Shown here: positions 1 through 64,000 of the stretch, piece after piece
Position numbering within the stretch: the first letter of the stretch is position 1
Layout of the letters: each line of letters begins with the position of its first letter
Origin: Acidimicrobiaceae bacterium
GTDB lineage: Bacteria > Actinomycetota > Acidimicrobiia > Acidimicrobiales > RAAP-2
DNA: 64,000 bases
Assembly (NCBI GenBank): GCA_003158855.1
Contig: PMLJ01000018.1
Span: 82,165 to 146,164 of the forward strand
Reading direction: 5' to 3'
Notes under the pieces: generated by a model
Told to the model about the DNA's origin: nothing
The model's input: the letters and a program-made list of their open reading frames with translations, nothing else
Databases searched by the model: none
Program-made: the position numbers and the translations under genes

Positions 1-171
1 CAGGAGCAGGTCCTCGGGCGGGTAACCGGTGAGCGAAAGCTCGGGCGAGAGCACTAGATCGGCGCCCTGCAGGGCCGCCTGGGCGCGGAAACGCCCGAGG
101 GCTTCAACGTTTTGCGCGAAACCCCCCACGACAGCGTTCATTTGGGCCAGAGCGAGTCTGATGACGGGCAC
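1..171 (-). CDS. nadE: NAD+ synthetase, glutamine-dependent (N-terminal part, cut by window edge)
   Basis: Only the first 57 codons are present; the gene runs off the left edge. The visible sequence contains LALAQMNAVVG followed by LSPELSLTGYPPEDLLL, the opening of the nitrilase-type glutaminase domain of glutamine-dependent NAD+ synthetases, which feeds ammonia to the C-terminal synthetase domain that converts deamido-NAD to NAD. The start is taken as GTG at 171; an in-frame TAG 12 nt upstream excludes a longer protein, and an AGGGA stretch abuts the start. It is divergent from the glutamine synthetase II gene, which makes its substrate. The identification rests on 57 residues, but the motif is characteristic. 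Confidence 0.85.
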   Translation of the reverse strand, partial: MPVIRLALAQMNAVVGGFAQNVEALGRFRAQAALQGADLVLSPELSLTGYPPEDLLL

Positions 172-210
172 TCCCTGAGCCTATCGGTGCCAACCCGGGC
201 GTCTTCGTGG

Positions 211-231
211 AAAGGTTTACACGGGGTTAAC
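211..231 (+). promoter_or_regulatory. Candidate GlnR-like box upstream of glutamine synthetase II
   Basis: The short nadE/GSII divergent gap contains GTTTAC (215-220) and GTTAAC (226-231) at 11-nt spacing. Known GlnR sites are pairs of GTnAC/GAAAC-like half-sites at similar spacing, and a GlnR-type gene lies 2.5 kb downstream. The match is loose, so this is a suggestion only. Confidence 0.25.
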
Positions 232-315
232 AGAACTCGGGGTACGGGTGGTCGCCCAGCCGCAAGACTTGAAGAGGTCGCGTGAGTCACGCGATGACAT
301 TTTGAAGGAGCAACC

Positions 316-1416
316 TTGTCGTATCAGGCTGAGTACATCTGGATTGACGGAACAGAGCCCACCCGAAAGCTGCGAAGCAAGACCCGCATCATCGCTGACG
401 GGAAAAAGCCGATCATCTGGGGCTTCGACGGTTCGAGCACCAACCAGGCGACCGGTCACTTCTCCGACTGCGTCTTGATCCCCGTCTTCACGTGTCCCGA
501 CCCGCTTCGCGGACCCGGCGACATCCTCGTGATGTGCGAGGTATTGAACGCCGACATGACCCCCCACCCGACGAACACCCGTGCCGCGGCTGCGGAGGTC
601 GCGAAGAAGTACGCCAGCTTCGAGCCGATGTTCGGCATCGAGCAGGAGTACACCTTCTTCCAGAACGGCCGCCCCTACGGATGGCCCGAGGACGGCTTCC
701 CCGCGCCGCAGGGTCCGTACTACTGCGGCGTCGGCGGCTCGAAGATGCCCGGGCGCGACATCGTCGAAGCTCACACGCTCGCCTGCATCCGTGCCGACCT
801 CGGAATCGAGGGCACCAACGCCGAAGTGATGATGGGTCAGTGGGAGTTCCAAGTCGGGGTTCTTGACACCCTGGCCGTGGGCGACCAGCTGTGGGTAGCT
901 CGCTGGCTGCTCGAGCGCATCGCCGAGGAGTTCGACGTCGACGTCAGTTTCGACGCGAAGCCCATCAAGGGCGACTGGAACGGCGCCGGAGCCCATACGA
1001 ACTTCTCCACGAAGCAGATGCGCGCGAGCGGCGGCTGGGATGCGATCATCGCGGGATGCGAGGCGCTCGGCACCCGCGTCAACGAGCACATCGCCGCCTA
1101 CGGTGTCGGCATCGAGGACCGCCTCACCGGCGCCCACGAGACCGCGCCGTACAACAAGTTCTCCTTCGGCGTGTCCGACCGCGGTTCTTCGGTTCGCATT
1201 CCCGGTGGTGTGGCCCGTGACAAGAGGGGCTACCTCGAGGACCGTCGCCCGAACGCCAACATGGACCCCTACCTCGTGACGAGGGTGATCGTCGAGACCA
1301 TCTGCGGCGCGGCATCGGCGAAGCCCGCAGCGGCGAAGAAGGCCCCCGTCAAGAAGGCGGCTTCGAAGGCCCCGGCGAAGAAGGCCCCCGTCAAGAAGGC
1401 GGCCGCGCGCCGCTAG
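316..1416 (+). CDS. glnII: Glutamine synthetase type II with histone-H1-like C-terminal tail
   Basis: ATP-dependent ligation of ammonia to glutamate, of the eukaryote-like GSII family. The start is TTG at 316, five nt after a strong GAAGGAG (304-310). Seen in the 366 residues: IIWGFDGSST (33-42), the catalytic glutamates in FGIEQEYTF (106-114) and in the QWEFQVG region (175-181), and the C-terminal NANMDPYL motif (313-320). The catalytic body ends near residue 330. A tail of about 35 residues follows, built of KKAPVKKAA and KAPAKKAPV units and ending AAARR. Such AKP-rich tails are typical of histone H1-like or HU proteins and are not part of GSII, so this one is an extra. The gene is monocistronic, closed by a strong terminator, and sits before GSI and GlnR. 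Confidence 0.95.
   Translation: MSYQAEYIWIDGTEPTRKLRSKTRIIADGKKPIIWGFDGSSTNQATGHFSDCVLIPVFTCPDPLRGPGDILVMCEVLNADMTPHPTNTRAAAAEVAKKYASFEPMFGIEQEYTFFQNGRPYGWPEDGFPAPQGPYYCGVGGSKMPGRDIVEAHTLACIRADLGIEGTNAEVMMGQWEFQVGVLDTLAVGDQLWVARWLLERIAEEFDVDVSFDAKPIKGDWNGAGAHTNFSTKQMRASGGWDAIIAGCEALGTRVNEHIAAYGVGIEDRLTGAHETAPYNKFSFGVSDRGSSVRIPGGVARDKRGYLEDRRPNANMDPYLVTRVIVETICGAASAKPAAAKKAPVKKAASKAPAKKAPVKKAAARR
1331..1403 (+). repeat. 31-bp direct repeat encoding the KKAPVKKAA tail of GSII
   Basis: The 31-nt units 1331-1361 and 1373-1403 are identical at the DNA level and offset by 42 nt. They encode the duplicated KKAPVKKAA peptide, which suggests recent duplication or slippage within the tail. Confidence 0.9.
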
Positions 1417-1427
1417 ATCGTTGTGGC

Positions 1428-1459
1428 AAAACCCGCCGCTCATCCGAGCGGCGGGTTTT
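1428..1459 (+). terminator. Intrinsic terminator after glnII
   Basis: A perfect 14-bp stem, AAAACCCGCCGCTC (1428-1441) paired with 1446-1459 across a 4-nt loop, ending in TTTT. It lies 12 nt after the GSII stop codon. Confidence 0.9.
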
Positions 1460-1504
1460 GTGTTTCGTGGCCCGGAAATGTGCCCACGCGGAGAAGGTGC
1501 GAGA

Positions 1505-2803
1505 ATGTCCCATATGCAGAGTCAGGCGCAGTACGTACTGCGGACGGTCGAAGAGCGCGGCGTCCGATTCGTCCAACTGTGGTTCACCGACGTCCTCGGA
1601 CGCCACAAGGCCTTCCACGTCACCCCCGCCGAGTTGGAGGACGCCCTCGACCAGGGCATGACCTTTGACGGCAGCGCCATCGACGGCTTCTCGAGGACCC
1701 AGGAGTCCGACGTACTCGCCCGTCCCGATCTCACGACCTTCCAGCTTCTTCCCTGGTACGAGGAGGGCGCCGGGGTCGCGCGGGTCTTCTGCGACATCGT
1801 CAACATCGACGGCACCCCGTTCGAAGGATGCCCCCGCCAGCAGCTTCGGCGCGTGCTCGGCAGCGCCCGCGACCAGGGCTACACATTCTTCGTCGCCCCT
1901 GAAATCGAGTACTTCTACTTCAGCGACCTCGATCCGAGCCACCTGCCCCGGCCCATCGACCAAGGCAGCTATTTCGACCTGCTGCCCGACGACACCGCCA
2001 GCCAGCTGCGCCGACGCACCGTGCTGATGCTCGAGGAGATGGGCATCGGCGTCGAACACGCCCAGCACGAGGATGCGCCGGGCCAGCACGAAATCGATCT
2101 TCGCTACACCGACGCGCTCACCATGGCCGACACCGTGATGTCGGTGCGCCACGTCGTCAAGGAGCTCGCCCGCCAATCCGGCGTGTCGGCGAGCTTCATG
2201 CCCAAGCCCCTCCCGAATGTGCAGGGTTCTGGCATGCACACGCACCTCTCGCTCTGGAACGACGAGCACAACGCGTTCATCGGCGACGGCCCCTACGGAC
2301 TCAGCGACGTCGCCGTCAAGTTCATCGCCGGTCTCGTGCACCACGCGCCCGAGATCACCGCCATCACGAACCAGTGGGTGAACTCGTACAAGCGCCTGGT
2401 CCCGGGGGGCGAGGCGCCGGTCGGCGCCGGATGGGCCCGTTACGACGCCGCCGCCTTGGTGCGCCTGCCGTCGGTGAAGCCCGGACGTATCGACTCGACA
2501 CGCATCGAGTACCGCTCGCCCGATCCGGCGGCGAACCCCTACCTCGCCTTTGCGGTCATTCTGGCGGCGGGACTTCGCGGCGTGAACGGCGACTACGAAC
2601 TTCCGAAGGAAGGGGCCCGCACCTCGCCGCTGCCGCAGTCGCTCGCCGAAGCGGTTGATCTCATGGCGAACTCGAGTCTCATGCACGAGACCCTTGGGGC
2701 CCATCAGGTGGAGTGGTTCCTGCGCAACAAGCGCGCCGAGTGGGATGCGTACCGGGGACAGGTCACCCCCTTTGAGCTCGAGCGGTATCTCCCGCTGCTG
2801 TGA
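1505..2803 (+). CDS. glnA: Glutamine synthetase type I (GlnA-like, no obvious adenylylation site)
   Basis: 432-residue type I glutamine synthetase: N-terminal beta-grasp (about 10-95), catalytic FVAPEIEYF (129-137), GSGMHTHLS (about 240), NSYKRLVPG (about 300) and the C-terminal RIEYRSPDPAANPYLAF segment. The start is ATG 1505, seven nt after GGAGAAGG (1490-1497). The NLY(D) adenylylation loop of GSI-beta enzymes is replaced by NGDYELPKEG, so covalent control by GlnE is not expected; this resembles GSI-alpha or secondary actinobacterial GlnA proteins. The stop overlaps the glnR start (GTGA), so the two are probably co-transcribed. A glutamate-polyamine or other gamma-glutamyl ligase role is possible, since this superfamily includes such paralogues. 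Confidence 0.9.
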   Translation: MSHMQSQAQYVLRTVEERGVRFVQLWFTDVLGRHKAFHVTPAELEDALDQGMTFDGSAIDGFSRTQESDVLARPDLTTFQLLPWYEEGAGVARVFCDIVNIDGTPFEGCPRQQLRRVLGSARDQGYTFFVAPEIEYFYFSDLDPSHLPRPIDQGSYFDLLPDDTASQLRRRTVLMLEEMGIGVEHAQHEDAPGQHEIDLRYTDALTMADTVMSVRHVVKELARQSGVSASFMPKPLPNVQGSGMHTHLSLWNDEHNAFIGDGPYGLSDVAVKFIAGLVHHAPEITAITNQWVNSYKRLVPGGEAPVGAGWARYDAAALVRLPSVKPGRIDSTRIEYRSPDPAANPYLAFAVILAAGLRGVNGDYELPKEGARTSPLPQSLAEAVDLMANSSLMHETLGAHQVEWFLRNKRAEWDAYRGQVTPFELERYLPLL

Positions 2804-3501
2804 ACATCGACGTCGTCCTCTGCGTTCCCTCGTGCGAAGGGCCGGTGCGAAAGGCCTTTGACGTCACGGGCGTTTCGCCCGCCATCGCAACGTCGGGACG
2901 TCTCAACGAGATCACCAGCCTTGAGCCCGCGGACGGCTTTTCCGGCGCGGTGATCAACGCTTCCGCGTTCCCGTTCAGCGAGGCGATGAACCTGTGCCGC
3001 CAACTGCGCAGCCGCGAGCGAGGCGTCGGTCCGATCATCCTGCTCCTCGACCACTACCAGTTGGACGACCTGACGTTCCGAGAGGACCTCTTCGACGACT
3101 TCGTGGTGGGCCCCTTCGACGTGAGCGAGCTCGCCACGCGGCTGCGCCACCGTCTGCGCCGCGCGGGCAACGAAAGCGTGGCCCCTCGGATCGACCACGG
3201 CGGGCTCTCGATGAACCTCGAGACGTACCAGGCGTCGATCGCCGGAAGGGTCATGGACCTCACGTACATGGAGTACGAGCTGCTCCGGTTCCTCGCGACC
3301 AACCCCAACCGGGTCTTCACCCGTGAGACCCTGCTCAGCCGGGTCTGGGGCTACGAGTACTACGGCGGCGCGCGAACGGTCGACGTCCACGTTCGCCGGC
3401 TCCGCGCCAAGCTCGGTGAAGAGCACGCGCACCTGATTCAGACGGTGCGTTCCGTTGGTTACAAGTTCGGCACGACGCCGAACGACTACGCGTCTAGTTG
3501 A
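2800..3501 (+). CDS. glnR: GlnR-type atypical OmpR-family response regulator
   Basis: 233 residues: a receiver-like domain (1-120) and a winged-helix Trans_reg_C domain (about 133-225) with EYELLRFLATNP, RVWGYEYYGGARTVDVHVRRLR and SVGYKFG. The phosphoacceptor strand reads VINASAFPF (51-59), so the usual aspartate is absent, as expected for GlnR, the phosphorylation-independent master regulator of nitrogen assimilation in actinobacteria. GTG start overlapping the glnA stop by 4 nt indicates translational coupling. No kinase gene is adjacent. The neighbourhood of two glutamine synthetases supports the nitrogen role; direct targets cannot be read here. Convergent with ridA, with an 8-nt overlap of the ends. 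Confidence 0.88.
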   Translation: MNIDVVLCVPSCEGPVRKAFDVTGVSPAIATSGRLNEITSLEPADGFSGAVINASAFPFSEAMNLCRQLRSRERGVGPIILLLDHYQLDDLTFREDLFDDFVVGPFDVSELATRLRHRLRRAGNESVAPRIDHGGLSMNLETYQASIAGRVMDLTYMEYELLRFLATNPNRVFTRETLLSRVWGYEYYGGARTVDVHVRRLRAKLGEEHAHLIQTVRSVGYKFGTTPNDYASS

Positions 3502-3859
3502 GCGGCGAATACGCCCAGAGCTCGACCTCGGCGCGGGCGCCGAGCGGCAATTGGGCGACGGCGACAGCCGAACGGGTCGGGCGCGGCGCCTCGAAGGCTT
3601 CGACCCACACCTCATTGCACGGAGCAAAGTCATCCATGTCGACGAGGAAGAGCGTGGCCTTCACGACCTGATCGAACGTCGCTCCAGCTTCACCAAGGAC
3701 CCGGCGCGCGTTTATCAGCGCCTGGCGCAGCTGGTCGGGCGCGCCGCCTTCGGCCATCGTGGGGGTGTCGGTTCCCGGAAGCAGGCCGAGCTGACCGGAG
3801 ATGACGACGAGGTCGCCGGCGCGGCGCCACGGCGAATAGGGACCTACTGGCGCGCTCAC
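3494..3859 (-). CDS. ridA: RidA/YjgF family enamine/imine deaminase
   Basis: 121 residues, the normal length for RidA. The family removes reactive 2-aminoacrylate-type enamines released by PLP enzymes. Seen: GPYSPWRRAGDLVVISGQLG at the N-terminus, the central LGEAGATFDQVVKATLFL and the PTRSAVAVAQLPLGARAEVE segment, which holds the conserved arginine. It lies 14 nt downstream of the Fe-S carrier gene on the same strand and is probably co-transcribed with it; its stop overlaps the convergent glnR stop region. Confidence 0.9.
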   Translation of the reverse strand: MSAPVGPYSPWRRAGDLVVISGQLGLLPGTDTPTMAEGGAPDQLRQALINARRVLGEAGATFDQVVKATLFLVDMDDFAPCNEVWVEAFEAPRPTRSAVAVAQLPLGARAEVELWAYSPLN

Positions 3860-3873
3860 GATCGGGGCGCTCT

Positions 3874-4248
3874 TTAGCTGAACGAGTTGCCGCAGCCGCA
3901 GGTGCGCGTCGCGTTCGGGTTGGTGATGTGAAAACCAGCACCCTGCAGGCTGTCCGAATAGTCGAGCGTTGAGCCGGTGAGCAACTCGGCGCTGGCGGCG
4001 TCAACGACAACCTTCACGCCGTTGTAGTCGCGCAGGATGTCATCGTCGGCGAACTCCGAGTCGAAGAACATGTCGTAGTTGAAGCCCGAGCATCCGCCGG
4101 GCTTCACCGATACGCGAAGCGCCAGGACCTCATCGGCTCCCTCGGCGGCGATCAACTCACCGACTTTGGCGACCGCAATCTCGCTCAGCGTTATTGGATC
4201 AACGTTCTTCGAGGTGAGATTGACGTTGGTCGTAGTGGCGTTTGACAT
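3874..4248 (-). CDS. erpA: A-type iron-sulfur cluster carrier (ErpA/IscA/SufA family)
   Basis: 124 residues with the HesB/IscA fold. The three conserved cluster ligands are visible: Cys in KPGGCSGFNYDM and the C-terminal CGCG pair in TRTCGCGNSFS. The protein carries Fe-S clusters to apo-enzymes. GAAGGAG precedes the ATG at 4248, and a TACCAT hexamer at 4275-4280 (read on the minus strand) could give a leader of about 20 nt. Neighbours fit: Mrp, an Fe-S scaffold ATPase, is divergent, and the window also carries NadA, an Fe-S enzyme. The exact paralogue (ErpA versus SufA/IscA) is not resolvable. Confidence 0.9.
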   Translation of the reverse strand: MSNATTTNVNLTSKNVDPITLSEIAVAKVGELIAAEGADEVLALRVSVKPGGCSGFNYDMFFDSEFADDDILRDYNGVKVVVDAASAELLTGSTLDYSDSLQGAGFHITNPNATRTCGCGNSFS

Positions 4249-4321
4249 TTGGCTCCTTCAAAAGTCCTCCCTCCATGGTAGCGAAGGATTCTGAATCTGA
4301 ACACCCTAAATCAATCACCGG

Positions 4322-4327
4322 TAGCGT
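4322..4327 (+). promoter_or_regulatory. Leaderless -10 element (TAGCGT) for mrp
   Basis: TAGCGT followed by exactly 6 nt and the GTG start at 4334. Transcription would begin at or next to the start codon. No Shine-Dalgarno sequence is visible. Confidence 0.7.
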
Positions 4328-4333
4328 CACTAC

Positions 4334-5473
4334 GTGCAAGCCGTTCAACACCTCCGAGATCGCCTGAGCCAGGTGCTAGACCCCGAACTTGGGGCTTCCA
4401 TCGTCGAACTCGGCATGGTGGGCGACATCACTGTTGACGAAGAGGGCCACGCGACAGTCTCGGTCGCCCTCACGACCTCGGGATGTCCCTTGCGGGCCCA
4501 GATAGAGCGCGACGTCCGCGAGGCTGCTCTTTCGCTCGATGAGGTCACCTCGCTTGAGCTGGTAATGGGGGTCCTGGACGCCCGCTCGAAGGCCGCCCTC
4601 ATGCAGCGCGCGCGAGCCTTCGCCCAGGCTCGCGCGCCCCTCACGTCGATTCCATTCCAGACGCCGGTACTGATGATCGCTTCGGGAAAGGGCGGGGTCG
4701 GTAAGTCCTCGATCACCGCCAACCTGGCGGTGGCGCTCGCGCGCGAAGGCCACCGCGTTGGCGTCCTCGACGCCGACATCTGGGGCTTCTCGCTTTCGCG
4801 GCTGCTCGGCATCGAGGGTGAGGTGAAGGCCCACGGCGGAAAGATGCGACCCCTCGAACGCGCCTTCGACGGTGGGCGAATCAAGCTGCTCTCCATGGGG
4901 CTGCTCGCCGACGAGGATCAGGCTCTGCTGTGGCGCGGACTCATCGTGCAAAAGGCGGTGGCGCAATTCATCGAGGATGCCGACTGGTCGGACATCGACT
5001 ACTTCCTCATCGACACGCCCCCAGGAACTGGTGACATCGTCATGACGCTCGCGCGCCTGCTGCCCCAGATGGGGCAGATCCTGGTGACAACGCCCGCGAG
5101 CGCCGCCCAACGGGTCGCCGCCCGCTCGGCGGACTTCGCGCGCAAGTCGAATATTCGTGTGCTGGGCGTCGTGGAGAACATGAGTGGACTGCTCTGCACG
5201 TGCGGCGAGCGTCACAGTCTCTTCGGCGAGGGCGGAGGACGCGAACTGAGCGAGCAGCTCAGTGTGCCGCTGCTCGCGGAGATAATGCTGAGCCCCTCCA
5301 TTGGCGCCGGCGGCGACTCGGGCGAGCCGGCGGTGCTCTGTGAAGCGAGCGACGGTCCCTTCACCACCCTGGCGAAACGGATCCTCAGCGACATTGCGCC
5401 CCCTTCGGGCGCGCAGGGATGCACGGCTCGGATGCTCGACGCACTCGAGCGGTCGGTGGCGCAGAACAACTAG
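4334..5473 (+). CDS. mrp: Mrp/ApbC (NBP35) Fe-S scaffold P-loop ATPase
   Basis: 379 residues. An N-terminal MIP18/DUF59 domain (about 5-85, with LDPELGASIVELGMV and TTSGCPLRAQIE) is followed by a deviant Walker A ASGKGGVGKSS (116-126), DADIWGFSLSRLLG, and the Mrp signature LIDTPPGTGD near 235. The CTCG pair in ENMSGLLCTCGERHS is the likely bridging cluster site. The family carries and transfers 4Fe-4S clusters. The GTG start at 4334 is set by a leaderless -10. It is divergent from the A-type carrier gene, making a small Fe-S biogenesis locus. Its stop overlaps that of the convergent NUDIX gene in the sequence CTAG. Confidence 0.93.
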   Translation: MQAVQHLRDRLSQVLDPELGASIVELGMVGDITVDEEGHATVSVALTTSGCPLRAQIERDVREAALSLDEVTSLELVMGVLDARSKAALMQRARAFAQARAPLTSIPFQTPVLMIASGKGGVGKSSITANLAVALAREGHRVGVLDADIWGFSLSRLLGIEGEVKAHGGKMRPLERAFDGGRIKLLSMGLLADEDQALLWRGLIVQKAVAQFIEDADWSDIDYFLIDTPPGTGDIVMTLARLLPQMGQILVTTPASAAQRVAARSADFARKSNIRVLGVVENMSGLLCTCGERHSLFGEGGGRELSEQLSVPLLAEIMLSPSIGAGGDSGEPAVLCEASDGPFTTLAKRILSDIAPPSGAQGCTARMLDALERSVAQNN

Positions 5474-6264
5474 TCGTCGAAGCCTTCGTCGCCCGGGATC
5501 AGGATGACAACCTCTCCGTTTCGAACCTTGACGCGGGGCAAGATGCACGGGATGGACGACTTGGAGTTCGCGTACTCGAGCACCTCGCTCGCGGTGGAGA
5601 AATGCGCGATCGCTTCGAGGTTTCGAATCGTGGGCAAGATCAACTGCAGCTCGCCACGTGCGTTCTGGGCCAGCGCGTCGACGGGGCGAATCCACTGGTC
5701 TGCCACGGTCTCTCCCGCGTCGTGCGCCGCGGTCTGACCGGCGGGCGCCAACGCGACGAAGAATCTCGTATCGTAGCGACGCGGCGATTCTACGGGAGTC
5801 ACCCAGTGCGCCACGTACGCGAGGCCCCGCAGGTCGAGGAGGAGCCCTTCGCTGCGCATCATGTGGACGAACCCGAGTGATCCGTCATTCACCTCACGCC
5901 GGTGCTTGGCCATTCGAGCGAGAAACACCGGGTCATCGACGTGCACGGACTCGCCGTGCTCGTCGCAGGCCACGAGGAGGCCCGCCTCCTCGAAGAGCTC
6001 GCGTAGGCACGCCACGTAGTACGCGAGACCCCCGCTTTCGAGGCTCAACCGTCTCGAAGCTTCGGTGTCGGAGATGCCAACTGCGATCTCCTGGGCCATT
6101 GGGCCGGCGTCGTTCGCGTCGACGCCTCCCCCGGGAAACACGTACGCGCCGCCCACGAAATCACTGTTTAGGTTGCGGCGCAACATAAGAATCTCGTAAC
6201 CATCGGGTGTATCGCGGAGAGTCATCACGGTGGCCGCGGGACGAGGTGCAAGAATTTCAGCCAT
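5470..6264 (-). CDS. NUDIX hydrolase (NUDT19/CoA-pyrophosphatase-like)
   Basis: 264 residues. YVFPGGGVD near residue 42 and RELFEEAGLL near 88 form a Nudix box split by an insertion of about 40 residues, the arrangement of the NUDT7/NUDT19-like group that hydrolyses acyl-CoA or other nucleoside diphosphate derivatives. WVTPVESPRRYDTRFFVA downstream also fits that group. Substrate is not deducible. ATG 6264 lies 5 nt after a TAGTTT hexamer, so a leaderless mRNA is likely. Convergent with mrp. Confidence 0.8.
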   Translation of the reverse strand: MAEILAPRPAATVMTLRDTPDGYEILMLRRNLNSDFVGGAYVFPGGGVDANDAGPMAQEIAVGISDTEASRRLSLESGGLAYYVACLRELFEEAGLLVACDEHGESVHVDDPVFLARMAKHRREVNDGSLGFVHMMRSEGLLLDLRGLAYVAHWVTPVESPRRYDTRFFVALAPAGQTAAHDAGETVADQWIRPVDALAQNARGELQLILPTIRNLEAIAHFSTASEVLEYANSKSSIPCILPRVKVRNGEVVILIPGDEGFDD

Positions 6265-6269
6265 AGAGC

Positions 6270-6275
6270 AAACTA
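6270..6275 (-). promoter_or_regulatory. Leaderless -10 element (TAGTTT) for the NUDIX gene
   Basis: On the minus strand TAGTTT is followed by 5 nt and the ATG at 6264, one nt closer than the usual spacing in this window. Confidence 0.5.
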
Positions 6276-6350
6276 CCTAGCCTTTCGCGCCATCGGAGGA
6301 CCTAGCAGGAAGTTCTACTAAGTTTGAGAGTTCTACGCACAAGGAGCACC

Positions 6351-7274
6351 GTGGCAAAGAAACCACCCGCCAAGCAACCACCCGCCCCGACGACGACCGG
6401 TCGCCCCGCGGGTCTCTTCACTTGGATCGCAGTCGGCCTCGTCGTCGTCGTCGTGGCCGGCCTCGTGATCATCAAGGTAGTGAGCGGATCGCCGACCACC
6501 ACGAAATCCAGCGGTTTCCAGCCCACCGATGCCACCACCGTCTCGGAGCTGACGACGATTCCCGCCTCGATCTTCAATACCGTGGGCATCACCTCGCCGG
6601 TCGCCTCGGTGACCCCGCCAATTGAGTTGAAGAACCAACCAGCGCTCACCGCGACGTCGTCGAGCGGCGCCACCCTTCCCGAGGTCTTCTACCTGGGTGC
6701 CGAATACTGCCCCTATTGCGCGGCCCAGCGCTGGCCCACGATCATCGCCCTCAGCCGCTTCGGCTCGTGGAAAGGCCTCGGCAACACGACCAGTTCGTCA
6801 GTTGACGTCTACGCGAGCACGCCAACCTTCACCTTCTGGAAGTCAACCTATTCGTCAAAGTACCTCGTCTTCAAGAGCATCGAGGAACTCAACAACGTCT
6901 ACAACGCGTCGACCAGCCCTCCGTACGGAAAGCTCCAGACGCCGACCAAGGCTGAACAGGCCATCTTCGCCAAGTACGACACGTCCAAGTACATCCCCGG
7001 CATGACCGCCGCCGATAACGGATCGATTCCCTTCATCACCATGGGCAACAAGTTCGTCATCTCGGGTGCGAGTTACACCCCCGCCACACTCTCGGGCCTC
7101 ACGCGCGGCTCCATTGCCAGCGGCCTGAAGGACTCGTCGAGCCCCGTCACCGACGCGATCATCGCCTCGGCGAACTACCAGACGGCGGCGCTCTGCAAGC
7201 TGACGAACCAGCAGCCGAGCACGGTCTGCAACACGTCGGGCGTGCTCGCGGCGAAGAAGGCCATGAAGCTCTAG
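6351..7274 (+). CDS. DUF929 membrane-anchored thioredoxin-like protein
   Basis: 307 residues from GTG 6351, directly preceded by AAGGAGCACC. Short basic, proline-rich cytoplasmic start, one membrane segment (about 24-43), then an extracytoplasmic thioredoxin-like domain with [15 protein letters not shown], a CPYC redox motif at 120-123. DUF929 proteins are predicted disulfide-exchange partners. The VKOR gene starts at the next base after the stop, so the pair probably forms an oxidative folding system outside the membrane: VKOR reoxidises the CPYC protein with quinone. The pairing is an inference from context and family, but a common one in actinobacteria. Confidence 0.85.
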
Positions 7275-7763
7275 ATGGATCGGACCGCTCAGCCAGTTGC
7301 TCGTTGGGCGATCGCACTCACTTTCATCCTCAGCCTCATCGGGCTCGGGATCTCGATCTACATGACGGTGCAGCATTATCGGGGATCGAGTTACCTGGGC
7401 TGCTCGACCGTCGGATTCGAGAACTGCACGAAGGTGACAACCTCGGCGCAGTCCAAGATTCTCGGTATTCCGGTGGCGGTGCTTGGAGTTGTCAGCTACT
7501 CGGCCATGTCGGTGCTCAATTCACCCTGGGCGTGGCGCGCGAAGAACTACCAGGTTCACGTCGTTCGATTCGCGCTTTCCATCGTCTCGATGTGCCTGGT
7601 CTTATGGCTCGTCACCGCAGAGCTACTCATCATCAAGAGCATCTGCCTCTACTGCACGAGCGTGCACGTCATCACCTTCGCCCTGCTCATCGTGCTCACG
7701 ATCGTGAGCCCCACGCAGCTTGGTTGGGTCCGATCAACGGCGCAGGAAAGCCCGCCGCTCTAA
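7275..7763 (+). CDS. Vitamin K epoxide reductase (VKOR) family protein
   Basis: 162 residues with four predicted membrane helices. Cys43 and Cys51 (LGCSTVGFENC) form the shuttle pair and Cys124-Leu-Tyr-Cys127 the quinone-proximal CXXC, the four cysteines required in VKOR homologues. Generates disulfides by reducing a quinone. ATG immediately follows the stop of the DUF929 gene, so the two are translationally coupled. The last 30 nt overlap the convergent whiB gene. Confidence 0.92.
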   Translation: MDRTAQPVARWAIALTFILSLIGLGISIYMTVQHYRGSSYLGCSTVGFENCTKVTTSAQSKILGIPVAVLGVVSYSAMSVLNSPWAWRAKNYQVHVVRFALSIVSMCLVLWLVTAELLIIKSICLYCTSVHVITFALLIVLTIVSPTQLGWVRSTAQESPPL

Positions 7764-7982
7764 CTCGTTGAGGCCGCCCCAGATTCCGTAGGACTCGTGG
7801 CGCCCGAGCGCCGCTTCCAGGCAATCCTCTCGGACCGGACAACTGGCGCAGAGTTTCTTCGCGAGTTGCTCGCGTTCGACCCGGTCATCCTTACGCTCGG
7901 TGACCTCTGGCGAAAAGAAGAGCGAGCCCTCGCTGCCCCGGCACGCCGCCAAGTCCGACCATTCCAATGGAGCAATTGCCAT
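7734..7982 (-). CDS. whiB: WhiB-family Fe-S transcription regulator
   Basis: 82 residues, typical WhiB size. Four cluster cysteines: Cys14 (LAACRG), Cys45 and Cys48 (CASC) and Cys54 (REDC), followed by the G-turn GIWGG (66-70) and a basic C-terminus. WhiB proteins are 4Fe-4S, redox- or NO-sensitive partners of the primary sigma factor and occur only in actinobacteria and their phages. The ATG at 7982 is chosen because GGGGGGAGAGACG precedes it; a 14-codon upstream extension lacks support. Which WhiB paralogue this is cannot be decided. Overlaps the VKOR 3' end by 30 nt. Confidence 0.92.
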   Translation of the reverse strand: MAIAPLEWSDLAACRGSEGSLFFSPEVTERKDDRVEREQLAKKLCASCPVREDCLEAALGRHESYGIWGGLNELERRAFLRR

Positions 7983-8086
7983 CGTCTCTCCCCCCGGTTC
8001 GACCCAAAAATGCAGGATAACCACATGGCCCGCCTGATAGCAAGACGAGATTCGGGATGCCTCTCGGAGGTGAAATCCAGGCTTGC

Positions 8087-8092
8087 TACGCT
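8087..8092 (+). promoter_or_regulatory. Leaderless -10 element (TACGCT) for the receiver-domain gene
   Basis: TACGCT followed by 7 nt and GTG 8100. It decides the start, since the open frame extends 300 nt further upstream, antisense to whiB. Confidence 0.6.
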
Positions 8093-8099
8093 GAATCCC

Positions 8100-8531
8100 G
8101 TGGCAACAGTTCTTTTAGCGAGCGATCTCTCATCACTTCGTCATGAACTTCGGACAATGCTCGAAGGCCCTGACCTCTTCATCGAGGAGGTTTCCAACGG
8201 CCGCGACGTGCTAGCTCGCGTGAAGCGCGGCGAGGTGGACCTGGTGATCCTGGACATGCAGATCGGCTCCATGGGTGGCATGGCGATCTGCATGGATCTC
8301 CGCCACGAGGAGTCCTACGGCGCATCAGAGCCCGTCGCGGTCCTGATGCTTCTTGACCGCAGGCCCGACGTGTTCCTCGCTCGACGAAGCGGCGCCGAGG
8401 GATTTGTCGTGAAGCCCTTGGACCCCCAGCGGGTTCGCTCGGCCGTGCGGGCGCTGCTGCGCGGTGAGGGCTACGAGGACGAGACGTTCCTTCCAGCCAC
8501 CGTCCGCGCCGCCAACGCCAACCACGAATGA
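8100..8531 (+). CDS. Single-domain response regulator (CheY-like)
   Basis: 143 residues containing one receiver domain and no output domain. Acidic pocket at Asp9, phosphoacceptor Asp52 in VDLVILDMQ, conserved Lys105 in GFVVKPLDP. The start is set at GTG 8100 by the receiver fold beginning VATVLLASD and by the leaderless -10. The last 4 nt overlap the next gene (ATGA), so it is co-transcribed with the CBS protein. No kinase is adjacent; partner unknown. Confidence 0.8.
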   Translation: MATVLLASDLSSLRHELRTMLEGPDLFIEEVSNGRDVLARVKRGEVDLVILDMQIGSMGGMAICMDLRHEESYGASEPVAVLMLLDRRPDVFLARRSGAEGFVVKPLDPQRVRSAVRALLRGEGYEDETFLPATVRAANANHE

Positions 8532-9361
8532 GCGACCAGCAACCTCCCTCAACGGGCCTCGCGCGGCTCCGCGCGCGCATCAGCGGTCGCGAGGAAACCA
8601 AGACTGCATCCCCCGAAGCGATCGCCATCCACGCCCGCGTCGATCAGCTGAGCGAACTCGAACTCAGAGACGTGATGACCCCGCGGGTGGACGTTGTCTA
8701 CCTGACGATTCCGGTCTCCCCTGAAGCGATCGCCGAAGCGGTACGCGATACCGGCCACTCCTGCTTTCCGGTTGTCGTGGGCGACCTCGATGAGGTGGAG
8801 GGCGTCCTCTTCGTCAACGACCTCTTTCGAAGCACCGCGGCGAAGAGGGCCATCGGCGTTTCGCTGCCCACCGCGAATGAAATAGCGCGCAAGATTCGCC
8901 GCCCGCTGATGCTGCCGGAGACGCTTGACCTGCTGGAGAGCTTGAAGGAGATGCGCGAGCAGCGTCGGACCTTCGCAATCGTCCTTGAAGAGCACGGCGG
9001 AGTGGCTGGCGTCATCTCGATTCGTGACATTCTCGAACAGCTCGTCGGAGATCTGAGCGACGAGTTCGACGAGGACGACGAGCCGGCCATAGTTCGAATC
9101 CGAAAAGACCGCTGGCTCGTAGACGGCCAGACCCACGTCGACAAAGTCGAGGAAGAGCTCGGGGTCGTGATCCCCGAGGGCGAATACGTCACGGTCGCCG
9201 GCTTCGTTCTCGACCTCGCGGGAGAGATCCCCGCCGCGGGCACCACCTACTCGTACGGTGACTGGACGTTTCGAGTCCAGTCCGTTGAGCGACGACGGAT
9301 TAGTGAGATCGTCATCGAGCATCACCCGCCGGTTTCCGACGGTGAGCTGGCCGATTCGTAA
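8528..9361 (+). CDS. CBS-pair protein with CorC/HlyC domain, soluble (no DUF21)
   Basis: 277 residues: a short N-terminal stretch, the hallmark LELRDVMTPRVDVVYL opening the CBS pair (about 45-185, second repeat with VLEEHGGVAGVISIRDILEQLVGDL), an acidic linker DEFDEDDEP, then a CorC_HlyC transporter-associated domain (about 195-265). The membrane DUF21 domain of the CNNM/CorB magnesium transporters is missing, so this is the CorC-like soluble type; CBS pairs of this group bind adenine nucleotides. Magnesium or cobalt efflux is the family association only. Overlaps the preceding gene by 4 nt and ends 60 nt before tRNA-Pro. Confidence 0.85.
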   Translation: MSDQQPPSTGLARLRARISGREETKTASPEAIAIHARVDQLSELELRDVMTPRVDVVYLTIPVSPEAIAEAVRDTGHSCFPVVVGDLDEVEGVLFVNDLFRSTAAKRAIGVSLPTANEIARKIRRPLMLPETLDLLESLKEMREQRRTFAIVLEEHGGVAGVISIRDILEQLVGDLSDEFDEDDEPAIVRIRKDRWLVDGQTHVDKVEEELGVVIPEGEYVTVAGFVLDLAGEIPAAGTTYSYGDWTFRVQSVERRRISEIVIEHHPPVSDGELADS

Positions 9362-9421
9362 CGCTTTGTCCGAGGCTGCTCGCACGGACTAGGATTATCG
9401 GGCTGCGGGTGATACTCGCTG

Positions 9422-9498
9422 CGGGCTGTAGCGCAGCTTGGTAGCGCGCTGCGTTCGGGACGCAGAGGTCCCGGGTTCAAATCCCGGCAGCCCGACCA
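9422..9498 (+). tRNA. tRNA-Pro (CGG)
   Basis: Acceptor stem CGGGCTG/CAGCCCG (7 bp), D-arm with GTAGCGC, anticodon stem CTGCG/CGCAG around loop TTCGGGA (anticodon CGG), T-arm with GGTTCAAATCC, discriminator A and an encoded CCA at 9496-9498. Confidence 0.97.
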
Positions 9499-9527
9499 CC
9501 ATGGCATCGCTGTGGAAAGAAGTGCAG

Positions 9528-9600
9528 GCCCCCATCGTCTAGCGGCCTAGGACACCACCCTTTCAAGGTGGCGGCACGGGTTCGAATCCCGTTGGGGGTG
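9528..9600 (+). tRNA. tRNA-Glu (TTC)
   Basis: Acceptor GCCCCCA/TGGGGGT with a terminal G-U pair, anticodon stem CCACC/GGTGG around loop CTTTCAA (anticodon TTC), T-arm GGTTCGAATCC. CCA is not encoded. It lies 29 nt after tRNA-Pro and may be in the same transcript. Confidence 0.96.
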
Positions 9601-9745
9601 CGAAACGTTGGCGACAGAAAGTCGTCGAAGTCCATCGACAAGAGTCGGTTTGGACACAGTGCCACAGTGCGTGCATTCTCAGCACTGCCGAGCTCATCCT
9701 TCCAGATGCTCGAGCGACACTGACCCAGCCGTCTGCTCGAACCAG

Positions 9746-10138
9746 CTAGACGCCCTTCGAGGTGTTCAACTTCACGGCGGCGCGGATGAGGGCCTTCAGC
9801 GCCTGCTCGTCGACCTTGTCGCCTTGGTGAAAGTCGATGGCACGCCTGACTTTGCCTTCGAGGCTGGAATTGAATAAATCTGAAGGGTCCTTCAGAGAGG
9901 CGCCTTTGGCGAAGGTCATCTTCACAGCGTTCTTATACGTCTCGCCGGTGCAGATCAGCCCGTCGTGAGACCACACCGGAACACCCCACTTCCACTCCTC
10001 GACGGCTTTGGGGTCGGCCTGTTTGATCAGAGCGCGGATCCGGGAGAGCGTTTCGCCGCGCCAGTCGCTCAACTCTTTGATTCTCGCGTCTATCAACTGT
10101 GATGGGGAGTCGCCCTTCTGCGAGCCGGCTTTTTTCAT
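9746..10138 (-). CDS. DUF1801 (YdhG-like) domain protein
   Basis: 130 residues from ATG 10138, which is preceded at 7 nt by TACTTT (minus strand). Contains the DUF1801 pattern: a Lys-rich start, helix LSRIRALIKQADPKAVEEWKWGVPVWSHDGLICTGETYKNAVKMTFAKGASLKDP, and a C-terminal helix DEQALKALIRAAVKL. The family has an iron-chaperone/frataxin-like fold and unknown biochemical role. A longer frame to 10231 exists but has neither conserved residues nor a start signal. Confidence 0.75.
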   Translation of the reverse strand: MKKAGSQKGDSPSQLIDARIKELSDWRGETLSRIRALIKQADPKAVEEWKWGVPVWSHDGLICTGETYKNAVKMTFAKGASLKDPSDLFNSSLEGKVRRAIDFHQGDKVDEQALKALIRAAVKLNTSKGV

Positions 10139-10145
10139 GGACTTC

Positions 10146-10151
10146 AAAGTA
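10146..10151 (-). promoter_or_regulatory. Leaderless -10 element (TACTTT) for the DUF1801 gene
   Basis: Minus-strand TACTTT, 7 nt before the ATG at 10138. Confidence 0.5.
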
Positions 10152-10847
10152 CTCCAAGCATCCGACGACTCCAAGTCAGAGCCCCAAGAGAGGTTCGAAC
10201 AAAGTCCCATTGCCTCCATGTGAATAGTCACCCCTTTTCAGCGGGATGGTCACCGATCTGCCTTCTGCCCTTCCAGGCTTGCCTTTCCAGAGTCCTATTG
10301 AAGAGCGAATTCTCAGGCAATCATCAGGCAATCATCGCGCTATCGCAACGCCTCACAAGGCTTGAAATGCCCGCCAGCCACTCCAACCGGGAGTTCTGAC
10401 TTCTTGACACGAGGGGTGCAAGGTTGCGCGTTCACGCTCAGGGAGAACAGCATCTTCCCGGGCACCGCCAACGTACACATCTCGGAAACTGGTCGATCGA
10501 CTCAGATTCGGCCCTCGGCCCTCAGCGCTCGTCATCACTACCTACTTTGTCCACGTCGCTCCAGCGAGTACGGAGTTCTCTGATTTACGCTAATCCCCTC
10601 GAGGATTCCACATAGAACTTCCCGGAGCTGATCCGTTGCGCAACTCGAGGGATTCGTGGCGCTGGGGGAGTCCCGTGCGCAAACTCCTGCCACGTCATTC
10701 ACGCTCGCTACCGTTTCGCCAGACTCGGATTCCGGTTCCGGCGCGGGATGTAGTCGTCGGATTGATAATGACCTTCGACCCTGTCCGAAGATTGCGCGAC
10801 ACAACGATGATGATGGTAGTTGTAATCAATATTGAGGCAGGTTGACT
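10152..10847. other. Long intergenic region, no gene seen
   Basis: About 700 nt between the divergent DUF1801 and His-rich genes. Open frames here are short and show no conserved motif. A 10-nt direct repeat, AGGCAATCATC twice, is present near 10315-10337. No RNA structure or pseudogene was recognised. Confidence 0.5.
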
Positions 10848-11237
10848 ATGGGCTGTGGAGAAGACAGAGGAAGAGGAAGCTACGGACTCCCGATCCTGAT
10901 TCCGCTCATTGCATTATTCGGAGCGGTTGCTGCGTTCGGTAGTTGTTTGAAGCATCATCAGGGCCACGAGGGCCATGAGGGCCATGCTCGGCATTGCAAA
11001 GGACATTGCAGAGGGCAGTGTGGTCACGAGGGTCACGAGGGTCACGAGGGTCACGAGGGTCACGGTCCTCACGAGGGTCACGGTCCTCACGAGGGTGACA
11101 CTCCCCACGAGGGTCACGGTCCCAGTCTGGGTCATGAGGACGATCCAATGAGGATTCTCGATAGGCGCTTCGCGAGCGGAGAGATCGACGAGGATGAATA
11201 CCGGCATCGACGTGACGTTCTGAAGCCGAATTCGTAA
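10848..11237 (+). CDS. His-rich GHE-repeat membrane protein with C-terminal SHOCT domain
   Basis: 129 residues from ATG 10848, preceded by AGGCAGG at 6 nt. A Gly-rich start is followed by a hydrophobic segment LPILIPLIALFGAVAAFG (about 13-30), Cys33, then a stretch of about 60 residues made of GHE and GPHE units with 18 histidines and the cluster HCKGHCRGQC. The protein closes with DDPMRILDRRFASGEIDEDEYRHRRDVL, a SHOCT domain. The His/Cys region strongly suggests divalent metal binding (Zn, Ni, Cu or Co) at the membrane; SHOCT domains usually mediate oligomerisation. No metal transporter lies next to it. A membrane-tethered metal buffer is inferred, not shown. Confidence 0.75.
   Translation: MGCGEDRGRGSYGLPILIPLIALFGAVAAFGSCLKHHQGHEGHEGHARHCKGHCRGQCGHEGHEGHEGHEGHGPHEGHGPHEGDTPHEGHGPSLGHEDDPMRILDRRFASGEIDEDEYRHRRDVLKPNS
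11022..11123 (+). repeat. Tandem minisatellite coding for the GHE repeats
   Basis: Four perfect copies of GGTCACGAG at 11022-11057, then two identical 18-nt copies (11058-11075, 11076-11093) and two diverged units. DNA-level identity indicates recent slippage and probable copy-number variation between strains. Confidence 0.9.
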
Positions 11238-11441
11238 TCAACTCAGAGCCGCTTTGCGGATCAAAATGCGTGGCTCCGGCCCGCAATGTTGGGTCTTGCC
11301 TTTCGGCATGAAGTCTGACCCCAATGAGATCGGTATCAACTCGTATTCCCTTGGCGGGCAACCCGGCAAGTTGAATCGTTACATCGTTGCTGGATATTTG
11401 AAGTATTGATCGGCAAACTGCCGCCCGATCCATTACTTCGG

Positions 11442-11810
11442 CTAGTCCAGCTCTGACTTCGCCGACTTGCGATGGACTTGGCGGCGAAGTTGGAAGATAC
11501 GCACCGATCCCAGCGCCAGCACCATGAGCGCACCGAGCACCACCGCCCCAAGCAAAGCCACTGAAAGTGGAAGTGTGCCAGAAAAAGTGAAGAGGCTGAC
11601 CCTCACGTCCTTGGGATTCTGGAAGACAAAGATCAGGATAACGGCCAAGACGATCAACGCCGGAAGTATCCTTATCCACGCCCTGGATGTCCGCGTGGAT
11701 GGAATTGCCTCCGAAGTGGCGACTGCTGGCACTTCGACGGCTACTGGCATGTCTCCTTGCTCGGAGTTGGCTAAGGGTGCAGCACTCTCATCATCTGCCT
11801 GTTCTTCCAT
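11442..11810 (-). CDS. LapA-domain (DUF1049) membrane protein
   Basis: 122 residues from ATG 11810: an acidic, Ala-rich N-terminus of about 45 residues, then two membrane helices with the LapA/DUF1049 pattern RILPALIVLAVILIFVFQNPKDVRVSLFTF and ALLGAVVLGALMVLALG, ending with a basic tail RIFQLRRQVHRKSAKS. LapA-type proteins help assemble lipopolysaccharide in Gram-negatives; in actinobacteria the role is unknown. Start uncertain: the frame is open to 12002, and no strong ribosome site is visible before 11810. Confidence 0.65.
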   Translation of the reverse strand: MEEQADDESAAPLANSEQGDMPVAVEVPAVATSEAIPSTRTSRAWIRILPALIVLAVILIFVFQNPKDVRVSLFTFSGTLPLSVALLGAVVLGALMVLALGSVRIFQLRRQVHRKSAKSELD

Positions 11811-12113
11811 AAGAGCCCCGATCTGCCCCGCAATCGAGGCGAAATAGGTCACATTGACCGTAACCCAAACTAACCCGCCGCAAGCTAACGACCCAACGAT
11901 CGGTTTCGGAATGTCGCACGATCCAAGCCCGGAACTTGAACATCGCGCATGGAGAAGAGCTGCATCACCCAAGATTCCCTGACGCTTTCGGGCCGCCTTC
12001 ACGGTTATTCAACACTTACTCGCCCGGCGAAGACACCGAGCAGCTTCGCGTATTCAATAATGCCTGACCTAACCTCGGGAGGACTCGTATCAACCGAAAA
12101 TGAGTTGCGTCCG
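11811..12113. other. Intergenic region between LapA-like gene and nrtR, no gene seen
   Basis: About 300 nt between two minus-strand genes. It is open in the LapA frame, but the extra sequence has no recognisable domain. No terminator-like hairpin was identified. Confidence 0.4.
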
Positions 12114-12890
12114 TTAATTCCTCGCCTCGTGCCTTTGATCAACGTCACCGGCGGGCGGGCGAAATGCGGCGAAGGGATCGGTTACCCGCAATGTCCGCTC
12201 GCTGAATCGATAAAGCGTAGCCGGGCGGCCTCCGGATGAAGAGGGCAACGCGACGGAGTCGGTGGACTCGATGATCTCTCGACGGAGCAAGACCCTCTGG
12301 AGATTGGTGGATGAGATTGCGTGGCCGAGACAAGCCTCGTACACGACCCTCAACTCCGCGATTGTGAAGGTCACCGGAACGAGTGCGTACGCCACGTTGG
12401 TGTAGGTCAGTTTCGCGCGGAGTCGCTCACGTCCGGATCGGATGATCGACGCGTGGTCGAAGGCCGTTGGAGGAAGTTCATCCACTGGGAACCACGCGGT
12501 ATCGCGAGGTATCGTCGGATTCAGATCCGTCGAGACCAAGGCGATGTAGGCCGTCGCGATGATCCTTCCTCGCGGATCCCGGTCGACGTCGCTGCGGGTC
12601 TCCAACTGCTCGAGAAAACCAATATCAGTGAGGTCTACCTTCGTGGCGAGATGGCGACCGAGCGAAGAACCGAGACGCTCCGTACCGCTGAGCGCACCGC
12701 CCGGCAACGCCCAGTGCTGGGCGAAGGGTTCCTGCGCCCGTTCCCACACTAAGGAATGGAGTTTCCTGTCTCGAACCTGAAGCACCACCGCTAGAGCCTC
12801 ATGCTCAAACCGGCTCGCGGATCCGCCGACTGCCTCCGAGTCGTCTGGTTGCGAGACGAAGGGAACCCCGGCGTTTTGACGTGATGACAC
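12114..12890 (-). CDS. nrtR: NrtR-type Nudix-related transcription regulator of NAD synthesis
   Basis: 258 residues from GTG 12890. The N-terminal Nudix-like domain (about 25-170) keeps HWALPGGAL, but the catalytic REXXEE core is degenerate (SSLGRHLATKVDL), as in NrtR sensors that bind ADP-ribose without hydrolysing it efficiently. The C-terminal winged helix (about 175-250) contains TNVAYALVPVTFTIAELRVVYEACLGHAISSTNLQRVLLRR and GGRPATLYRF. It is divergent from nadA-nadB-nadC with a perfect palindrome between them, the arrangement of actinobacterial NrtR regulons, where it represses NAD synthesis. The start follows a TACTAT hexamer by 5 nt; the frame is open further upstream, but that part would cover the palindrome. 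Confidence 0.88.
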   Translation of the reverse strand: MSSRQNAGVPFVSQPDDSEAVGGSASRFEHEALAVVLQVRDRKLHSLVWERAQEPFAQHWALPGGALSGTERLGSSLGRHLATKVDLTDIGFLEQLETRSDVDRDPRGRIIATAYIALVSTDLNPTIPRDTAWFPVDELPPTAFDHASIIRSGRERLRAKLTYTNVAYALVPVTFTIAELRVVYEACLGHAISSTNLQRVLLRREIIESTDSVALPSSSGGRPATLYRFSERTLRVTDPFAAFRPPAGDVDQRHEARN

Positions 12891-12895
12891 GATAA

Positions 12896-12901
12896 ATAGT
12901 A
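12896..12901 (-). promoter_or_regulatory. Leaderless -10 element (TACTAT) for nrtR
   Basis: Minus-strand TACTAT with a 5-nt gap to GTG 12890. The palindrome at 12912-12940 covers the position of the corresponding -35, consistent with autoregulation. Confidence 0.5.
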
Positions 12902-12911
12902 GCCTAAGAAG

Positions 12912-12940
12912 GGAGTTTTCGCCTATCAGGCGAAAACTCC
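12912..12940. promoter_or_regulatory. Candidate NrtR operator (perfect 12-bp inverted repeat)
   Basis: GGAGTTTTCGCC (12912-12923), 5-nt spacer TATCA, then GGCGAAAACTCC (12929-12940). It lies in the nrtR/nadA divergent promoter region, 75 nt before the nadA start. Perfect symmetry and position make it the obvious operator for the adjacent NrtR. Confidence 0.75.
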
Positions 12941-13015
12941 GGGGAGAAATGCTCTTACCGCTAACAGCGAACTGATTGTTCGTTGCAATCCACCTCCAAC
13001 TAGCTAGGTCGACCA

Positions 13016-14011
13016 TTGGCAACCACCGGGATCAGAGGAGACGAGGACCTTCGTAAGTGGTCCGATGAGGTCCGCCGACTCGCTGTCGAGCGCGACGCCG
13101 TCATCCTGGCTCACAACTACCAGATCCCCGAGATCCAGGACGTTGCCGATCACGTCGGTGACTCGCTCGCCCTCTCTCGAATCGCGGCCGCCAGTTCGGC
13201 GGCAACCATCGTGTTCGCGGGCGTCTATTTCATGGCCGAGACCGCGAAGATCTTGGCGCCCGAGAAGACCGTGCTGATTCCCGAACCGCGGGCTGGCTGT
13301 TCGCTCGCCGACAGCATTGATGCTGACCAACTCCGCCAATGGAAGTCAGAGCACCCGGGCGCCGTTGTCGTTGCGTACGTGAATACAAGTGCGCAAGTGA
13401 AGGCTGAGACGGACCTGTGCTGCACATCGGCCAACGCCGTCGAGATTGTTGCGGGCATACCGAGCGACAAAAAGGTCCTCTTCCTGCCCGACCAGTTCTT
13501 GGGCGCGCACGTGCAGCGAACGACCAAGAGGAAGAATATGCACATCTGGATGGGTGAGTGTCACGTACACGCCGGCATCAGTCCCCAGGAACTTCGCGCA
13601 AAGGCTGAGGCCGCACCTGAGTCAGAACTCTTCGTCCACCCCGAATGTGGATGCGCAACACCGGCGCTGTGGCTTAGCGGCACCGGTGACCTTCCCGCTG
13701 AGCGAACCCACGTGCTCTCGACCGGTGGAATGCTCGATCGAGCACGAACCACTCAGGCTCGTTCGGTACTCGTCGCCACTGAGACGGGAATGCTGCATCA
13801 ACTGCGCAGGGCCAATCCTTCAATCAAGTGGGAACCCGTGAATGCGAAGGCCGAGTGCGTGTACATGAAGATGACGACGCCCGAGGTCCTGCTCAACTGT
13901 TTGCGCGAGGGGACGACCGAAGTCGTGGTCGATCGCGAGATCGCGAGCCGAGCTCGCCGAGCCGTCGAGGCAATGATCTCGGTCGGCGCGTCATCATCGG
14001 TGGGCGAATGA
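13016..14011 (+). CDS. nadA: Quinolinate synthase NadA
   Basis: 331 residues, TTG start at 13016 with a weak TAGGTC hexamer 5 nt upstream and no Shine-Dalgarno. Condenses iminoaspartate with dihydroxyacetone phosphate to quinolinate using a 4Fe-4S cluster. Seen: [19 protein letters not shown] near 32-50, and the three expected cluster ligands Cys95 (RAGCSLAD), Cys181 (GECHVH) and the Cys in [11 protein letters not shown] near 277. First gene of the nadABC operon; its stop overlaps the nadB start (ATGA). Probably repressed by NrtR. The active cluster depends on Fe-S assembly factors such as the erpA and mrp genes at 4 kb. Confidence 0.95.
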
Positions 14012-15648
14012 AAGTCGCCTCTCTGAGATACTTGCCCTCGACGGAGCACGGGTGGCAGCGTGAGACGGACATCGTCATCATCGGCGCGGGAGCGGCCGGA
14101 CTCAGCGCTGCTCTCGATGCTTCGAGGCGGGGCCATCGAGTGATCATGCTGAGCAAGGGAAGCCTACGGGGAGGATCCACTCTCCTCGCCCAAGGCGGCC
14201 TTGCAGCCGTTATGGACAGTGGAGATTCGCAGGACTCCCATGCCTACGACACGCTGATCGCCGCTGCCGGCCTCGCGGATGAAGTTGCGGTGCGCGAATT
14301 GGTGGCGGCTGCCCCCGGCGCGATTCGGTATCTTGCCGAACTCGGCGCTCGCTTTGACAATGGTCCACTCGGCCTCGAGGGAGGCCACTCGCACCGCCGG
14401 ATTGTCCACGCCGGCGGCGATGCGATCGGGACAGAGTTGCACCGGGTTCTTCGTGAGGCGGTACTGAACTCTGACGTCGAGATAATTGAGAACACCGCCG
14501 CGATCGATGCCCTTACGAGTAGCAGTGGCGGCGTGGTGGGGATCATCGCGGGACGGATCAGCCAGACGAATCACCGGGAGCTGGACGTAGGCGTCATTGC
14601 TGCGCGCGCCGTCGTCATCGCGACCGGGGGATTCGGTCAGGCCTTCGCCTCGTCAACGAATCCCTCCGAAGCCACCGGCGACGGCCTCGCGCTCGCTGCC
14701 CGCGCAGGAGCCGCGATCACCAACGTCGAGTTCGTCCAGTTCCATCCGACCGTCCTCTTCATTCCTGGCCAGCGGGGCCAGTCCCCCCTCATCACCGAGG
14801 CCATTCGAGGCGCCGGCGCCCGGATTGTCGACACACGAGGGACCCCGGTCATGGAGGGACGTCACCCGCGCGCGGACCTCGCCCCGCGTGACGTCGTCTC
14901 TGACGCCATGTTTCAGCGCATGCATTCGCCGAGCGATCCGCTCACCCATCTCTGGCTTGATGCGCGCGCCATTGGAGAGCTTCGACTGGGGAAGGAGTTC
15001 CCGACGACGGTCGGACTCTGTCGCTTGGCTGGGGTTGATCCGGCCAGCGAACTCATTCCAATTGCGCCTTCAGCCCACTACGCGTGCGGAGGGGTTCGCG
15101 CCGACCTTGATGGCAACTCATCGATCCGCGGTCTCTATGCGATCGGCGAGGCGGCATCCACAGGCGTGCACGGCGCCAATCGCCTGGCCTCCAACTCGCT
15201 TACCGAGGCTCTTATCAGTGGACGCCGACTGGCCCGGCAACTCGACGTTGCTCTCTCTTCTCGCTCCGGTCCTTCAGCGCCTGCGCACTTCGTCTATCCC
15301 GCTTCTGGACGCGGCGTCGATGCATCGGACCGAGAGACGTTAGCGACCAAGATGTCGACGCACGTCGGAGTAGTCCGCGAAAGGTCCGGCCTCGAGAGCA
15401 TTCTCGACACGTTGGAGAGCGCACCAGATAGTCCCGCGGCGGCGCTCGACCTCGCCACCCTCGAAGCGACCAACCTTCACACGGTGTCGCTGATGGCGGC
15501 TTACGCAGCATCACTTCGCCACGAGAGCCGTGGGTGTCATCGTCGAAGCGACTTCCCGGCAACCTCGGACCAGTGGGCGCGCTCCATCTCCCTTCAGGTA
15601 CTCGACGGAGAGATTGTCCCACAAGTCGAAGCGATGGTCGGTGCGTGA
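14008..15648 (+). CDS. nadB: L-aspartate oxidase NadB
   Basis: 546 residues from ATG 14008, overlapping the nadA stop by 4 nt. FAD-dependent oxidation of L-aspartate to iminoaspartate, the substrate of NadA. Seen: dinucleotide-binding [23 protein letters not shown] near 23-45, the [13 protein letters not shown] flavoprotein segment, the [11 protein letters not shown] motif, the [27 protein letters not shown] region of the succinate dehydrogenase/NadB family, and [17 protein letters not shown]. The C-terminal helical domain is present. The frame is open upstream within nadA, but the overlap start is the natural one. Confidence 0.95.
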
Positions 15649-16547
15649 ACAAGGAACTCCAAGAGTCGCTGGAAGTGGCGGGCATCGATTCAGCGGAGCT
15701 CCAACGCTTGGTGAATATCTCTCTCGATGAGGACCTTCGCTTTGGACCCGACGTGACCAGCGAGGCGACTATTCCCGTCGATCAAAGTGCCGAAGCCGAA
15801 GTGGTCGCCCGCCAACCCGGCATCGTGTGCGGCGTCACGGTGGCGCTCGCCGTCCTTGAAGCCGTGCAGTTCCCGCTTTCTGGAGTCACGATCATTCACC
15901 AGGACGGCGACGCGGTCGAATCCGGAGACGCGGTACTTCACCTCTCGGGGCCTCTTCGTCCGCTGCTCCTCGCTGAGCGAACCCTGTTGAACTTCATGAC
16001 CCATATGTCGGGAGTCGCCACGGCGACGAACGCTTGGGTTCGGGCCTTGGAAGGTATAGCTTGCGAGGTGCGTGACACCAGGAAGACGACGCCAGGACTT
16101 CGACAGTTGGAGAAGTACTCCGTGAGGTGCGGCGGCGGGACAAACCATCGAATGGGCCTGGGCGACGCGGCCCTCATCAAGGACAACCACATCGCCGCGG
16201 CCGGAAGCGTGACCCGGGCTATCGACGCGATTCGTTCGGTCAACCCTGAGATCAGTCTCGAGGTCGAGTGCGACACACTTGAGCAGGTCCTCGAAGCGAT
16301 CGACGCTCAGTGTTCTCTACTGCTTCTCGACAACATGGACATTGAAGAGATCAAGTCTGCCGTTGAGGTCGCCCGACGGCTACCGGGAGTACGCACCGAG
16401 GCGAGCGGCGGAATGACACTCGAGAACGCGGGCGCGGTCGCTCGCACGGGTGTTGACTACATAGCTGTGGGTTCACTCACTCATTCGGTCGTTGCGCTAG
16501 ATCTCGGGCTCGACATGGTTTCCGCAACTCCAATTACCAAATCTTGA
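15645..16547 (+). CDS. nadC: Quinolinate phosphoribosyltransferase NadC
   Basis: 300 residues from GTG 15645, overlapping the nadB stop (GTGA). Converts quinolinate and PRPP to nicotinate mononucleotide and CO2. Seen: DLRFGPDVTSEATIP near 27, ERTLLNFMTHMSGVAT, DTRKTTPGLRQLEKYSVRCGGGTNHRMGL and IKDNHI, the PRPP and quinolinate binding segments, and the closing TGVDYIAVGSLTHS. Last gene of the operon; 230 nt without a gene follow. Confidence 0.95.
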   Translation: MNKELQESLEVAGIDSAELQRLVNISLDEDLRFGPDVTSEATIPVDQSAEAEVVARQPGIVCGVTVALAVLEAVQFPLSGVTIIHQDGDAVESGDAVLHLSGPLRPLLLAERTLLNFMTHMSGVATATNAWVRALEGIACEVRDTRKTTPGLRQLEKYSVRCGGGTNHRMGLGDAALIKDNHIAAAGSVTRAIDAIRSVNPEISLEVECDTLEQVLEAIDAQCSLLLLDNMDIEEIKSAVEVARRLPGVRTEASGGMTLENAGAVARTGVDYIAVGSLTHSVVALDLGLDMVSATPITKS

Positions 16548-16778
16548 TCGAGCAAGTCCAGCGTCGAAGTTCCGTGACAGCCTCAGGGATTCTGTCGCCT
16601 CAGTTTCGATAACTCCTACGATACCGGGGCGCGTCGAGAGGTCCCCGAAGGCTCGACACAAGATGGGCTCTGCCACCTGAAGAACTCCTGACGGCCCTGC
16701 CGCGCTAACGACAGTGGTTCGACTTGAAGGACAATGGAGCAGAGCAGCCAAGCGCTCCCGCTCGGGTGGTGACAGTAT

Positions 16779-17402
16779 GTGGGCGTGGAAAAGATCGACT
16801 TTAAAGTGACGCTCAAAGGGCTCTATTCGTCAAGGCCTGGCACGTTCACTCAAGTCAAGGTTCCCAAGTTGCACTTCTTGATGGTTGATGGGTCAGGAGA
16901 CCCAAATACGTCCAAGGAGTACGCCTCCGCGATCGAAGCCCTCTACACGGTCTCGTACACCCTGAAATTCATGAGCAAGGGAGAACTCGGTCGCGACTAC
17001 TCGGTTCCTCCACTCGAAGGACTCTGGTGGTCGAACGATATGGAGGATTTCGAGAAAGGCAACAAGGACAAGTGGCTCTGGACGGCCATGATCATGCTGC
17101 CGGATTGGATAACACCTTCATTCTTCAGAACAGGTCTTGATTCTGCTTCGAAGCGCAAGCCAGAAGCAGATCTCACATGCATTCGAAGAGAGGCACTCGC
17201 CGAAGGCCTCTCGGTGCAGACATTGTTCATAGGTCCGTACAGTGAAGAGGCGCCGGTGATTGCGGAACTGCATCATTCGTACCTTCCCGCCAATGGCCTA
17301 AAGGAGAACGGCAAGCATCATGAGATCTACTTGAGCGACCCTCGCCGGACGGCGTCGAACAAGTTGAAGACCATCATCAGGCAGCCAGTCTCGAAGAAGT
17401 GA
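16779..17402 (+). CDS. GyrI-like small-molecule-binding domain protein
   Basis: 207 residues. The sequence FKVTLKGLYSSRPGTFTQVKVPKLHFLMVDGSGDPN, followed by KEYASAIEALYTVSYTLKFMSK, the WLWTAMIMLPDW segment and LHHSYLPANGLKENGKHHEIYLSDPRRT, matches stand-alone GyrI-like (SOUL/GyrI) domain proteins of about 200 residues. Such domains bind small cytotoxic compounds; some members have hydrolase activity. GTG at 16779 or a second GTG two codons later (16785) could be the start; no clear ribosome site or -10 is visible. Its base use is less GC-rich than the nad operon. Confidence 0.75.
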   Translation: MGVEKIDFKVTLKGLYSSRPGTFTQVKVPKLHFLMVDGSGDPNTSKEYASAIEALYTVSYTLKFMSKGELGRDYSVPPLEGLWWSNDMEDFEKGNKDKWLWTAMIMLPDWITPSFFRTGLDSASKRKPEADLTCIRREALAEGLSVQTLFIGPYSEEAPVIAELHHSYLPANGLKENGKHHEIYLSDPRRTASNKLKTIIRQPVSKK

Positions 17403-17604
17403 TCTGCGCTAGGCCGCAACCCTTCATGACCACGAGGGGCGGCCGTCGCGATCTGATTGCCTGGATAGTCCTGCCGATGCTTTCCGAGCAGGGGCACGAA
17501 GGAGCCGCACTCGTTCGAAGCCGGTTCCAATCACGAATTCGCCTCGTGAACCGGAAGTCCGAGCCACAGCCACGGTGGGGTGCCAACAAGCGATGGCTCG
17601 TCGG

Positions 17605-17610
17605 TAGAGT
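17605..17610 (+). promoter_or_regulatory. Leaderless -10 element (TAGAGT) for the DoxX-like pseudogene
   Basis: TAGAGT followed by exactly 6 nt and ATG 17617. The promoter is intact although the gene behind it carries an in-frame stop. Confidence 0.6.
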
Positions 17611-17616
17611 CAGGTG

Positions 17617-17970
17617 ATGCACGCGTTCACTTTGGCACTGAGCGCAGTTCTCGTACTGGTCTGTCTCCCAAGCGCCGTGGTTGACATCCTCCGTCTGCAT
17701 GCACTCGATCGCGGGCACCAACCGCTCGGCCTCTCCACCGGCCTCGAGACCCCGACCGGATTGGTCAAGTCCATTTCGGCGATCGGGCTACTTATCGGGC
17801 GAGGTAGCGGTCCAGTTACTCTTGCCGCTGCCTGTTGACTTGCCGCGTTCTTCCTTGCTTCGGTGGTTCTGCACCATCGCGCCAACCAAGGCTCTCGCGG
17901 CCTAGCCCCAACACTCCTAATGCTGGCCATATCGCTGACTCTCGCCCTCTTCGCCTTCAGTAGTCCATGA
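17617..17970 (+). pseudogene. DoxX-like membrane protein interrupted by one in-frame TGA
   Basis: Reading from ATG 17617, codons 1-73 encode two hydrophobic helices (LALSAVLVLVCLPSAVVDIL and a GLVKSISAIGLLIG region). A single TGA at 17836-17838 interrupts the frame, and the same frame continues LAAFFLASVVLHHRANQGS and TLLMLAISLTLALFAFSS to a normal stop at 17968-17970. The joined 117-residue product has the four-helix DoxX-like layout with the loop HHRANQG after helix 3. In-frame continuation over 43 hydrophobic codons argues for one nonsense substitution (for example GGA to TGA) rather than chance. Either a recent pseudogene, a sequence error, or, less likely, readthrough. Confidence 0.65.
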
Positions 17971-18061
17971 TCATTTGAAAAGCCCACAGACCAGAGTCAG
18001 CCGGTCAAGCGAGGAGTCGTGATCTTGTGGCAGAAGAGGCCTGCGGTCTAATCGACGAAAC

Positions 18062-18685
18062 TCATGGCCCTGTGCCTTCTGAGACGACCTTCCAGCCGGT
18101 GCGCGGGATCTTCGCGAGCGTGACGAAGGAGGATGGAGCTTGCGTCACCGGGTAGGGCTTGTGCTTCACGTGCACCATCACCGCGGCGGTCGCGTTCTTT
18201 GGAACAGAACCCACGTAGCCGCTCTTAGAGCCATCCGGATTCTTGCAGTAGTGCACACCGACTGATTGCTCATTCACATTGAGCACCATCTCCTGGTTCT
18301 TGTAGATGGTCATCGGTGTCAAGTGTTTAGCCGTGTAATACCTCTTGAGCACCGCAACGACGTCCGAAGTCACCGGCTTGACTGGCCACTTTGCGACGAC
18401 GGGACAAGCCGGCAGCGCCGCTCCACTGGCGGGTGGAGTGGATATCGTGAGCAGCGTGAGCACCATCGTCGCGGTTACCGCGGCAGCCGTGCCAACGCTG
18501 AGCCAATTCTTGCAGCTCGTCGGGCCGCCCCCGGCCCTTCGAGGCAGCGCGAGCCTCTGTCGCCTCTCAGCCCGCCAGAGCACGTGGTCAAGCCAGCTCC
18601 ATGGTGCGAAGCGCGCCGTTGGAAGCTCCCCTCGAGCCTTCGTCATCTTCTTTGTTGACCTGATGTGTGCCACTATCGCCTGCAT
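18062..18685 (-). CDS. Membrane-anchored secreted protein of unknown function
   Basis: Up to 207 residues. An Arg/Lys-rich cytoplasmic part (about 60 residues), one membrane segment (SVGTAAAVTATMVLTLLTI, near 63-82), then about 120 extracytoplasmic residues with two cysteines (LPACPVV and VHYCKNPDGS) that may form a disulfide. Neither end shows a family I recognise. The start is uncertain: ATG 18685 or ATG 18646 (MTKARGEL), neither with a strong ribosome site. Confidence 0.55.
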   Translation of the reverse strand: MQAIVAHIRSTKKMTKARGELPTARFAPWSWLDHVLWRAERRQRLALPRRAGGGPTSCKNWLSVGTAAAVTATMVLTLLTISTPPASGAALPACPVVAKWPVKPVTSDVVAVLKRYYTAKHLTPMTIYKNQEMVLNVNEQSVGVHYCKNPDGSKSGYVGSVPKNATAAVMVHVKHKPYPVTQAPSSFVTLAKIPRTGWKVVSEGTGP

Positions 18686-19251
18686 CCGTAGAGCGTCCGC
18701 GCCTTGAGGGGGCTGCTACCTTCTCGATCCCGACCGTAGACGTGCACGGGGCGAGCGAACGTGGGTCGAATGTCACATGTTCCCTTGATTCACGTAGTGA
18801 AGGCTTCGACAATCTTGCCTCTTGACCATCCCGTGCTTCACTCGTGGCAAGTATCGGCCCAGGAAGGGAGTCTCCGATCGTCCGGTGGAATTCAACAGAC
18901 CAGCTGGCATCCCAGATGGAGACTCCACTCTGTTTCAGTCAGCGTTGAAGGCTGCGTCGATCCCCCGCAGGATTGGCCGGACCTGAACATCCGGCCCAGC
19001 CGGCGCCGGCGTCTGTTCGTTCCAGACAATCGCTCCTCGAGTTTGCTCCAACTCACGCTGCATTGGTGCGGCGGAAATGGGGCTGAAGCCAACTTCGCAG
19101 TCAAGAGAGCCCCTCCTGCCCCAACCTCGAAGTGAAGCTGATGCCACTTTCGAAGAGGCCGAAGGACCCTGTTCAAGTTCGCCGACAGGTGATTTTATGG
19201 GATCGTCAGCGCTGGAGAATCCCGCGCACATCAGATTGGCGGAGTTGCGTG
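18686..19251. other. Intergenic region, no gene seen
   Basis: About 570 nt between the divergent secreted-protein genes. Open frames on both strands (for example 18761-19135 plus) lack recognisable motifs and ribosome sites. GC-rich patches alternate with neutral sequence; a decayed gene cannot be excluded but I could not identify one. Confidence 0.4.
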
Positions 19252-19833
19252 ATGAAACCGACAGCGCCCTTCAATGAGCGGTTCGCTTCAGGCGTCGCTA
19301 TGGCCTGCGTGGCCGTCATGTCTTGCGCCTTCGCCGTCGCCGTGCCACTCTTCTCGAGTTCGACGGCTGCCGCGACAACGATGGCAAGGTGCTCCGTCGC
19401 CAACACTTTCGTCTGGGCGGCGTTTGAAGGCAATGGCACGGCTGGCACCACCTACTACGTGTTGGAGTTCAGCAACATCGGGTCCAAGGCCTGCACGTTG
19501 CGCGGCAACGCCAGTGTGTGGGCCGTAAGCAAGACTGGCCTTCAGTCTGGCAAGCCCGCATCGCGTCAAGGCGTCGCGAGTACGGTGACGCTCGTACCTG
19601 ATGGAACCGCGCACGCCGTTCTTGGTGTTGTCGACACTGGAGCAGCGTGCCCCGGTCAGGGCGTGCAGGCCGCCGGCCTTCGAGTTGTGCCGCCCGGCCA
19701 GACTCTTCCCAACCCCGCGGGCGAGAAGGATCAGGTGCAGTACTTTCCGGTAAAGGTCTGCGCTCACCAATCGTCGATGAACGTCCTTCCGGTCCGCCCG
19801 GGAACGGGGATCCCCCTCTATACGATCTCCTAG
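19252..19833 (+). CDS. Secreted DUF4232-like protein
   Basis: 193 residues from ATG 19252, preceded by GGAG at 7 nt. Signal-like start (MKPTAPFNERFASGVAMACVA then a hydrophobic core ending at an Ala-rich site near 38). The mature part shows the DUF4232 pattern: CSVANTFVWAAFEGNGTAGTTYYVLEFSNIGSKACTLRGNASVWAVS, a cysteine-containing beta-sandwich common in actinobacterial exported proteins of unknown role. A later Cys pair (AACPGQ and VKVCAHQ) probably forms a second disulfide. Confidence 0.75.
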   Translation: MKPTAPFNERFASGVAMACVAVMSCAFAVAVPLFSSSTAAATTMARCSVANTFVWAAFEGNGTAGTTYYVLEFSNIGSKACTLRGNASVWAVSKTGLQSGKPASRQGVASTVTLVPDGTAHAVLGVVDTGAACPGQGVQAAGLRVVPPGQTLPNPAGEKDQVQYFPVKVCAHQSSMNVLPVRPGTGIPLYTIS

Positions 19834-20036
19834 ACGCATGGCCGGTTTTGGTTCGGCCTCTGAGTCGCTCCATTCCTCCATGGAACTGAAGGGAGCGCGT
19901 CTCGTCGGCCCACATCAGACGTGTTGATCGACCCTGCCGTTCACCGGCAAGGATCGTCCATTCCTCCGAGCTAGACGATCGGTTGGTTCGAACCACTGGC
20001 GCATTGGGGTGCCCGAAGCCTGCAGGGTCTCTCTCC

Positions 20037-20525
20037 CTACAAGACGATCCACTGACTGCCATCAAGTATTTCGCGGACAGCGTCGAGATGGACCGCATGG
20101 GTAGCAGTGTGGTCAATCGCCAGCAGAATCACGAATCTTAGATTTGAGACGTCCCAGTTGCCCCATGCCTCATCGCGTCTCTTTAAAGGGGTGAGGAGCG
20201 ACGTAGTTCGAATAATCTCGTTGGTAGCTCCAATTTCATCTCGATAGAGTTTCAAGACGTACTCAATACTTTCGGTCGGCTTGACTTCCCACAAGTCGAG
20301 TTCATCCGTCGTGTGTTCGTTAAAGTCAGCCTGCTTCCCTGCAAACATGCATTGAAATCAGCACTGCTCCGAAGAGGCAAGATGCATGATCATGCCAATT
20401 GCACTCCATTTTGAGGGCAAGACTGTTTGCCTCAACTGGTCTTCGCTGAGACCCGCAATAGTGCCGAAGACATGCTGGCGTTGGCCATCCAGGAACTTGA
20501 GCAGGACTTCAGATTCCGATTCCAC
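20037..20525 (-). pseudogene. DinB_2/DUF664 family protein with an in-frame TGA at a conserved Trp position
   Basis: The frame begins at GTG 20525, exactly 6 nt after a TAGCGT hexamer, and runs SEVLLKFLDGQRQHVFGTIAGLSEDQLRQ, then SKWSAIGMIMHLASSEQC, to a TGA at 20360-20358 (codon 56). Without a frame change it continues FQCMFAGKQADFNE to NWDVSNLRFVILLAIDHTATHAVHLDAVREILDGSQW, the C-terminal DUF664/DinB_2 signature, ending at 20037. Family members read (Y/W)WF at the TGA site, so TGG to TGA is the likely change. The product would be a putative thiol-dependent transferase. Together with the promoter this is a nearly intact gene with a single lesion. Confidence 0.75.
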
Positions 20526-20531
20526 ACTCAA

Positions 20532-20537
20532 ACGCTA
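20532..20537 (-). promoter_or_regulatory. Leaderless -10 element (TAGCGT) for the DUF664 pseudogene
   Basis: Minus-strand TAGCGT, 6 nt before GTG 20525; identical hexamer to that of mrp. Confidence 0.6.
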
Positions 20538-20631
20538 CCCAACCAACCGAAGCTCCACTGACTCATGCGCCTACCGTGGTCAGCCGCAGAATCCAGGCTT
20601 TCAGACCTTCCGCAAGAGAAGGTACGAATCC

Positions 20632-21114
20632 TTACGACTCCGCCTCGACGGCAGCTTGGAAGAGCGTGAGGTCGAGCTTGCGCATGCCCAGCATTGCCTT
20701 CATCGCACGCTGCGCTCTTTCTGGGTCAGGGTCCCCCAGATACCTACCCATTTCGGTGGGTACTATCTGCCAGGAGACTCCAAAGCGATCCTTCAGCCAA
20801 CCACACTGGCCTTCTTCGCCCCCCGTAGAGAGATGGTCCCAGTAATGGTCGACTTCTTCTTGGCTAGCGCAGTTCACCCGAAACGAAAGCGACTCATTGA
20901 ACTCAAAGCTCGCCCCCGAGTTGATGGCGGTGTAATCCTGACCGTCGAGAACAAAATCCACTGCCAGGACCATGCCCGAGGGCATGGGACCGGCCTCGCC
21001 GTAGTGACTGACACTGGTTACCATGGAATTCGGGAAGACAGACACGTAGAACTCTGCGGCCTCCCGGCTTTCGGTGTTGAACAAGAAACTCGGAACAACT
21101 CTCGGCAAGGCCAC
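20632..21114 (-). CDS. VOC superfamily protein, PhnB/3-demethylubiquinone-methyltransferase-like
   Basis: 160 residues with the PhnB-type glyoxalase fold: PSFLFNTESREAAEFYVSVFPNS at the start, VDFVLDGQDYTAINSGASFEFNESLSFRVNC, and WLKDRFGVSWQIVPTEMGRYL. Members annotated as 3-demethylubiquinone-9 3-methyltransferase rarely have that activity; the role is unknown. The start is ambiguous: GTG at 21114 abuts GAAAGGAG, while TTG two codons later (21108) is at a better distance of 5 nt from the same ribosome site. Confidence 0.82.
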   Translation of the reverse strand: MALPRVVPSFLFNTESREAAEFYVSVFPNSMVTSVSHYGEAGPMPSGMVLAVDFVLDGQDYTAINSGASFEFNESLSFRVNCASQEEVDHYWDHLSTGGEEGQCGWLKDRFGVSWQIVPTEMGRYLGDPDPERAQRAMKAMLGMRKLDLTLFQAAVEAES

Positions 21115-21311
21115 TCCTTTCGCAGTCTGTCAAGACCTTGTCATCCTACGTCGCGCACGTCTTTCTCGTCATAGAGAGTTCTTGGTGGGCGGCCAAATCC
21201 GGGAGTTCTGGCTTTCCGCCAGGGGGTGGCTGGGAAGCCATTTCGAAACTCAGCTGAAGCTCATCAGGATTCGAAGTCCGGGAACGGGAGGCATTGAACT
21301 CGTCGCCTCCG

Positions 21312-21317
21312 TAGATT
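21312..21317 (+). promoter_or_regulatory. Leaderless -10 element (TAGATT) for ada
   Basis: TAGATT, 7-nt gap, GTG 21325. Confidence 0.6.
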
Positions 21318-21324
21318 ACGACCT

Positions 21325-22380
21325 GTGGACAATCTTGATGAGGCGAGGTGGCGGGCGGTCGAAGACCGAGACGGACGGTTGGCGGGAGTGTTCGTCTACG
21401 CCGTGAGAACAACGGGCGTGTACTGCCGGCCCGGGTGCGGATCTCGCAGACCGTTGCAGCGAAATGTTGAGTTCTTCGCGACGGCGCTCGATGCGGTAGC
21501 CGCCGGCTACCGAGCTTGTCGACGCTGTTCTCCCGATCAGGACCATGTCAACGACCCGACGGTGGCCGCGGTGACTTCGGTGTGCCGGTGGCTCGAGCAG
21601 CCCGACGATGGCGAGAGCATCGCAACGATGGCTGCGCGACTGGGATACAGCGAACGTCACTTGCGCCGACGATTCTCCGAGATTGTCGGGGTGCCGATCG
21701 GCGGCTATCTGCGAGTTCAGCAAGCCGAACGAATTCGCGCGGCCCTGCGAACGGGCATGCGGGTGACTGACGCCGTCTTCGAGGCCGGGTACGGGTCGAG
21801 CCGGGCGTTCTACGAGCACGGCGCCCCCCGGTTAGGCATGACTCCCGGCCGATATCGGGCGGGCGGACGTGGTGAGCGAATTGGCTACACGTCGATCGTC
21901 ACGCCGATCGGGATCGTCGTAGCCGCCAGCACTGCTCTGGGCGTGTGCGCCGTTCAGTTGGGACCCGATGAGGCCGTCCTGATGACGAAGCTCGCCGCCG
22001 AGTTCCCACACGCGATCATCGAACGTGACGACGACGGGCTCGTCGAGGTGGCTCTCGTGCTCGCGGGCGCGGTGCGGGGCGAAAGGGATCCGACGGTTCT
22101 GCCGGTGGACTTGGAAGGCACCGCATTTCAGATGCGAGTGTGGGAGGCGTTGCGGAGCATCCCGGCGGGTGATACCCGAACGTATTCCGAGGTGGCCGCC
22201 GAGATCGGAGCGCCAAGGGCGGTCCGGGCCGTCGCATCGGCATGCGCCGCCAACACCGTGGCGCTCGCCGTCCCGTGCCACCGTGTCGTACGTCAAGACG
22301 GTTCACTGGGGGGCTACCGATGGGGAGTTTCCGCCAAGCAGGCGTTGATCTCGGTTGAGGCTGCGCACCGAACGTCGTGA
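21325..22380 (+). CDS. ada: Ada: bifunctional methylation-response activator and O6-methylguanine-DNA methyltransferase
   Basis: 351 residues, full Ada architecture. N-terminal Zn/methyl-acceptor domain with Cys34 and Cys38 (GVYCRPGC) and Cys65/Cys68 (ACRRC); AraC-type helix-turn-helix region (about 80-180, ATMAARLGYSERHLRRRFSEIVG and GYGSSRAFYEH); C-terminal methyltransferase domain with the acceptor Cys318 in VPCHRVVR. The protein repairs O6-methylguanine and methylphosphotriesters and activates its own regulon once methylated. GTG 21325 is set by a leaderless -10. The stop overlaps the start of the EamA transporter gene, implying co-induction by alkylation. Confidence 0.93.
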   Translation: MDNLDEARWRAVEDRDGRLAGVFVYAVRTTGVYCRPGCGSRRPLQRNVEFFATALDAVAAGYRACRRCSPDQDHVNDPTVAAVTSVCRWLEQPDDGESIATMAARLGYSERHLRRRFSEIVGVPIGGYLRVQQAERIRAALRTGMRVTDAVFEAGYGSSRAFYEHGAPRLGMTPGRYRAGGRGERIGYTSIVTPIGIVVAASTALGVCAVQLGPDEAVLMTKLAAEFPHAIIERDDDGLVEVALVLAGAVRGERDPTVLPVDLEGTAFQMRVWEALRSIPAGDTRTYSEVAAEIGAPRAVRAVASACAANTVALAVPCHRVVRQDGSLGGYRWGVSAKQALISVEAAHRTS

Positions 22381-23345
22381 CGCGAATGGCTGCTGCGGAT
22401 TCGGGCCGGGACGCGCACCACAAACGCGTGATCCCTTGGCAAGTGTCCTTCTTCGCCCTGGGTGCCATCTGGGGCTGCTCGTTTTGGTGGATCAAGCTCG
22501 GATTGCGTGCGGTGACACCGGTCGACGTGGCCTTCTTGCGTCTCGCCGCCGGTGCTGGCTCACTCTTGGTCATCGCGGCAATCACCCATTCGCGCCTACC
22601 CCACCACGTTCGAACGTGGGGCCATTTGTTCGTCCTGTCACTCTTCATGAACAGCGCTCCGTTCACACTGTTCGCCTATGGTGAAACCCACATTTCAGCA
22701 GTACTTGCCGGGCTCATCAACGCACTCACCCCGCTCGCCACGGTTGTCGCATCCATTGCTGTCTTTGGCCAAGAACGGCCTAATCTCATGATTGGCGGTG
22801 GACTCGTGGTTGGCTTCGCGGGAGTGCTCGTCACCATTGGTGCCTGGCACGGCCCGGGGAAGAGCCAACTTCTCGGGATCGGCGCCTGCCTCGCGGCGGT
22901 CGCCTGTTACGCCATTGCCTTTCCCTATGCTCGCCGTCATCTCACTGGCCTAGACGACCGGCCCGTTTCCCTCGCCTCCGGCCAGGTTCTCTGCGGTGCT
23001 CTCCAGCTCCTTCCCTTCGCCATTGCCACCGGCCACATCCACCACTCCTCGGATTCGTCACTGCTCGCCTTGGCGGCGCTCGGGATACTCGGATCGGGCG
23101 TCGCTTACATCTTGAACTTCCATGTCATTGACCACACCCCGGCAACGATCGCGAGCAGTGTGACCTACCTCACCCCGCTCTTCGCCGTCATTGTCGGCGC
23201 CGCGTTTCTGAAGGAGGCCGTGACATGGAATGAACCCGTCGGGGGCGTACTCATCCTCGCCGGCGCAGCCATCGCCCAGGACCGCTTTCGTCGACGAACC
23301 GCGGTGACGCCAATTGACTGCGCACCAGAACACCCATCAACCTGA
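22377..23345 (+). CDS. EamA/DMT-family transporter
   Basis: 322 residues with ten predicted membrane helices in two EamA repeats. FALGAIWGCSFWWIKLGLRAVTP opens the first, and the second contains GILGSGVAYILNFHVIDHTPATIASSVTYLTPLFAVIVGAAFL. The drug/metabolite exporters of this superfamily move amino acids, nucleosides or toxic compounds; substrate unknown. Starts at GTG 22377 (overlapping the ada stop) or ATG 22386. The coupling to ada suggests a function useful during alkylation stress, an inference from overlap only. Confidence 0.85.
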   Translation: MTRMAAADSGRDAHHKRVIPWQVSFFALGAIWGCSFWWIKLGLRAVTPVDVAFLRLAAGAGSLLVIAAITHSRLPHHVRTWGHLFVLSLFMNSAPFTLFAYGETHISAVLAGLINALTPLATVVASIAVFGQERPNLMIGGGLVVGFAGVLVTIGAWHGPGKSQLLGIGACLAAVACYAIAFPYARRHLTGLDDRPVSLASGQVLCGALQLLPFAIATGHIHHSSDSSLLALAALGILGSGVAYILNFHVIDHTPATIASSVTYLTPLFAVIVGAAFLKEAVTWNEPVGGVLILAGAAIAQDRFRRRTAVTPIDCAPEHPST

Positions 23346-23383
23346 TGATCGAGGAGTGGCGAGGGCAGGTCGGGAGCGATCAC

Positions 23384-23389
23384 TAACCT
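23384..23389 (+). promoter_or_regulatory. Probable -10 element (TAACCT) for the SDR gene
   Basis: TAACCT lies 9 nt before ATG 23399, giving a leader of at most 2-3 nt. Confidence 0.4.
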
Positions 23390-23398
23390 CGAGACGTT

Positions 23399-24463
23399 AT
23401 GCTTGAGACCGTACTCGTCACCGGGGGCACCGGGTTCATCGCTCAGCACTGCATGATCCAGCTCCTCGACGCCGGTTACGACGTGCGCACGACCGTGAGG
23501 TCCGTGGCCCGCACCACCGGCTTGACCGCCCTACTCGCCCCCCACGTCGGCGAATCGGTGCGTTCGCAGATCGACCGGCGACTAGTGGTCGTCCAGGCCG
23601 ATCTCACGTCCGATGCCGGTTGGGATGAAGCCGTCGCGGGATGCCGGTTCGTCCTGCACGTCGCAAGCCCGCTCCCATTGGCGATGCCAAGGAATGAAAG
23701 CGACCTGGTCGTGCCGGCACGAGACGGCTCGCTTCGTGTCTTGGACGCGTCGCACCGTGCAGGTGTCCAACGCGTCGTACTCACGTCATCAATCGCCGCC
23801 ATCGGATACGGACGCGACCGCGACCACATGTTCACGGAAGAGGATTGGTCGAACGTCGACGGCCCCAACATCGACGCCTACGCAAAATCGAAGACGCTCG
23901 CCGAACGCGCGGCGTGGGAGTTCATGCGCTCCCTGGGCTCTTCGTCGCGGATGGACCTCGTCGTCATCAATCCGGGCCTCGTCTTGGGCCCGCTGCTCTC
24001 CGGCGAGTGGAGCTCGTCGGGCGAAGCGATCAAGAAGATCTTGGACCGAAAGGTTCCCGGGATACCCGACCTCGTCTTTCCCGTTATCGACGTGCGAGAT
24101 GTGGCCGCGACCCACCTCGCCGCGATGACGACGCCGTCGGCCGCGGGCCAGCGCTACATCTGCGCACTCGACGCGGTGCCCCTTCGCGAGATCGCCCTGA
24201 TCCTTGCCCGTCACTACGGCCCCTTGGGCTACAGGATTCCAACCAGACGGCTCCCGAAGTTCCTGCTCCGTATCGCGGCGCTCTTCGACCATGACCTGCG
24301 TCTTGTCGTGAGCGAGATCGGCCAGCCCTTTCTGATCGATTCGAGCAAGATTCGCCGTGCATTCGACCTTTCCCCGCGCGACGTGAAGGAGATGACGTTG
24401 TCGATGGCGGATTCGATGATCAGGTACGGGGTCGTTCGAGACCGCACTCGCGCCGATCGGTGA
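23399..24463 (+). CDS. NAD(P)-dependent epimerase/dihydroflavonol-reductase-like SDR
   Basis: 354 residues of the extended SDR type: nucleotide-binding VLVTGGTGFIAQH near 5-17, LVVVQADLTSDAGWDEAVAGCRFVLHVASP, the active-site strand LTSSIAAIGYG, and the YxxxK pair in IDAYAKSKTLAERAAW. The NPGLVLGP motif follows. Closest to the dihydroflavonol-4-reductase/aldehyde-reductase-like group, which reduce small ketones and aldehydes. Substrate cannot be read. It precedes the alkyl-DHAP-synthase-like gene by 64 nt on the same strand, but each has its own -10. Confidence 0.85.
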   Translation: MLETVLVTGGTGFIAQHCMIQLLDAGYDVRTTVRSVARTTGLTALLAPHVGESVRSQIDRRLVVVQADLTSDAGWDEAVAGCRFVLHVASPLPLAMPRNESDLVVPARDGSLRVLDASHRAGVQRVVLTSSIAAIGYGRDRDHMFTEEDWSNVDGPNIDAYAKSKTLAERAAWEFMRSLGSSSRMDLVVINPGLVLGPLLSGEWSSSGEAIKKILDRKVPGIPDLVFPVIDVRDVAATHLAAMTTPSAAGQRYICALDAVPLREIALILARHYGPLGYRIPTRRLPKFLLRIAALFDHDLRLVVSEIGQPFLIDSSKIRRAFDLSPRDVKEMTLSMADSMIRYGVVRDRTRADR

Positions 24464-24513
24464 GCCGGCGAGGTGCCGCGACAGACACTCACCCGTCGCG
24501 AGCCATCTCGATG

Positions 24514-24519
24514 TAGCGT
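24514..24519 (+). promoter_or_regulatory. Leaderless -10 element (TAGCGT) for the FAD-oxidase gene
   Basis: TAGCGT followed by 8 nt and GTG 24528. Confidence 0.5.
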
Positions 24520-24527
24520 GCGAGCAA

Positions 24528-26120
24528 GTGGACAGGATTCGTCGTTTCTGGGGATGGGGCTTTGAGGACGCGGGACTCTCTCACGCTGAAGAGCGCGCGC
24601 TTGCGAAGCGAATCCAGCCGTTCATCGATATTGCGCCCCACCCGATTATCCCGCCCACGCCTGACGAGTTGCACCTCCCAGCGCCGCGAATCACGCCACC
24701 CGATTCACTCGACCCGTGGTGCCAGTCGGATGACGTTGCTCGAGCGGGCCACACCTACGGAAAGTCATTTCGCGACGTAGTCCGGGCGCTGGAACGACGT
24801 TGGGAGAGGCCTCCGGACGTGGTCGCGTCGCCGGTAGATGAGGACGGGGTCATCGCAGTTCTCGATTGGGCGTCACGGATCGATGCGGTGGTCATCCCCT
24901 ACGGAGGGGGTTCTTCGGTCGTTGGCGGTGTCGAAGCCCCAGCCAACGACGACCGACCCGTGATCAGCTGCGATCTCGGTCGACTGGACCGTGTACTCGA
25001 GGTCGACTCCGTTTCGCGGGCCGCGCTCATCCAAGCGGGCGTGTACGGACCCTCGCTCGAAGCCCAGCTCCGCCCGCACGGACTCACGTTGCGTCACTAT
25101 CCGCAAAGCTTCGAGGTCTCATCACTTGGGGGCTGGATCGCGACTCGCGCGGGGGGCCACTACGCCACGCTGCACACCCACATCGATGATTTCGTCGAGT
25201 CGGTCCGCGCGGTAACCCCCGCAGGGCTTTGGGAGTCCCGCCGATTGCCAGGCTCCGGTGCTGGCCCGTCGCCCGACCGACTGCTGCTTGGTTCGGAAGG
25301 GATTCTTGGTGTGATCACCGAAGCGTGGATGCGGCTGCAGGACCGGCCGCGCTTCCGAGCCTCTGGCGTCGCGAGGTTCGCCACCTTCGCAGAGGGCGCT
25401 CGATCGGCGCGAGCCCTAGCCCAGTCGGGACTGTGGCCATCGAACTGTCGGCTGCTTGACGCCGGCGAAGCAATGATGACGGGGGCTGGTTCCGGAGAGG
25501 CGCATCTGCTGCTGATCGGCTTCGAGTCCGCCGATCACCCGGTGGACCTGGCCATGGCGAGAGCGGCGGAACTTGCCCGCGATCACGGCGGGATCGTTGA
25601 GATTCGTCGCGACGGCGATGGTGGGCAAGAGCACCTCGATGCCTCGGACCAGTGGCGCTCCTCATTCCTACGCGCGCCCTACATTCGCGACAGCCTCGTC
25701 TGCCTGGGCCTCATCAGCGAGACGTTCGAGACCGCGATCACTTGGGATCGATTCGATTCCTTCGTCGACGACATCAGGGCCTGCGCCGAGAACGCGCTGC
25801 GAGCTGTGGGTGCGTGGCCGGCACTCGTCAGTTGTCGACTGACGCACGTCTATCCCGACGGCGCGGCGCCGTACTTCACCATCCTCGCTCCCGGGCAAAG
25901 CTCGGGCCGACTGGCGCAATGGCAGGAGGTGAAGGCCGAGGTCATGGGAGCCATCGTCGCGGGCGGTGGCACGGTCACGCATCACCATGCGGTCGGGCGC
26001 GACCACCGGCCCGGATACGATCTCGAGCGTCCCTCGCTCTTCGCGGCTCAACTTCGTGCAGCAAAGAGAGTGGTGGATCCTGGCGCGATGTTGAATCCGG
26101 GCGTACTCATCGATCCTTGA
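24528..26120 (+). CDS. FAD-linked oxidase, alkyldihydroxyacetonephosphate-synthase-like
   Basis: 530 residues. VAO-type FAD domain: VVASPVDEDGVIAVLDWASRIDAVVIPYGGGSSVVGGVEA, then LDRVLEVDSVSRAALIQAGVYGPSLEAQLRPHGLTLRHYPQSF, and GGWIATRAGGHYATLHTHIDDFVES. The C-terminal cap ends in the HHHAVGRDH motif (VTHHHAVGRDHRPGYDLERP), diagnostic of alkyl-DHAP synthases and close relatives. In ether-lipid synthesis these enzymes replace the acyl group of acyl-DHAP by a fatty alcohol; in bacteria many homologues act on other substrates. The SDR upstream could provide a partner activity. A TetR gene follows convergently. Confidence 0.85.
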   Translation: MDRIRRFWGWGFEDAGLSHAEERALAKRIQPFIDIAPHPIIPPTPDELHLPAPRITPPDSLDPWCQSDDVARAGHTYGKSFRDVVRALERRWERPPDVVASPVDEDGVIAVLDWASRIDAVVIPYGGGSSVVGGVEAPANDDRPVISCDLGRLDRVLEVDSVSRAALIQAGVYGPSLEAQLRPHGLTLRHYPQSFEVSSLGGWIATRAGGHYATLHTHIDDFVESVRAVTPAGLWESRRLPGSGAGPSPDRLLLGSEGILGVITEAWMRLQDRPRFRASGVARFATFAEGARSARALAQSGLWPSNCRLLDAGEAMMTGAGSGEAHLLLIGFESADHPVDLAMARAAELARDHGGIVEIRRDGDGGQEHLDASDQWRSSFLRAPYIRDSLVCLGLISETFETAITWDRFDSFVDDIRACAENALRAVGAWPALVSCRLTHVYPDGAAPYFTILAPGQSSGRLAQWQEVKAEVMGAIVAGGGTVTHHHAVGRDHRPGYDLERPSLFAAQLRAAKRVVDPGAMLNPGVLIDP

Positions 26121-26228
26121 GTAGGCCCCACGATCCACACTGACTTCGGTGACGAGCCGCACCCTGACTGCCCGCGCGAGGACGGTGACCTCGAGTTATC
26201 GACTTTGATCGCCAACGGCCAACCGCCC

Positions 26229-26864
26229 TCACGACGCATCTACGCCCAGCAGACTGTGCAGAGCGGCGAGCACAACTTCAACAGCCCCGGCGAACGTGAC
26301 AAGCGGATCGCTTCCGGCCAGTCGCAGGCCAACTCCGTCAAGCAGGGCGAGCGTCACGACGGCTATCTGATCCGAAGAGAGAGTTGTCGTGAACCGGCCG
26401 CTTCGAATCCCTTCGGCCGTTGACTGAGCAATTAGTCGATGCCAGACGGAGTAGTCGCGATGCACGTCACTACGCATCTCCTCGTCGCGCAGCCCGAACC
26501 TCCACGCCTCGATCCGGATCCTTCCCGCCAAGTCGTCTCCAGGGCGGTAGCCGAAGACGGCATCCTCGGCGATGAAGGTGATCTGCTCCCATGGATCGCC
26601 ACGGGATTCCACCTCTCCAACGACGGCCGTCAACTCCGTTTCGGAGGCGTGGCGAAAGGCCGCGAGGAGAAGGTCTTCGCGCGACCCGAAGTAGTACTGC
26701 AACGAACTCACAGGAATCCCGCTTTCGTCAGCGACGTCCACGAACCGCGCCGCGTCCGCGCCGCGTTCCGCAATGACCCTCGCCGCCGCTTCCAGCGCCT
26801 CGAACTTGCGTCGTCCCGCCCGGCGGCCTGATCTGCTCTTGCCAATGTCAACTGGTTCTCTCAC
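26229..26864 (-). CDS. TetR-family transcriptional regulator
   Basis: 211 residues. N-terminal helix-turn-helix (about 20-65): KFEALEAAARVIAERGADAARFVDVADESGIPVSSLQYYFGSREDLLLAAF. The ligand-binding domain follows. GTG start at 26864 has GGAAGGG at 5 nt and overlaps the TGA of the upstream permease remnant, so originally the regulator was translationally coupled to that permease. Two perfect palindromes at 27442-27480, upstream of the permease, are candidate binding sites. Confidence 0.85.
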   Translation of the reverse strand: MREPVDIGKSRSGRRAGRRKFEALEAAARVIAERGADAARFVDVADESGIPVSSLQYYFGSREDLLLAAFRHASETELTAVVGEVESRGDPWEQITFIAEDAVFGYRPGDDLAGRIRIEAWRFGLRDEEMRSDVHRDYSVWHRLIAQSTAEGIRSGRFTTTLSSDQIAVVTLALLDGVGLRLAGSDPLVTFAGAVEVVLAALHSLLGVDAS

Positions 26865-27149
26865 GGTGCCCTTCCGTTGGCCATGGCTATCGCCACTTCA
26901 GATTCATTTGCTGGTTCCGCTTGGACCACTACGGCCCCGATATCGGTGTCGATCAAGGCGCGGGTCGATTGCCGGTTGAGGAATTGGGGATGACGCCAGC
27001 GATGGAGATTCGTCGCGGTCTTTGAATAGGCGGGCGCCATTGACGAGACCGCAATGACGACGCTCGAAAGCAGTCCCATGACCCCCCTTGCGCAGGCCCT
27101 TCTCAACAGGAGCACTTGATATGTCTTGGACGCGAACCACCTCTGCCAT
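26861..27149 (-). pseudogene. APC-superfamily amino-acid permease remnant (frameshift and internal deletion)
   Basis: From ATG 27149 (preceded by AGAGGGA) the frame reads MAEVVRVQDISSAPVEKGLRKG, then a run of six G (27082-27087 on the plus strand as C) shifts it; the next frame continues GVMGLLSSVVIAVSSMAPAYS, the conserved first helix of APC permeases. Immediately after that helix the sequence jumps to a hydrophilic segment ending PANESEVAIAMANGRAP, whose TGA overlaps the TetR start. I read this as an N-terminal fragment joined to the native C-terminus after loss of about 400 codons, plus a +1 slip in the G tract. No transport function can remain. Confidence 0.6.
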
Positions 27150-27506
27150 GAGTCCCTCTCGACACACGTGCCCCGATCAAGAGGCTTGTCAGGACAATAT
27201 CATCAACACGTATTACCGTATGGGTTTAGAATATGATTGCGATGAAGACGGGCGGTCCGAGTGCCCGCGGCCTCGCTCGGGGTGGAAACACCGTTTGACT
27301 AGGGCATCTGAGCGGCGCATCAATCCGCGAACAAGAGATCTTGGTCAGCGCATCGAGCTTTTCAAGCAGAAATTTGGCTATTGCTGCGAACGTCTGCCTC
27401 AGAGGACTTTCTGTCCAGAGACGAGTCTTGGCGTGATGAGTTGACCAATTGGTCAGACCCGCCAAGTTGACTCAACTTGACGATGCTGGATAGTGCGAAT
27501 GGTGAG
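27150..27506. other. Intergenic region with regulatory palindromes, no gene seen
   Basis: About 360 nt, noticeably more AT-rich than its surroundings around 27190-27240. Upstream of the permease remnant on the minus strand. Contains the two palindromes listed separately; no coding sequence recognised. Confidence 0.5.
27442..27480. promoter_or_regulatory. Two adjacent perfect palindromes (candidate repressor operators)
   Basis: TGACCAATTGGTCA (27442-27455) is a 14-bp perfect palindrome. Eight nt further, CAAGTTGA-C-TCAACTTG (27464-27480) is a 17-bp palindrome. They share the TTGAC core. Size and symmetry fit TetR or MarR-type operators. Confidence 0.5.
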
Positions 27507-28544
27507 TTAGCCCCGAACGGTGTCGATGATGCGCTCTCTCGTCTCCTCTCGGGGCCATCCTCCAAGAATCATCGTTGTCAGACAAGTCGAGCGCCATTTT
27601 CGCTCGATCTCTTCGGTGATCTTGTCGCCAGGACCGATGAGGGCAACGTCCTCAACCATTTCTGTCGGCACCATTGCGATCGCGCGGGCTCGATCTCCCT
27701 CGAGGTACGCGTCCTGGATCGCTTCGCACTCCTCGCCCCAGCCCATCCTCACGAAGACATCATGATGAAAGTTCACACCCTTTGCGCCCATTCCACCGAT
27801 GTAGAGCGCCAGGACGGGCTTCAAGAATGATGCCGCGATCTCGACGTCATCGTGCTCCACCATCCAGACGGTGCAAGCGACCTCGAAGTCACGCGCACTC
27901 GTGTGGGCTCCATCACGAGCAAACCCTTCAGTCAACGCCTCGCGGTAGAAGCCGTCGGACTTGGGAGAGAACCACAGCGGCAACCACCCGTCACCGATCT
28001 CGGCGGCGAGCGCCACGTTCTTCGGCCCCTCGGCGGCGAGAAGGATCGGAATTGATGGTCGATACGGATGAATCGTTGACTTAAGCGCCTTTCCAAGGTG
28101 CTCCCCGCCATCGAGGGGCAGCTGGTAGTGGCGTCCGTCGTAGGTGACAGGTTCGCTTCGAGCCATGGTCTGGCGCATGATGTCCACGTATTCGCGAGTC
28201 CGCTCCAGCGGTCGAGGATAGGGCTGACCGTACCAACCTTCGACAACCTGTGGTCCCGAAGCGCCGATGCCGAGCAACACCCGTCCACTGGAGAGGTGGT
28301 CGAGGGTCATGGCGGCCATCGCCAAGGCCGTCGGGGTCCGCGCCGCCATCTGGCAGATGGACGTTCCGAGCTTGATCGAGGTGGTTCTTGCCCCCCACCA
28401 CGCCAGCGGGGTCAACGCGTCCGAGCCGTACGCCTCCGCGGTCCAGAAGCTGTCCACCCCCAGCGCCTCCGCTTCTTGAAGTTGCTGCTCGACTCCCACT
28501 GGCGGTCCAGAACCCCAGTACCCCGCACCAATCCCAACCTTCAT
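27507..28544 (-). CDS. LLM-class (F420-dependent) oxidoreductase
   Basis: 345 residues, TIM-barrel luciferase-like monooxygenase family. MKVGIGAGYWG at the start, LQEAEALGVDSFWTAEAYGSDALTPLAWWGARTTSIKLGTSI, then HLSSGRVLLGIGASGPQVVEGWYG and the late ILLAAEGPKNVALAAEIGDGWLPLWFSP. These are the features of the F420-dependent N5,N10-methylene-H4MPT-reductase-like group. Substrate unknown; actinobacterial members act on lipids and xenobiotics. ATG 28544 follows GGGGGGATC; the frame is open for 100 more codons but without conservation, and the divergent GNAT pseudogene occupies that stretch. Confidence 0.88.
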   Translation of the reverse strand: MKVGIGAGYWGSGPPVGVEQQLQEAEALGVDSFWTAEAYGSDALTPLAWWGARTTSIKLGTSICQMAARTPTALAMAAMTLDHLSSGRVLLGIGASGPQVVEGWYGQPYPRPLERTREYVDIMRQTMARSEPVTYDGRHYQLPLDGGEHLGKALKSTIHPYRPSIPILLAAEGPKNVALAAEIGDGWLPLWFSPKSDGFYREALTEGFARDGAHTSARDFEVACTVWMVEHDDVEIAASFLKPVLALYIGGMGAKGVNFHHDVFVRMGWGEECEAIQDAYLEGDRARAIAMVPTEMVEDVALIGPGDKITEEIERKWRSTCLTTMILGGWPREETRERIIDTVRG

Positions 28545-28668
28545 GATCCCCCCATCATTTGTCTCGTCGCATACTGGCACTCTTTGCCAAGGAGCTTCGG
28601 CCAGGAAATTACGGGTGTCCAGCTTCACCACCGGCTTGCGTATCGCAATCACCGGAAATTGGGGTTCG

Positions 28669-29092
28669 TTGACAGATCGAATCACCTGTCGATTCGCAGA
28701 GTTCGGTGATATCGAACCACTCCTGGGATTCCGGGATGCGCACGCCGGGAACAACGCGCGACCAGCCGACGACTCGGCCTCCCTGAATCTTCTCGTCAAC
28801 AATGACCCCTCGTCACTGATGCTGGCTCTTGACAATGGGGCGATCACCGGCTCGCTTATCGTCGGCTGGGATGGATGGCGCCTCGATATTCCGACTCGCC
28901 GTTCGTCCTGACTTCGGGGGTCAAGGGGTGGGACGCGAACTCCTCTCCATGGCGACCATTCGATTGCGAGAAGCAGGTACTCGCAGAATTTTCGCCGTCG
29001 TCCTCGACGAAAGCGCGCTGGGTCGGAAGTTCTGGAGCGGCGTCGGCTGTCATAAGCAGCTGGAGCGGTCGCGCTGGATCAAGGACGTTTGA
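28669..29092 (+). pseudogene. GNAT acetyltransferase with a frameshift
   Basis: From about TTG 28669 the frame reads RITCRFAEFGDIEPLLGFRDAHAG, then SLNLLVNNDPSSLMLALDNG and ITGSLIVGWDGWR, the N-terminal half of a GNAT fold. Around 28880-28883 coding moves to another frame, which continues SIFRLAVRPDFGGQGVGRELLSMATIRLREAG, the acetyl-CoA-binding motif A (QGVGREL), and ends FWSGVGCHKQLERSRWIKDV at 29092. One inserted base or two deleted bases explain the break. The residues flanking the junction fit without a gap, so the event is recent or a sequence error. Start position is uncertain. Confidence 0.7.
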
Positions 29093-29328
29093 CGCAGCGG
29101 CATCTCCTTCTTTCGCAGGTTCGACCGCGGCTATCGGCAATCCACATCGGTCAAGAATCCTCTGGAGCCCTCTGACCCCGAGTTCGAATCTTCCAGTAAA
29201 GGGAGTCCCAAGAGGTCAAAAAGTGTCGTCACGAGATGGAGCCGCCTCATCAAGCCGCTGCGCTCACCCCTGGATCGGAGTTTGCACAGCAATCGCTTCA
29301 GGTGGCGAAGGCCAAACCGCCGTGGTCG

Positions 29329-31284
29329 CTAGTGAGATTGCTCCGGCTGAGGATTCTCCAAAGAGGAGCCTTCGATTCTCCCTCCGCTCGTGGCAAGTTT
29401 CCAACTCGCGAGTCGGCGCAGCAGATTCATCTTCTTCAACTGGTGGCTACTCATCCGGCTGATGATGTCGTCCAATGCCCCGACCGCTTCGGCAATATAC
29501 GGGCCCTTGTTCAACATGACGCATTCAGCGCGTCCCGCCATCGCCGCGTCCGAAACTTCCGCACGCGAGGGCTGACCTGTCTTGGCCATTTGATCGAGCA
29601 CCTGGGTCGCCCAGATGACCGGGACGTGGGCTGCGTCGCACAGCCACAACATCTCCTCTTGCACTTCGGCGAGGCGCTCGAAGCCGCACTCGACCGCCAA
29701 GTCACCTCGAGCCACCATGACTCCAATTCGTTTTGAGGCCATCGCCGCAAGCAGCATCTCCGGTAGCGCAACGAAGCCCCGAACCGTCTCGATCTTGAGC
29801 ACGATGCCAATCCCGTCGCCGCCGAGCTCTCCCAGGTGGGATTGCAGCGAGGCTACGTCAGACGAACTCTGGGCGAAGGAGAGTTCGACGAGATCGGCGT
29901 GGCCAACCACGAAGGGAAGGATCCGCTCGTCATCGGGTCCGATCGCAGGAAGACGGAGGTCGCTGTCGGGCACGTTGATCCCCTTCTCAGCCCGAAGCTT
30001 GGAGCCCCGAGGCGAAGCCATCGTGATCCGAATGTCGGCCTCGGTAGGCCGTGCCGCAATCACCACCCCTCCGATCTTCCCGTCGTCGAAGAAGACCCGG
30101 TCATCGACTTCCAATGAATCAAACACTTGAGGCATCGTGCAGCCAATTCTCAAGATGGTCGGCGACCGTCCCTGCTCGACGGCCCCGGGGCTGAATCCGG
30201 TACCCCCATGCTCGTTCGACGCTGCGGGCGTGAGATCTGCGGTGAGCGTCAGAGTGTCATCGACGCGAATGACTATTGCCTGCTCGAGCGCGGGCAGCGA
30301 TCCAACCGTTGCTGCTCGATGGTCCGCCGTGGTCAAGGTGGTCCCGGTGCCGAGATACGTGGTGTCGGCTACCTCGATCCAGACTCCGGCGTCGTCGATC
30401 CGTGCTACCTCCATGGTTCTGGGAGAGTCCCGGGTGTCTCTCAATCGAATCTGGTCGCCTACTGCCAGACCAGCGAGCCACTCGGCAGGGACTGGGATCT
30501 CAATGGTTCCACTCACTCGAAGGCCCGCATCTGGACTCGTCTTGTCCGCGTCGACCAGCCGCGCGCTCGCGGGTGACCGCGTTCGACCCAACGCATCGCG
30601 TAGCGGACGAAGCCGTACAACTCTCGGTCCCGGTTCGACGGGACCAGTTCGCAGTTTCGGCCCTGGAAGATCCATGAGGATCGGACAGGGCCGCCCCATT
30701 TCTTGTGCCGCCCGTCGAATGTTGCTCGCCATTCGTTGCCATTGCTCGGGACCGTCATGGGCGCAGTTGATTCGAGCGCAGTCCATGCCATTCTCGATGA
30801 GATTCGCGACCAGTTCATAGTCATCGGCAGCCTCACTCGGCATGGTGACCAAGATTCGCGTGGAGCGCCCAGAGCGCAGCGGACCCAGGAGGGCCAAGGT
30901 GTTCGCTTGCAGAATCGCTCGGCCTTGCCAGAAACTGACCGCCGACTCGGTTCGGCGCGGATCTCCATCACTGGTCATCATGTGCAAGTTGTCAATAACT
31001 CGTTCGAGCGTGGTTATGACGTGTTCTTCAGTCCGACCAAGTGATGAGAGGCCCAACTCCGCGAGTGAGTCCTGGAGTTCACGCAAGTCGTACTGACGCA
31101 GGGTGAGGTAGTCAATGAGGTTTGCCGCACTCTGGCGATGCCCGAGGCGGACACGCTCAAAGACCGACGCATACTCTCGGTGACGCCTCCGCATCTCGCT
31201 ACGAAGCGACTCCAACTGCTTGATGAGTTCCAGCACAGATGGGCGGGTTGCGAGCGGCCTGCTGGTGTCAAAGTCGGGTGGCAT
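29329..31284 (-). CDS. Large pyruvate-kinase-like protein with N-terminal helical domain
   Basis: 651 residues. Residues 1-135 form a predicted helical, coiled-coil-rich domain with many Arg and Leu. A pyruvate-kinase barrel then starts (STRILVTMPSEAADDYELVANLIENGMDCARINCAHD, PCPILMDLPGPKLRTG). The B domain is enlarged by insertions (about 225-400), and the barrel resumes with VFFDDGKIGG, LPAIGPDDERILPF, LKIETVRGF (catalytic Lys), VMVARGDLAVECGFERL, ATQVLDQMAKTGQPSRAEVSDAAMAG. The C-terminal allosteric domain of canonical pyruvate kinase is absent. The barrel keeps the Mg and phosphate ligands, so phosphotransfer chemistry is plausible, but glycolytic function is not assured. Monocistronic. 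Confidence 0.8.
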   Translation of the reverse strand: MPPDFDTSRPLATRPSVLELIKQLESLRSEMRRRHREYASVFERVRLGHRQSAANLIDYLTLRQYDLRELQDSLAELGLSSLGRTEEHVITTLERVIDNLHMMTSDGDPRRTESAVSFWQGRAILQANTLALLGPLRSGRSTRILVTMPSEAADDYELVANLIENGMDCARINCAHDGPEQWQRMASNIRRAAQEMGRPCPILMDLPGPKLRTGPVEPGPRVVRLRPLRDALGRTRSPASARLVDADKTSPDAGLRVSGTIEIPVPAEWLAGLAVGDQIRLRDTRDSPRTMEVARIDDAGVWIEVADTTYLGTGTTLTTADHRAATVGSLPALEQAIVIRVDDTLTLTADLTPAASNEHGGTGFSPGAVEQGRSPTILRIGCTMPQVFDSLEVDDRVFFDDGKIGGVVIAARPTEADIRITMASPRGSKLRAEKGINVPDSDLRLPAIGPDDERILPFVVGHADLVELSFAQSSSDVASLQSHLGELGGDGIGIVLKIETVRGFVALPEMLLAAMASKRIGVMVARGDLAVECGFERLAEVQEEMLWLCDAAHVPVIWATQVLDQMAKTGQPSRAEVSDAAMAGRAECVMLNKGPYIAEAVGALDDIISRMSSHQLKKMNLLRRLASWKLATSGGRIEGSSLENPQPEQSH

Positions 31285-31962
31285 GGGAACTCATCTCGAT
31301 CGATCAGTTATCAACTCGCCGGACACGGATCCTCCCCGATGCCTACGAGCAACAACTTGATCCTCGCCGAAGTCCGGACCTTAAGCAAGGGCCCAAGGTC
31401 CCTCATCCCGTCGAAGAAGCGGTCCTCTCCCGTGCACACCTTTCGTGGACCAAATCCCTTGGAAACGCTGGTGGTTGCACGCCCTTGCTCGCTTTGGATC
31501 CTTTCATCCCACGTTCGAACCGGCCACACCGCTCTTTGTCACCGATGGAAGTTCCCTCGAGTCGCGGGGGGTGTTCGTGCTCGACTGCCTCGTCGGTGGC
31601 CTCTCAATCGAGCGTGCGTCGCGGCGTCGAGGGTGAACGGCGAGATGTCAAGTAGACGTCCGGCGAGACGATAAATCCAGCGACACCGGCGACCATGAGC
31701 GTGACTGCGACGGCGGACAGTTTGAATCACTGATTTGAACGACACTCGAATTCCGTGCCGTCGCCGCCCAGTACATGATGGCGCCAACCACCACTCGAAT
31801 TTCAAACCCGCGGACGTCGACGCTGGCAACCAAGTGCGTCACATAGGTCAAGCCGTCGAGTGGACTCCACGTACAAGCTGACGACCCGATTGACGTGGAT
31901 GCCGGTGAACTCCTGGGCGATCGTATTGCCAGTCTTGAACTCCGAGAAGTGAGGGCTCCGGC
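31285..31962. other. Long intergenic region, possible decayed gene on the minus strand
   Basis: About 680 nt between divergent genes. On the minus strand two overlapping frames near 31700-31950 carry coding-like stretches (SEFKTGNTIAQEFTGIHVNR in one, TYVTHLVASVDVRGFEIRVV in another), which could be halves of a frameshifted gene of no family I recognise. Nothing else is supported. Confidence 0.3.
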
Positions 31963-31968
31963 TACGGT
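31963..31968 (+). promoter_or_regulatory. Leaderless -10 element (TACGGT) for the secreted HNH gene
   Basis: TACGGT, 6-nt gap, ATG 31975. Confidence 0.65.
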
Positions 31969-31974
31969 GAAGGC

Positions 31975-32847
31975 ATGAGGCCGCGCCGAACCATCTCAGT
32001 CGGCGTGTCGGTCACGACTGCCCTGTTTGGCTTCGGTCTCTTGCTCCCCACTGCGGCCTCGGCGGGAGTTGGGTTGTTTCGATACAGCCACGGCCAGCCG
32101 CTCAACGACCTTCGCGTGACGCCAGGCGCCACCTTCAACGTGTCAGTCGCCACCATCTGTCGCTCGGGCTACGCGACGAGCGTTCGTGACGTGCCCGAAT
32201 CCGAAAAGGCGAGCGTCTACGCCGAGTACGGAATCACCCATCACACGACAAACGAGTACGAGATCGATCATCTAATCTCGCTCGAACTCGGCGGGAGCAA
32301 CGCCATAACCAACCTCTGGCCCGAGCTGAATGATCACCCTCACGGGTATTTGAACAGCAAGGACATCCTTGAGAATCACCTGCACGAGCTCATCTGCGCC
32401 GGCAAGGTGAGCCTCAAGACCGCGCAGAACTTCATCGCAACCAATTGGGTATCGGCGTATAGCCGATTCCTCGGCAGGTGGCCGAACGCGAACGCGGCCT
32501 TGTCGACAACCACCACCTCGTCCTCGAACATCACGACGACGGGCGGATCCTCGCCCACCGCCAAACCCGGCGGAGTCAAGATCACCGACCTTGTCGGCTC
32601 GGTCGCGCCCGGCGGCCATGAGTCACTGACCGCTCATTCGAACAAGCCCGGGGATTCATGCTCACTTGGCGTAACCCTGCCCAGCGGGCGCCAGAGCACC
32701 GAGGGCGGGCTCGGTGAGACGGTCGCCAACGCGAGCGGTGACGCAACGTGGTCGTGGGAGATCGGACCCACCACTGGGGCCGGAACTGCCCACGTATCCG
32801 TGACCTGCAGCGCCGGCGTCGCGATCGGGAGTTTCATTATCAGTTGA
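31975..32847 (+). CDS. Secreted HNH-like nuclease-domain protein with C-terminal Ig-like domain
   Basis: 290 residues. Signal peptide (VSVTTALFGFGLLLPTAASA, cleavage near 30). An HNH-like core occupies about 80-130: NEYEIDHLISLELGGSN then ITNLWPELN, with the Asp-His pair, the Asn and downstream NSKDILENHLHELICAGK, as in exported HNH proteins of actinobacteria and proteobacteria. A Ser/Thr-rich linker (about 178-200, TTTTSSSNITTTGG) leads to a small beta domain with two Cys (SCSLG and VTCSAG). Extracellular DNA or RNA cleavage is likely but not shown. The ATG is fixed by a leaderless -10. Confidence 0.78.
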   Translation: MRPRRTISVGVSVTTALFGFGLLLPTAASAGVGLFRYSHGQPLNDLRVTPGATFNVSVATICRSGYATSVRDVPESEKASVYAEYGITHHTTNEYEIDHLISLELGGSNAITNLWPELNDHPHGYLNSKDILENHLHELICAGKVSLKTAQNFIATNWVSAYSRFLGRWPNANAALSTTTTSSSNITTTGGSSPTAKPGGVKITDLVGSVAPGGHESLTAHSNKPGDSCSLGVTLPSGRQSTEGGLGETVANASGDATWSWEIGPTTGAGTAHVSVTCSAGVAIGSFIIS

Positions 32848-32983
32848 CTAAGGGAGGGCAACGAAGGAACTTGAGTGGCCATGCTGCCTGGGCTCAATGT
32901 CCGTTCCGACGGACGCCGGCCTTCCACAGGCTCCCTTCCTTCGAGCCTTCTGGCAGGGCGGGCGTGGCTACGTTCCGGTTGAA

Positions 32984-33406
32984 CTAGCGGTCGGTCCAGG
33001 GGCCGACTCCACCCACCCGTCCGGGCGTGATGTGTATGACGTGGCCGGCTGGCGGATTATCGAATGGCGGAAACTTCACACCGGGCCCCAGGTAGACCTC
33101 GGCCAAGCGCTGCAGCAATTCGGCAGCGCCTCCTTCGCTCAACCGGGCCCGGCCATTGATGATCAGATAGTTGGTCATGCCAGCCGCGTTCGCGCCTTCG
33201 CACTCCACGGTGAGCGCAACCCGGGGATCGCGGGCGATGTTCGCGACCTTTCGGCCGCCCATCAGGTGGCCAATCACTATCTCATCGTCCTCGAGTCCAG
33301 TCCACACTGCGCTGACCTGCGGGCTCCCGTCAGGATTGACCGTGCTGAGGTGCGCGAGTCGACCGGCGGTCAGGGCCCGTCGAACGTCATCGGTGAGAAC
33401 ACCCAT
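32984..33406 (-). CDS. PPOX-class F420-dependent oxidoreductase
   Basis: 140 residues, split-barrel flavin/deazaflavin fold. LTAGRLAHLSTVNPDGSPQVSAVWTGLEDDEIVIGHLMGGRKVANIARDPRVALTVE is the opening signature of the TIGR03618-like F420 group. ATG 33406 is supported by TACACT 7 nt upstream; a 31-codon extension lacks similarity. Likely reduces a small metabolite with F420H2 or FMN; the LLM protein at 28 kb is another putative F420 enzyme. Confidence 0.85.
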   Translation of the reverse strand: MGVLTDDVRRALTAGRLAHLSTVNPDGSPQVSAVWTGLEDDEIVIGHLMGGRKVANIARDPRVALTVECEGANAAGMTNYLIINGRARLSEGGAAELLQRLAEVYLGPGVKFPPFDNPPAGHVIHITPGRVGGVGPWTDR

Positions 33407-33413
33407 GTGGAGC

Positions 33414-33419
33414 AGTGTA
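33414..33419 (-). promoter_or_regulatory. Leaderless -10 element (TACACT) for the PPOX gene
   Basis: Minus-strand TACACT, 7 nt before ATG 33406. Confidence 0.6.
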
Positions 33420-33615
33420 CGTGGCCGCGGTCGCCGCCTCCAGCCCATTGCGCCAGGCCACCGGTCCAAGCCCCGGCATGGAAGCTGATGGTCGACCACC
33501 GCGTCACACCAGCATCATGTGGGTGAGTTCGGGTCCACCCGTTGGGCGAAGGCGATCAATCAGAAGTGGTCCCGCCACTGCGGATGGACCCCCGGAAATG
33601 CGCTGACTCGAGCGG

Positions 33616-33621
33616 TATTCT
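33616..33621 (+). promoter_or_regulatory. Leaderless -10 element (TATTCT) for the VOC gene
   Basis: TATTCT, 6-nt gap, ATG 33628. Confidence 0.65.
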
Positions 33622-33627
33622 TCTCGT

Positions 33628-34059
33628 ATGAGTCGTGTCAACACGTATCTGAACTTCATGGGCAATACCGAGGAGGCTTTCACTTTCTACAGGGATGTCT
33701 TTGGGACCGACTTCGAAACTCCGATCATCCGATTCGCCGACGTGCCCGCCAACCCGGACATGCCACCTCTGACGCCAGCCGAGCAGAGCCAGATAATGCA
33801 TATCGAGCTGCCAATCACCGGTGGCCACATTCTCATGGCAACCGACATGTTGGAGTCGATGGGCCACCAGGTGAGGATCGGCAACAACACGACGATCAGT
33901 CTCGACCTCGACAGCCGGGAAGAGGCTGACCGACTCTATGACGCACTTTCGCAGGGCGCGAGCGATGCGACCGGCATGAATGACATGCCATGGGGCGCCT
34001 ATTGGGGCTGCTGTCTCGATCGTTTCGGCATTCGCTGGATGTTCAGCTACTCCAGTTGA
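33628..34059 (+). CDS. VOC superfamily protein (PhnB/YjdN-like)
   Basis: 143 residues: RVNTYLNFMGNTEEAFTFYRDVFGTDF opens the glyoxalase fold, IMHIELPITGGHILMATDML forms the next strands, and WGAYWGCCLDRFGIRWMFSYSS closes it. The PhnB/YjdN group has no settled reaction; some members bind metals and antibiotics. Monocistronic with its own leaderless promoter. Confidence 0.85.
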   Translation: MSRVNTYLNFMGNTEEAFTFYRDVFGTDFETPIIRFADVPANPDMPPLTPAEQSQIMHIELPITGGHILMATDMLESMGHQVRIGNNTTISLDLDSREEADRLYDALSQGASDATGMNDMPWGAYWGCCLDRFGIRWMFSYSS

Positions 34060-34184
34060 TTCGAGAGCCTGCCGCCAACTCGATGCCGGCTCACGTCAGG
34101 GACTTCCTCTGCACCTCCTCGCAGCCATTTGCTTGCGGCGATCGGTGCCATCATGGTCCAGGTCCGACGTACGGTCCGCAGCTC

Positions 34185-34424
34185 TCAGACTCGACCCAGT
34201 GACCCAGCGGCGACGTGGGCCTGCTCGTGACAGGACTTGCAAAGCAACTGCACGGCACGCATCTCTTCGCCGTCGGCGAAGGTCGACCGATTTTGGTGGT
34301 ACTCGGTTCCGCGCGCCTTGCAGGGTCCGTAGTGCGGGCAGCTATTGCGCGTGCATTCGCAGGTTCCCCTGGCTCGTTGCCGGACTGCTTGTTTGACGGA
34401 CTCGGAGATTGTCAAGGTTTCCAC
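34185..34424 (-). CDS. Small HNH/zinc-ribbon protein
   Basis: 79 residues. After a helical start (ISESVKQAVRQRARG) it has CECTRNSCPHYGPCKARGTEYHQNR and LLCKSCHEQAH, a Cys-rich HNH-type zinc-finger nuclease core. Five to six cysteines and the final CKSCHEQAH match the treble-clef end of HNH proteins, though the central His-His is weak (EYHQN). The GTG at 34424 abuts GGAGGG; a TTG four codons in (34412) has better spacing. A catalytic role is uncertain. Confidence 0.55.
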   Translation of the reverse strand: METLTISESVKQAVRQRARGTCECTRNSCPHYGPCKARGTEYHQNRSTFADGEEMRAVQLLCKSCHEQAHVAAGSLGRV

Positions 34425-34647
34425 CCCTCCTCACTCGATGGGTCGTTGAACTCATTGTGGCATCTCTACAATGCGAAGAGAATGATGAGTAGCAATTCCC
34501 TGATCGACGGATCGCGCAAGGGCATCGTTTGGCGGCTCAGGAAAACCATTGCGAAGGTTGTTAGGGGATTTGCGAGAGGGAGAGAGTGGTTCCCTTGTTG
34601 AACCCGGATCTGCACCGAGCTCTTGACTCAAGAACCGAGGTATCCGA

Positions 34648-35160
34648 ATGAGGCGAGGATGCGAACTTGTTCCCATCCTGATCGGGGGTGCGCTGCTGCT
34701 CGCTGCCTGTGGCTCGTCGTCACCATCAGCGTCGACCACTACATCAGCGGCGGCGACATCGTCGTCGTCAACCACGACCAGCGGCGTCACGCAAGATCTC
34801 ACCATCACACCGTCGGTACGCCACAGCCTCCTCGACGCCGCGGCGGCGTATCATCATCTCCCGGCATCCGACTACGTCGGCCTCGATGCCGGCACCACGT
34901 ACTACGCCTTTGATCCATCAACGGAACGCTTCTACGCGGCGGGCGGTCTTGATCCCAGTCCCAACTCCTTGCAGGCCCAGATCGGGGCCCAGGACGACGG
35001 TGCGTACAACTTGTTCACTAGGGCCGCCGGAGCCAGCGCTTGGACGGTCTACGACGACGGCCTGGGCGCGGCCCGGGATTCAACCTGTCCCATCGCCATC
35101 CCGGCGGCCGTCCTCGCGGCATGGAGCTGGAAGGCAAACAGCTGCTACCCACCTTCGTGA
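34648..35160 (+). CDS. Lipoprotein of unknown function
   Basis: 170 residues with a lipoprotein signal: hydrophobic VPILIGGALLLAAC with lipobox LAAC (Cys21), then a Ser/Thr-rich linker of about 30 residues. The globular part (about 55-170) has two Cys (DSTCPIAIP and ANSCYPPS) and no family I recognise. ATG 34648 is preceded by GAGG. Exported and membrane-anchored; function unknown. Confidence 0.75.
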   Translation: MRRGCELVPILIGGALLLAACGSSSPSASTTTSAAATSSSSTTTSGVTQDLTITPSVRHSLLDAAAAYHHLPASDYVGLDAGTTYYAFDPSTERFYAAGGLDPSPNSLQAQIGAQDDGAYNLFTRAAGASAWTVYDDGLGAARDSTCPIAIPAAVLAAWSWKANSCYPPS

Positions 35161-35188
35161 CGAGAACTCGACTTATCTTCTTGTGGCC

Positions 35189-35500
35189 TCAGATCTCGGA
35201 GTTGTCGAACGTATGGCCGTACGATTCCTCGCTCACCGAGATGTCGTACCACGAGTAGAACTCGTCCCGCCCCCTTTGCTGCGCTTCGAGATGATCGAGG
35301 TGCTTCGCCCATCTTCGGTGGCTTTCGAAGTCCTTGAATCGAACAACGGTGACCCGCTCCCCGTCAGGAGCGACGTAGTGCTTCTGGTCAATGAATCCCT
35401 CCATCGACGAGGCGACCATGCTCATCACACCGGCCAGTGGCTGATACTCGCGCTCCACGCCCTCTCGGAGCCGGCTGCGGAACACGGTGATTATCGTCAT
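35189..35500 (-). CDS. Antibiotic-biosynthesis-monooxygenase (ABM) domain protein
   Basis: 103 residues of the dimeric ferredoxin-like ABM fold: TIITVFRSRLREGVEREYQPLAGVMSMVASSMEGFIDQKHYVAPDGERVTVVRFKDFESHRRWAKHLDHLEAQQRGRDEFYSWYDI. Cofactor-free monooxygenases, haem-degrading enzymes and simple structural proteins share this fold. TACCTT 6 nt before ATG 35500 supports a leaderless start; the intervening GGAAGG could also serve as a ribosome site from a longer RNA. Confidence 0.85.
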   Translation of the reverse strand: MTIITVFRSRLREGVEREYQPLAGVMSMVASSMEGFIDQKHYVAPDGERVTVVRFKDFESHRRWAKHLDHLEAQQRGRDEFYSWYDISVSEESYGHTFDNSEI

Positions 35501-35506
35501 CCTTCC

Positions 35507-35512
35507 AAGGTA
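35507..35512 (-). promoter_or_regulatory. Leaderless -10 element (TACCTT) for the ABM gene
   Basis: Minus-strand TACCTT, 6 nt before ATG 35500. Confidence 0.55.
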
Positions 35513-35660
35513 CTTTCGTCAGCCGAAATGTCCACAAACGCCGAACCTTCCCTGGTTAATCCGGGCCTCGCGTAGGACTGACGTGGGAGCCGTGGTGACG
35601 ACGTGGAGTGCCCGGACCGGCGCCCCACAACTTCGCTGGTCGACGAATCCTCCGTAGGGC

Positions 35661-35666
35661 TAGTCT
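35661..35666 (+). promoter_or_regulatory. -10 element (TAGTCT) for the AIM24 gene, short-leader
   Basis: TAGTCT ends 18 nt before ATG 35685. Expected transcript start near 35673 leaves about 12 nt containing GAGGTGAT as a ribosome site. Confidence 0.5.
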
Positions 35667-35684
35667 TCGCGTGTGAGGTGATAT

Positions 35685-36491
35685 ATGACCATTGCTTGCA
35701 AAGTGACCGGTGAGTTTGCGCAGAGCATCACCTGCCAGCTCGACGCGGACCAGTCGATGTTCGCCGACGCGACGAAATTCCGCTGGAAGACAACCAACGT
35801 GGCCATCGAGACCCGACTCTCGGTTCCGGGTGGGCGCGCGGACGCCGCCAACAAGGACGCCAAGCAGAGCGGTGGGGGTTTCTTGAAGGCTGCGGTCGCC
35901 ACCGCCACTGAAGTGGGAAAGCGCGCGCTCGCCGGCCAGAGTCTCGCCTTTCAGTGGTTCACGCCAAGCGGCGGTTCGGGCCTCGTCGCGTTCGCTGGCG
36001 AAGTCCCCGGTCAGGTTCGAATCATCGAGCTTGACGAAACCATTGGCTGGCGCGCCGAGAGCCGCGCGTTCATCTGCGCGGAGGCGAGTGTCGTCTACGA
36101 CATTGACTTCACGGGTTTCAGCCTCGGTCGCCGTTCGAAGGAAGGCCTCATCTTCGAGCATTTCACAGGACGGGGCACCCTCGTCCTCGGCGGTGGCGGC
36201 AGCCTCGTTGAGTTGAACCCCGCCGCCTACGGCGGGAAGCTCCAAGTTCACGCGGGGGCCGTCGTGGCTTTCGCTGATTCGGTCTCATTCAATATTGAGC
36301 GCGTCGGCGCCTTGAACGCGCAGACCGCAATGACCGCGGTCTTCGGTGGTTCAGGCATCAATCTCATCACGCTCGCCGGCGATGGACCTGTCATACTTCA
36401 GTCAACGTTGCACCGCGAGTTCGAATCTGACGAGCACCAGGACGACAGTGCCGCAAATCCACTTCGCCAAGGGCTCCTTGGTCGACTGTAG
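35685..36491 (+). CDS. AIM24 family protein
   Basis: 268 residues. TIGR00266/AIM24 beta-helix-like fold: ITCQLDADQSMFADATKFRWKTTNVAIETRL, FQWFTPSGGSGLVAFAGEVPGQVRIIEL, AFICAEASVVYDIDF, TGRGTLVLGGGGSLVELN, LQVHAGAVVAFADSVSFNIERVG. The family is widespread, structurally related to tryptophan RNA-binding attenuator-like barrels, and functionally undefined in bacteria. GGTGAT precedes the ATG. It is followed at 18 nt by a small coiled-coil gene with a ribosome site, forming a two-gene unit that ends in a strong terminator. Confidence 0.88.
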   Translation: MTIACKVTGEFAQSITCQLDADQSMFADATKFRWKTTNVAIETRLSVPGGRADAANKDAKQSGGGFLKAAVATATEVGKRALAGQSLAFQWFTPSGGSGLVAFAGEVPGQVRIIELDETIGWRAESRAFICAEASVVYDIDFTGFSLGRRSKEGLIFEHFTGRGTLVLGGGGSLVELNPAAYGGKLQVHAGAVVAFADSVSFNIERVGALNAQTAMTAVFGGSGINLITLAGDGPVILQSTLHREFESDEHQDDSAANPLRQGLLGRL

Positions 36492-36509
36492 AGAGAAAGA
36501 AGGAGAATC

Positions 36510-36836
36510 ATGGCCCTCATGGACAAGGTAAAGGCGCAGGCGGCCCAGCTCGCCCAAAAAGCCCAGGAAGCCGGTAAAGCCGGTCAATCAAAGTTGGAGG
36601 ATGTGCAGGCGCGTCGTCGAGCCGACGTCCTGCTTCGCGAGCTCGGGGCGGCCTTCTTTGCACAGCGCACCGGAAAAGCCACCGACGACACCGCCGGCGA
36701 GATCGAGCGTTTGGTGTCCGAGCTGTCGACGTACGAGAGCGAGCACGGTCCGCTCGGCGCATCCGACTCCGCCGAGCAGGACGCCGGAACCGGTGAAGAG
36801 CCCGAGACTCCTCCAGAAGGTGGATTCAAGCTCTAA
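36510..36836 (+). CDS. Small coiled-coil protein (actinobacterial conserved hypothetical)
   Basis: 108 residues, ribosome site GAAGGAG before ATG. A long amphipathic helix rich in Ala, Gln and Lys (DKVKAQAAQLAQKAQEAGKAGQSKLEDVQARRRADVLLRELGAAFFAQRTG) is followed by an acidic disordered tail. Similar short proteins are common in actinobacteria and lack an assigned role. The AIM24 neighbour suggests a joint function. Confidence 0.75.
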   Translation: MALMDKVKAQAAQLAQKAQEAGKAGQSKLEDVQARRRADVLLRELGAAFFAQRTGKATDDTAGEIERLVSELSTYESEHGPLGASDSAEQDAGTGEEPETPPEGGFKL

Positions 36837-36844
36837 CCCTTGAA

Positions 36845-36890
36845 CGAGCCGCCCCGCCCACTCCGTGTTGGGAATGGGCGGGGCGGCTCG
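36845..36890 (+). terminator. Strong hairpin after the AIM24 operon
   Basis: 16-bp perfect arms (36845-36860 and 36875-36890, CGAGCCGCCCCGCCCA-type) around a 14-nt loop. The downstream T run is short (CATTTT), so termination efficiency is uncertain. Confidence 0.7.
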
Positions 36891-36934
36891 CGCCATTTTC
36901 CGAAGATTCCATCCGCTTGGTAAAGGAGCCAATG

Positions 36935-36940
36935 TAGATT
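36935..36940 (+). promoter_or_regulatory. Leaderless -10 element (TAGATT) for the DinB gene
   Basis: TAGATT, 6-nt gap, ATG 36947. Confidence 0.65.
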
Positions 36941-36946
36941 GACACC

Positions 36947-37459
36947 ATGTCGTCAGAGGCAACGTGTGCAGTATGCGGCTTCCAATGGAGCGCCATCTCC
37001 GCCTCGCAGATTCCTCAACGTGTGAAGGCCGCGACCGACTCGTTCATCGACGTGGTCCTGGCAGCCGGTCCCAAGGTTGACAAGCGTCCGGCGCCCGAGA
37101 GATGGTCGATCCTCGAGTACGGGGCCCACTTGCGTGACGTGCTCATCTCGATACGCGAGCGCATAGTCACGGCCTCGATCGAGGACGAGCCCACCGGTGG
37201 CGCGATCCACCGTGAGGAGCGGGTATCCCTCGGGTTCTACAAACTCGATTCGCCCGCGGATGTCGCGAGCGAGCTCGCCGCGCTTTCAGCCCTCTTCGTG
37301 AGGACGTTCCGGGCACTCCCGCCAAGCTTCGGGACGCGTGAGTTCGTCTACAGTCCCGTCACGCCGGCCAAGGTGACGATCCTGTGGGCCGGCGCGCAGG
37401 CCCTTCACGAGTGCGAGCACCATCTCGGCGACATTCGAGACAATCTCGCGCTGCTGTAG
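36947..37459 (+). CDS. DinB-family protein with N-terminal CxxCGF motif
   Basis: 170 residues. CAVCGFQW at 7-14, then a four-helix DinB bundle: APERWSILEYGAHLRDVLISIRERI, FYKLDSPADVASELAALSALFVRTFRALP and ALHECEHHLGDIRDNLALL. The three conserved metal-ligand histidines appear as His in YGAHLRD and the His pair of ECEHHLGDI. DinB/YfiT relatives are thiol-dependent (mycothiol in actinobacteria) transferases. The CxxCGF start is shared with the broken DinB gene at 44 kb, so they form a subfamily. Confidence 0.85.
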   Translation: MSSEATCAVCGFQWSAISASQIPQRVKAATDSFIDVVLAAGPKVDKRPAPERWSILEYGAHLRDVLISIRERIVTASIEDEPTGGAIHREERVSLGFYKLDSPADVASELAALSALFVRTFRALPPSFGTREFVYSPVTPAKVTILWAGAQALHECEHHLGDIRDNLALL

Positions 37460-37530
37460 CCACGCGAACCGGGCGCGGATCCGAACTGCGAAATCTCGTC
37501 AGGTGTCGTGTGGGTTGAATGTGATCCCGG

Positions 37531-38997
37531 TTAACCCCTCGACGGTTGCTTCCACAGGGGTTGAGGCAGAGGGCTGTGGTCTTGGACGATCTTCTCGATC
37601 CGGCGAGCCGCTTCGATGATCGTCCACTCGCTGTTGGGCCGTCCGACAATCGCCAGCCCGATTGGAAGCCCGTGAACGAGTCCCACGGGAAGGCACATGA
37701 TCGGCCAGCCCGCGATGGCGGGCGCCTGCGTCACGGGGCTGGCGGGCCCGGGGTGCACGCCCACGACGAGGTCGCTCTTCCAGCTCGGTCCGTACGCGGG
37801 AGCGATGACGACATCCACTCCTTCCAGACCGGGCCCCAGACAGGCGTCGATCGCCCACGCGACATTGCGCGCCCGAGCGTCGGCGTAGACCGGTCCGCTG
37901 CGCCCACCCGTCTTGACGGCGTCAATGAAGTACTCGTGTCCGAAGTAGAACTGCTCGCGTTCACGATGCTCGTCCTCGTAGGCAATGACGTCGGCCAACG
38001 AACGCACGCCGCTTCCGGGTCGGTCTTCGAGGTACGCGCCGAGGTCGTCGAGCAGCTCGGCGAAAAGGACGATCCCCTCGTCATTGCCTTCCTCCACACC
38101 GGGTAGCGCGAGCTCGCGCTCGGGGATGGTGAGGCCGCCCGCGCGAAGCGCACCGACCACTTCGTCAAAGAGCTGATCCGTTTTGGGGTGTCCCGTGCGC
38201 CAGTTCGACGCGACCACCATCGATGGCGTCAGGCTCACCTGGGGCTCTAGGTCTAGCGCCAGCACGCTGTACAGAAGTGCCACATCATCAACGGTCCGGC
38301 CCATCGGTCCGAGGCTGTCCTGACTCGCGCTGATCGGGACCACGTATTTGGCGGGCACCCTGCCAACGGTCGGCTTCAGTCCGACTACGCCGTTGATCGA
38401 CGAGGGGCAGATGATCGAACCGTCGGTTTCAGTGCCAACCGCGAGAGGGGCGAGTCCGGCGGCGAGCGCCGCGCCGGAGCCCGACGAGGACCCGCCTGCC
38501 GAACGGTCGAGTGCCCATGGGTTGGCGACGAGGCCGGCGCTCGCAGAAAACCCGCTGGTGGAACGCGGGGAGCGTATGTTCGCCCATTGGCTGAGATTGG
38601 TGCTGGCGAGGATGATCGCGCCGGCGTCGCGAAGCCGCGCAACCAACGGAGCGTCGCGGCTCGGTCGGCCGATGAGCGCCGTTGAGCCCGCCAAGCACGG
38701 AAGTCCAATCGCTTCGATGTTGTCCTTGATCAAGACCGGGATTCCGTGAAGAGCCCCGCGCGTAATTCCCGACGCGCGCTCCCGGTCGCGTTCTTCGGCC
38801 ACCTCGCGCGCATCCGGCGCCACTGCGGCGATTGCGTTGAGCGCAATGTGGGTTCCGGCGGCGTCGATCGCCTTGATGCGCTGGAGGAGCACGTCAACCA
38901 GTTGAACCGAGGTGACGTCGCCCGCATCAAGAAGCGCCAGGGTCTCCGTCGCGGAGAGGAACGCGAGCGCAGCGCTACTTGGGTGGGGATCGTTCAT
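37531..38997 (-). CDS. Amidase (amidase-signature family)
   Basis: 488 residues. Catalytic Lys in PVLIKDNIEAIGLPCLAGS near 90, the signature GGSSSGSGAALAAGLAPLAVGTETDGSI with the cis-Ser and nucleophile Ser, and GVVGLKPTVGRVP. C-terminal PAIAGWPIMCLPVGLVHGLPIGLAIVG is typical of the long amidases. Substrate unknown; the GatCAB-type partners are absent, so tRNA amidation is not indicated. ATG 38997 is placed 6 nt after TAGTCT. Confidence 0.9.
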   Translation of the reverse strand: MNDPHPSSAALAFLSATETLALLDAGDVTSVQLVDVLLQRIKAIDAAGTHIALNAIAAVAPDAREVAEERDRERASGITRGALHGIPVLIKDNIEAIGLPCLAGSTALIGRPSRDAPLVARLRDAGAIILASTNLSQWANIRSPRSTSGFSASAGLVANPWALDRSAGGSSSGSGAALAAGLAPLAVGTETDGSIICPSSINGVVGLKPTVGRVPAKYVVPISASQDSLGPMGRTVDDVALLYSVLALDLEPQVSLTPSMVVASNWRTGHPKTDQLFDEVVGALRAGGLTIPERELALPGVEEGNDEGIVLFAELLDDLGAYLEDRPGSGVRSLADVIAYEDEHREREQFYFGHEYFIDAVKTGGRSGPVYADARARNVAWAIDACLGPGLEGVDVVIAPAYGPSWKSDLVVGVHPGPASPVTQAPAIAGWPIMCLPVGLVHGLPIGLAIVGRPNSEWTIIEAARRIEKIVQDHSPLPQPLWKQPSRG

Positions 38998-39003
38998 CCA
39001 CCA

Positions 39004-39009
39004 AGACTA
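39004..39009 (-). promoter_or_regulatory. Leaderless -10 element (TAGTCT) for the amidase gene
   Basis: Minus-strand TAGTCT, 6-nt gap, ATG 38997. Confidence 0.65.
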
Positions 39010-39059
39010 GGAGGGGCACGCCTGTGAATCTCCGGGTCCGTATCGACCCGCCGCGGCCC

Positions 39060-39081
39060 GGAGGCGCCAAGTGGCGCCTCC
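39060..39081. promoter_or_regulatory. 22-nt palindrome in the amidase/dat intergenic region
   Basis: GGAGGCGCCA (39060-39069), 2-nt centre AG, TGGCGCCTCC (39072-39081). No T tract, so an operator or RNA hairpin rather than a terminator. Confidence 0.35.
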
Positions 39082-39205
39082 CAAGAGGTGCGCACGTTCC
39101 CGGCGCGGTCCCATCGCCGTCGCACGAGAGTCGGGCCATGGTTACGGGTGGACGACGTCGCGTCGTCACGATGCGGACCCGGGATTCACCGGTCCCCTCG
39201 GTGGC

Positions 39206-39211
39206 TATACT
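39206..39211 (+). promoter_or_regulatory. Candidate -10 element (TATACT) of the dat-ddc operon
   Basis: Close to consensus, 67 nt before ATG 39278, implying a leader of about 60 nt with GAGAGGAA as ribosome site. Confidence 0.4.
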
Positions 39212-39277
39212 TCAAAACTCCAATATTTCGAGCAACACTGCCCGCAGCGATCGCTCCCCACCCGAGAGGAATCCGCA

Positions 39278-40522
39278 ATGAACCCATTCGAGGAAATCGA
39301 ATCAAACGTTCGCTACTACTGCCGGCGTTGGCCCGCCGTCTTCTCCTCGGCACTCGGATCAACGCTCGTGGACGAGCGCGGCACCGAGTACCTGGACTTC
39401 TTCGCGGGCGCCGGGGCCCTCTCGTACGGGCACAACAATCCCGCCCTGATCGAGGTCGCCATAGAGCACCTACGCGCGGGCAAGCTGCTGCACAGCCTCG
39501 ACACCTTCACCGTCGAAAAGCGCCGGTTCCTCGAGGCGATGCAGCGCCACATCCTCGCCCCGCGCCAACTGGACATGGTTGTCCAGACGGTCGGGCCAAC
39601 GGGCGCCACCGCGGTCGAGGCCGCGCTGCAGCTGGCTCAGCGCATCACCGGCAATCGGGCCATTGTCGGCTTCGCCGGGAGTTATCACGGGATGACCTAC
39701 CGGGCCGCATCGATCTCGGCGTCGATGGCCGGACGAAAGACCAGCGCGCACCTAAAGGAGTTCGTGGCGTTGCCCTTCGTCGATCACGTCAGCGAAGCGG
39801 ACCTCGAACTACTCCACCAGACCCTTCAATCGACGATAGACGGCGAGCCAATCGGTGCCGTCATCATCGAGCCGACCCAAGGCGAGGGCGGTGCACGTCC
39901 CTTCGACCCCTTGTACCTGCGCGCGATCCGCGAGCGCTGCAGCGAACTCGGCATCCTCGTCATCGCCGATGAGGTGCAGGCGGGCGTAGGAAGGACCGGT
40001 CCGTTCTTCTCCTTCGAGGGCTCGGCGCTCGACCCGGACATCATCTGCGTGTCGAAGGCAATCAGCGGCCTCGGGCTGCCGATGGCGCTCAACCTCGTGC
40101 GGCGAAGCCTCGACACGTGGGACCCCGGTGAGTTCTCAGGCACGTTCCGCGGCAACAACCTGGCGTTCGCGACCTCAGCGGCCATGCTCGAGACGTACTG
40201 GGCCGACTCGGACCTCGAAAAGAACACCGAGCATCGCGGCCGCGCCGTGCGATCCGCCCTCGATGAGATCTCCAACCAGTTCGGCAATGGCCGATTCGTC
40301 GTGCGTGGAAACGGCCTCTTGTGCGGCCTCGACGTGGGCGACACTCGGCTCGCCGCGAACATTGCCCAGGCTGCTTTCGAGCGTCGACTGATAGTCGAAA
40401 CCTGCGGCGCGGGCGACACCACCGTGAAGCTGCTGCCACCGATCGTAATCGACGAGGATGAACTGACCAATGGACTCGCGAGGCTCGGTGACGCCGTCGC
40501 CGAGGCCCACTCGGCACGTTGA
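39278..40522 (+). CDS. dat: Diaminobutyrate--2-oxoglutarate aminotransferase (Dat/EctB-like)
   Basis: 414-residue class III aminotransferase. Seen: DERGTEYLDFFAGAGALSYGHNNP, VQTVGPTGATAVEAALQLAQ, GFAGSYHGMTYRA, IIEPTQGEGGARPFDP, LVIADEVQAGVGRTGPFF and the PLP lysine in ICVSKAISG. This pattern is that of L-2,4-diaminobutyrate transaminases, which form diaminobutyrate from aspartate semialdehyde and glutamate. ATG 39278 has AGAGGAATCC upstream. The next gene, overlapping by 4 nt, is a diaminobutyrate-decarboxylase-like enzyme, which points to 1,3-diaminopropane. Ectoine genes ectA and ectC are absent. Confidence 0.85.
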   Translation: MNPFEEIESNVRYYCRRWPAVFSSALGSTLVDERGTEYLDFFAGAGALSYGHNNPALIEVAIEHLRAGKLLHSLDTFTVEKRRFLEAMQRHILAPRQLDMVVQTVGPTGATAVEAALQLAQRITGNRAIVGFAGSYHGMTYRAASISASMAGRKTSAHLKEFVALPFVDHVSEADLELLHQTLQSTIDGEPIGAVIIEPTQGEGGARPFDPLYLRAIRERCSELGILVIADEVQAGVGRTGPFFSFEGSALDPDIICVSKAISGLGLPMALNLVRRSLDTWDPGEFSGTFRGNNLAFATSAAMLETYWADSDLEKNTEHRGRAVRSALDEISNQFGNGRFVVRGNGLLCGLDVGDTRLAANIAQAAFERRLIVETCGAGDTTVKLLPPIVIDEDELTNGLARLGDAVAEAHSAR

Positions 40523-41964
40523 ACGACGCACCGGATTGGCGCGACCTCGTGGTCACCATTGACGAGCACGGGCTCCAAGTCCTCGCACGCGCAGCGGTCG
40601 AGGCGATCGAGAGCCTGCGGCGCCCGGCCGGTCCACGATCGGACCTTTCCCCGATCGCCCTGCATCAACTCATCGCGACGCTCGAGATCTGTCCCGACGA
40701 CGGCGTGGGACTCCCCGACGTCCTGAGGGATCTCGGTTCCCTGGTGTGGGCCCACAGCGTGGTGCCCAGCGACCCCGCCTGCGTGGCGCACCTGCACCCT
40801 CCGGTACTCGTGCCCGCCGTCGTGACCGAACTCGCCATTGCAGCGTCGAATCAGTCGATGGATTCGTGGGACCAATCGCCCGCGGCGACCGAGGTGGAAC
40901 TGCGTCTCATGGCTTGGCTGGCCAGCCTTCTGGGGATGCCCGAGACCGGTTCGGGCATCATGACATCGGGCGGAACTGCCTCGAACGTCCTCGCCATCAC
41001 GCTCGCCCGGTCGTGGGCGGCGGCGAAGTTGGGCGTCGACGTCTTGAAGAGCGGTCTGCCCCCGGAGGCGTCGAGCTGGCGTATCATCTGTTCCGACCAG
41101 GCCCATTTCTCGGTCCAACGCGCTTCGGCGCAGCTTGGTCTCGGCCGTGACGCCGTTGTCGCGGTGGCGACGGATTCTTCGGGTTCAATGGACGTCGCTG
41201 CGCTCGACGAGACGCTGTCGCGTCTGCTTCGCGACGGCGGAGTGCCAATTGCCATCGTCGCCACCGCCGGAACGACGGACCTAGGCGTAATTGATCCCCT
41301 CGGTGAGATCGCCGTGCGCGCCAGTCGCCACGACGCGTGGTTTCACGTCGACGCGGCGGTCGCTGGGGCCTTCATGCTTTCCGACCGTCTTCGTCCGAGC
41401 CTGGCGGGGATTGAACTCGCCGACTCGGTGACGATTGACTTCCACAAACTCTGGTGGCAGCCTTTCAACGCCAGCGCCCTCGTCGTTCGAGACGTCGACC
41501 GATTCGATCTGCTCCGGGTGAGATCGAACTACCTCGACCGCGGCGACGAGCTGGAAGGAATGGTGAATCTGGTCGGACGCTCGCTCGACACGTCGCGTCG
41601 CTTCGACGCGGCGAAGGTCGTTGCGACGCTTCAGACCCTGGGCCGCCACGCGCTCGGCGAGATGCTCGAGTACCTCGTTGATCTCGCGCACTACGCGGGC
41701 ATGGTCGTCGAGGCCCATCCGCAACTCGAGCTCGTCGCGCCCACCGCGTCGATAACGTGCGTCTTCGACGCCCCCGGCGCCAGCGTCGACGACCTGCGAA
41801 ACGTCCAGCAACGCCTGCTCGCCAAGGGAGAGATGGTGCTCGGACGTACGGAGATCAAGGGACGCGCCGCCCTGAAGTTCACCTTCATGAACCCCCTCTC
41901 CACCAAGGACGACGTCAAACGTCTCGTCGGCATGGTGGTGGACGAACTCAACGCCATTTGCTAG
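40519..41964 (+). CDS. ddc: PLP-dependent group II decarboxylase, probable L-2,4-diaminobutyrate decarboxylase
   Basis: 481 residues, TTG start overlapping the dat stop (TTGA). AHLHPPVLVPAVVTELAIAASNQSMDSWDQSPAATEVE and MTSGGTASNVLAITLARSWAA build the PLP pocket; WFHVDAAVAGAFM provides the Asp, and SVTIDFHKLWWQPFNASALVVRD the PLP lysine. This resembles the Acinetobacter/Enterobacter Ddc family that releases CO2 from diaminobutyrate to give 1,3-diaminopropane, a polyamine or siderophore building block. Aspartate or aromatic decarboxylases are related alternatives, but the tight coupling to dat favours Ddc. Confidence 0.82.
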   Translation: MNDAPDWRDLVVTIDEHGLQVLARAAVEAIESLRRPAGPRSDLSPIALHQLIATLEICPDDGVGLPDVLRDLGSLVWAHSVVPSDPACVAHLHPPVLVPAVVTELAIAASNQSMDSWDQSPAATEVELRLMAWLASLLGMPETGSGIMTSGGTASNVLAITLARSWAAAKLGVDVLKSGLPPEASSWRIICSDQAHFSVQRASAQLGLGRDAVVAVATDSSGSMDVAALDETLSRLLRDGGVPIAIVATAGTTDLGVIDPLGEIAVRASRHDAWFHVDAAVAGAFMLSDRLRPSLAGIELADSVTIDFHKLWWQPFNASALVVRDVDRFDLLRVRSNYLDRGDELEGMVNLVGRSLDTSRRFDAAKVVATLQTLGRHALGEMLEYLVDLAHYAGMVVEAHPQLELVAPTASITCVFDAPGASVDDLRNVQQRLLAKGEMVLGRTEIKGRAALKFTFMNPLSTKDDVKRLVGMVVDELNAIC

Positions 41965-42001
41965 CGCGTTCGAACGACGGAGACGTCGGGCCCGTTCGCG
42001 C

Positions 42002-42907
42002 CTAGTGCTGGCCGAAAACCCTTCGCGCCAGTCTGACGAGGGGCATGGGCATAAAACGCTTCACCGTGTCCAACTGATCGCGCAGCTGCGAGAGGTCGCG
42101 CAGATCGGTCTCGTACTTCTCTTGAAGTTCCTCGAACTTCGCGCGAAGTTCCGCGAGGCGTCTTGATTCGTCGTGCAACTTGTCGGTAAGCCTCACGAGT
42201 TCATCCGAAAGGTTTTCGAGCGAGCTCGTGCCATCGTCGCGAACCGCCTTCACGACGAACTGGTACGTCTCCGCTTCGCGATCCTTCAGCACCGCGTTCA
42301 GCACCAGGTCGTCCACATCGCTTCGCTCGACACCGATCTCGGTTGAGAACACGGGGACGCTCACCCTCGAGAACTCGGTGACCACCAACCCCGCTTCCCT
42401 CACCAGTTTGAAGAGGCTCTCCTTGGTGAAGAAGTGAAAATGCGTCCGATCAAGGAGGCCGCTGTCGCGGTAGGGGAACGATCCCTTCATGAGCGCGATC
42501 TTCACGTCGGCGTGCGCGATATTCGGCACCGAAATGACGACCATCCCTGAAGGAAGGAGATGCTTCACTGATTCTCGCAGCGTCTTCAGGGGATCATGCA
42601 GGTGCTCGAGAACGTCACCGAAGAGCACGGCGTCGAAATATTCGCCCTCCAGTTCGTTCCACAGGACGTCATCGTCGAAGTTTCCGACAACTACCCGATC
42701 GACCCACGGTTCCGCCGATTGAGCGACCAACGGATCGATCTCGATGCCCACCACACTGCACGCTTGGGCGTTCAGCATTTCACTCATGTGGCCCGAGGCA
42801 CACCCCGCCTCGAGGACGCGCTTGTTGAAACCAACCATACGAAGCATGTACGCGTGCGAGTCGTTCTCGGCCTCGGCATCGATGGCCGAGTGGTAATGGG
42901 AGAGCAT
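42002..42907 (-). CDS. Class I SAM-dependent methyltransferase with C-terminal coiled coil
   Basis: 301 residues. Rossmann methyltransferase core: KRVLEAGCASGHMSEMLNAQACSVVGIEIDP (motif I and acidic loop), FDAVLFGDVLEHLHDPLKTLRESVKHLLPSGMVVISVPNIAH and the LLDRTHFHFFTKESL lid. Residues 225-285 are a predicted coiled coil (SDELVRLTDKLHDESRRLAELRAKFEELQEKYETDLRDL), then PLVRLARRVFG. This layout is typical of methyltransferases linked to glycan or cell-surface sugar modification. ATG 42907 is fixed by a leaderless -10. Confidence 0.85.
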   Translation of the reverse strand: MLSHYHSAIDAEAENDSHAYMLRMVGFNKRVLEAGCASGHMSEMLNAQACSVVGIEIDPLVAQSAEPWVDRVVVGNFDDDVLWNELEGEYFDAVLFGDVLEHLHDPLKTLRESVKHLLPSGMVVISVPNIAHADVKIALMKGSFPYRDSGLLDRTHFHFFTKESLFKLVREAGLVVTEFSRVSVPVFSTEIGVERSDVDDLVLNAVLKDREAETYQFVVKAVRDDGTSSLENLSDELVRLTDKLHDESRRLAELRAKFEELQEKYETDLRDLSQLRDQLDTVKRFMPMPLVRLARRVFGQH

Positions 42908-42913
42908 GAAGGA

Positions 42914-42919
42914 AATCTA
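42914..42919 (-). promoter_or_regulatory. Leaderless -10 element (TAGATT) for the methyltransferase gene
   Basis: Minus-strand TAGATT, 6-nt gap, ATG 42907. Confidence 0.65.
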
Positions 42920-43017
42920 GTTCCCTGGATTCCATCGACCGTCACGACCACGATCCGGCCGGCCTCGCGCAGTGATCTCGGGTGGTTTCCGGTGTCTTAT
43001 CAAGCATTTGCCGGGGA

Positions 43018-43023
43018 TAGGCT
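43018..43023 (+). promoter_or_regulatory. Leaderless -10 element (TAGGCT) for the DUF1295 gene
   Basis: TAGGCT, 6-nt gap, ATG 43030. Confidence 0.65.
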
Positions 43024-43029
43024 CATCAA

Positions 43030-43863
43030 ATGAAGCCTCTTCTGGTCGTCATCCTGATCTGCGCGGGGGTCTGCGCCTGCGCGTGGGTTGCGTCGCTCGT
43101 AACCGGAGATACGTCGTGGGTCGACCGGATGTGGTCGATCGTTCCCCCAATCTATACGTGGGTGTTCGCCGGGTCCGCGGGGTTCGTCAACGCCCGCCTC
43201 GACGTCATCGCGGGGCTCGTCACCATCTGGGGCGCTCGTTTGACGTTCAACTTCGCCCGTAAGGGGGGCTACTCGGGGGTCGAAGACTATCGATGGCCCG
43301 TCCTGCGAGCTTCAATGACCTCGTGGCAGTTTCAAATCTTCAACCTCTTCTTCATTGTCATCTACCAGAACATCCTGCTCGTGCTCATCTCGCTTCCAGC
43401 CTGGAGTGCCTACGAGAACCGAACCACACCGTTTGGCACCCTTGATCTCCTTCTCGCCGGGCTCTTTCTCGCGTGCACGCTCCTAGAGACGGTGGCCGAC
43501 CAGCAGCAGTGGAACTTCCAGACCTTGAAACGCAGCGACGTGGAAGCAGGCCGCACGCCGAACCCGCAGTTCCTCCAGTCCGGCTTCTTTCGCTTCTCGC
43601 GCCATCCGAACTACTTCTTTGAACTGGCGCAGTGGTGGATTGTCTTTCTCATGGGAACGGTCGCGGCGGGCACGCTGTTGCAGTGGACCGTCGTCGGCGC
43701 GTTCCTGCTGAGCGCGCTGTTCGTTGGTTCGACTTCGTTCACGGAAAAGATCACCCTTTCTCGCTACCCCGAGTACGAGCGCTACCAGCGATGCACTTCC
43801 GCCATCGTCCCCTGGTTCCCAAGAGCCTCGACCAACGCGGTCGAAACGCTTCAGGCCGAGTGA
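43030..43863 (+). CDS. DUF1295 (steroid 5-alpha-reductase-like) membrane protein
   Basis: 277 residues with about seven membrane helices. LVTGDTSWVDRMWSIVPPIYTWVFA, RLTFNFARKGGYSGVEDYRWPVLR and the C-terminal GFFRFSRHPNYFFELAQWWIVFLMG, then PEYERYQRCTSAIVPWFP, give the DUF1295/isoprenylcysteine-methyltransferase-like signature with the RHPNY motif. Predicted NADPH-dependent reductase or methyltransferase of lipids; substrate unknown. Confidence 0.88.
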   Translation: MKPLLVVILICAGVCACAWVASLVTGDTSWVDRMWSIVPPIYTWVFAGSAGFVNARLDVIAGLVTIWGARLTFNFARKGGYSGVEDYRWPVLRASMTSWQFQIFNLFFIVIYQNILLVLISLPAWSAYENRTTPFGTLDLLLAGLFLACTLLETVADQQQWNFQTLKRSDVEAGRTPNPQFLQSGFFRFSRHPNYFFELAQWWIVFLMGTVAAGTLLQWTVVGAFLLSALFVGSTSFTEKITLSRYPEYERYQRCTSAIVPWFPRASTNAVETLQAE

Positions 43864-44026
43864 GGGATACGGACGGGCCAGAAGGTCGAGGCTCGCCACC
43901 TGCTCTCGCCACCACTTAGGTTCATTCGCGGCGTTCGATTACGGTGACGGATGCCCTGACTGACTCGAGCGCAGAGCCCGCTGGCGGCACGTGGGGACCA
44001 GCTGGACCGTCCAGGGCGACCAGCAC

Positions 44027-44032
44027 TAGATT
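44027..44032 (+). promoter_or_regulatory. Leaderless -10 element (TAGATT) for the broken DinB gene
   Basis: TAGATT, 6-nt gap, ATG 44039; identical hexamer and spacing to the intact DinB gene at 36.9 kb. Confidence 0.6.
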
Positions 44033-44038
44033 CGCCGC

Positions 44039-44561
44039 ATGCCAATCACCCCGGACACGAAGAACTGGGCGTGGGCGGTAGAGCGACGTTGCGAGGAGTG
44101 CGGTTTCGACCCCGGGGTTTCTCAAATGAAGACGTGGCCCGGCGATTCGCAAGAACGTGGCGGCGTGGGTTCCTACTCTCCAACGCGACGACGTCGCCAT
44201 CCGGCCGAGCGATGACCGGTGGTCGGACCTCGAGTACGCGTGCCACGTTCGTGACGTCTATCGACTCTTCCTCGAGCGACTCGTCCAGATGCTGAGCGAG
44301 GACAATCCTTCGTTCCAGAACTGGGACCAGGAAGAGACCGCAATCGCCGAGCGCTACGACCTGCAGTGTCCTTCGACCGTGAGCGACGCATTCGTACGCG
44401 CGGTGTCGAGCCTGGCCGACCAGTTCCAAAAGGTGAGCGGAACCGAATGGCTTCGACCGGGCATCCGCTCCGACGGCAGTGCCTACACCATCGCAACATT
44501 GGGTGCCTTGGCGCTGCATGACCCGATCCACCACCTCTGGGATGTCTCGCGCAGCGCGTAG
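44039..44561 (+). pseudogene. DinB-family protein disrupted by two single-base deletions
   Basis: Frame 1 from ATG 44039 reads MPITPDTKNWAWAVERRCEECGFDPGVSQ. The expected continuation NEDVARRFART is in a second frame (44128-44157), and AAWVPTLQRDDVAIRPSDDRWSDLEYACHVRDVYRLFLERLVQML to DPIHHLWDVSRSA in a third (44157-44561). Restoring one A in the run at 44124-44126 and one G at 44157 gives an uninterrupted DinB protein of about 175 residues with His in YACHVRD and HDPIHHLWD. Both lesions are -1 in short homopolymers, so either recent decay or sequence error. The promoter is intact. Confidence 0.75.
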
Positions 44562-44575
44562 AGACGCCAATCCGC

Positions 44576-45454
44576 TCATAGATGGAACGGGCCGACCAAT
44601 GACCGCGCGGTCCGGGAGTTCCCCAGCGACGCGACGTGCAGCAACGACTCGGTCGTTCGAAGTAGCGAGTAATGGTTGAAGCTGGTGCCCACCCGGACTC
44701 CGCGTGGCACCGAGGGCGCGATCACCAGCGTCGGCACGTGACTCGAGGATTGAACGTCGTTCTCGTCGAAGGTGATGAACAGGGCCAGCGATCGCGACTG
44801 GTACTGCGAACTCGCGAGGATTGACGGGACCACCCGGCGGAGCCACGCGTCGCCCGTGGCGACAGGACAACTGTGCATGTCATCGCAGGTATTGGGGACG
44901 ATGAAAGTGAACCGTGCCCCGAGCGATAGCGGCAGGGCGAAGGGAACATCGTTGCGCTGGCACGTGGCGCTGATCGAGCGGTAGTACACGGCAGGATTGT
45001 GTCGGGCCGCGTAGGTGCCGCTCGTAACGAGGTCACATCGCGACGGCATCGACTCGACGAGCGCGCGCCAGTTCGTTCCCAGTTGCGAGAAGATGCTTGC
45101 GGACCTGAGTGGGTGCACGGACGGCTCGCCGTCATCGGTGATCCCCTGGGTCGAACCCGACGTGAGCGCGATGTAGTTGGGCAGGCTCGGGTGCGCGACC
45201 GCGAAGTAGTTCGTGGCGAGGCCGCAACGCGAGGCAAGTGAGTTCAGATAAGGGGCGTTCGCCGAGCCGATCACTGAATAGCCCTGGTTCTCAAGCACGA
45301 TCCACACCACGTGGTCGTAGTGGACGGCGCCTCCAACGCCGCAGGGCGACGCCGTCGCGATCGGGTTGGAAGCGCCACCAGCCGTTGCCGGAATCATCGA
45401 GCCGGCCAGCAAGAGTGTGGCGGCCAGTCCCGAAAGCCAAACGCGAAGACGCAC
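44576..45454 (-). CDS. Secreted phosphoesterase (acid phosphatase/phospholipase-C-like, PF04185)
   Basis: 292 residues, GTG start. Signal peptide (LSGLAATLLLAGSMIPATAGGA, cleavage near 28). HYDHVVWIVLENQGYSVIGSANAPYLNSLASRCGLATNYFAVAHPSLPNYIALTSGS is the PF04185 metal- and nucleophile-bearing segment, and FITFDENDVQSSSHVPTLVIAPSVPRG carries the later metal ligands. Hydrolyses extracellular phosphate esters. Six cysteines suggest disulfides, possibly formed by the DUF929/VKOR pair. Confidence 0.85.
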   Translation of the reverse strand: MRLRVWLSGLAATLLLAGSMIPATAGGASNPIATASPCGVGGAVHYDHVVWIVLENQGYSVIGSANAPYLNSLASRCGLATNYFAVAHPSLPNYIALTSGSTQGITDDGEPSVHPLRSASIFSQLGTNWRALVESMPSRCDLVTSGTYAARHNPAVYYRSISATCQRNDVPFALPLSLGARFTFIVPNTCDDMHSCPVATGDAWLRRVVPSILASSQYQSRSLALFITFDENDVQSSSHVPTLVIAPSVPRGVRVGTSFNHYSLLRTTESLLHVASLGNSRTARSLVGPFHL

Positions 45455-45537
45455 GGTCCCATCCTCGCAGCGTTCGCCGGCCCCAGTCCATTTGAGGCGC
45501 CCGGGCGACCGTCGTTCTGTCTGGCCGGGCCGCCTCG

Positions 45538-46257
45538 TTACTGCGGCGTGGTCACAACTGCGCGCGCGGCGCGACCCACCCCGATGGAGATGATCGGATC
45601 CCGGGCCGGATCAAGCCATCGCATGACCCAGTTCAAATCAGCCACGGGTATCGCCACGCACCCCTGGGTCGGTGCGCCCATGGCAACGTGGAGGAAGAAG
45701 CCGGAACCAGCGCCCTTCACCACCGGGTCGGTGTTGTAGTTGATCACCACGGCGTGCGCGTACGCTGCGCCGGCGTCGTAGAGGTTCTCCGAACGCGCTC
45801 CCGGTGAGAATCGACTCCTCACGTGCTCGTTGTACTGAGCAGAGGTCGGATTCTCGTCCCACCAGTCGTCAAGGCCCGCGCGAAGGTAGGGCAGCCTCGT
45901 CCCGTTGTTCGCCTGGTTGCCGAAAGCCTGGGTCAGGCCGAACACGCCAATGGGCGTGCGGCCGAGCCCCTCCTTCGTATGACCCACCCCGTGCACGCCA
46001 ACGTCGGCGACGAAGGGTCCGTTGATCTGGCGGTACTTTCCGTCGCTCTCGAGTTCCCAGGTCCTCACGACCGCGACCACCGAATGGGGCGACGTCGCCT
46101 GCACGGTGATGACCTGACCGGGCATTGAAGCGCCAAAAGACTGACGAGCGCCGCCAAACGTAACGAGCCCGATCACCACCACGAATGCGAAGCCCAGTGC
46201 CCGTTTCCTTGGAATAACAACCCTCTCCCCGGCGTCACTCGCCGCTTCTCCTGGCAA
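45538..46257 (-). CDS. YkuD-like L,D-transpeptidase-fold exported protein
   Basis: 239 residues from TTG 46257 (a TAGGAT hexamer lies 9 nt upstream). N-terminal membrane or signal segment (RALGFAFVVVIGLVTFGGA). Then HTKEGLGRTPIGVFGLTQAFG and a catalytic motif HVAMGAPTQGCVAIPVADLNWVMRWL, the HxxxGxxxxGC arrangement of YkuD L,D-transpeptidases with nucleophile Cys and downstream acidic/Arg positions. Cross-links or modifies peptidoglycan; several actinobacterial members of this short type remain uncharacterised. Confidence 0.78.
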   Translation of the reverse strand: MPGEAASDAGERVVIPRKRALGFAFVVVIGLVTFGGARQSFGASMPGQVITVQATSPHSVVAVVRTWELESDGKYRQINGPFVADVGVHGVGHTKEGLGRTPIGVFGLTQAFGNQANNGTRLPYLRAGLDDWWDENPTSAQYNEHVRSRFSPGARSENLYDAGAAYAHAVVINYNTDPVVKGAGSGFFLHVAMGAPTQGCVAIPVADLNWVMRWLDPARDPIISIGVGRAARAVVTTPQ

Positions 46258-46399
46258 CTACCCGCGATCCTAAAGGCCTTCGCCCCCCGGACCCGCAGAT
46301 GAGCCCGCCAACGAGCTCGCGAACCAATTCCTGCGTGGTCAGCAAGTTGACCAGTGACCTTGTGCCCTAACGGACCCCCGCAGAACTGGAGAATCATTG
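46258..46399. other. Upstream region of the radical SAM locus
   Basis: No gene. Contains the imperfectly spaced inverted repeat TGGTCA-6 nt-TGACCA near 46337-46354, a possible operator. Confidence 0.3.
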
Positions 46400-46537
46400 A
46401 TGAAACACGATTCGAGGGATTCCTCGGTCTCCGTGCGAATGATTGAACCGAGGAAACGTGACAGATTCAATGCACCATCGCGACGAGAAGACCCACCCTG
46501 TCCCGCCGATGATCGACAGTGCCAGCGCATCCCTTGA
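46400..46537 (+). CDS. Small ORF (45 aa) upstream of the radical SAM gene
   Basis: ATG 46400 with GGAG at 8 nt. Encodes a hydrophilic Arg/Asp/Pro-rich peptide starting MKHDSRDSSVSVRMIEPRKR, with two Cys in the C-terminal third (PPCPADDRQCQ). The stop lies 28 nt before the radical SAM start. No homologue is recognised. A leader peptide or an enzyme substrate is possible; so is a non-coding stretch. Listed as a candidate only. Confidence 0.35.
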   Translation: MKHDSRDSSVSVRMIEPRKRDRFNAPSRREDPPCPADDRQCQRIP

Positions 46538-46564
46538 GGAACACCGGCTCCCGCCCGTCTCACG

Positions 46565-47716
46565 ATGCGCCACGTCATGACGGTTGCGGCGCGGCCTGCC
46601 AAGGGCCAGTTCGAGACTCGGCCGCTGCTCGTCTTTTGGGAGACGACCAAGGCCTGCGCGCTCGCCTGCGCGCACTGTCGCGCGTGCGCCCAGCACGAGC
46701 CCGGCCCGGACGAGTTGTCGACGACCGAGGGCTTCGCGCTCATTGACGAACTGGCCGCCATTGGCCGACCACGACCCATCCTCATCCTGACTGGCGGCGA
46801 CTGCCTGCAGCGCAATGACGTCGTCGAGATCGCCCGCTACGCGCAGCGTCAAGGCGTGCCCGTCGCGATCTCCCCCTCGGTCACTCCCCAACTCACGGGC
46901 TCCATCCTTGACGAGCTCCGCGAGTGCGGCGTGCACAGCGCTTCGCTCAGCCTCGACGGATCGAACGCGGCCACTCACGACACCCTGCGCGGCATTCCCG
47001 GCCACTACGGGGAAACGCTCGACGCAATCAGGCTCTTGAAGGATCATGGATTCACCACCCAGATAAACACGACGGTCATGTCGAGTAACCTCCACGAACT
47101 CGCCGACATCGCCGTCACCATGCACGACTTGGGTGTCGACGTGTGGGAAGTCTTCTTCCTCATCACCATGGGCCGCGGCACCGAGATCCTCGAATCGAGC
47201 GCGCTCGAGAACGAGGACGTGTGCAACTTCCTTGTCGATGCCTCGAGATACGGCTTCACCGTTCGAACCGTCGAGGCTCCCTTCTTCCGCCGGGTCGCGG
47301 CGACGCGAAAGCAAGGGCCGCCGCCCACTGACGCGCCGGTGCCCGGTCCCCTCTACCATGAACTCCGTGACCGCCTGTTCGAGAAGCTCGGGCCGCCGAC
47401 GGCTCCGGTGCGCGCCCCGAGCGCCGCAACTCGTGACGGCAAAGGGATCATCTTCGTCGCGACGAACGGCGACATCTACCCGTCCGGGTTCATGCCTTAT
47501 CGCCTCGGCAACGTGCGAGACGAACATCTCGTCGACGTTTACCGCGACAACCCGGTACTTCGCGCCATCCGAGCCGCAACCTTCGAGGAGCCGTGCGGCT
47601 CATGTCCCTACGCCCAACTTTGCGGCGGCTCGCGAGCGAGAGCGTACGCCGCCACCGGGAACCCGTTGGCCGCCGACCCGGGATGCCTCTTGGTCGCGAC
47701 GGCGCGTCAGAGTTAG
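46565..47716 (+). CDS. Radical SAM/SPASM protein (TIGR04053-like)
   Basis: 383 residues. The 4Fe-4S SAM motif CALACAHC (CX3CX2C, near 31-38) is followed by LILTGGDCLQRNDVVE and the AISPSVTPQLTG strand of the radical SAM barrel. C-terminal SPASM-like cysteines appear in EEPCGSCPYAQLCGGSRARAYAATGNPLAADPGC. This is the AhbD/NirJ-like group covered by TIGR04053, whose reaction is unknown; relatives modify haem precursors or peptides. ATG 46565 and ATG 46577 are both possible, neither with a clear ribosome site, so coupling to the small upstream ORF is conceivable. Confidence 0.85.
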   Translation: MRHVMTVAARPAKGQFETRPLLVFWETTKACALACAHCRACAQHEPGPDELSTTEGFALIDELAAIGRPRPILILTGGDCLQRNDVVEIARYAQRQGVPVAISPSVTPQLTGSILDELRECGVHSASLSLDGSNAATHDTLRGIPGHYGETLDAIRLLKDHGFTTQINTTVMSSNLHELADIAVTMHDLGVDVWEVFFLITMGRGTEILESSALENEDVCNFLVDASRYGFTVRTVEAPFFRRVAATRKQGPPPTDAPVPGPLYHELRDRLFEKLGPPTAPVRAPSAATRDGKGIIFVATNGDIYPSGFMPYRLGNVRDEHLVDVYRDNPVLRAIRAATFEEPCGSCPYAQLCGGSRARAYAATGNPLAADPGCLLVATARQS

Positions 47717-47810
47717 CGCTGCCAGTCGCCCGACGTCTTCGTAACGTTCGTTCGATTCCCTCTGCTGGCCGCTGTCATCATCTCTACACCGGTGCGCCTT
47801 CGACCAGTCC

Positions 47811-48647
47811 TCAGCCCACCGCCATGGTGGCGAGGTCGAGCGAGGTGAGGTCGCTCCCCACGACCACGATTCCGTCAAACCCGCTCGCCAAGTCGCGCCA
47901 TTCCTGCTCGCTCCCGGGCGCCGGGGCCGGAACGTAGTGGGTCATGACCAGCGCCTTCACGCCAGCCCGCTGAGCCGTCGCGGCCGCCTGGCCGACCGTC
48001 GAGTGGTAGTCCAGGATGTCCTGCAATCGGGCACTGGGAACGAGTTTGACGAGGTCCTCGCGTATGACGGTCTGGACGTACGCGCTCGCTCCCCTCACGA
48101 GTTCATCGAGCGATGCGCAGGGCACTCCGTCGCCAGCGATGACCACACTCTGTCCGTCCTCGACCACTCGATACGCCAGCGTCGGCTCGACCGGCCGATG
48201 GTCGGTGGCCCCGGCGAGGATCTCCTGGGCTCCGATCGCGAACGTCTCACCCGGGTGGACCTCGACAACGTCGAGCAGGGGCCCCTCATTGAGGTCGTCG
48301 TGATGGCCGATCCGGTAGCCAATGTCCGTCGCCATCGCCGTCAGGGTGGCTTCCACGAACGCCTTCGTTCCGACCGGGCCGACGATCCTCAGGGCTGTCG
48401 GCGCGGTGCTCATGACCCAGTGAGTCGTGATCAGGTCACTGAGGTCACACACGTGGTCGCTGTGCAGATGGGTGAGGACGACGCCCGACACCATGATGGG
48501 GAGCAGTCCCGCGCCGGCCAGACGCAGAACGACTCCTCGGCCACAATCGAAGAGGATGTTGGCCGACCTCGTCGCCACCAGCGTCGCCGGTCCTGCCCGA
48601 TCTGGATGAGGAATCGGAGAGCCGGTGCCGAGCAAGGTGATCTTCAA
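47811..48647 (-). CDS. MBL-fold metallo-hydrolase (RNase Z-like)
   Basis: 278 residues. MKITLLGTGSPIPHPDRAGPATLV, then LTHLHSDHVCDLSDLI (the HxHxDH zinc motif), a later His in LAGATDHRPVEPTLAYRV and ALVMTHYVP. RNase Z/arylsulfatase-type layout, but the exosite arm of tRNase Z is absent, so a small-molecule hydrolase is more likely. TTG start at 48647 with GAAAGGT at about 4-5 nt. Divergent from the DUF3052 gene. Confidence 0.85.
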   Translation of the reverse strand: MKITLLGTGSPIPHPDRAGPATLVATRSANILFDCGRGVVLRLAGAGLLPIMVSGVVLTHLHSDHVCDLSDLITTHWVMSTAPTALRIVGPVGTKAFVEATLTAMATDIGYRIGHHDDLNEGPLLDVVEVHPGETFAIGAQEILAGATDHRPVEPTLAYRVVEDGQSVVIAGDGVPCASLDELVRGASAYVQTVIREDLVKLVPSARLQDILDYHSTVGQAAATAQRAGVKALVMTHYVPAPAPGSEQEWRDLASGFDGIVVVGSDLTSLDLATMAVG

Positions 48648-48767
48648 AGTGACCTTTCAATGAGTTGCGAATTCAACCCTACGACGTGCTCGGTGGCTCT
48701 CCACGCATTCAGCGGAGCCGCCACAGTGTGCGACTTGTCCACCTCGCCCTTTGCGATATTGATAACC

Positions 48768-49163
48768 GTGGCCGAAGACTTCAGCACTCCCTTGGCGACG
48801 AAGCTCGGCATCCGCGAGGGCTCGAAGGTGACCATGCTTAACACCCCCAGGCACCTTGCTCTCAGTCTGCCCGCTAGCGTCACGGTTCAACGCCAGGCGA
48901 GGGGCGCCGCCGACGTGGTCGTTGCCTTCTTCACGACGGCCTCGGAGCTCGAACGCCAGATCGAGGCGCTGGAGAGGCTCATCTTGCCCTCCGGGGGGCC
49001 TCTGGGTCGCGTGGCCAAGAAGGCGTCAGGGGTCGCCACCGATCTAACTGATCACGCCGTGCGCAGCGTCGCCCTCCCCCTCGGCCTGTTCGACAACAAG
49101 GTGTGCGCCATCGACGAGACATGGACCGCGCTGCGATTGGTCTGGCGTCGGGCGGCTCGGTGA
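48768..49163 (+). CDS. DUF3052-like protein with a scrambled six-residue core
   Basis: 131 residues from GTG 48768. ATKLGIREGSKVTMLNTPRHLALSLPASVTVQRQARGAADVVVAFFTTASELERQIEALERLILPSGG and the end SGVATDLTDHAVRSVALPLGLFDNKVCAIDETWTALRLVWRR match the small actinobacterial DUF3052-type family. Where relatives read GGLWVAWPKK the translation gives GGPLGRVAKK. Removing one G from the G6 run (48993-48998) and adding one C at 49015-49016 restores LWVAWP exactly. So either two compensating frameshifts in 20 nt or two base-calling errors. Confidence 0.75.
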   Translation: MAEDFSTPLATKLGIREGSKVTMLNTPRHLALSLPASVTVQRQARGAADVVVAFFTTASELERQIEALERLILPSGGPLGRVAKKASGVATDLTDHAVRSVALPLGLFDNKVCAIDETWTALRLVWRRAAR

Positions 49164-49196
49164 GAAAAGCGCTGCACCACGCGGGTCCCGCAATGC

Positions 49197-50303
49197 TCAA
49201 AGACTCTGGCCCACGAATTTCTCGATGGCCTTCTTAAGCACCGGGGAGAACGGGAGAGCCTTCGTGTAGTCCTTCGCCGAGCCCGAGGTGTCAACCTTGA
49301 GAACGTGATCGACCCCCTTCAGTTGCACGTAGTCGGTGTTGGCCCCCGCCTTTGAGAGTCCTTTGACGATGAGATCAGTCTGGGCGCACGACACCTGCGT
49401 ATCGGCTTTACTGCACGAGACGATCACCGGGGTAGCGACCGCGAGCGAGGCGGCCAGCGTGGCCGGGTCGAACTTGTCGGCCTCGTAGAGGTACTTGGCG
49501 TCCGAAGGGCTCAGAAGGCTGTCGAGTCCGTAGGGGAGGTTCTGGGCGACTGCTCCGGTCGAGCGAAGGCGGGCGATGGCTTTGATCAGGGTGGACTTGA
49601 TGGTCGATTCGAGCTTCTTTGTGATTTGGCCGGCCTTCGCCTCGACGGCGACTTGCGCATCGACCTGCACGGAGATCAGGTCCAGATAGCGGATGCTCAG
49701 CGGCTCGAAGAGCCCGAGCGCGTGTATTCGCGGGACCGCGCCTTCGTGCCCCGTCGCCATCAGCAACGCGTAGAGAGCTCCTTCGCTGTGGCCAAAGACC
49801 CCGAGTCGCTGGTCATCAATCCCCTTTTGCGAGGCGAGGAATCTCAACGCCGCGACCGACTCTTGCTCGTAGGGGAGAATCCCGATCGAGTCGACGTTGT
49901 TGGCGAAGGCGCCGAGCCCGGTCTGTCCACTCCCAAGCTTGTCGTAGCGCAGACTCGCCACTCCGTCGTCGCTAAGCCAGTGCGCGAGGGTCTTGAGCGT
50001 GTTGACCGAACCATTCTCCAGTGGACTGTTGCCGTCTCGATCGGTGGGCCCGCTTCCGGCGATGAGCAAGACCGCAGGAACCAACGAGGCCCTACCCACG
50101 GGGTGGCGGTACGTCGCGTAGATCTTCAAGCCGCCCGCGGTGAACGAAACCGGCTCATCAACCCAGGTGACGGTTGAGCTCTTGCTCGCCGCCGACGCGC
50201 CGGCGACGGCCGTACCGGCGACGATGCCCGCGGCGAGAACGCCCGAAAGCATCGTCGACACGACCACGGCGAGGGGTCTGCGAATCAAAGTTGTGCCTTT
50301 CAC
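49197..50303 (-). CDS. Exported alpha/beta hydrolase
   Basis: 368 residues from GTG 50303, 7 nt after TACGTT. Signal segment (RRPLAVVVSTMLSGVLAAGIVAGTAVAGASA). Hydrolase core: VPAVLLIAGSGPTDRDGN (oxyanion region), SLRYDKLGSGQTG, nucleophile elbow FGHSEGALYALLMATG, acid near PVIVSCSKADTQVS, and His in LKGVDHVLKVD. Resembles extracellular serine-type esterase/peptidase-like proteins. Helical cap of about 70 residues between strands 6 and 7. Substrate unknown. Confidence 0.85.
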   Translation of the reverse strand: MKGTTLIRRPLAVVVSTMLSGVLAAGIVAGTAVAGASAASKSSTVTWVDEPVSFTAGGLKIYATYRHPVGRASLVPAVLLIAGSGPTDRDGNSPLENGSVNTLKTLAHWLSDDGVASLRYDKLGSGQTGLGAFANNVDSIGILPYEQESVAALRFLASQKGIDDQRLGVFGHSEGALYALLMATGHEGAVPRIHALGLFEPLSIRYLDLISVQVDAQVAVEAKAGQITKKLESTIKSTLIKAIARLRSTGAVAQNLPYGLDSLLSPSDAKYLYEADKFDPATLAASLAVATPVIVSCSKADTQVSCAQTDLIVKGLSKAGANTDYVQLKGVDHVLKVDTSGSAKDYTKALPFSPVLKKAIEKFVGQSL

Positions 50304-50310
50304 TACCACC

Positions 50311-50316
50311 AACGTA
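50311..50316 (-). promoter_or_regulatory. Leaderless -10 element (TACGTT) for the alpha/beta hydrolase gene
   Basis: Minus-strand TACGTT, 7 nt before GTG 50303; it decides between several upstream in-frame starts. Confidence 0.55.
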
Positions 50317-50372
50317 CAGAGTCCGCGATTTCGCGGCGGTCCGGAACGTTCGTATGGCCGACGGTGACGCAA

Positions 50373-50759
50373 CTAGCCGAGCAGATCCCACCGGTTGCCG
50401 AAGATGTCGCGAAAGACGACGACCTTCCCGTAGGGCTCCTCGCGAGGCGCCGTGAGGAATTCAATTCCCGCCGACTCCAGTCGCGCAAGAGTCTGATCGA
50501 AATCATCGACCCTCAGAAAGAATCCGACGCGATCGCCCACTTGATCGCCCACCCTCGCGTCCTGCTCCTCGCCGTCGGCACGGGCCAGGAGAATCCCGGT
50601 CACGGCCTTCGGAGGTCGGACGACGACCCAACGCTTCGCTTGCCCGCTGACGGTGAAGGAAGGAGAGTCCTCGACAAGTTCCAAGCCCAGGACTTCGACG
50701 AAGAAGTCAATGGCCACGTCATAGTCGCGCACGACAATCGTTACCAACTCAAGCCTCAT
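50373..50759 (-). CDS. VOC-family glyoxalase-like protein
   Basis: 128 residues: MRLELVTIVVRDYDVAIDFFVEVLGLELVEDSPS, RWVVVRPPKAVTGILLARADGEEQ and FLTAPREEPYGKVVVFRDIFGNRWDLL, the two-module VOC fold with metal-binding His/Glu partly replaced. ATG 50759 is set by TATCCT 7 nt upstream. A long upstream open frame overlaps the divergent trhO promoter and is not credible. Confidence 0.85.
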   Translation of the reverse strand: MRLELVTIVVRDYDVAIDFFVEVLGLELVEDSPSFTVSGQAKRWVVVRPPKAVTGILLARADGEEQDARVGDQVGDRVGFFLRVDDFDQTLARLESAGIEFLTAPREEPYGKVVVFRDIFGNRWDLLG

Positions 50760-50766
50760 GGAGGAG

Positions 50767-50772
50767 AGGATA
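50767..50772 (-). promoter_or_regulatory. Leaderless -10 element (TATCCT) for the VOC gene
   Basis: Minus-strand TATCCT, 7 nt before ATG 50759. Confidence 0.6.
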
Positions 50773-50855
50773 GATGAGCTCCTTCGCCCGGGCCGCTGCG
50801 TTTCAGGGGCCGTGCAGCTGAAGGTTCGCCTTCCGGGAGCCGAACTTCGAACCGA

Positions 50856-50861
50856 TAAAAT
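50856..50861 (+). promoter_or_regulatory. Leaderless -10 element (TAAAAT) for trhO
   Basis: TAAAAT, 6-nt gap, GTG 50868. Confidence 0.7.
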
Positions 50862-50867
50862 GGCGAT

Positions 50868-51758
50868 GTGGAACTCCAAAAGGTCATCCTGTACTACGGG
50901 TTCACGCCGCTCTCAGATCCGGAAGCCGTGCGTCTATGGCAGCGGACCCTGTGCGAGAGCCTCGGTCTGAAGGGCCGCATCCTCATCTCCACTCATGGGA
51001 TCAACGGCACCCTTGGCGGCGACATGTCGGCTCTCAAGAAGTACGTAAAGCAGACGAAGCAGTATCCGGGCTTGAAGCACATCGACTTCAAATGGTCCGA
51101 GGGAACAGGCGATGACTTCCCGCGGCTGAGGGTTCGCGTTCGCGACGAAGTGGTGTCGTTCGGCGCGCCAGGAGAGCTCGTTGTCGACCAGCACGGGGTG
51201 GTCGGGGGCGGTGTGCACTTGAAGCCCGAGGAAGTGAACCAGTTAGTCGAGGAGCGCGGCGACGAGGTGGTGTTCTTCGATGGCCGCAACGCTTTCGAGG
51301 CGAAGATCGGCAAGTTCAAGAACGCCGTCGTTCCCGACGTGATGACGACGAGGGACTTCGTGCATGAACTGGAGAGCGGCAAGTATGACCACTTGAAGGA
51401 CAAGCCAATCGTCACGTACTGCACGGGCGGGATCCGTTGCGAGGTGCTGTCGTCGGTGATGAAGAATCGGGGCTTCAACGAGGTCTACCAGATCGAAGGT
51501 GGCATCGTCCGCTACGGAGAAGCCTTCGGCGACGAGGGCCTGTGGGAGGGTTCGCTCTACGTCTTCGACTCCCGCATGAATCACGAGTTCGGCGACGAGG
51601 CCAAGGTGATCGGCGTGTGCGAGAGATGCGGGAAACCGACCAGCAAGTTCTACAACTGCGCAAACCTCGCGTGCCGCAAGCTCATCCTGCTCTGCGAGAC
51701 CTGTACGGACGACAACGTAAGCACGAACTGCTCGCCCAGCCACGCGGACTTCCGATAG
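50868..51758 (+). CDS. trhO: tRNA uridine-34 hydroxylase, rhodanese family (TrhO/YceA)
   Basis: 296 residues. N-terminal ferredoxin-like domain ([50 protein letters not shown]), a rhodanese domain with catalytic Cys in [40 protein letters not shown], then a C-terminal zinc-like region with [29 protein letters not shown]. Hydroxylates U34 of tRNAs in an O2-dependent reaction, the first step to carboxymethoxyuridine in some bacteria. GTG start fixed by the leaderless -10. Confidence 0.92.
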
Positions 51759-51993
51759 CGAGACCTTCACCCGGGCATCGCATCCGCTGGGCCGTCGCGA
51801 GGATCCCTGATGAGCCTCGGTATCTTCATCGACCCGTGTTTCATGAGCCCCGTTGCGGAAGCAAGACGCGATGCAGAGATGAACTTGCGACGGCGAGATC
51901 CGCACGGTCGCAGGCGGAACTAACGACCTTGCGTGAGCTGCCGTCGGATTACCTCCCACGTGAGCTCAAACGCTGGAACTTCCCAGTTTGGGG

Positions 51994-51999
51994 TAGAAA
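51994..51999 (+). promoter_or_regulatory. Probable leaderless -10 element (TAGAAA) for the DUF2804 gene
   Basis: TAGAAA, 6-nt gap, GTG 52006; the last position departs from the TANNNT pattern. Confidence 0.4.
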
Positions 52000-52005
52000 G
52001 AACAA

Positions 52006-53040
52006 GTGACGACGCACGAACGCGAGCTGACCGAACCTGTCGACCTCTGCACCGCGGACGGTCTTCTTCTCAATCCAGCGGCGCGCGGTTGGTCACGTCG
52101 GCCCCTTCATCGAGCGAATCTGCAAGGTCGCTTCGGCTTCAACAAGCGGTGGGACTATTGGGCGATCCTGGCTGGGGATCTCATCGTGTCCGCGACCTAC
52201 GCCGACGTCGACCATCTAGGCCTCGCCGACGTCTACTGGGCGGACCTTGCGACGTCGGAAACCGGGGGTCAGTCGATTGTCGTGAACGCCGGTGACGGGA
52301 TAGAACTCCCGGAAGAGCCGGGCATCAAGCCCTTGGAGATCGACCGTGACTCCTTTCACCTTCGCATCAGCGACGGCGTTGAGGGAACCCACCTGCTCGC
52401 CATTTGGCGCGAGCAGGACGGGAACCCCGGGAGGCTCGACGTGGTCGTCGCGATGCCCGATCGCCATGAGTCGCTCAACGTGGTCATCCCGTGGAGCAAC
52501 GAGCTCTTCAATTTCACGTCCAAGCACCAGGCCCGGCCCGCAGCCGGAGAGTTGATAGTTGGAGATCGGCGCTGGCATATTGGCGGACCTGGCGCCAGCG
52601 AATCATGGGGAGTGCTGGACGTTGGCCGAGGAAGATGGCCCGCTCAAATCAATTGGAACTGGGGTGGTGGCGCAGGGCGCTGCGACGGGCACGTGATTGG
52701 ACTGCAGATAGGCGCGAAGTGGACCGAAGGAACGGGCTTCACGGAGAACGGTCTGATCATCGACGGCCGGCTCAGCAAGTTGGGGTCGGAACTCGATTGG
52801 AGCTACGACTGGGAGAACCCGATGGTGCCTTGGAGGGTAACCGACCCGAACGGCCAACTCGATGCGACCCTGACCCCGCGGTTCGACAAGCATTCCAAGA
52901 TGGACGTGAGCCCCGAACTCGGCAGCGAAACTCATCAGGTCTTTGGCACGTGGGCCGGCCATCTCGTTTCCGACGAAGGCTTGGTGCTCGAGTTCAGCGG
53001 TCTTCAGGGTTTCGCTGAAGAAGCTCGCCAGCGTTGGTGA
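52006..53040 (+). CDS. DUF2804 family protein
   Basis: 344 residues covering the whole DUF2804 family: GRFGFNKRWDYWAILAGDLIVSATYADVDHLGLADVYWADLAT near 45-90, SLNVVIPWSNELFNFTSKHQARPAAGELIVGDRRW, WGVLDVGRGRWPAQINWNWGGGAGR and the GLQIGAKWTEGTGFTENGLIIDGRLSKL segment. A lipocalin-like beta barrel related to hydroxyneurosporene-synthase (CrtC-like) folds is the usual prediction. Function unknown. GTG 52006 is set by position of the conserved start and a near-consensus -10. Confidence 0.85.
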   Translation: MTTHERELTEPVDLCTADGLLLNPAARGWSRRPLHRANLQGRFGFNKRWDYWAILAGDLIVSATYADVDHLGLADVYWADLATSETGGQSIVVNAGDGIELPEEPGIKPLEIDRDSFHLRISDGVEGTHLLAIWREQDGNPGRLDVVVAMPDRHESLNVVIPWSNELFNFTSKHQARPAAGELIVGDRRWHIGGPGASESWGVLDVGRGRWPAQINWNWGGGAGRCDGHVIGLQIGAKWTEGTGFTENGLIIDGRLSKLGSELDWSYDWENPMVPWRVTDPNGQLDATLTPRFDKHSKMDVSPELGSETHQVFGTWAGHLVSDEGLVLEFSGLQGFAEEARQRW

Positions 53041-53077
53041 TCTGAATCTTCGCCCGATCCGGCGAACCGTTGATTCG

Positions 53078-53731
53078 CTACCGGCTGGCCGGCGGGGGCG
53101 TCGTTGACGCCCAGTACTCGGGGCTTCGCTTGGACTGAGCGAGGGCTTCTTCATTTTCGAAGCCTGGAGCAAGCGAGGCCGCGCCACCCGCCATCACTTG
53201 ATGGTGATCGATGTTGAGCATCCGGATCCAACTTTGCTGGCCCATGGTCAACGCGATGAAGCACGCCAGCTCGACCAATTCCTCTTCGTTGAAGTGCGAA
53301 TGCAGGCGATCCCAGAACCGGTCGTCCGGATCGATCCGCCACGTGATGGCCTCGGCGTAGGAAAGAGCCGCCTTCTCGCGGTCGCAATACGAATCCGAGG
53401 ATTCAAAGTTGATCAGTTCGTCGAGCTTCCCCTCGGAGAGACCGGCTTCGTGCGCCACCTCGCTCCGTTGGTTGCCGCAGTATTCGCACTTCACCGAACG
53501 CGACACGTAGACCCGGCAGAGTTCCTTGATCGAGTGATCCACCTCGCCGTTGCGGAAAAGCTTCTCCCACGCGTCATCAAACGCCCAGAATGCCGCCTTG
53601 GAGTGAGCCCGCACGGCGGAACTCTCGGGTCGTGGCGTTCCTTCCGAGGCGCATCGATTCATGACCGCCAACATCTGGTCGTCCATCTCGGAGAGCGGAA
53701 GGTAACTAATCCTCTGCGGCTTATCGGTCAC
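53078..53731 (-). CDS. Carboxymuconolactone-decarboxylase/AhpD-like protein
   Basis: 217 residues. The CMD core includes ELCRVYVSRSVKCEYCGNQRSEVAHEAGLSEGKLDELINFESSDSYCDREKAALSYAEAITWRID and ELACFIALTMGQQSWIRML. The CEYC pair with the downstream His (EVAHEAG) is the AhpD-type redox centre, so a peroxidase-coupled disulfide function is likelier than decarboxylation. GTG 53731 with GAGGAA upstream. Confidence 0.85.
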   Translation of the reverse strand: MTDKPQRISYLPLSEMDDQMLAVMNRCASEGTPRPESSAVRAHSKAAFWAFDDAWEKLFRNGEVDHSIKELCRVYVSRSVKCEYCGNQRSEVAHEAGLSEGKLDELINFESSDSYCDREKAALSYAEAITWRIDPDDRFWDRLHSHFNEEELVELACFIALTMGQQSWIRMLNIDHHQVMAGGAASLAPGFENEEALAQSKRSPEYWASTTPPPASR

Positions 53732-53947
53732 TTCCTCACCCTTCGGCTTGCGCGGTCAACGGAGTCGATACTACGACGTCGGCTTGTTCAAACCCACTCC
53801 CCAATCCAATCTTCTCTTCGCGCAGCACCACTCCCATCCCCGCGCGGTCATCAATCGCGAGATTGCGCCATCACACATTCGACAACGTGGACTCTGAAGG
53901 CAACGCCGCCGCCACGGGACCCCGGTGGTCAGCAGGTGGTTCTGGGA

Positions 53948-54259
53948 CTAATCCTCGGTGCCCTTGGCCTCCAACTCCTCGACAATCGGGCCGTAGCCGG
54001 CCCCCAGCAACATTCGTCGGAGGTCGACGACTTGCTGGGTGTCGATGTCCTTGTGCTTCGGGCGATCGAAGACCTCGATTTCACTTCCGAGATGCACTCG
54101 AAACTTGCCTTCACGGCCCTCTTCCACGGTGCCGACGACTTCGAGAAGCGAGATGACGTTGCGCCATTCAATGTTGTGGCTCGTCGGGTGCTGGAAGATC
54201 TTCAATAGCGTGTCACGGTGATGATTGTTGAGGCTTGCTGGGCCTGGGGAGGTTGTCAT
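53948..54259 (-). CDS. Conserved actinobacterial hypothetical (HicA-like fold suspected)
   Basis: 103 residues from ATG 54259 (AAAGGGG at 6 nt). NHHRDTLLKIFQHPTSHNIEWRNVISLLEVVGTVEEGREGKFRVHLGSEIEVFDRPKHKDIDTQQVVDLRRMLLGAG recalls a common actinobacterial family distantly related to HicA mRNA interferases: helix, beta-hairpin, conserved His near HPTSHNIEW. No HicB-like antitoxin partner is adjacent, so a toxin role is doubtful. An 8-codon longer start at 54283 exists. Confidence 0.65.
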   Translation of the reverse strand: MTTSPGPASLNNHHRDTLLKIFQHPTSHNIEWRNVISLLEVVGTVEEGREGKFRVHLGSEIEVFDRPKHKDIDTQQVVDLRRMLLGAGYGPIVEELEAKGTED

Positions 54260-54325
54260 GAATACCCCTTTCGCTCCCACCATACGCCTCGTTCAACCCA
54301 GTGAAGAGTTCAGAGGGAAGATTCG

Positions 54326-54766
54326 CTACAGGAGCCGCGCCGGGTTGTACTTGATCTCTCCGAGCACGATCCGACTCTGCACGTCCCGGGCGCCCAGTTG
54401 ACGAAGGGTGTCGACAACCGACTGCAGCTCGTCGGTACTTCGACTCACGATCCAGAGCTGGTAGTCCAATTCGCCGGTGGTGTGGATTGCGCTCAGGACC
54501 TGAGGAACGCCGTTCAGGTCGCGCTCGAACTCGTGCCGATCAATCGACTCCTTCAGTTTGATGTCCGTGAGCGAGTGGAGCGTCCGCCCGAGCGCGGCCA
54601 GATTGAGCTCGGCGTGGAACCCTTCGAGCACCCCGGTTTGGCGTAGCCGGCGGACGCGGTCGGCGGTGCTGTTGGAGCTCAGGTGCACTTGAGCGGCGAG
54701 TTGCTGGTAGCTCAAACGGCCATCATCAATCAGGGCCTCCAGCAAATGACGGTCAATGTCGTCCAC
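54326..54766 (-). CDS. Lrp/AsnC-family transcription regulator
   Basis: 146 residues. N-terminal helix-turn-helix (DDIDRHLLEALIDDGRLSYQQLAAQVHLSSNSTADRVRRLRQTGVLEGFHAELN) and RAM effector domain (SLTDIKLKES, TTGELDYQLWIVSRSTDELQSVVDTLRQLG). GTG 54766 is preferred over ATG 54784 because GAGGAGG sits 4 nt upstream of it. Divergent from a membrane protein across an AT-rich gap containing repeated ACGTCAA-like motifs, so it probably senses an amino acid and regulates that gene. Confidence 0.88.
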   Translation of the reverse strand: MDDIDRHLLEALIDDGRLSYQQLAAQVHLSSNSTADRVRRLRQTGVLEGFHAELNLAALGRTLHSLTDIKLKESIDRHEFERDLNGVPQVLSAIHTTGELDYQLWIVSRSTDELQSVVDTLRQLGARDVQSRIVLGEIKYNPARLL

Positions 54767-54816
54767 TCTTCCTCCTCTTTCCAATTAAACCTCTGAAAAC
54801 GAGGCTTGCTGGAGTT

Positions 54817-54849
54817 ATATACGTCAATTATACGGTCAAATACGTTCAC
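54817..54849. promoter_or_regulatory. Repeated ATACG(G)TCAA motifs, candidate Lrp operator
   Basis: TATACGTCAA, TATACGGTCAA and ATACGTTCA follow one another at about 12-nt period in the AT-rich lrp/membrane-protein gap. Phased repeats suit an oligomeric Lrp-type protein. Confidence 0.45.
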
Positions 54850-54888
54850 AGAGGGATTATTCCGAGTCATTTAAGGCTCATTGACAAA

Positions 54889-54894
54889 TATTAT
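54889..54894 (+). promoter_or_regulatory. Leaderless -10 element (TATTAT) for the membrane-protein gene
   Basis: TATTAT, 6-nt gap, ATG 54901. Confidence 0.7.
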
Positions 54895-54900
54895 GGATGC

Positions 54901-55713
54901 ATGTTTTTCTTGTTATTGCGCTTGATCATTGCCCCTCTCGTTGTCATCGCCGGAACCCTCGCGCAGCGCCGCTTTGGGCACGCGATCAGCGGCCTCATTA
55001 TCGGTCTTCCCCTCACGAGCCTTCCCATGCTCGTCCTGGTCACGCTCCAACACGGCACTTCCTTCGCGACATCAATGTCCAACGCTGACCTCATTGGATC
55101 ACTCGCCGAGGTGGCCGTCATGCTTGTGTATGTCCAACTGGCGACGAGGCTCCCGCCGTGGCTCACATTGTTGGGCGCCCTCGGAGCGTTCGTTGCCAGC
55201 GCCGCCGGCGTCCATCTCTTCGCCTTCACGACCCTCCTCGGCGGCGTGCTCGCGATGGCGGGTTTCGCCGTCGCCCTTCGCTATTGGCCACGCTCCAGGC
55301 CCGAGCCAACACAGAATGGCCGCCACCGCCTCGCGCTACGTGCCGTGCTATCGGCGGGCTTCACTTTTCTCGTGATCTCATCGGCCGGCCGGATCGGACC
55401 CGAACTCGCGGGTCTCGCGGCGGCGTTTCCCGTCATGAGCATGGTCATGGCTTTCGTGACCCACCAGGAGCTCGGCGCCGATGCCTCATCACGCTTTCTC
55501 CAGGGTGTGGCGAAAGGATCGTTCTCCTACGTGGCTTCGATCTTCGCCTTCACTGAGTTCCTTCGCACCGGCAACGTCTGGATCGCATTCCTCGCGGCGC
55601 TCAGCGTCGCATTGATCGTGCAGCTCATTGTCCAGCTCGTGGACTCGCTGCCGAACGTGAAGCGGGTGCTCCGCATGCCGATCATTGGCGCGAAGGTCGC
55701 CCTCGAGAGTTAG
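54901..55713 (+). CDS. Multi-pass membrane protein with internal repeat, unknown function
   Basis: 270 residues, about eight helices. The two halves share a motif: GHAISGLIIGLPLTSLPMLVLVTLQHG (26-52) and GPELAGLAAAFPVMSMVMAFVTHQELG (about 166-192), suggesting a 4+4 helix duplication, as in many transporters. Basic cytoplasmic loop in the middle (RSRPEPTQNGRHR). With a divergent Lrp regulator, an amino-acid exporter is a reasonable guess, but no known exporter family was recognised. Confidence 0.7.
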   Translation: MFFLLLRLIIAPLVVIAGTLAQRRFGHAISGLIIGLPLTSLPMLVLVTLQHGTSFATSMSNADLIGSLAEVAVMLVYVQLATRLPPWLTLLGALGAFVASAAGVHLFAFTTLLGGVLAMAGFAVALRYWPRSRPEPTQNGRHRLALRAVLSAGFTFLVISSAGRIGPELAGLAAAFPVMSMVMAFVTHQELGADASSRFLQGVAKGSFSYVASIFAFTEFLRTGNVWIAFLAALSVALIVQLIVQLVDSLPNVKRVLRMPIIGAKVALES

Positions 55714-55997
55714 ACGCCCGGCCCCGGCGAATCACCTCGTCCCGTTGTTCGGACGTGGAGCTGGCACTTCGAACCACGAACCTTCTCCTTACAAGCACGT
55801 GAGTTACTCCGCGCGGCGCGGACGTCGGATCCTCGTACGTTCCAGTGTCGACGATCGTGTCGGTTCCCCAGAGGATCACGAACTTCGTCACGATCCTGGC
55901 CAACGACTTCATGCGCGGTCCCGCTCCCTCGATCAACAAGTCCTTGGCGCTCACCGCGCCATAAAGATACTGATCGGCGAGGTGCTAGAACGGCCCG
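55710..55997 (-). pseudogene. Probable NTF2/DUF4440-like remnant with frameshifts
   Basis: On the minus strand, LADQYLYGAVSAKDLLIEGAGPRMKS and ILWGTDTIVDTGTYEDPTSAPRGVTHVLV follow in one frame, then EKVRGSKCQLHVRTT in the next frame, ending at 55710; an N-terminal piece lies in a third. The order resembles SnoaL/DUF4440 proteins (GDTAVVTGTY then W(K/R)xVxSQ). At least two single-base losses are needed to join the pieces. Family assignment is tentative. Confidence 0.35.
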
Positions 55998-56030
55998 GTG
56001 GGCTTCTCGGTCGTCGACGGACGCAGAGCG

Positions 56031-56419
56031 ATGGAACTTGGATCCGTTGGACCCATGCGTGAACACCCCAACAACCTGGTGCTCGCCGGGCTCAAGAAGG
56101 CGACGGCCGGAACGCTTGACGATTACGGGATGAACCCCACGAATCCGTGGGCGAGCAACTTACGCTCGTCAACGATGACCTCGAAGGTGTCGGGGTGGTC
56201 GAAGTGACGAGAATCGAATTCACGACCTTTGGCGCCGTGCCGAGGTCATTCGCTCTGGCCGAAAGCGAAGGCGATGCTTCGATCGAGGAGTGGCGGGCGG
56301 GGCATCGTAGGTTCTGGGAGGGCGACGGCCTCGCCGTTACCGACGAAATGCCGGTCATGCTCATCTACTTCAAGCTGGTCAGCGCGGCGACACACGACCC
56401 CATGAGCAGCACGAAGTAA
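56031..56419 (+). pseudogene. ASCH-domain protein with one frameshift
   Basis: From ATG 56031: MELGSVGPMREHPNNLVLAG, LKKATAGTLDDY. One base appears missing at about 56126 (TACGGG); the next frame then reads RDEPHESVGEQLTLVNDDLEGVGVVEVTRIEFTTFGAVPRSFALAESEGDASIEEWRAGHRRFWEGDGLAV and ends TDEMPVMLIYFKLVSAA. The joined protein is a standard ASCH domain of about 130 residues, an RNA-binding/nuclease fold. A GTG at 55998 after TAGAAC could be the true start. Confidence 0.7.
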
Positions 56420-56479
56420 TCCCGGACTCATTAATCTTTGATTGGACTACGTACGGCGTCCAATTAGGTGGAGGACGCG

Positions 56480-57196
56480 ATGACTGCAACTTCTAGTCCC
56501 GGACCACTCGCGCTGGTGGGTTCGGGCGAGTACCTACCCCAGATGGCTGATCTCGAGGCGGGTCTTCTCGAGGGACGCCCGCCCCGCTACGTACAACTCG
56601 CCACCGCGGCGGTTCCTGACGGACCCTCGGTCGTCGAGTACTGGCACGACTTGGGCACCGCCCAAGCGAAGCGACTCGGCGTGGTGCCGGTGATACTCGC
56701 GGTGAACGACCGATCCGACGCCGACGACGAGGTGTTCGCCGCGCAGGTCGCGGGAGCGGGACTGATCTACTTGTCCGGAGGCAATCCGGGCTACCTCGCG
56801 GACACGCTGCGCGGGACCGCCGTGTGGCGAGCAATCGTCGACGCCTGGCGCGATGGCGCCGCCCTCGCGGGCTGCAGCGCTGGGGCGATGGCGATGACGT
56901 CATGGGTACCTTCGCTTCGACATCCTCAAAAGGGGGGGACCGACGGCTTGGCCCTGCTTCCCCACATGCGGGTTATCCCCCACTTCGATGCCTTCGCGGC
57001 GAGAATGCCCGATCTGGTGACTCGCTTTCTCCTTCCCCATGATCCGCTGGTGACCGTGGTGGGAATCGATGAGGACACCGCGCTCGTCGGCGGACCTGAC
57101 GACTGGACGGTGCAGGGTCAACAGTCGGTTTGGCTCCTCACCAGAAACGGACGCGAGGAACTGCCCGCCGGCACGCGGCTCACCACGCCCGTCTGA
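56480..57196 (+). CDS. Peptidase E/cyanophycinase-like (S51, class I GATase-like) protein
   Basis: 238 residues. GPLALVGSGEYLPQMADLEAGLL at the start, GLIYLSGGNPGYLADTLRGTAVW, then nucleophile Ser in ALAGCSAGAMAM and the late VVGIDEDTALVG strand. This matches stand-alone S51-type proteins that cleave Asp-X dipeptides or act on small peptides. ATG 56480 follows GGTGGAGG at 5 nt, better than GTG 56468. Confidence 0.85.
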   Translation: MTATSSPGPLALVGSGEYLPQMADLEAGLLEGRPPRYVQLATAAVPDGPSVVEYWHDLGTAQAKRLGVVPVILAVNDRSDADDEVFAAQVAGAGLIYLSGGNPGYLADTLRGTAVWRAIVDAWRDGAALAGCSAGAMAMTSWVPSLRHPQKGGTDGLALLPHMRVIPHFDAFAARMPDLVTRFLLPHDPLVTVVGIDEDTALVGGPDDWTVQGQQSVWLLTRNGREELPAGTRLTTPV

Positions 57197-57273
57197 CGGC
57201 CGGTCCGCCTCGAGAAGCATCGGCGTAGCATCTGACTATTGCCAGCGCAGTCTTTCAACCACCGAGGTGTGCC

Positions 57274-58353
57274 GTGACCGCGAAGGAACCAGAGAACCAA
57301 CCAGGGGCGAATGGGAACGCAACGAAGCGCTTCTGGTCGGAATGGCGCGACGCCGTCGAGCCAAGGACCGTCGCGCTCATCGTTGGCGTGCTGTTGCTGC
57401 AACTCGGCTTCATCCTCTCCTACGTCGGTGCTTTTCATGCCCCGAAACCCCACGAGATTCCCGTCGCGGTCGTCGCTCCCGCGCCGTACAGCGCCAAGAT
57501 CGTGTCCGATCTCAACAACGTTCGCACTGACCCGCTGAAGGCCACCGCGGTCGCCACTCTGGCCGATGGCGAGAAGCAACTCCGCTCAGACCAGACTTCA
57601 GCGGTGTACGTCCTCGACGCCGCGGGTAGCGTCGACAAACTCTTGGTGTCGAGCGCGGGCGGCGAAGCGGTCGTCACCGCGCTAACCACGGTATTCCAGC
57701 AAGTTGACGCCAGCAGCAACCGGACCGTCAGCGCCATTGACCTGGTTCCCGCACAGTCCGGAGACGGCAGCGGTCTCGCCGGCTTCTACCTCGTCATTGG
57801 CTGGATCGTCGGGGGCTACTTGGTCGCGTCGCTGCTCGGCGTCGCGCGAGGCTCACGTCCCGCAAACTCACGACGAGCGATCTTTCGCCTCGGGGCGATC
57901 GTCCCTTACGCCCTTCTCTCCGGGCTCGGCGGCGCGCTGGTCATCGACCAGTTGCTGGGCGCTTTGACCGGTCACTTCGTCGCGCTGTGGCTCCTCGGAG
58001 CCATGATCGTGGCCGCTTCGGCGACGGTCACCATGGCATTCCAGGTTCTCTTCGGAGTCTTCGGAATCGGTATCACCGTCCTTCTCTTCGTGATTCTCGG
58101 CAACCCCTCGGCTGGCGGCGCCTTTCAACCCCCACTGCTCCCGCCTTTCTGGCGGGCGCTTTCGGGGGTCCTGCCGAACGGCGCCGGGACCGACGCCGTT
58201 CGCCGCATCGTTTACTTCGGCGCCGACGGCATTGGCGGCCACTTGTTGGTGGTGGCTCTCTACGTCGTTGGTGGAGTTGCCGTGACAGTGGCCGGCAGCC
58301 ACTGGCACTACCGTCGACTGGATCGCATCCAAGCCGCTTCATCGTCTGCCTGA
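57274..58353 (+). CDS. YhgE/ABC-2-type membrane protein
   Basis: 359 residues. One N-terminal helix (VALIVGVLLLQLGFILSYVGAF), an extracytoplasmic domain of about 130 residues with the AVVAPAPYSAKIVSDLNN and GEKQLRSDQTSAVYVLDA features of YhgE/Pip and ABC-2 permeases, then five to six helices to the C-terminus. Likely an exporter subunit, but no ATPase gene is adjacent. GTG 57274 with GAGGTG upstream; TAGCAT at 57225-57230 is a possible -10. Confidence 0.75.
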   Translation: MTAKEPENQPGANGNATKRFWSEWRDAVEPRTVALIVGVLLLQLGFILSYVGAFHAPKPHEIPVAVVAPAPYSAKIVSDLNNVRTDPLKATAVATLADGEKQLRSDQTSAVYVLDAAGSVDKLLVSSAGGEAVVTALTTVFQQVDASSNRTVSAIDLVPAQSGDGSGLAGFYLVIGWIVGGYLVASLLGVARGSRPANSRRAIFRLGAIVPYALLSGLGGALVIDQLLGALTGHFVALWLLGAMIVAASATVTMAFQVLFGVFGIGITVLLFVILGNPSAGGAFQPPLLPPFWRALSGVLPNGAGTDAVRRIVYFGADGIGGHLLVVALYVVGGVAVTVAGSHWHYRRLDRIQAASSSA

Positions 58354-58643
58354 TCCGGCTCGCGCGACGGAGACCACCAGTCGATCGCCACAGATTGTGA
58401 CGCCGGTTGCGGCTACGGCGCGCCGGAACTTCCTACTCGGTGGTCTCGCCCGACAACCAGTTCCGGTTCGTTGAGGGCGGCGCCGGGACCATGGACTGTC
58501 ACGCCATTGCGAGCAACAGTGCCCTGAACCAGGCCGTCACCATGGTCAAGGTTCCAATGACGTCCGAGGAAGTCGCCATCGGCTGAGCCTCCACCTCGCG
58601 CAGAGTCGCTTCAGGTCACCCTGACGCGATGGTCTGCCATAAC
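58354..58643. other. Intergenic region, short open stretch only
   Basis: Holds an unassigned open stretch ending at 58586 (SPDNQFRFVEGGAGTMDCH and on) without a start signal; may be a gene remnant. Nothing else seen. Confidence 0.3.
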
Positions 58644-59318
58644 TCAGTTGCTTGACACGGCCTTCACGTGCGCCTCAGTGAAATTGACGAGTCGCCACGG
58701 CGCCTCTTCGTCGCCGAAGAACATTCCGAGTTCCGTGCAACACAGTCCGGCCACTTCGCCGCCTCGGTTTCGACAGTCCCCGGCCATCTCCTGGAGGGTT
58801 GCCCTTGAAGTCTCGGGGACCATTCCTTGGATCAACTCCTCGAAGACCATCGCCCGCAATTCCTCGGCTTGAGATCTCGTTGGCTTCACCACCCGGATCT
58901 CCGCGCGTTCGAGGTGCGGCCAGTAGAGATCACTCTCAATCAGGTATTTGGTCCCGAGGAGCGAGAGAGTCAGCCCCATCGGCGAAGCCCCCACACGATT
59001 GCGTCTCGGATGTCCAGCACCGGAGTGTCGACAGAACCGGCGACCTCCTCGTAACTCATGTGCATTGCGTTCGTCGAAATCACCGGCACCGTCGCTCCGT
59101 GCGCGCGAGGCGGCGAGCCGAGTCGCGCAGGATTTCGGCCGACCTCGCCAATCACCAGCGTTTTGAAGCGCGACGATCTCGCTGAAGTCAAGCGAGTCGA
59201 TGAGAACCCTCGGCTGGTGCCACGCACCGAGACGTTGTGCCGTGAGTTCATTGAGCTGCGTCTAGTACCAGCGAGTCGACTCCCACGAAATCCCGCCTAT
59301 CAAGGCGATCCGCTTCAT
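58644..59318 (-). pseudogene. Aspartate/glutamate racemase family protein, decayed
   Basis: From ATG 59318: MKRIALIGGISWESTRWY, an in-frame TAG (59264-59262), then TQLNELTAQRLGAWHQPRVLIDSLDF and EIVALQNAGDW. At least three further frame changes separate SAEILRDSARRLART, GATVPVISTNAMHMSYEEVAGSVDTPVLDIRDAIV, and MGLTLSLLGTKYLIESDLYWPHLERAEIRVVKP to AGLCCTELGMFF. Reassembled, the 225 codons match a complete Asp/Glu racemase (first Cys replaced by Thr in ISTNAMH, second Cys in CCTE). Several independent lesions mark a real pseudogene. Confidence 0.75.
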
Positions 59319-59394
59319 TGCGAGAAACGAACACCACCGAATCCCAGTTCTCCCGATCATGCAGGGGCATTGATCACGACCAAGCAGTCACTCT

Positions 59395-59994
59395 TCACCA
59401 CGGAGTGGATTTCGCTTTGGGTGCCTTCGACGTGCTCAAACTACTCACCGCGCGAACCAACAGAAACCCGAACCCGACGCCCGTGAGCACTTGCGCCAAG
59501 AACAAGATGTGCAGGATCCCCGCGAAATCAACCACCGCAAGAATCAACCCGACCAACGCCGTGGCGAGCAGTAACCCACTCCACTTGAGCCCTCGTAGAC
59601 GCGTGTACATCCATGCCGACGAGATCGGCTCGAAGAGCAACGTGACTATTCCCAGGGCCGTGTGAATGTCCTTCAGCGGCGTGTTCAGCTTGTAGGGGTA
59701 GGTGCTGGCCAACGTGAACACCATGAGAACCCCGTAGGCGCCGAGCAGGTGCCGAAGGGCTCGAACTGACGGGTCCTCCTTCGAGAGTGAACCCGCGGCA
59801 CTGAACGCAAAGACGGCGGAAAGTCCGAAAGCCAGGCTGTAGGGGATCACGGTCTTGATATGGATTCCGTAGTTGCTGAATCCGCCCTCGTTCCACTTGA
59901 GGACAAGACCAGGGTGCATCGCCACGCACAATGCCGAAAAGGCGAAGAGCGAGATCTGACTCAAGGTGGCGTATCTCGACGCGCGGCTGCCCAT
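59395..59994 (-). CDS. Multi-pass membrane protein (DUF998-like)
   Basis: 199 residues with six predicted helices: SQISLFAFSALCVAMHPGLVL, the loop KWNEGGFSNYGIHIKTVIPY, then SLAFGLSAVFAFSAA, LLGAYGVLMVFTLASTYPY, LKDIHTALGIVTLLFEPISSAWMY and further helices. The FSNYG loop and overall size recall DUF998. ATG 59994 lies 6 nt after TACACT; the longer frame to 60060 is unsupported. Confidence 0.75.
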   Translation of the reverse strand: MGSRASRYATLSQISLFAFSALCVAMHPGLVLKWNEGGFSNYGIHIKTVIPYSLAFGLSAVFAFSAAGSLSKEDPSVRALRHLLGAYGVLMVFTLASTYPYKLNTPLKDIHTALGIVTLLFEPISSAWMYTRLRGLKWSGLLLATALVGLILAVVDFAGILHILFLAQVLTGVGFGFLLVRAVSSLSTSKAPKAKSTPW

Positions 59995-60000
59995 GGGCTG

Positions 60001-60006
60001 AGTGTA
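60001..60006 (-). promoter_or_regulatory. Leaderless -10 element (TACACT) for the DUF998-like gene
   Basis: Minus-strand TACACT, 6-nt gap, ATG 59994. Confidence 0.65.
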
Positions 60007-60074
60007 ATTTGGACGCTCCGAAACTTCAGGCTCGCTTCGAAGCCGCTGCACTTCGGCCACTTGTCTCTTGAGAA

Positions 60075-60080
60075 TAGGTT
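60075..60080 (+). promoter_or_regulatory. Leaderless -10 element (TAGGTT) for the methyltransferase gene
   Basis: TAGGTT, 6-nt gap, GTG 60087. Confidence 0.65.
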
Positions 60081-60086
60081 CTAGGC

Positions 60087-60725
60087 GTGGGCTTCTATCG
60101 GAACTACATTCTCCCCCGTCTCGTCGACTGGACCTGCAGTTCGTCCGGTCTGAAGCCGTGGCGCGACAGAGTCTGCGCCGACCTCAACGGCTCGGTACTC
60201 GAAATCGGCTTTGGCTCAGGGACGAACATCGAGCACTATCCATCGTCGGTTCGACGTCTCTACGCCGTTGAGCCAGCCGCTCTCTCCAGAAGACTGGCAC
60301 GCAAGAGGATCGAAGCTTCGTCGATTCCGATCACCCATGTTGGCCTTGACGGACAAGCAATACCGCTGATGGACGCAAGCTGCGACAGCGCCCTCTGCAC
60401 ATTCGCCCTCTGCACGATTCCCGACCCTGTCAAAGCCCTGCGCGAGGTGTATCGGATTCTGAAACCAGGTGGTCAACTCCACTTCCTCGAGCACGGTATC
60501 GCCCCCGACGCCTCGATCGCGAAGTGGCAACGCCGCCTTGACGGGCTTGAGCGACGCCTGGCGGACGGATGCCATCTCACACGAGTCCCGCTCGCTCTCG
60601 TCACTGCGGCCGGGTTTGAGCCGTTGTGGGACGAGCAGCGCTACGCCCGTGGACCGAAACCTTGGAGCTATTTCACAGTTGCAGTGGCGAGCAAACCCAC
60701 GCAAGCATCGGACGAGCGGATCTGA
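60087..60725 (+). CDS. Class I SAM-dependent methyltransferase
   Basis: 212 residues. FYRNYILPRLVDWTCSSSGLKPWRDRVCADLNGSVLEIGFGSGTNIEHYPSSV (motif I), YAVEPAALSRRLARKRIE, DASCDSALCTFALCTIPDPVKALREVYRILKPGGQLHFLEHG. This is the short UbiE/phosphatidylethanolamine-N-methyltransferase-like type (methyltransferase-like 7 group); target may be a lipid or thiol. GTG start fixed by leaderless -10. Confidence 0.85.
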   Translation: MGFYRNYILPRLVDWTCSSSGLKPWRDRVCADLNGSVLEIGFGSGTNIEHYPSSVRRLYAVEPAALSRRLARKRIEASSIPITHVGLDGQAIPLMDASCDSALCTFALCTIPDPVKALREVYRILKPGGQLHFLEHGIAPDASIAKWQRRLDGLERRLADGCHLTRVPLALVTAAGFEPLWDEQRYARGPKPWSYFTVAVASKPTQASDERI

Positions 60726-61129
60726 GAGACGCGCATCCTCTTGCGACGCCTCACCGCGTGAACGGTGAGAAACACCAAGAGGATTACCACGCTCAATGAG
60801 TGCTACCAGATGCGCGCCCGCGGACCGAGCAACGAAAGCAATACTGGTCGACCGGACACGATGTCGACGAAGCCCGAAACGATGACGTTGGAGGTTGTCA
60901 GCGCGAGCGCCACGTCGGCTCAGGCAAAGCGACCGAAGCGAAGGAGTAATCGATGTGGACTCTTCAGATGCCGCATCAGAATCTCACTGATTCGGCGGCG
61001 TCGTCCAATATCCATCACCGCGCAAGCGGCGAAGAGGACTCCCACGAATTCATGGGCGAAGAGCGATGTGCCCAGGAGCAGCACCAGAAGCGACCGCACG
61101 AAGGCTGCCCGCAGGCCCCGGTGAACCAT
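60726..61129 (-). pseudogene. DUF4405/cytochrome-b-like membrane protein with in-frame TGA and TAG
   Basis: From ATG 61129: SLLVLLLGTSLFAHEFVGVLFAACAVMDIGRRRR and LLLRFGRFA to a TGA (60922-60920); the same frame then gives ADVALALTTSNVIVSGFV, VSGRPVLLSLLGPRARIW, a TAG (60805-60803), and HSLSVVILLVFLTVHAVRRRKRMRVSQIR. Four helices with paired His (AHEF, HSL, VHAV) fit the DUF4405/ferric-reductase-like haem-binding layout. No frame change is needed, only the two stops (CGA to TGA and, for example, TAC to TAG). The 3' end converges on the methyltransferase gene. Confidence 0.6.
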
Positions 61130-61214
61130 CCAACGCTGCCGCTGGCAGGCTTAACGGCCGGCGGACGGTTTCGACCATTGCACCTGGCGCCTCTGCCGGT
61201 TATCGCCGCCGACG

Positions 61215-62132
61215 TCACTGCATCCCGGTAACCGCGCCCGGTGAAGCCCTATACAGATTGATGCCTCCAATTCCAACCTTGACGGTGAGGTCAAGATGCG
61301 CTGCCTTCTTGCCCGTGGCGGCCGCCACGTAGAAGTTGCGTTGTCCGTTCGGGTAGTTGATGTTGCTGGTGCCACTCTCCGCGGTGAGATTCACAGCCAC
61401 GTTGGGTGGAACCTCGATGTTCAAACTCCCTATGGCCACGGTCGCGGTCACGTCGACGGTCTTTCCTTCGAAGTCGACGGCACGAAGATCGAGCGTCATA
61501 TCACCAAAGGCCATCCGGTATGTTCGTTGCAACTGGGCGAACGACGCTGGCTGATAGGACGCCGCACCTGCTCCTCCGGTGACGGGAACACCGGCGAGCG
61601 AGACGTACGCCAGTACCATCCCCGAGCCGATGATGGCCACGCTCAGGGCGGCGATGAACAGGCCAGCGACGAAACGAGCCAGCGAAAAACGACGCACCGG
61701 CCGACGAAGTGCAAGGACGGCCAGCGCGACGAGGAAGACCAGCCAAACCAGACTCAGGCCCTTGGCGAATTGGGCGCCACCGAGGGCGACCGACGTGAAG
61801 AGAAGGCCGAGACAGAGCGCGGCCGCTAGGAGAACGGCACTTCGTAAGCCGAATCCCTTTCGCTCGGCGGGTGCGGATTCGTCGCTGTCGGGTGCGTACG
61901 AAGTCCCGGACTGGGGAACCAGGGCCCACATCGCGAGATACACCGCGGCGCCGAGGCCCCACAGGCACGTGAGCACGACGAAGATCACGCGCACGACATT
62001 GGCGTCGATATCGAAGCGCTCGGCGACGCCGCTGGCGACGCCGGCAATCTTTCGATTCGTGACGCTTCGGCGAAGCCCCTCGGGTGCTACTTCGGCGACT
62101 GCTACTTCGGGCTGTTCCTCGGCTGAGCTCAT
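61215..62132 (-). CDS. PspC-domain membrane protein with LiaF-like C-terminal domain
   Basis: 305 residues. RSVTNRKIAGVASGVAERFDIDANVVRVIFVVLTCLWGLGAAVYLAMWALVP is a PspC domain (about 20-75). Three or four further helices follow, then an extracytoplasmic or cytoplasmic beta-helical domain (AFGDMTLDLRAVDFEGKTVDVTATVAIGSLNIEVPPNVAVNLTAESG) like LiaF/DUF4097-type adhesin-like repeats. Probably an envelope stress sensor or kinase inhibitor, divergent from a PspC-fused histidine kinase. Confidence 0.85.
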   Translation of the reverse strand: MSSAEEQPEVAVAEVAPEGLRRSVTNRKIAGVASGVAERFDIDANVVRVIFVVLTCLWGLGAAVYLAMWALVPQSGTSYAPDSDESAPAERKGFGLRSAVLLAAALCLGLLFTSVALGGAQFAKGLSLVWLVFLVALAVLALRRPVRRFSLARFVAGLFIAALSVAIIGSGMVLAYVSLAGVPVTGGAGAASYQPASFAQLQRTYRMAFGDMTLDLRAVDFEGKTVDVTATVAIGSLNIEVPPNVAVNLTAESGTSNINYPNGQRNFYVAAATGKKAAHLDLTVKVGIGGINLYRASPGAVTGMQ

Positions 62133-62139
62133 GAACTTG

Positions 62140-62145
62140 ATGTTA
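62140..62145 (-). promoter_or_regulatory. Leaderless -10 element (TAACAT) for the PspC/LiaF-like gene
   Basis: Minus-strand TAACAT, 7 nt before ATG 62132. Confidence 0.55.
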
Positions 62146-62245
62146 AGAACCTCGTTGCTGCGTTCGATATAGGGATAAACCCTCAGAAGGGCGCTCTTCG
62201 TAAGGGTTTCCCCTGATGGTGACGCTGCGGCAATCGTGACAAACT

Positions 62246-63538
62246 TTGGCCATCAGCAAGAGGACCTCCGCCACGAAGACAGTCGCCCCTAAGCGCGTTC
62301 CCGGTCGTCCCGAGCGTCCATTTCGTCGGAGTGCCGATGGCGCGGTCCTCGGCGGCGTGTGCAGCGGCGTTGCCAGGCGATTTGGCGTCCCGGCGAACAC
62401 CGTGCGCGTCTTTACCGTCATCGGTGCACTGTTTCTCGGCGTGGGTCTCGCCTTGTACGTGGCGCTGTGGATTGGCGTCACCCGCCGGGGCGAAGGCGAG
62501 TCCATCTTCGCCAGGACCAGTTCGGACAAGCGCGAAAAGGAGATCCTCTTCGTCGTCTCCATAGCCGTCATCACGCTGCTCATCGCGCTGCGTACGCTTG
62601 GGCTTCACGCGCTCGGGCTGTTCTTGTGGCTCCTCACGTTGAGCGCGTTGGAGGGGTTGGTGGCGTGGCGTGGCTGTTCGAGCGACGAGCGCGAACATTT
62701 GCGCGATCTGGCGAATTCCTCGGTGCTAAAGGCCACGACGAACAGTGACGGTTGGCAGGGGGTAGCGATACGGACCGGCGTCGGCGTTGTCCTGGCCCTT
62801 TGGGGAATCTCGTTGCTCTCGCGGGTTGGCTATGAGCAAGGGGCCGCCGCGTACGTCCTCGTCGGAGCCGCTGCTCTGGTGCTGGGTCTGTTCGTCCTCT
62901 TCGCTCCCTGGTGGATACGCACGGTCCGTGACCTTTCGTACGAACGCCGGGCCCGCCTTCGGGCCCAAGACCGCGCGGACATGGCCGCGCACGTTCACGA
63001 CTCGGTGATGCAGACCCTCTCGCTCATCCAGCGCGCGGCCGACAACCCCGCAGAAGTCACGCGCCTCGCTCGAATCCAGGAGAGGGATCTTCGGATCTGG
63101 CTCGCCAACCCCGAAGCATTCGGAACGTCGACGAATCCCCCCACGTTGCTCGCCCAGTCCGCACTCGAGATCGAACGTGAGATTGAAGACAACTACGGAG
63201 TCGGGGTCGATGTGGTCGTGGTCGCCGACATCGCGCTCGATGAGTCCATTTGCGCGCTCCTCGCCGCCGGACGCGAAGCCACGCTCAACGCCGCCAAGTG
63301 GTCGGGCGCGAAGGACGTCTCCCTCTACATCGAGGCCGAGCCCGGCCAAGTGTCGATGTTCATCCGCGACCAGGGCCGCGGGTTCGACATGGAGAGCGTC
63401 CCCGACGACCGCCAGGGGATCTCGCGTTCAATCATTGAGCGAATGAACCGGCACGGCGGAACGGCGGTGATCCGCAGCTCACCCGGCGCCGGGACCGAAG
63501 TCGAGCTCCGCATGCCACGTCGACCCGACACGGCGTGA
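62246..63538 (+). CDS. PspC-domain-fused sensor histidine kinase (NarL-partner type)
   Basis: 430 residues from TTG 62246. N-terminal PspC domain (RPFRRSADGAVLGGVCSGVARRFGVPANTVRVFTVIGALFLGVGLALYVALWIGV, about 24-80), four more helices, then a HisKA_3-like dimerisation helix with the phosphoacceptor His in DMAAHVHDSVMQTLSLIQRAAD and an HATPase domain (EATLNAAKWSGAKDVSLYIE N-box-like, DQGRGFDMESV G1 box, GTEVELRMP). The stop overlaps the response regulator start. Envelope-stress or antibiotic sensing is inferred from PspC-linked kinases of other actinobacteria. Confidence 0.9.
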   Translation: MAISKRTSATKTVAPKRVPGRPERPFRRSADGAVLGGVCSGVARRFGVPANTVRVFTVIGALFLGVGLALYVALWIGVTRRGEGESIFARTSSDKREKEILFVVSIAVITLLIALRTLGLHALGLFLWLLTLSALEGLVAWRGCSSDEREHLRDLANSSVLKATTNSDGWQGVAIRTGVGVVLALWGISLLSRVGYEQGAAAYVLVGAAALVLGLFVLFAPWWIRTVRDLSYERRARLRAQDRADMAAHVHDSVMQTLSLIQRAADNPAEVTRLARIQERDLRIWLANPEAFGTSTNPPTLLAQSALEIEREIEDNYGVGVDVVVVADIALDESICALLAAGREATLNAAKWSGAKDVSLYIEAEPGQVSMFIRDQGRGFDMESVPDDRQGISRSIIERMNRHGGTAVIRSSPGAGTEVELRMPRRPDTA

Positions 63539-64000
63539 GCGCGGTGGCGCTGCCTCGAGTCTTTCTGGTCGATGACCACGCGCTTATCCGGGCCGGAATT
63601 CGAGCCGAACTCGCGGGACACGTTGAAATCATCGGTGAAGCGGACCAGGTGCCGGCCGCGATCGAGATGATCATCGAACGCTCGCCGGACGTCGTGCTCC
63701 TGGATGTTCATATGCCTGATGGCGGGGGACTCGCAGTGCTCGAGGGCGTCGTGAAAACGAACTCCGACGTGAAGTTCCTCGCCCTGTCGGTCTCTGACGC
63801 CGCAGAAGACGTCATCACGATCATTCGCGCTGGGGCTCGCGGATACGTGACGAAGAACATCGAAGGACCCGAACTCGTCGAGGCCATCATCCGCACCGCG
63901 GGCGGGGACGCGGTGTTTTCTCGGCGGCTGGCCGGATTCGTACTCGACGCCTTTTCGTCGAAGGACCTCCCGGGCGCAACCACGCCTCCGACACTCGACC
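63535..64000 (+). CDS. NarL/FixJ-type response regulator (partial, cut by window edge)
   Basis: 155 codons visible from GTG 63535, overlapping the kinase stop by 4 nt (GTG 63544 is an alternative). Receiver domain: VFLVDDHALIRAGIRAEL, phosphoacceptor Asp in VVLLDVHMPDGGGL, ALSVSDAAEDVITIIRAGARGYVTKNIEGPEL with the conserved Thr/Ser and Lys. A linker then begins (DAFSSKDLPGATTPPTLD), and the expected LuxR helix-turn-helix lies beyond the window. Partner of the PspC-kinase. Confidence 0.9.
   Translation, partial: MSAVALPRVFLVDDHALIRAGIRAELAGHVEIIGEADQVPAAIEMIIERSPDVVLLDVHMPDGGGLAVLEGVVKTNSDVKFLALSVSDAAEDVITIIRAGARGYVTKNIEGPELVEAIIRTAGGDAVFSRRLAGFVLDAFSSKDLPGATTPPTLD

Follow-up and report, generated by a model that had tools for sequence, protein, structure and literature searches.

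A 129-residue protein with an MGCG start, a hydrophobic helix, a His/Cys-rich arm and a SHOCT hairpin is encoded at positions 10848–11237 of the forward strand (stop codon included) of the window, which is the whole 64,000 nt stretch of DNA that was analysed, located on contig C19 of a 2.7-Mb genome in 50 contigs (G000). Its gene lies behind a box of the DevR/DosR/OsdR type, and relatives with the same box occur in other genomes of the genus. The parts of the protein are known and their combination is new. We tentatively read it as a metal buffer, small and anchored in the membrane, that belongs to the DevR (low-oxygen/dormancy) regulon and serves under low-oxygen or NO stress, and put the probability of this reading slightly below even.

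The gene, its protein and its relatives

Open reading frame calling puts the start at TTG 10842, while ATG 10848 is the start that matches the relatives. All features of the protein are given on the forward strand. The hydrophobic helix, which includes Cys33 (residues 16–34; 10893–10949), is placed by hydropathy and by an AlphaFold2 model, with the helix starting at residue 16 or 17. It is followed by the His/Cys-rich arm (residues 35–98; 10950–11141), recognized by composition and predicted to be disordered, and by the SHOCT hairpin (residues 99–125; 11142–11222), placed by a Pfam match and the model. Within the arm, the sequence contains a Cys cluster, HCKGHCRGQC (residues 49–58; 10992–11021), next to a tandem array of 9-nt and 18-nt units coding for GHE and GHGPHE (11022–11122), found by TRF. 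There are 18 His and 3 Cys in the 65-residue linker, and 19 His and 5 Cys in the whole protein, so the sequence-only reading was right in placing 18 histidines and the HCKGHCRGQC array between the helix and the SHOCT domain.

Over residues 99–125 the match to Pfam SHOCT (PF09851) reaches 32.8 bits, above the cut-off of 27, and places the protein among the SHOCT proteins; no other Pfam domain in it is above its cut-off. Hydropathy, composition and this score bear out the layout proposed earlier, of a membrane helix, a His/Cys arm and a SHOCT tail in one frame. The earlier statement that no named family has this combination also holds, in that a search of NCBIfam returned 0 families for it and SHOCT alone is recognized in Pfam. 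No paper joining 'SHOCT domain' with 'histidine-rich' was found in the open literature. The AlphaFold2 model, built from 15 relatives, has helices at residues 17–34, 100–110 and 115–125 and an unstructured arm; confidence is low for the model as a whole (mean pLDDT 60, pTM 0.29) and high only in the SHOCT part (10-residue means of 91 and 94).

A syntenic copy is present in G078, where 3.1 kb is shared at 90% DNA identity. Between the two copies, the 96 nt of the SHOCT part contain a single, synonymous difference, compared with differences of 16–18% in the 250 nt upstream and 300 nt downstream, and because of this contrast we conclude from the alignment that the reading frame is under selection. 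These are the two closest species, and their arms differ by one 18-nt indel, with 16 of the 18 changed codons altering the residue. A scan of 10500–11600 for sigma70-type promoters found 0, with 0.5 expected.

In one uncultured genus of Acidimicrobiia type, full-length or near-full-length relatives occur in at least 15 of the 99 genomes searched (G000, G077, G078, G087, G089, G091, G093, G096, G102, G105, G106, G111, G113, G140 and G153), a minimum figure, as a limited number of candidates was scored per genome. In an order-wide sample of 397 genomes, with at most 11 candidates scored in each, a long stop-free match at E 1e-8 or better was seen only in two members of this genus, G000 and G077; another long match, from G363, is interrupted by two stops. 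As judged from these searches, the family is genus-level. In L144 and L146, which are diverged relatives, the SHOCT match stays under the Pfam cut-off of 27, at 24.5 and 25.6 bits, respectively. When the neighbouring reading frames of 17 regions (13 family genes and four second-copy stretches) were clustered by BLASTP, no metal gene recurred beside the family genes, which counts against the metal buffer reading. With the family gene and frames overlapping it set aside, the most widespread neighbour was an aldo/keto reductase, named by Pfam from the G153 copy and present in seven regions, close upstream of the family gene in some and elsewhere in others; we draw no support from it.

G113 also has another family-like gene (G113:C117:3456-3817), which codes for 118 aa; an exact box lies 77 nt ahead of the match. 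Second copies were also found at L035:10088-10267 plus L037:1-60 (the end of C38 and the start of C47 in G000), at L039:814-1092 (G085) and in L041 (G091, minus strand). They have the same box and N-terminus, carry PGPDKAPGPHEG repeats, and have a TAG stop ahead of a decayed SHOCT stretch. Between species they share 97–98.5% DNA identity over about 470 nt, which exceeds the 80% identity of the G000 and G085 DevR-like proteins and so suggests that the second copy was moved by transfer. The C47 piece adjoins a gene whose product matches HTH_38 and, weakly, rve, and is a likely transposase.

The DevR-type box, a candidate regulator and other box-bearing genes

The box ATGACCTTCGACCCTG (10768–10783, forward strand), 80 nt ahead of the start codon, is a block common to the upstream regions of the relatives and has 0 mismatches to RTGACCTTNGNCCCTG. 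Scored against GKGACYTTNGNCCCT, a pattern chosen after the shared block had been seen, a box is present at −73 to −80 in all 15 family genes, with 0 mismatches in four, one in nine and two in two. Over 3200 trials with shuffled upstream sequences, one mismatch was reached in 0.03% and two in 1.4%. The exact form of the box occurs 244 times in the 99 genus genomes, against 13 for the reversed pattern. In the host genome 48 sites match a looser form of the box and 10 match the reversed control; some are palindromes that were scored on both strands, and many of the boxes fall within genes or ahead of unidentified reading frames. Three sites in the same genome fit the strict form GACCTTNGNCCCTG; the third, C29:275105, was not counted as regulatory, as a six-frame reading places it apparently inside a gene on the opposite strand. 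The box ahead of the gene resembles the OsdR sites of Streptomyces, which in the available part of one report include AGGGACCTTCGGCCCC at −53 and CGGGACCTTCGGCCCT at −80 (PMC5069765).

A DevR link as a general SHOCT trait is unsupported: a box with up to two mismatches lies upstream of 9 of 80 SHOCT loci, two of which (L055 and L056) are family members, against 3.8 expected from mononucleotide shuffles. Among other or diverged TM-SHOCT loci of the home family, a box was found in 10 of 26 against 0.5 expected; the ten include the family members L144 and L146, and the 26 were reached by dropping L152, L155 and L156, where the SHOCT motif was not found, and by counting L157, which has no upstream sequence.

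A candidate regulator in G000, encoded on contig C12, is a response regulator that scores 204 bits to M. tuberculosis DevR (3c3w), with the next best at 122, and is identical to it over AEKTVKNYVS in the alignment. In the adjoining kinase the GAF domain has its best match to 2vzw, which we take to be DosT (137 bits), then to DevS 2y8h (112 bits), and HHPPM is aligned, a stretch that presumably holds the haem-ligand His. The host carries both a DevR-like regulator and a haem-GAF kinase like DosT/DevS. A DevR homologue was detected in all 15 family holders, and 72 of the 84 other genus genomes have one as well, so that its presence fails to distinguish holders. A second kinase, at L224:2504-4441 (G000:C29), combines a FixL-like PAS domain (70 bits), in which a His aligns with what we assume to be the haem-ligand position, with a DevS-like catalytic domain, and is by layout a FixL/DevS chimera.

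Ten box-near proteins, hand-picked for a nearby start codon, are HypA, cytochrome b561, XdhC/CoxI, pyruvate kinase, malic enzyme, bd oxidase subunit I, Usp, a 4Fe-4S protein, a phosphoribosyltransferase and a P-type ATPase; the box lies 46–287 nt from the starts of genes that include those for bd oxidase subunit I, Usp, HypA, the 4Fe-4S protein, pyruvate kinase and malic enzyme. As annotated, the box-bearing genes fit a low-oxygen regulon, and Usp genes are given as DevR targets in the available part of PMC5069765. No paper joining DosR and SHOCT was found in the open literature, and among the matches listed for DevR together with Acidimicrobi, none was, judged by title, about a DevR regulon. 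Since the gene follows a DevR-type box, oxygen or NO would be a better first guess than metal for the inducing signal; the sequence-only reading had picked up neither this box nor the genus-level family.

Several other loci were noted. Elsewhere in the window, the box GGGACCTTGGGCCCT (31387–31402, minus strand) lies about 100 nt ahead of an unusual pyruvate kinase gene of the PRK14725 type (29332–31284, minus strand), and a weaker box, GTGACCTTGTGCCCT (46354–46369, forward strand), lies about 200 nt ahead of the gene for a radical SAM/SPASM protein. At 6324–7763 (forward strand) a DUF929 protein is directly followed by a VKOR protein, perhaps, we assume, as a disulfide-forming pair. Two P-type ATPases are encoded near a Usp gene and several boxes at L223:10841-16476 (G000:C8); the second scores above the cut-off for heavy-metal ATPases, and its C-terminus weakly matches an iron-sulfur repair (RIC) model.

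The arm, the membrane side and the proposed role

The make-up of the arm is kept among the relatives and its sequence is not. Over the 15 relatives it contains 19.6% His and 6.4% Cys, with at least two arm Cys after residue 34 in 13, whereas the linkers of 21 other TM-SHOCT proteins of the home family, from hand-chosen loci, contain 14.9% His and 0% Cys, and those of 74 named TM-SHOCT proteins, mostly of Streptomyces and comprising those of the 78 loci L057–L134 that passed filters, contain 2.0% His and 0.06% Cys (helix borders for composition and charge were set by a simple hydropathy window). Retention of His/Cys richness while the arm sequence changes would be expected if metal ligands matter, and the arm is predicted from its composition to be a metal-ligand site. 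Other TM-SHOCT proteins of the genus (L149, L145, L153 and L018) have His-rich linkers without Cys, for example HHHHEHNYHAHNYHAH; a box with one or two mismatches lies upstream of L149, L153 and L018, and none at L145.

In the window DNA, TRF reports a 9-nt unit at 10956–10986 and 11022–11082 and an 18-nt unit at 11033–11122, with a best score of 124 and 84–86% matches. None of 200 synonymous-codon shuffles within the gene reached the observed score (mean 76, maximum 116), so the minisatellite coding proposed in the sequence-only reading goes beyond chance, but its description as near-perfect was too strong. Repeat units differ by relative, being GHE and GHGPHE in the window, GHGAHE in G078, HE in G113, HDQ and HD in G111, and a 66-nt unit in G077. 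Six arrays, picked for repetitive-looking proteins, were shuffle-tested. Because 0 of 200 shuffles matched the observed score in each of four (window, G078, G077 and the second-copy gene of G085), these arrays are, on this test, DNA duplications. The HE repeat of G113 (L014) and the HD/HDQ repeat of G111 (L053) were equalled by 196 and 14 of 200 shuffles, respectively, and recent DNA duplication is unsupported for both. Persistence of the G113 repeat in the protein with mixed codons suggests selection on its residues.

These patterns bear on whether the arm might do no more than separate helix and SHOCT, as a flexible spacer built of repeats, its His richness the product of minisatellite drift. 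The arm is indeed the fastest-changing part in the comparison with G078, repeats arise easily in it, and some TM-SHOCT proteins have linkers that are short and poor in His; however, drift would not predict the G113 repeat, nor the His/Cys richness shared by 15 relatives whose arm sequences are unrelated, and we consider a mere spacer improbable. Less probable still is a nickel store for [NiFe] hydrogenase, comparable to Hpn for the nickel enzymes of Helicobacter. HypA was detected in four of the 99 genus genomes at E 0.001 or better and above cut-off in two, and it speaks for such a store that these two, G000 and G105, both hold the family and that hypA of the host genome is also behind a box. 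HypA above cut-off is absent, though, from 13 of the 15 holders, which is too many misses even with incomplete genomes; the protein is accordingly not classed as Hpn-type, and a nickel- or hydrogenase-only role is disfavoured as a general account.

The membrane side of the arm was assessed from charge and from the residues around the helix. Net charge is more positive after the helix than before it in 14 of 15 relatives (the window protein is tied), which argues for a C-terminus inside the cell. Lipoproteins carry their modified Cys in a lipobox. A lipobox-like motif, [LIVMFWSTAG]2-x-[AGS]-C, is present at residues 26–33 in 14 of 15 relatives (AFGSC, with Cys33, in the window protein), so that the arm could be outside: the helix would be a signal peptide cleaved ahead of Cys33, and the arm and SHOCT would catch or shield metal at the cell surface. 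Lys or Arg occurs within the first seven residues in 8 of the 15, as would suit a lipoprotein, but not in the other 7, and the charge balance points the other way, as does a proposal that SHOCT-like domains lie at the inner membrane face, made in the available part of PMC11237479. We regard a lipoprotein as unlikely, though as the likeliest of the three alternatives.

For the metal buffer that we prefer, the gene, family, box and regulator are backed by sequence, and we infer induction, tethering, metal binding and docking. DevR would switch the gene on as oxygen falls or NO/CO rises, and a single helix would tether the protein, its C-terminus more likely inside. The disordered arm beside the membrane would offer many weak, exchangeable sites for divalent metal (Zn, Ni, Cu or Co). 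SHOCT may dock the protein to a partner, consistent with the inner-face proposal (PMC11237479, in part); a 2013 study reported a test in which SHOCT failed to form oligomers (PMC3581485). The buffer would hold metal that has been released from the respiratory and metal enzymes remodelled by the same regulon, or that these enzymes need, and arm length could shift through tandem duplication. A Haloferax SHOCT membrane protein is induced by silver, according to the available part of PMC10694973, a weak hint, by analogy, towards metals. It is possible, if doubtful, that the DevR regulon includes a metal reservoir of its own, a membrane-tethered SHOCT protein whose arm has been repeatedly rebuilt by tandem DNA duplication in different species, such that a fast-evolving minisatellite length sets metal capacity at low oxygen.

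Comparison with known systems

A disordered His-repeat stretch beside the membrane is found in CDF (cation diffusion facilitator) and ZIP transporters, where it is thought to buffer or sense zinc. There the His-rich loop belongs to a multi-helix transporter, whereas the window protein has a single helix and SHOCT. Other SHOCT proteins (PF09851), as far as described in the available parts of PMC3581485 and PMC11237479, share the C-terminal bihelical domain and the common small TM-SHOCT layout; unlike them, the window protein has a long His/Cys arm, a genus-specific N-terminus and a DevR-type box. SHOCT function was unsettled at its 2013 description (PMC3581485, in part), and a DevR-type box at a fixed distance before a SHOCT gene gives a concrete condition under which one SHOCT group should act.

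The DevR/DosR regulon of M. tuberculosis and the OsdR regulon of Streptomyces share with the genome studied here the box, a DevR-like regulator, a DosT/DevS-like kinase and Usp among the box genes; in the available part of PMC5069765, no SHOCT protein is named in either. If metal binding is demonstrated, the DevR regulon gains a metal-handling part.

By analogy, the closest working parallel is Hpn. In the available part of PMC4671568, Hpn and Hpn-2 of gastric Helicobacter are, like the window protein, small and His-rich, and gastric Hpn carry CC motifs that parallel its Cys cluster, a likeness of kind and not of descent. No membrane helix, SHOCT or DevR control is described for them there, and Hpn serves nickel enzymes, of a sort that most family holders seem to lack. 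Hpn of H. mustelae has 11 GEHHH motifs thought to be born of short tandem DNA duplications (PMC4671568, in part), and the arm of the window protein would, if it binds metal, be an independent parallel, a metal arm grown in the same way.
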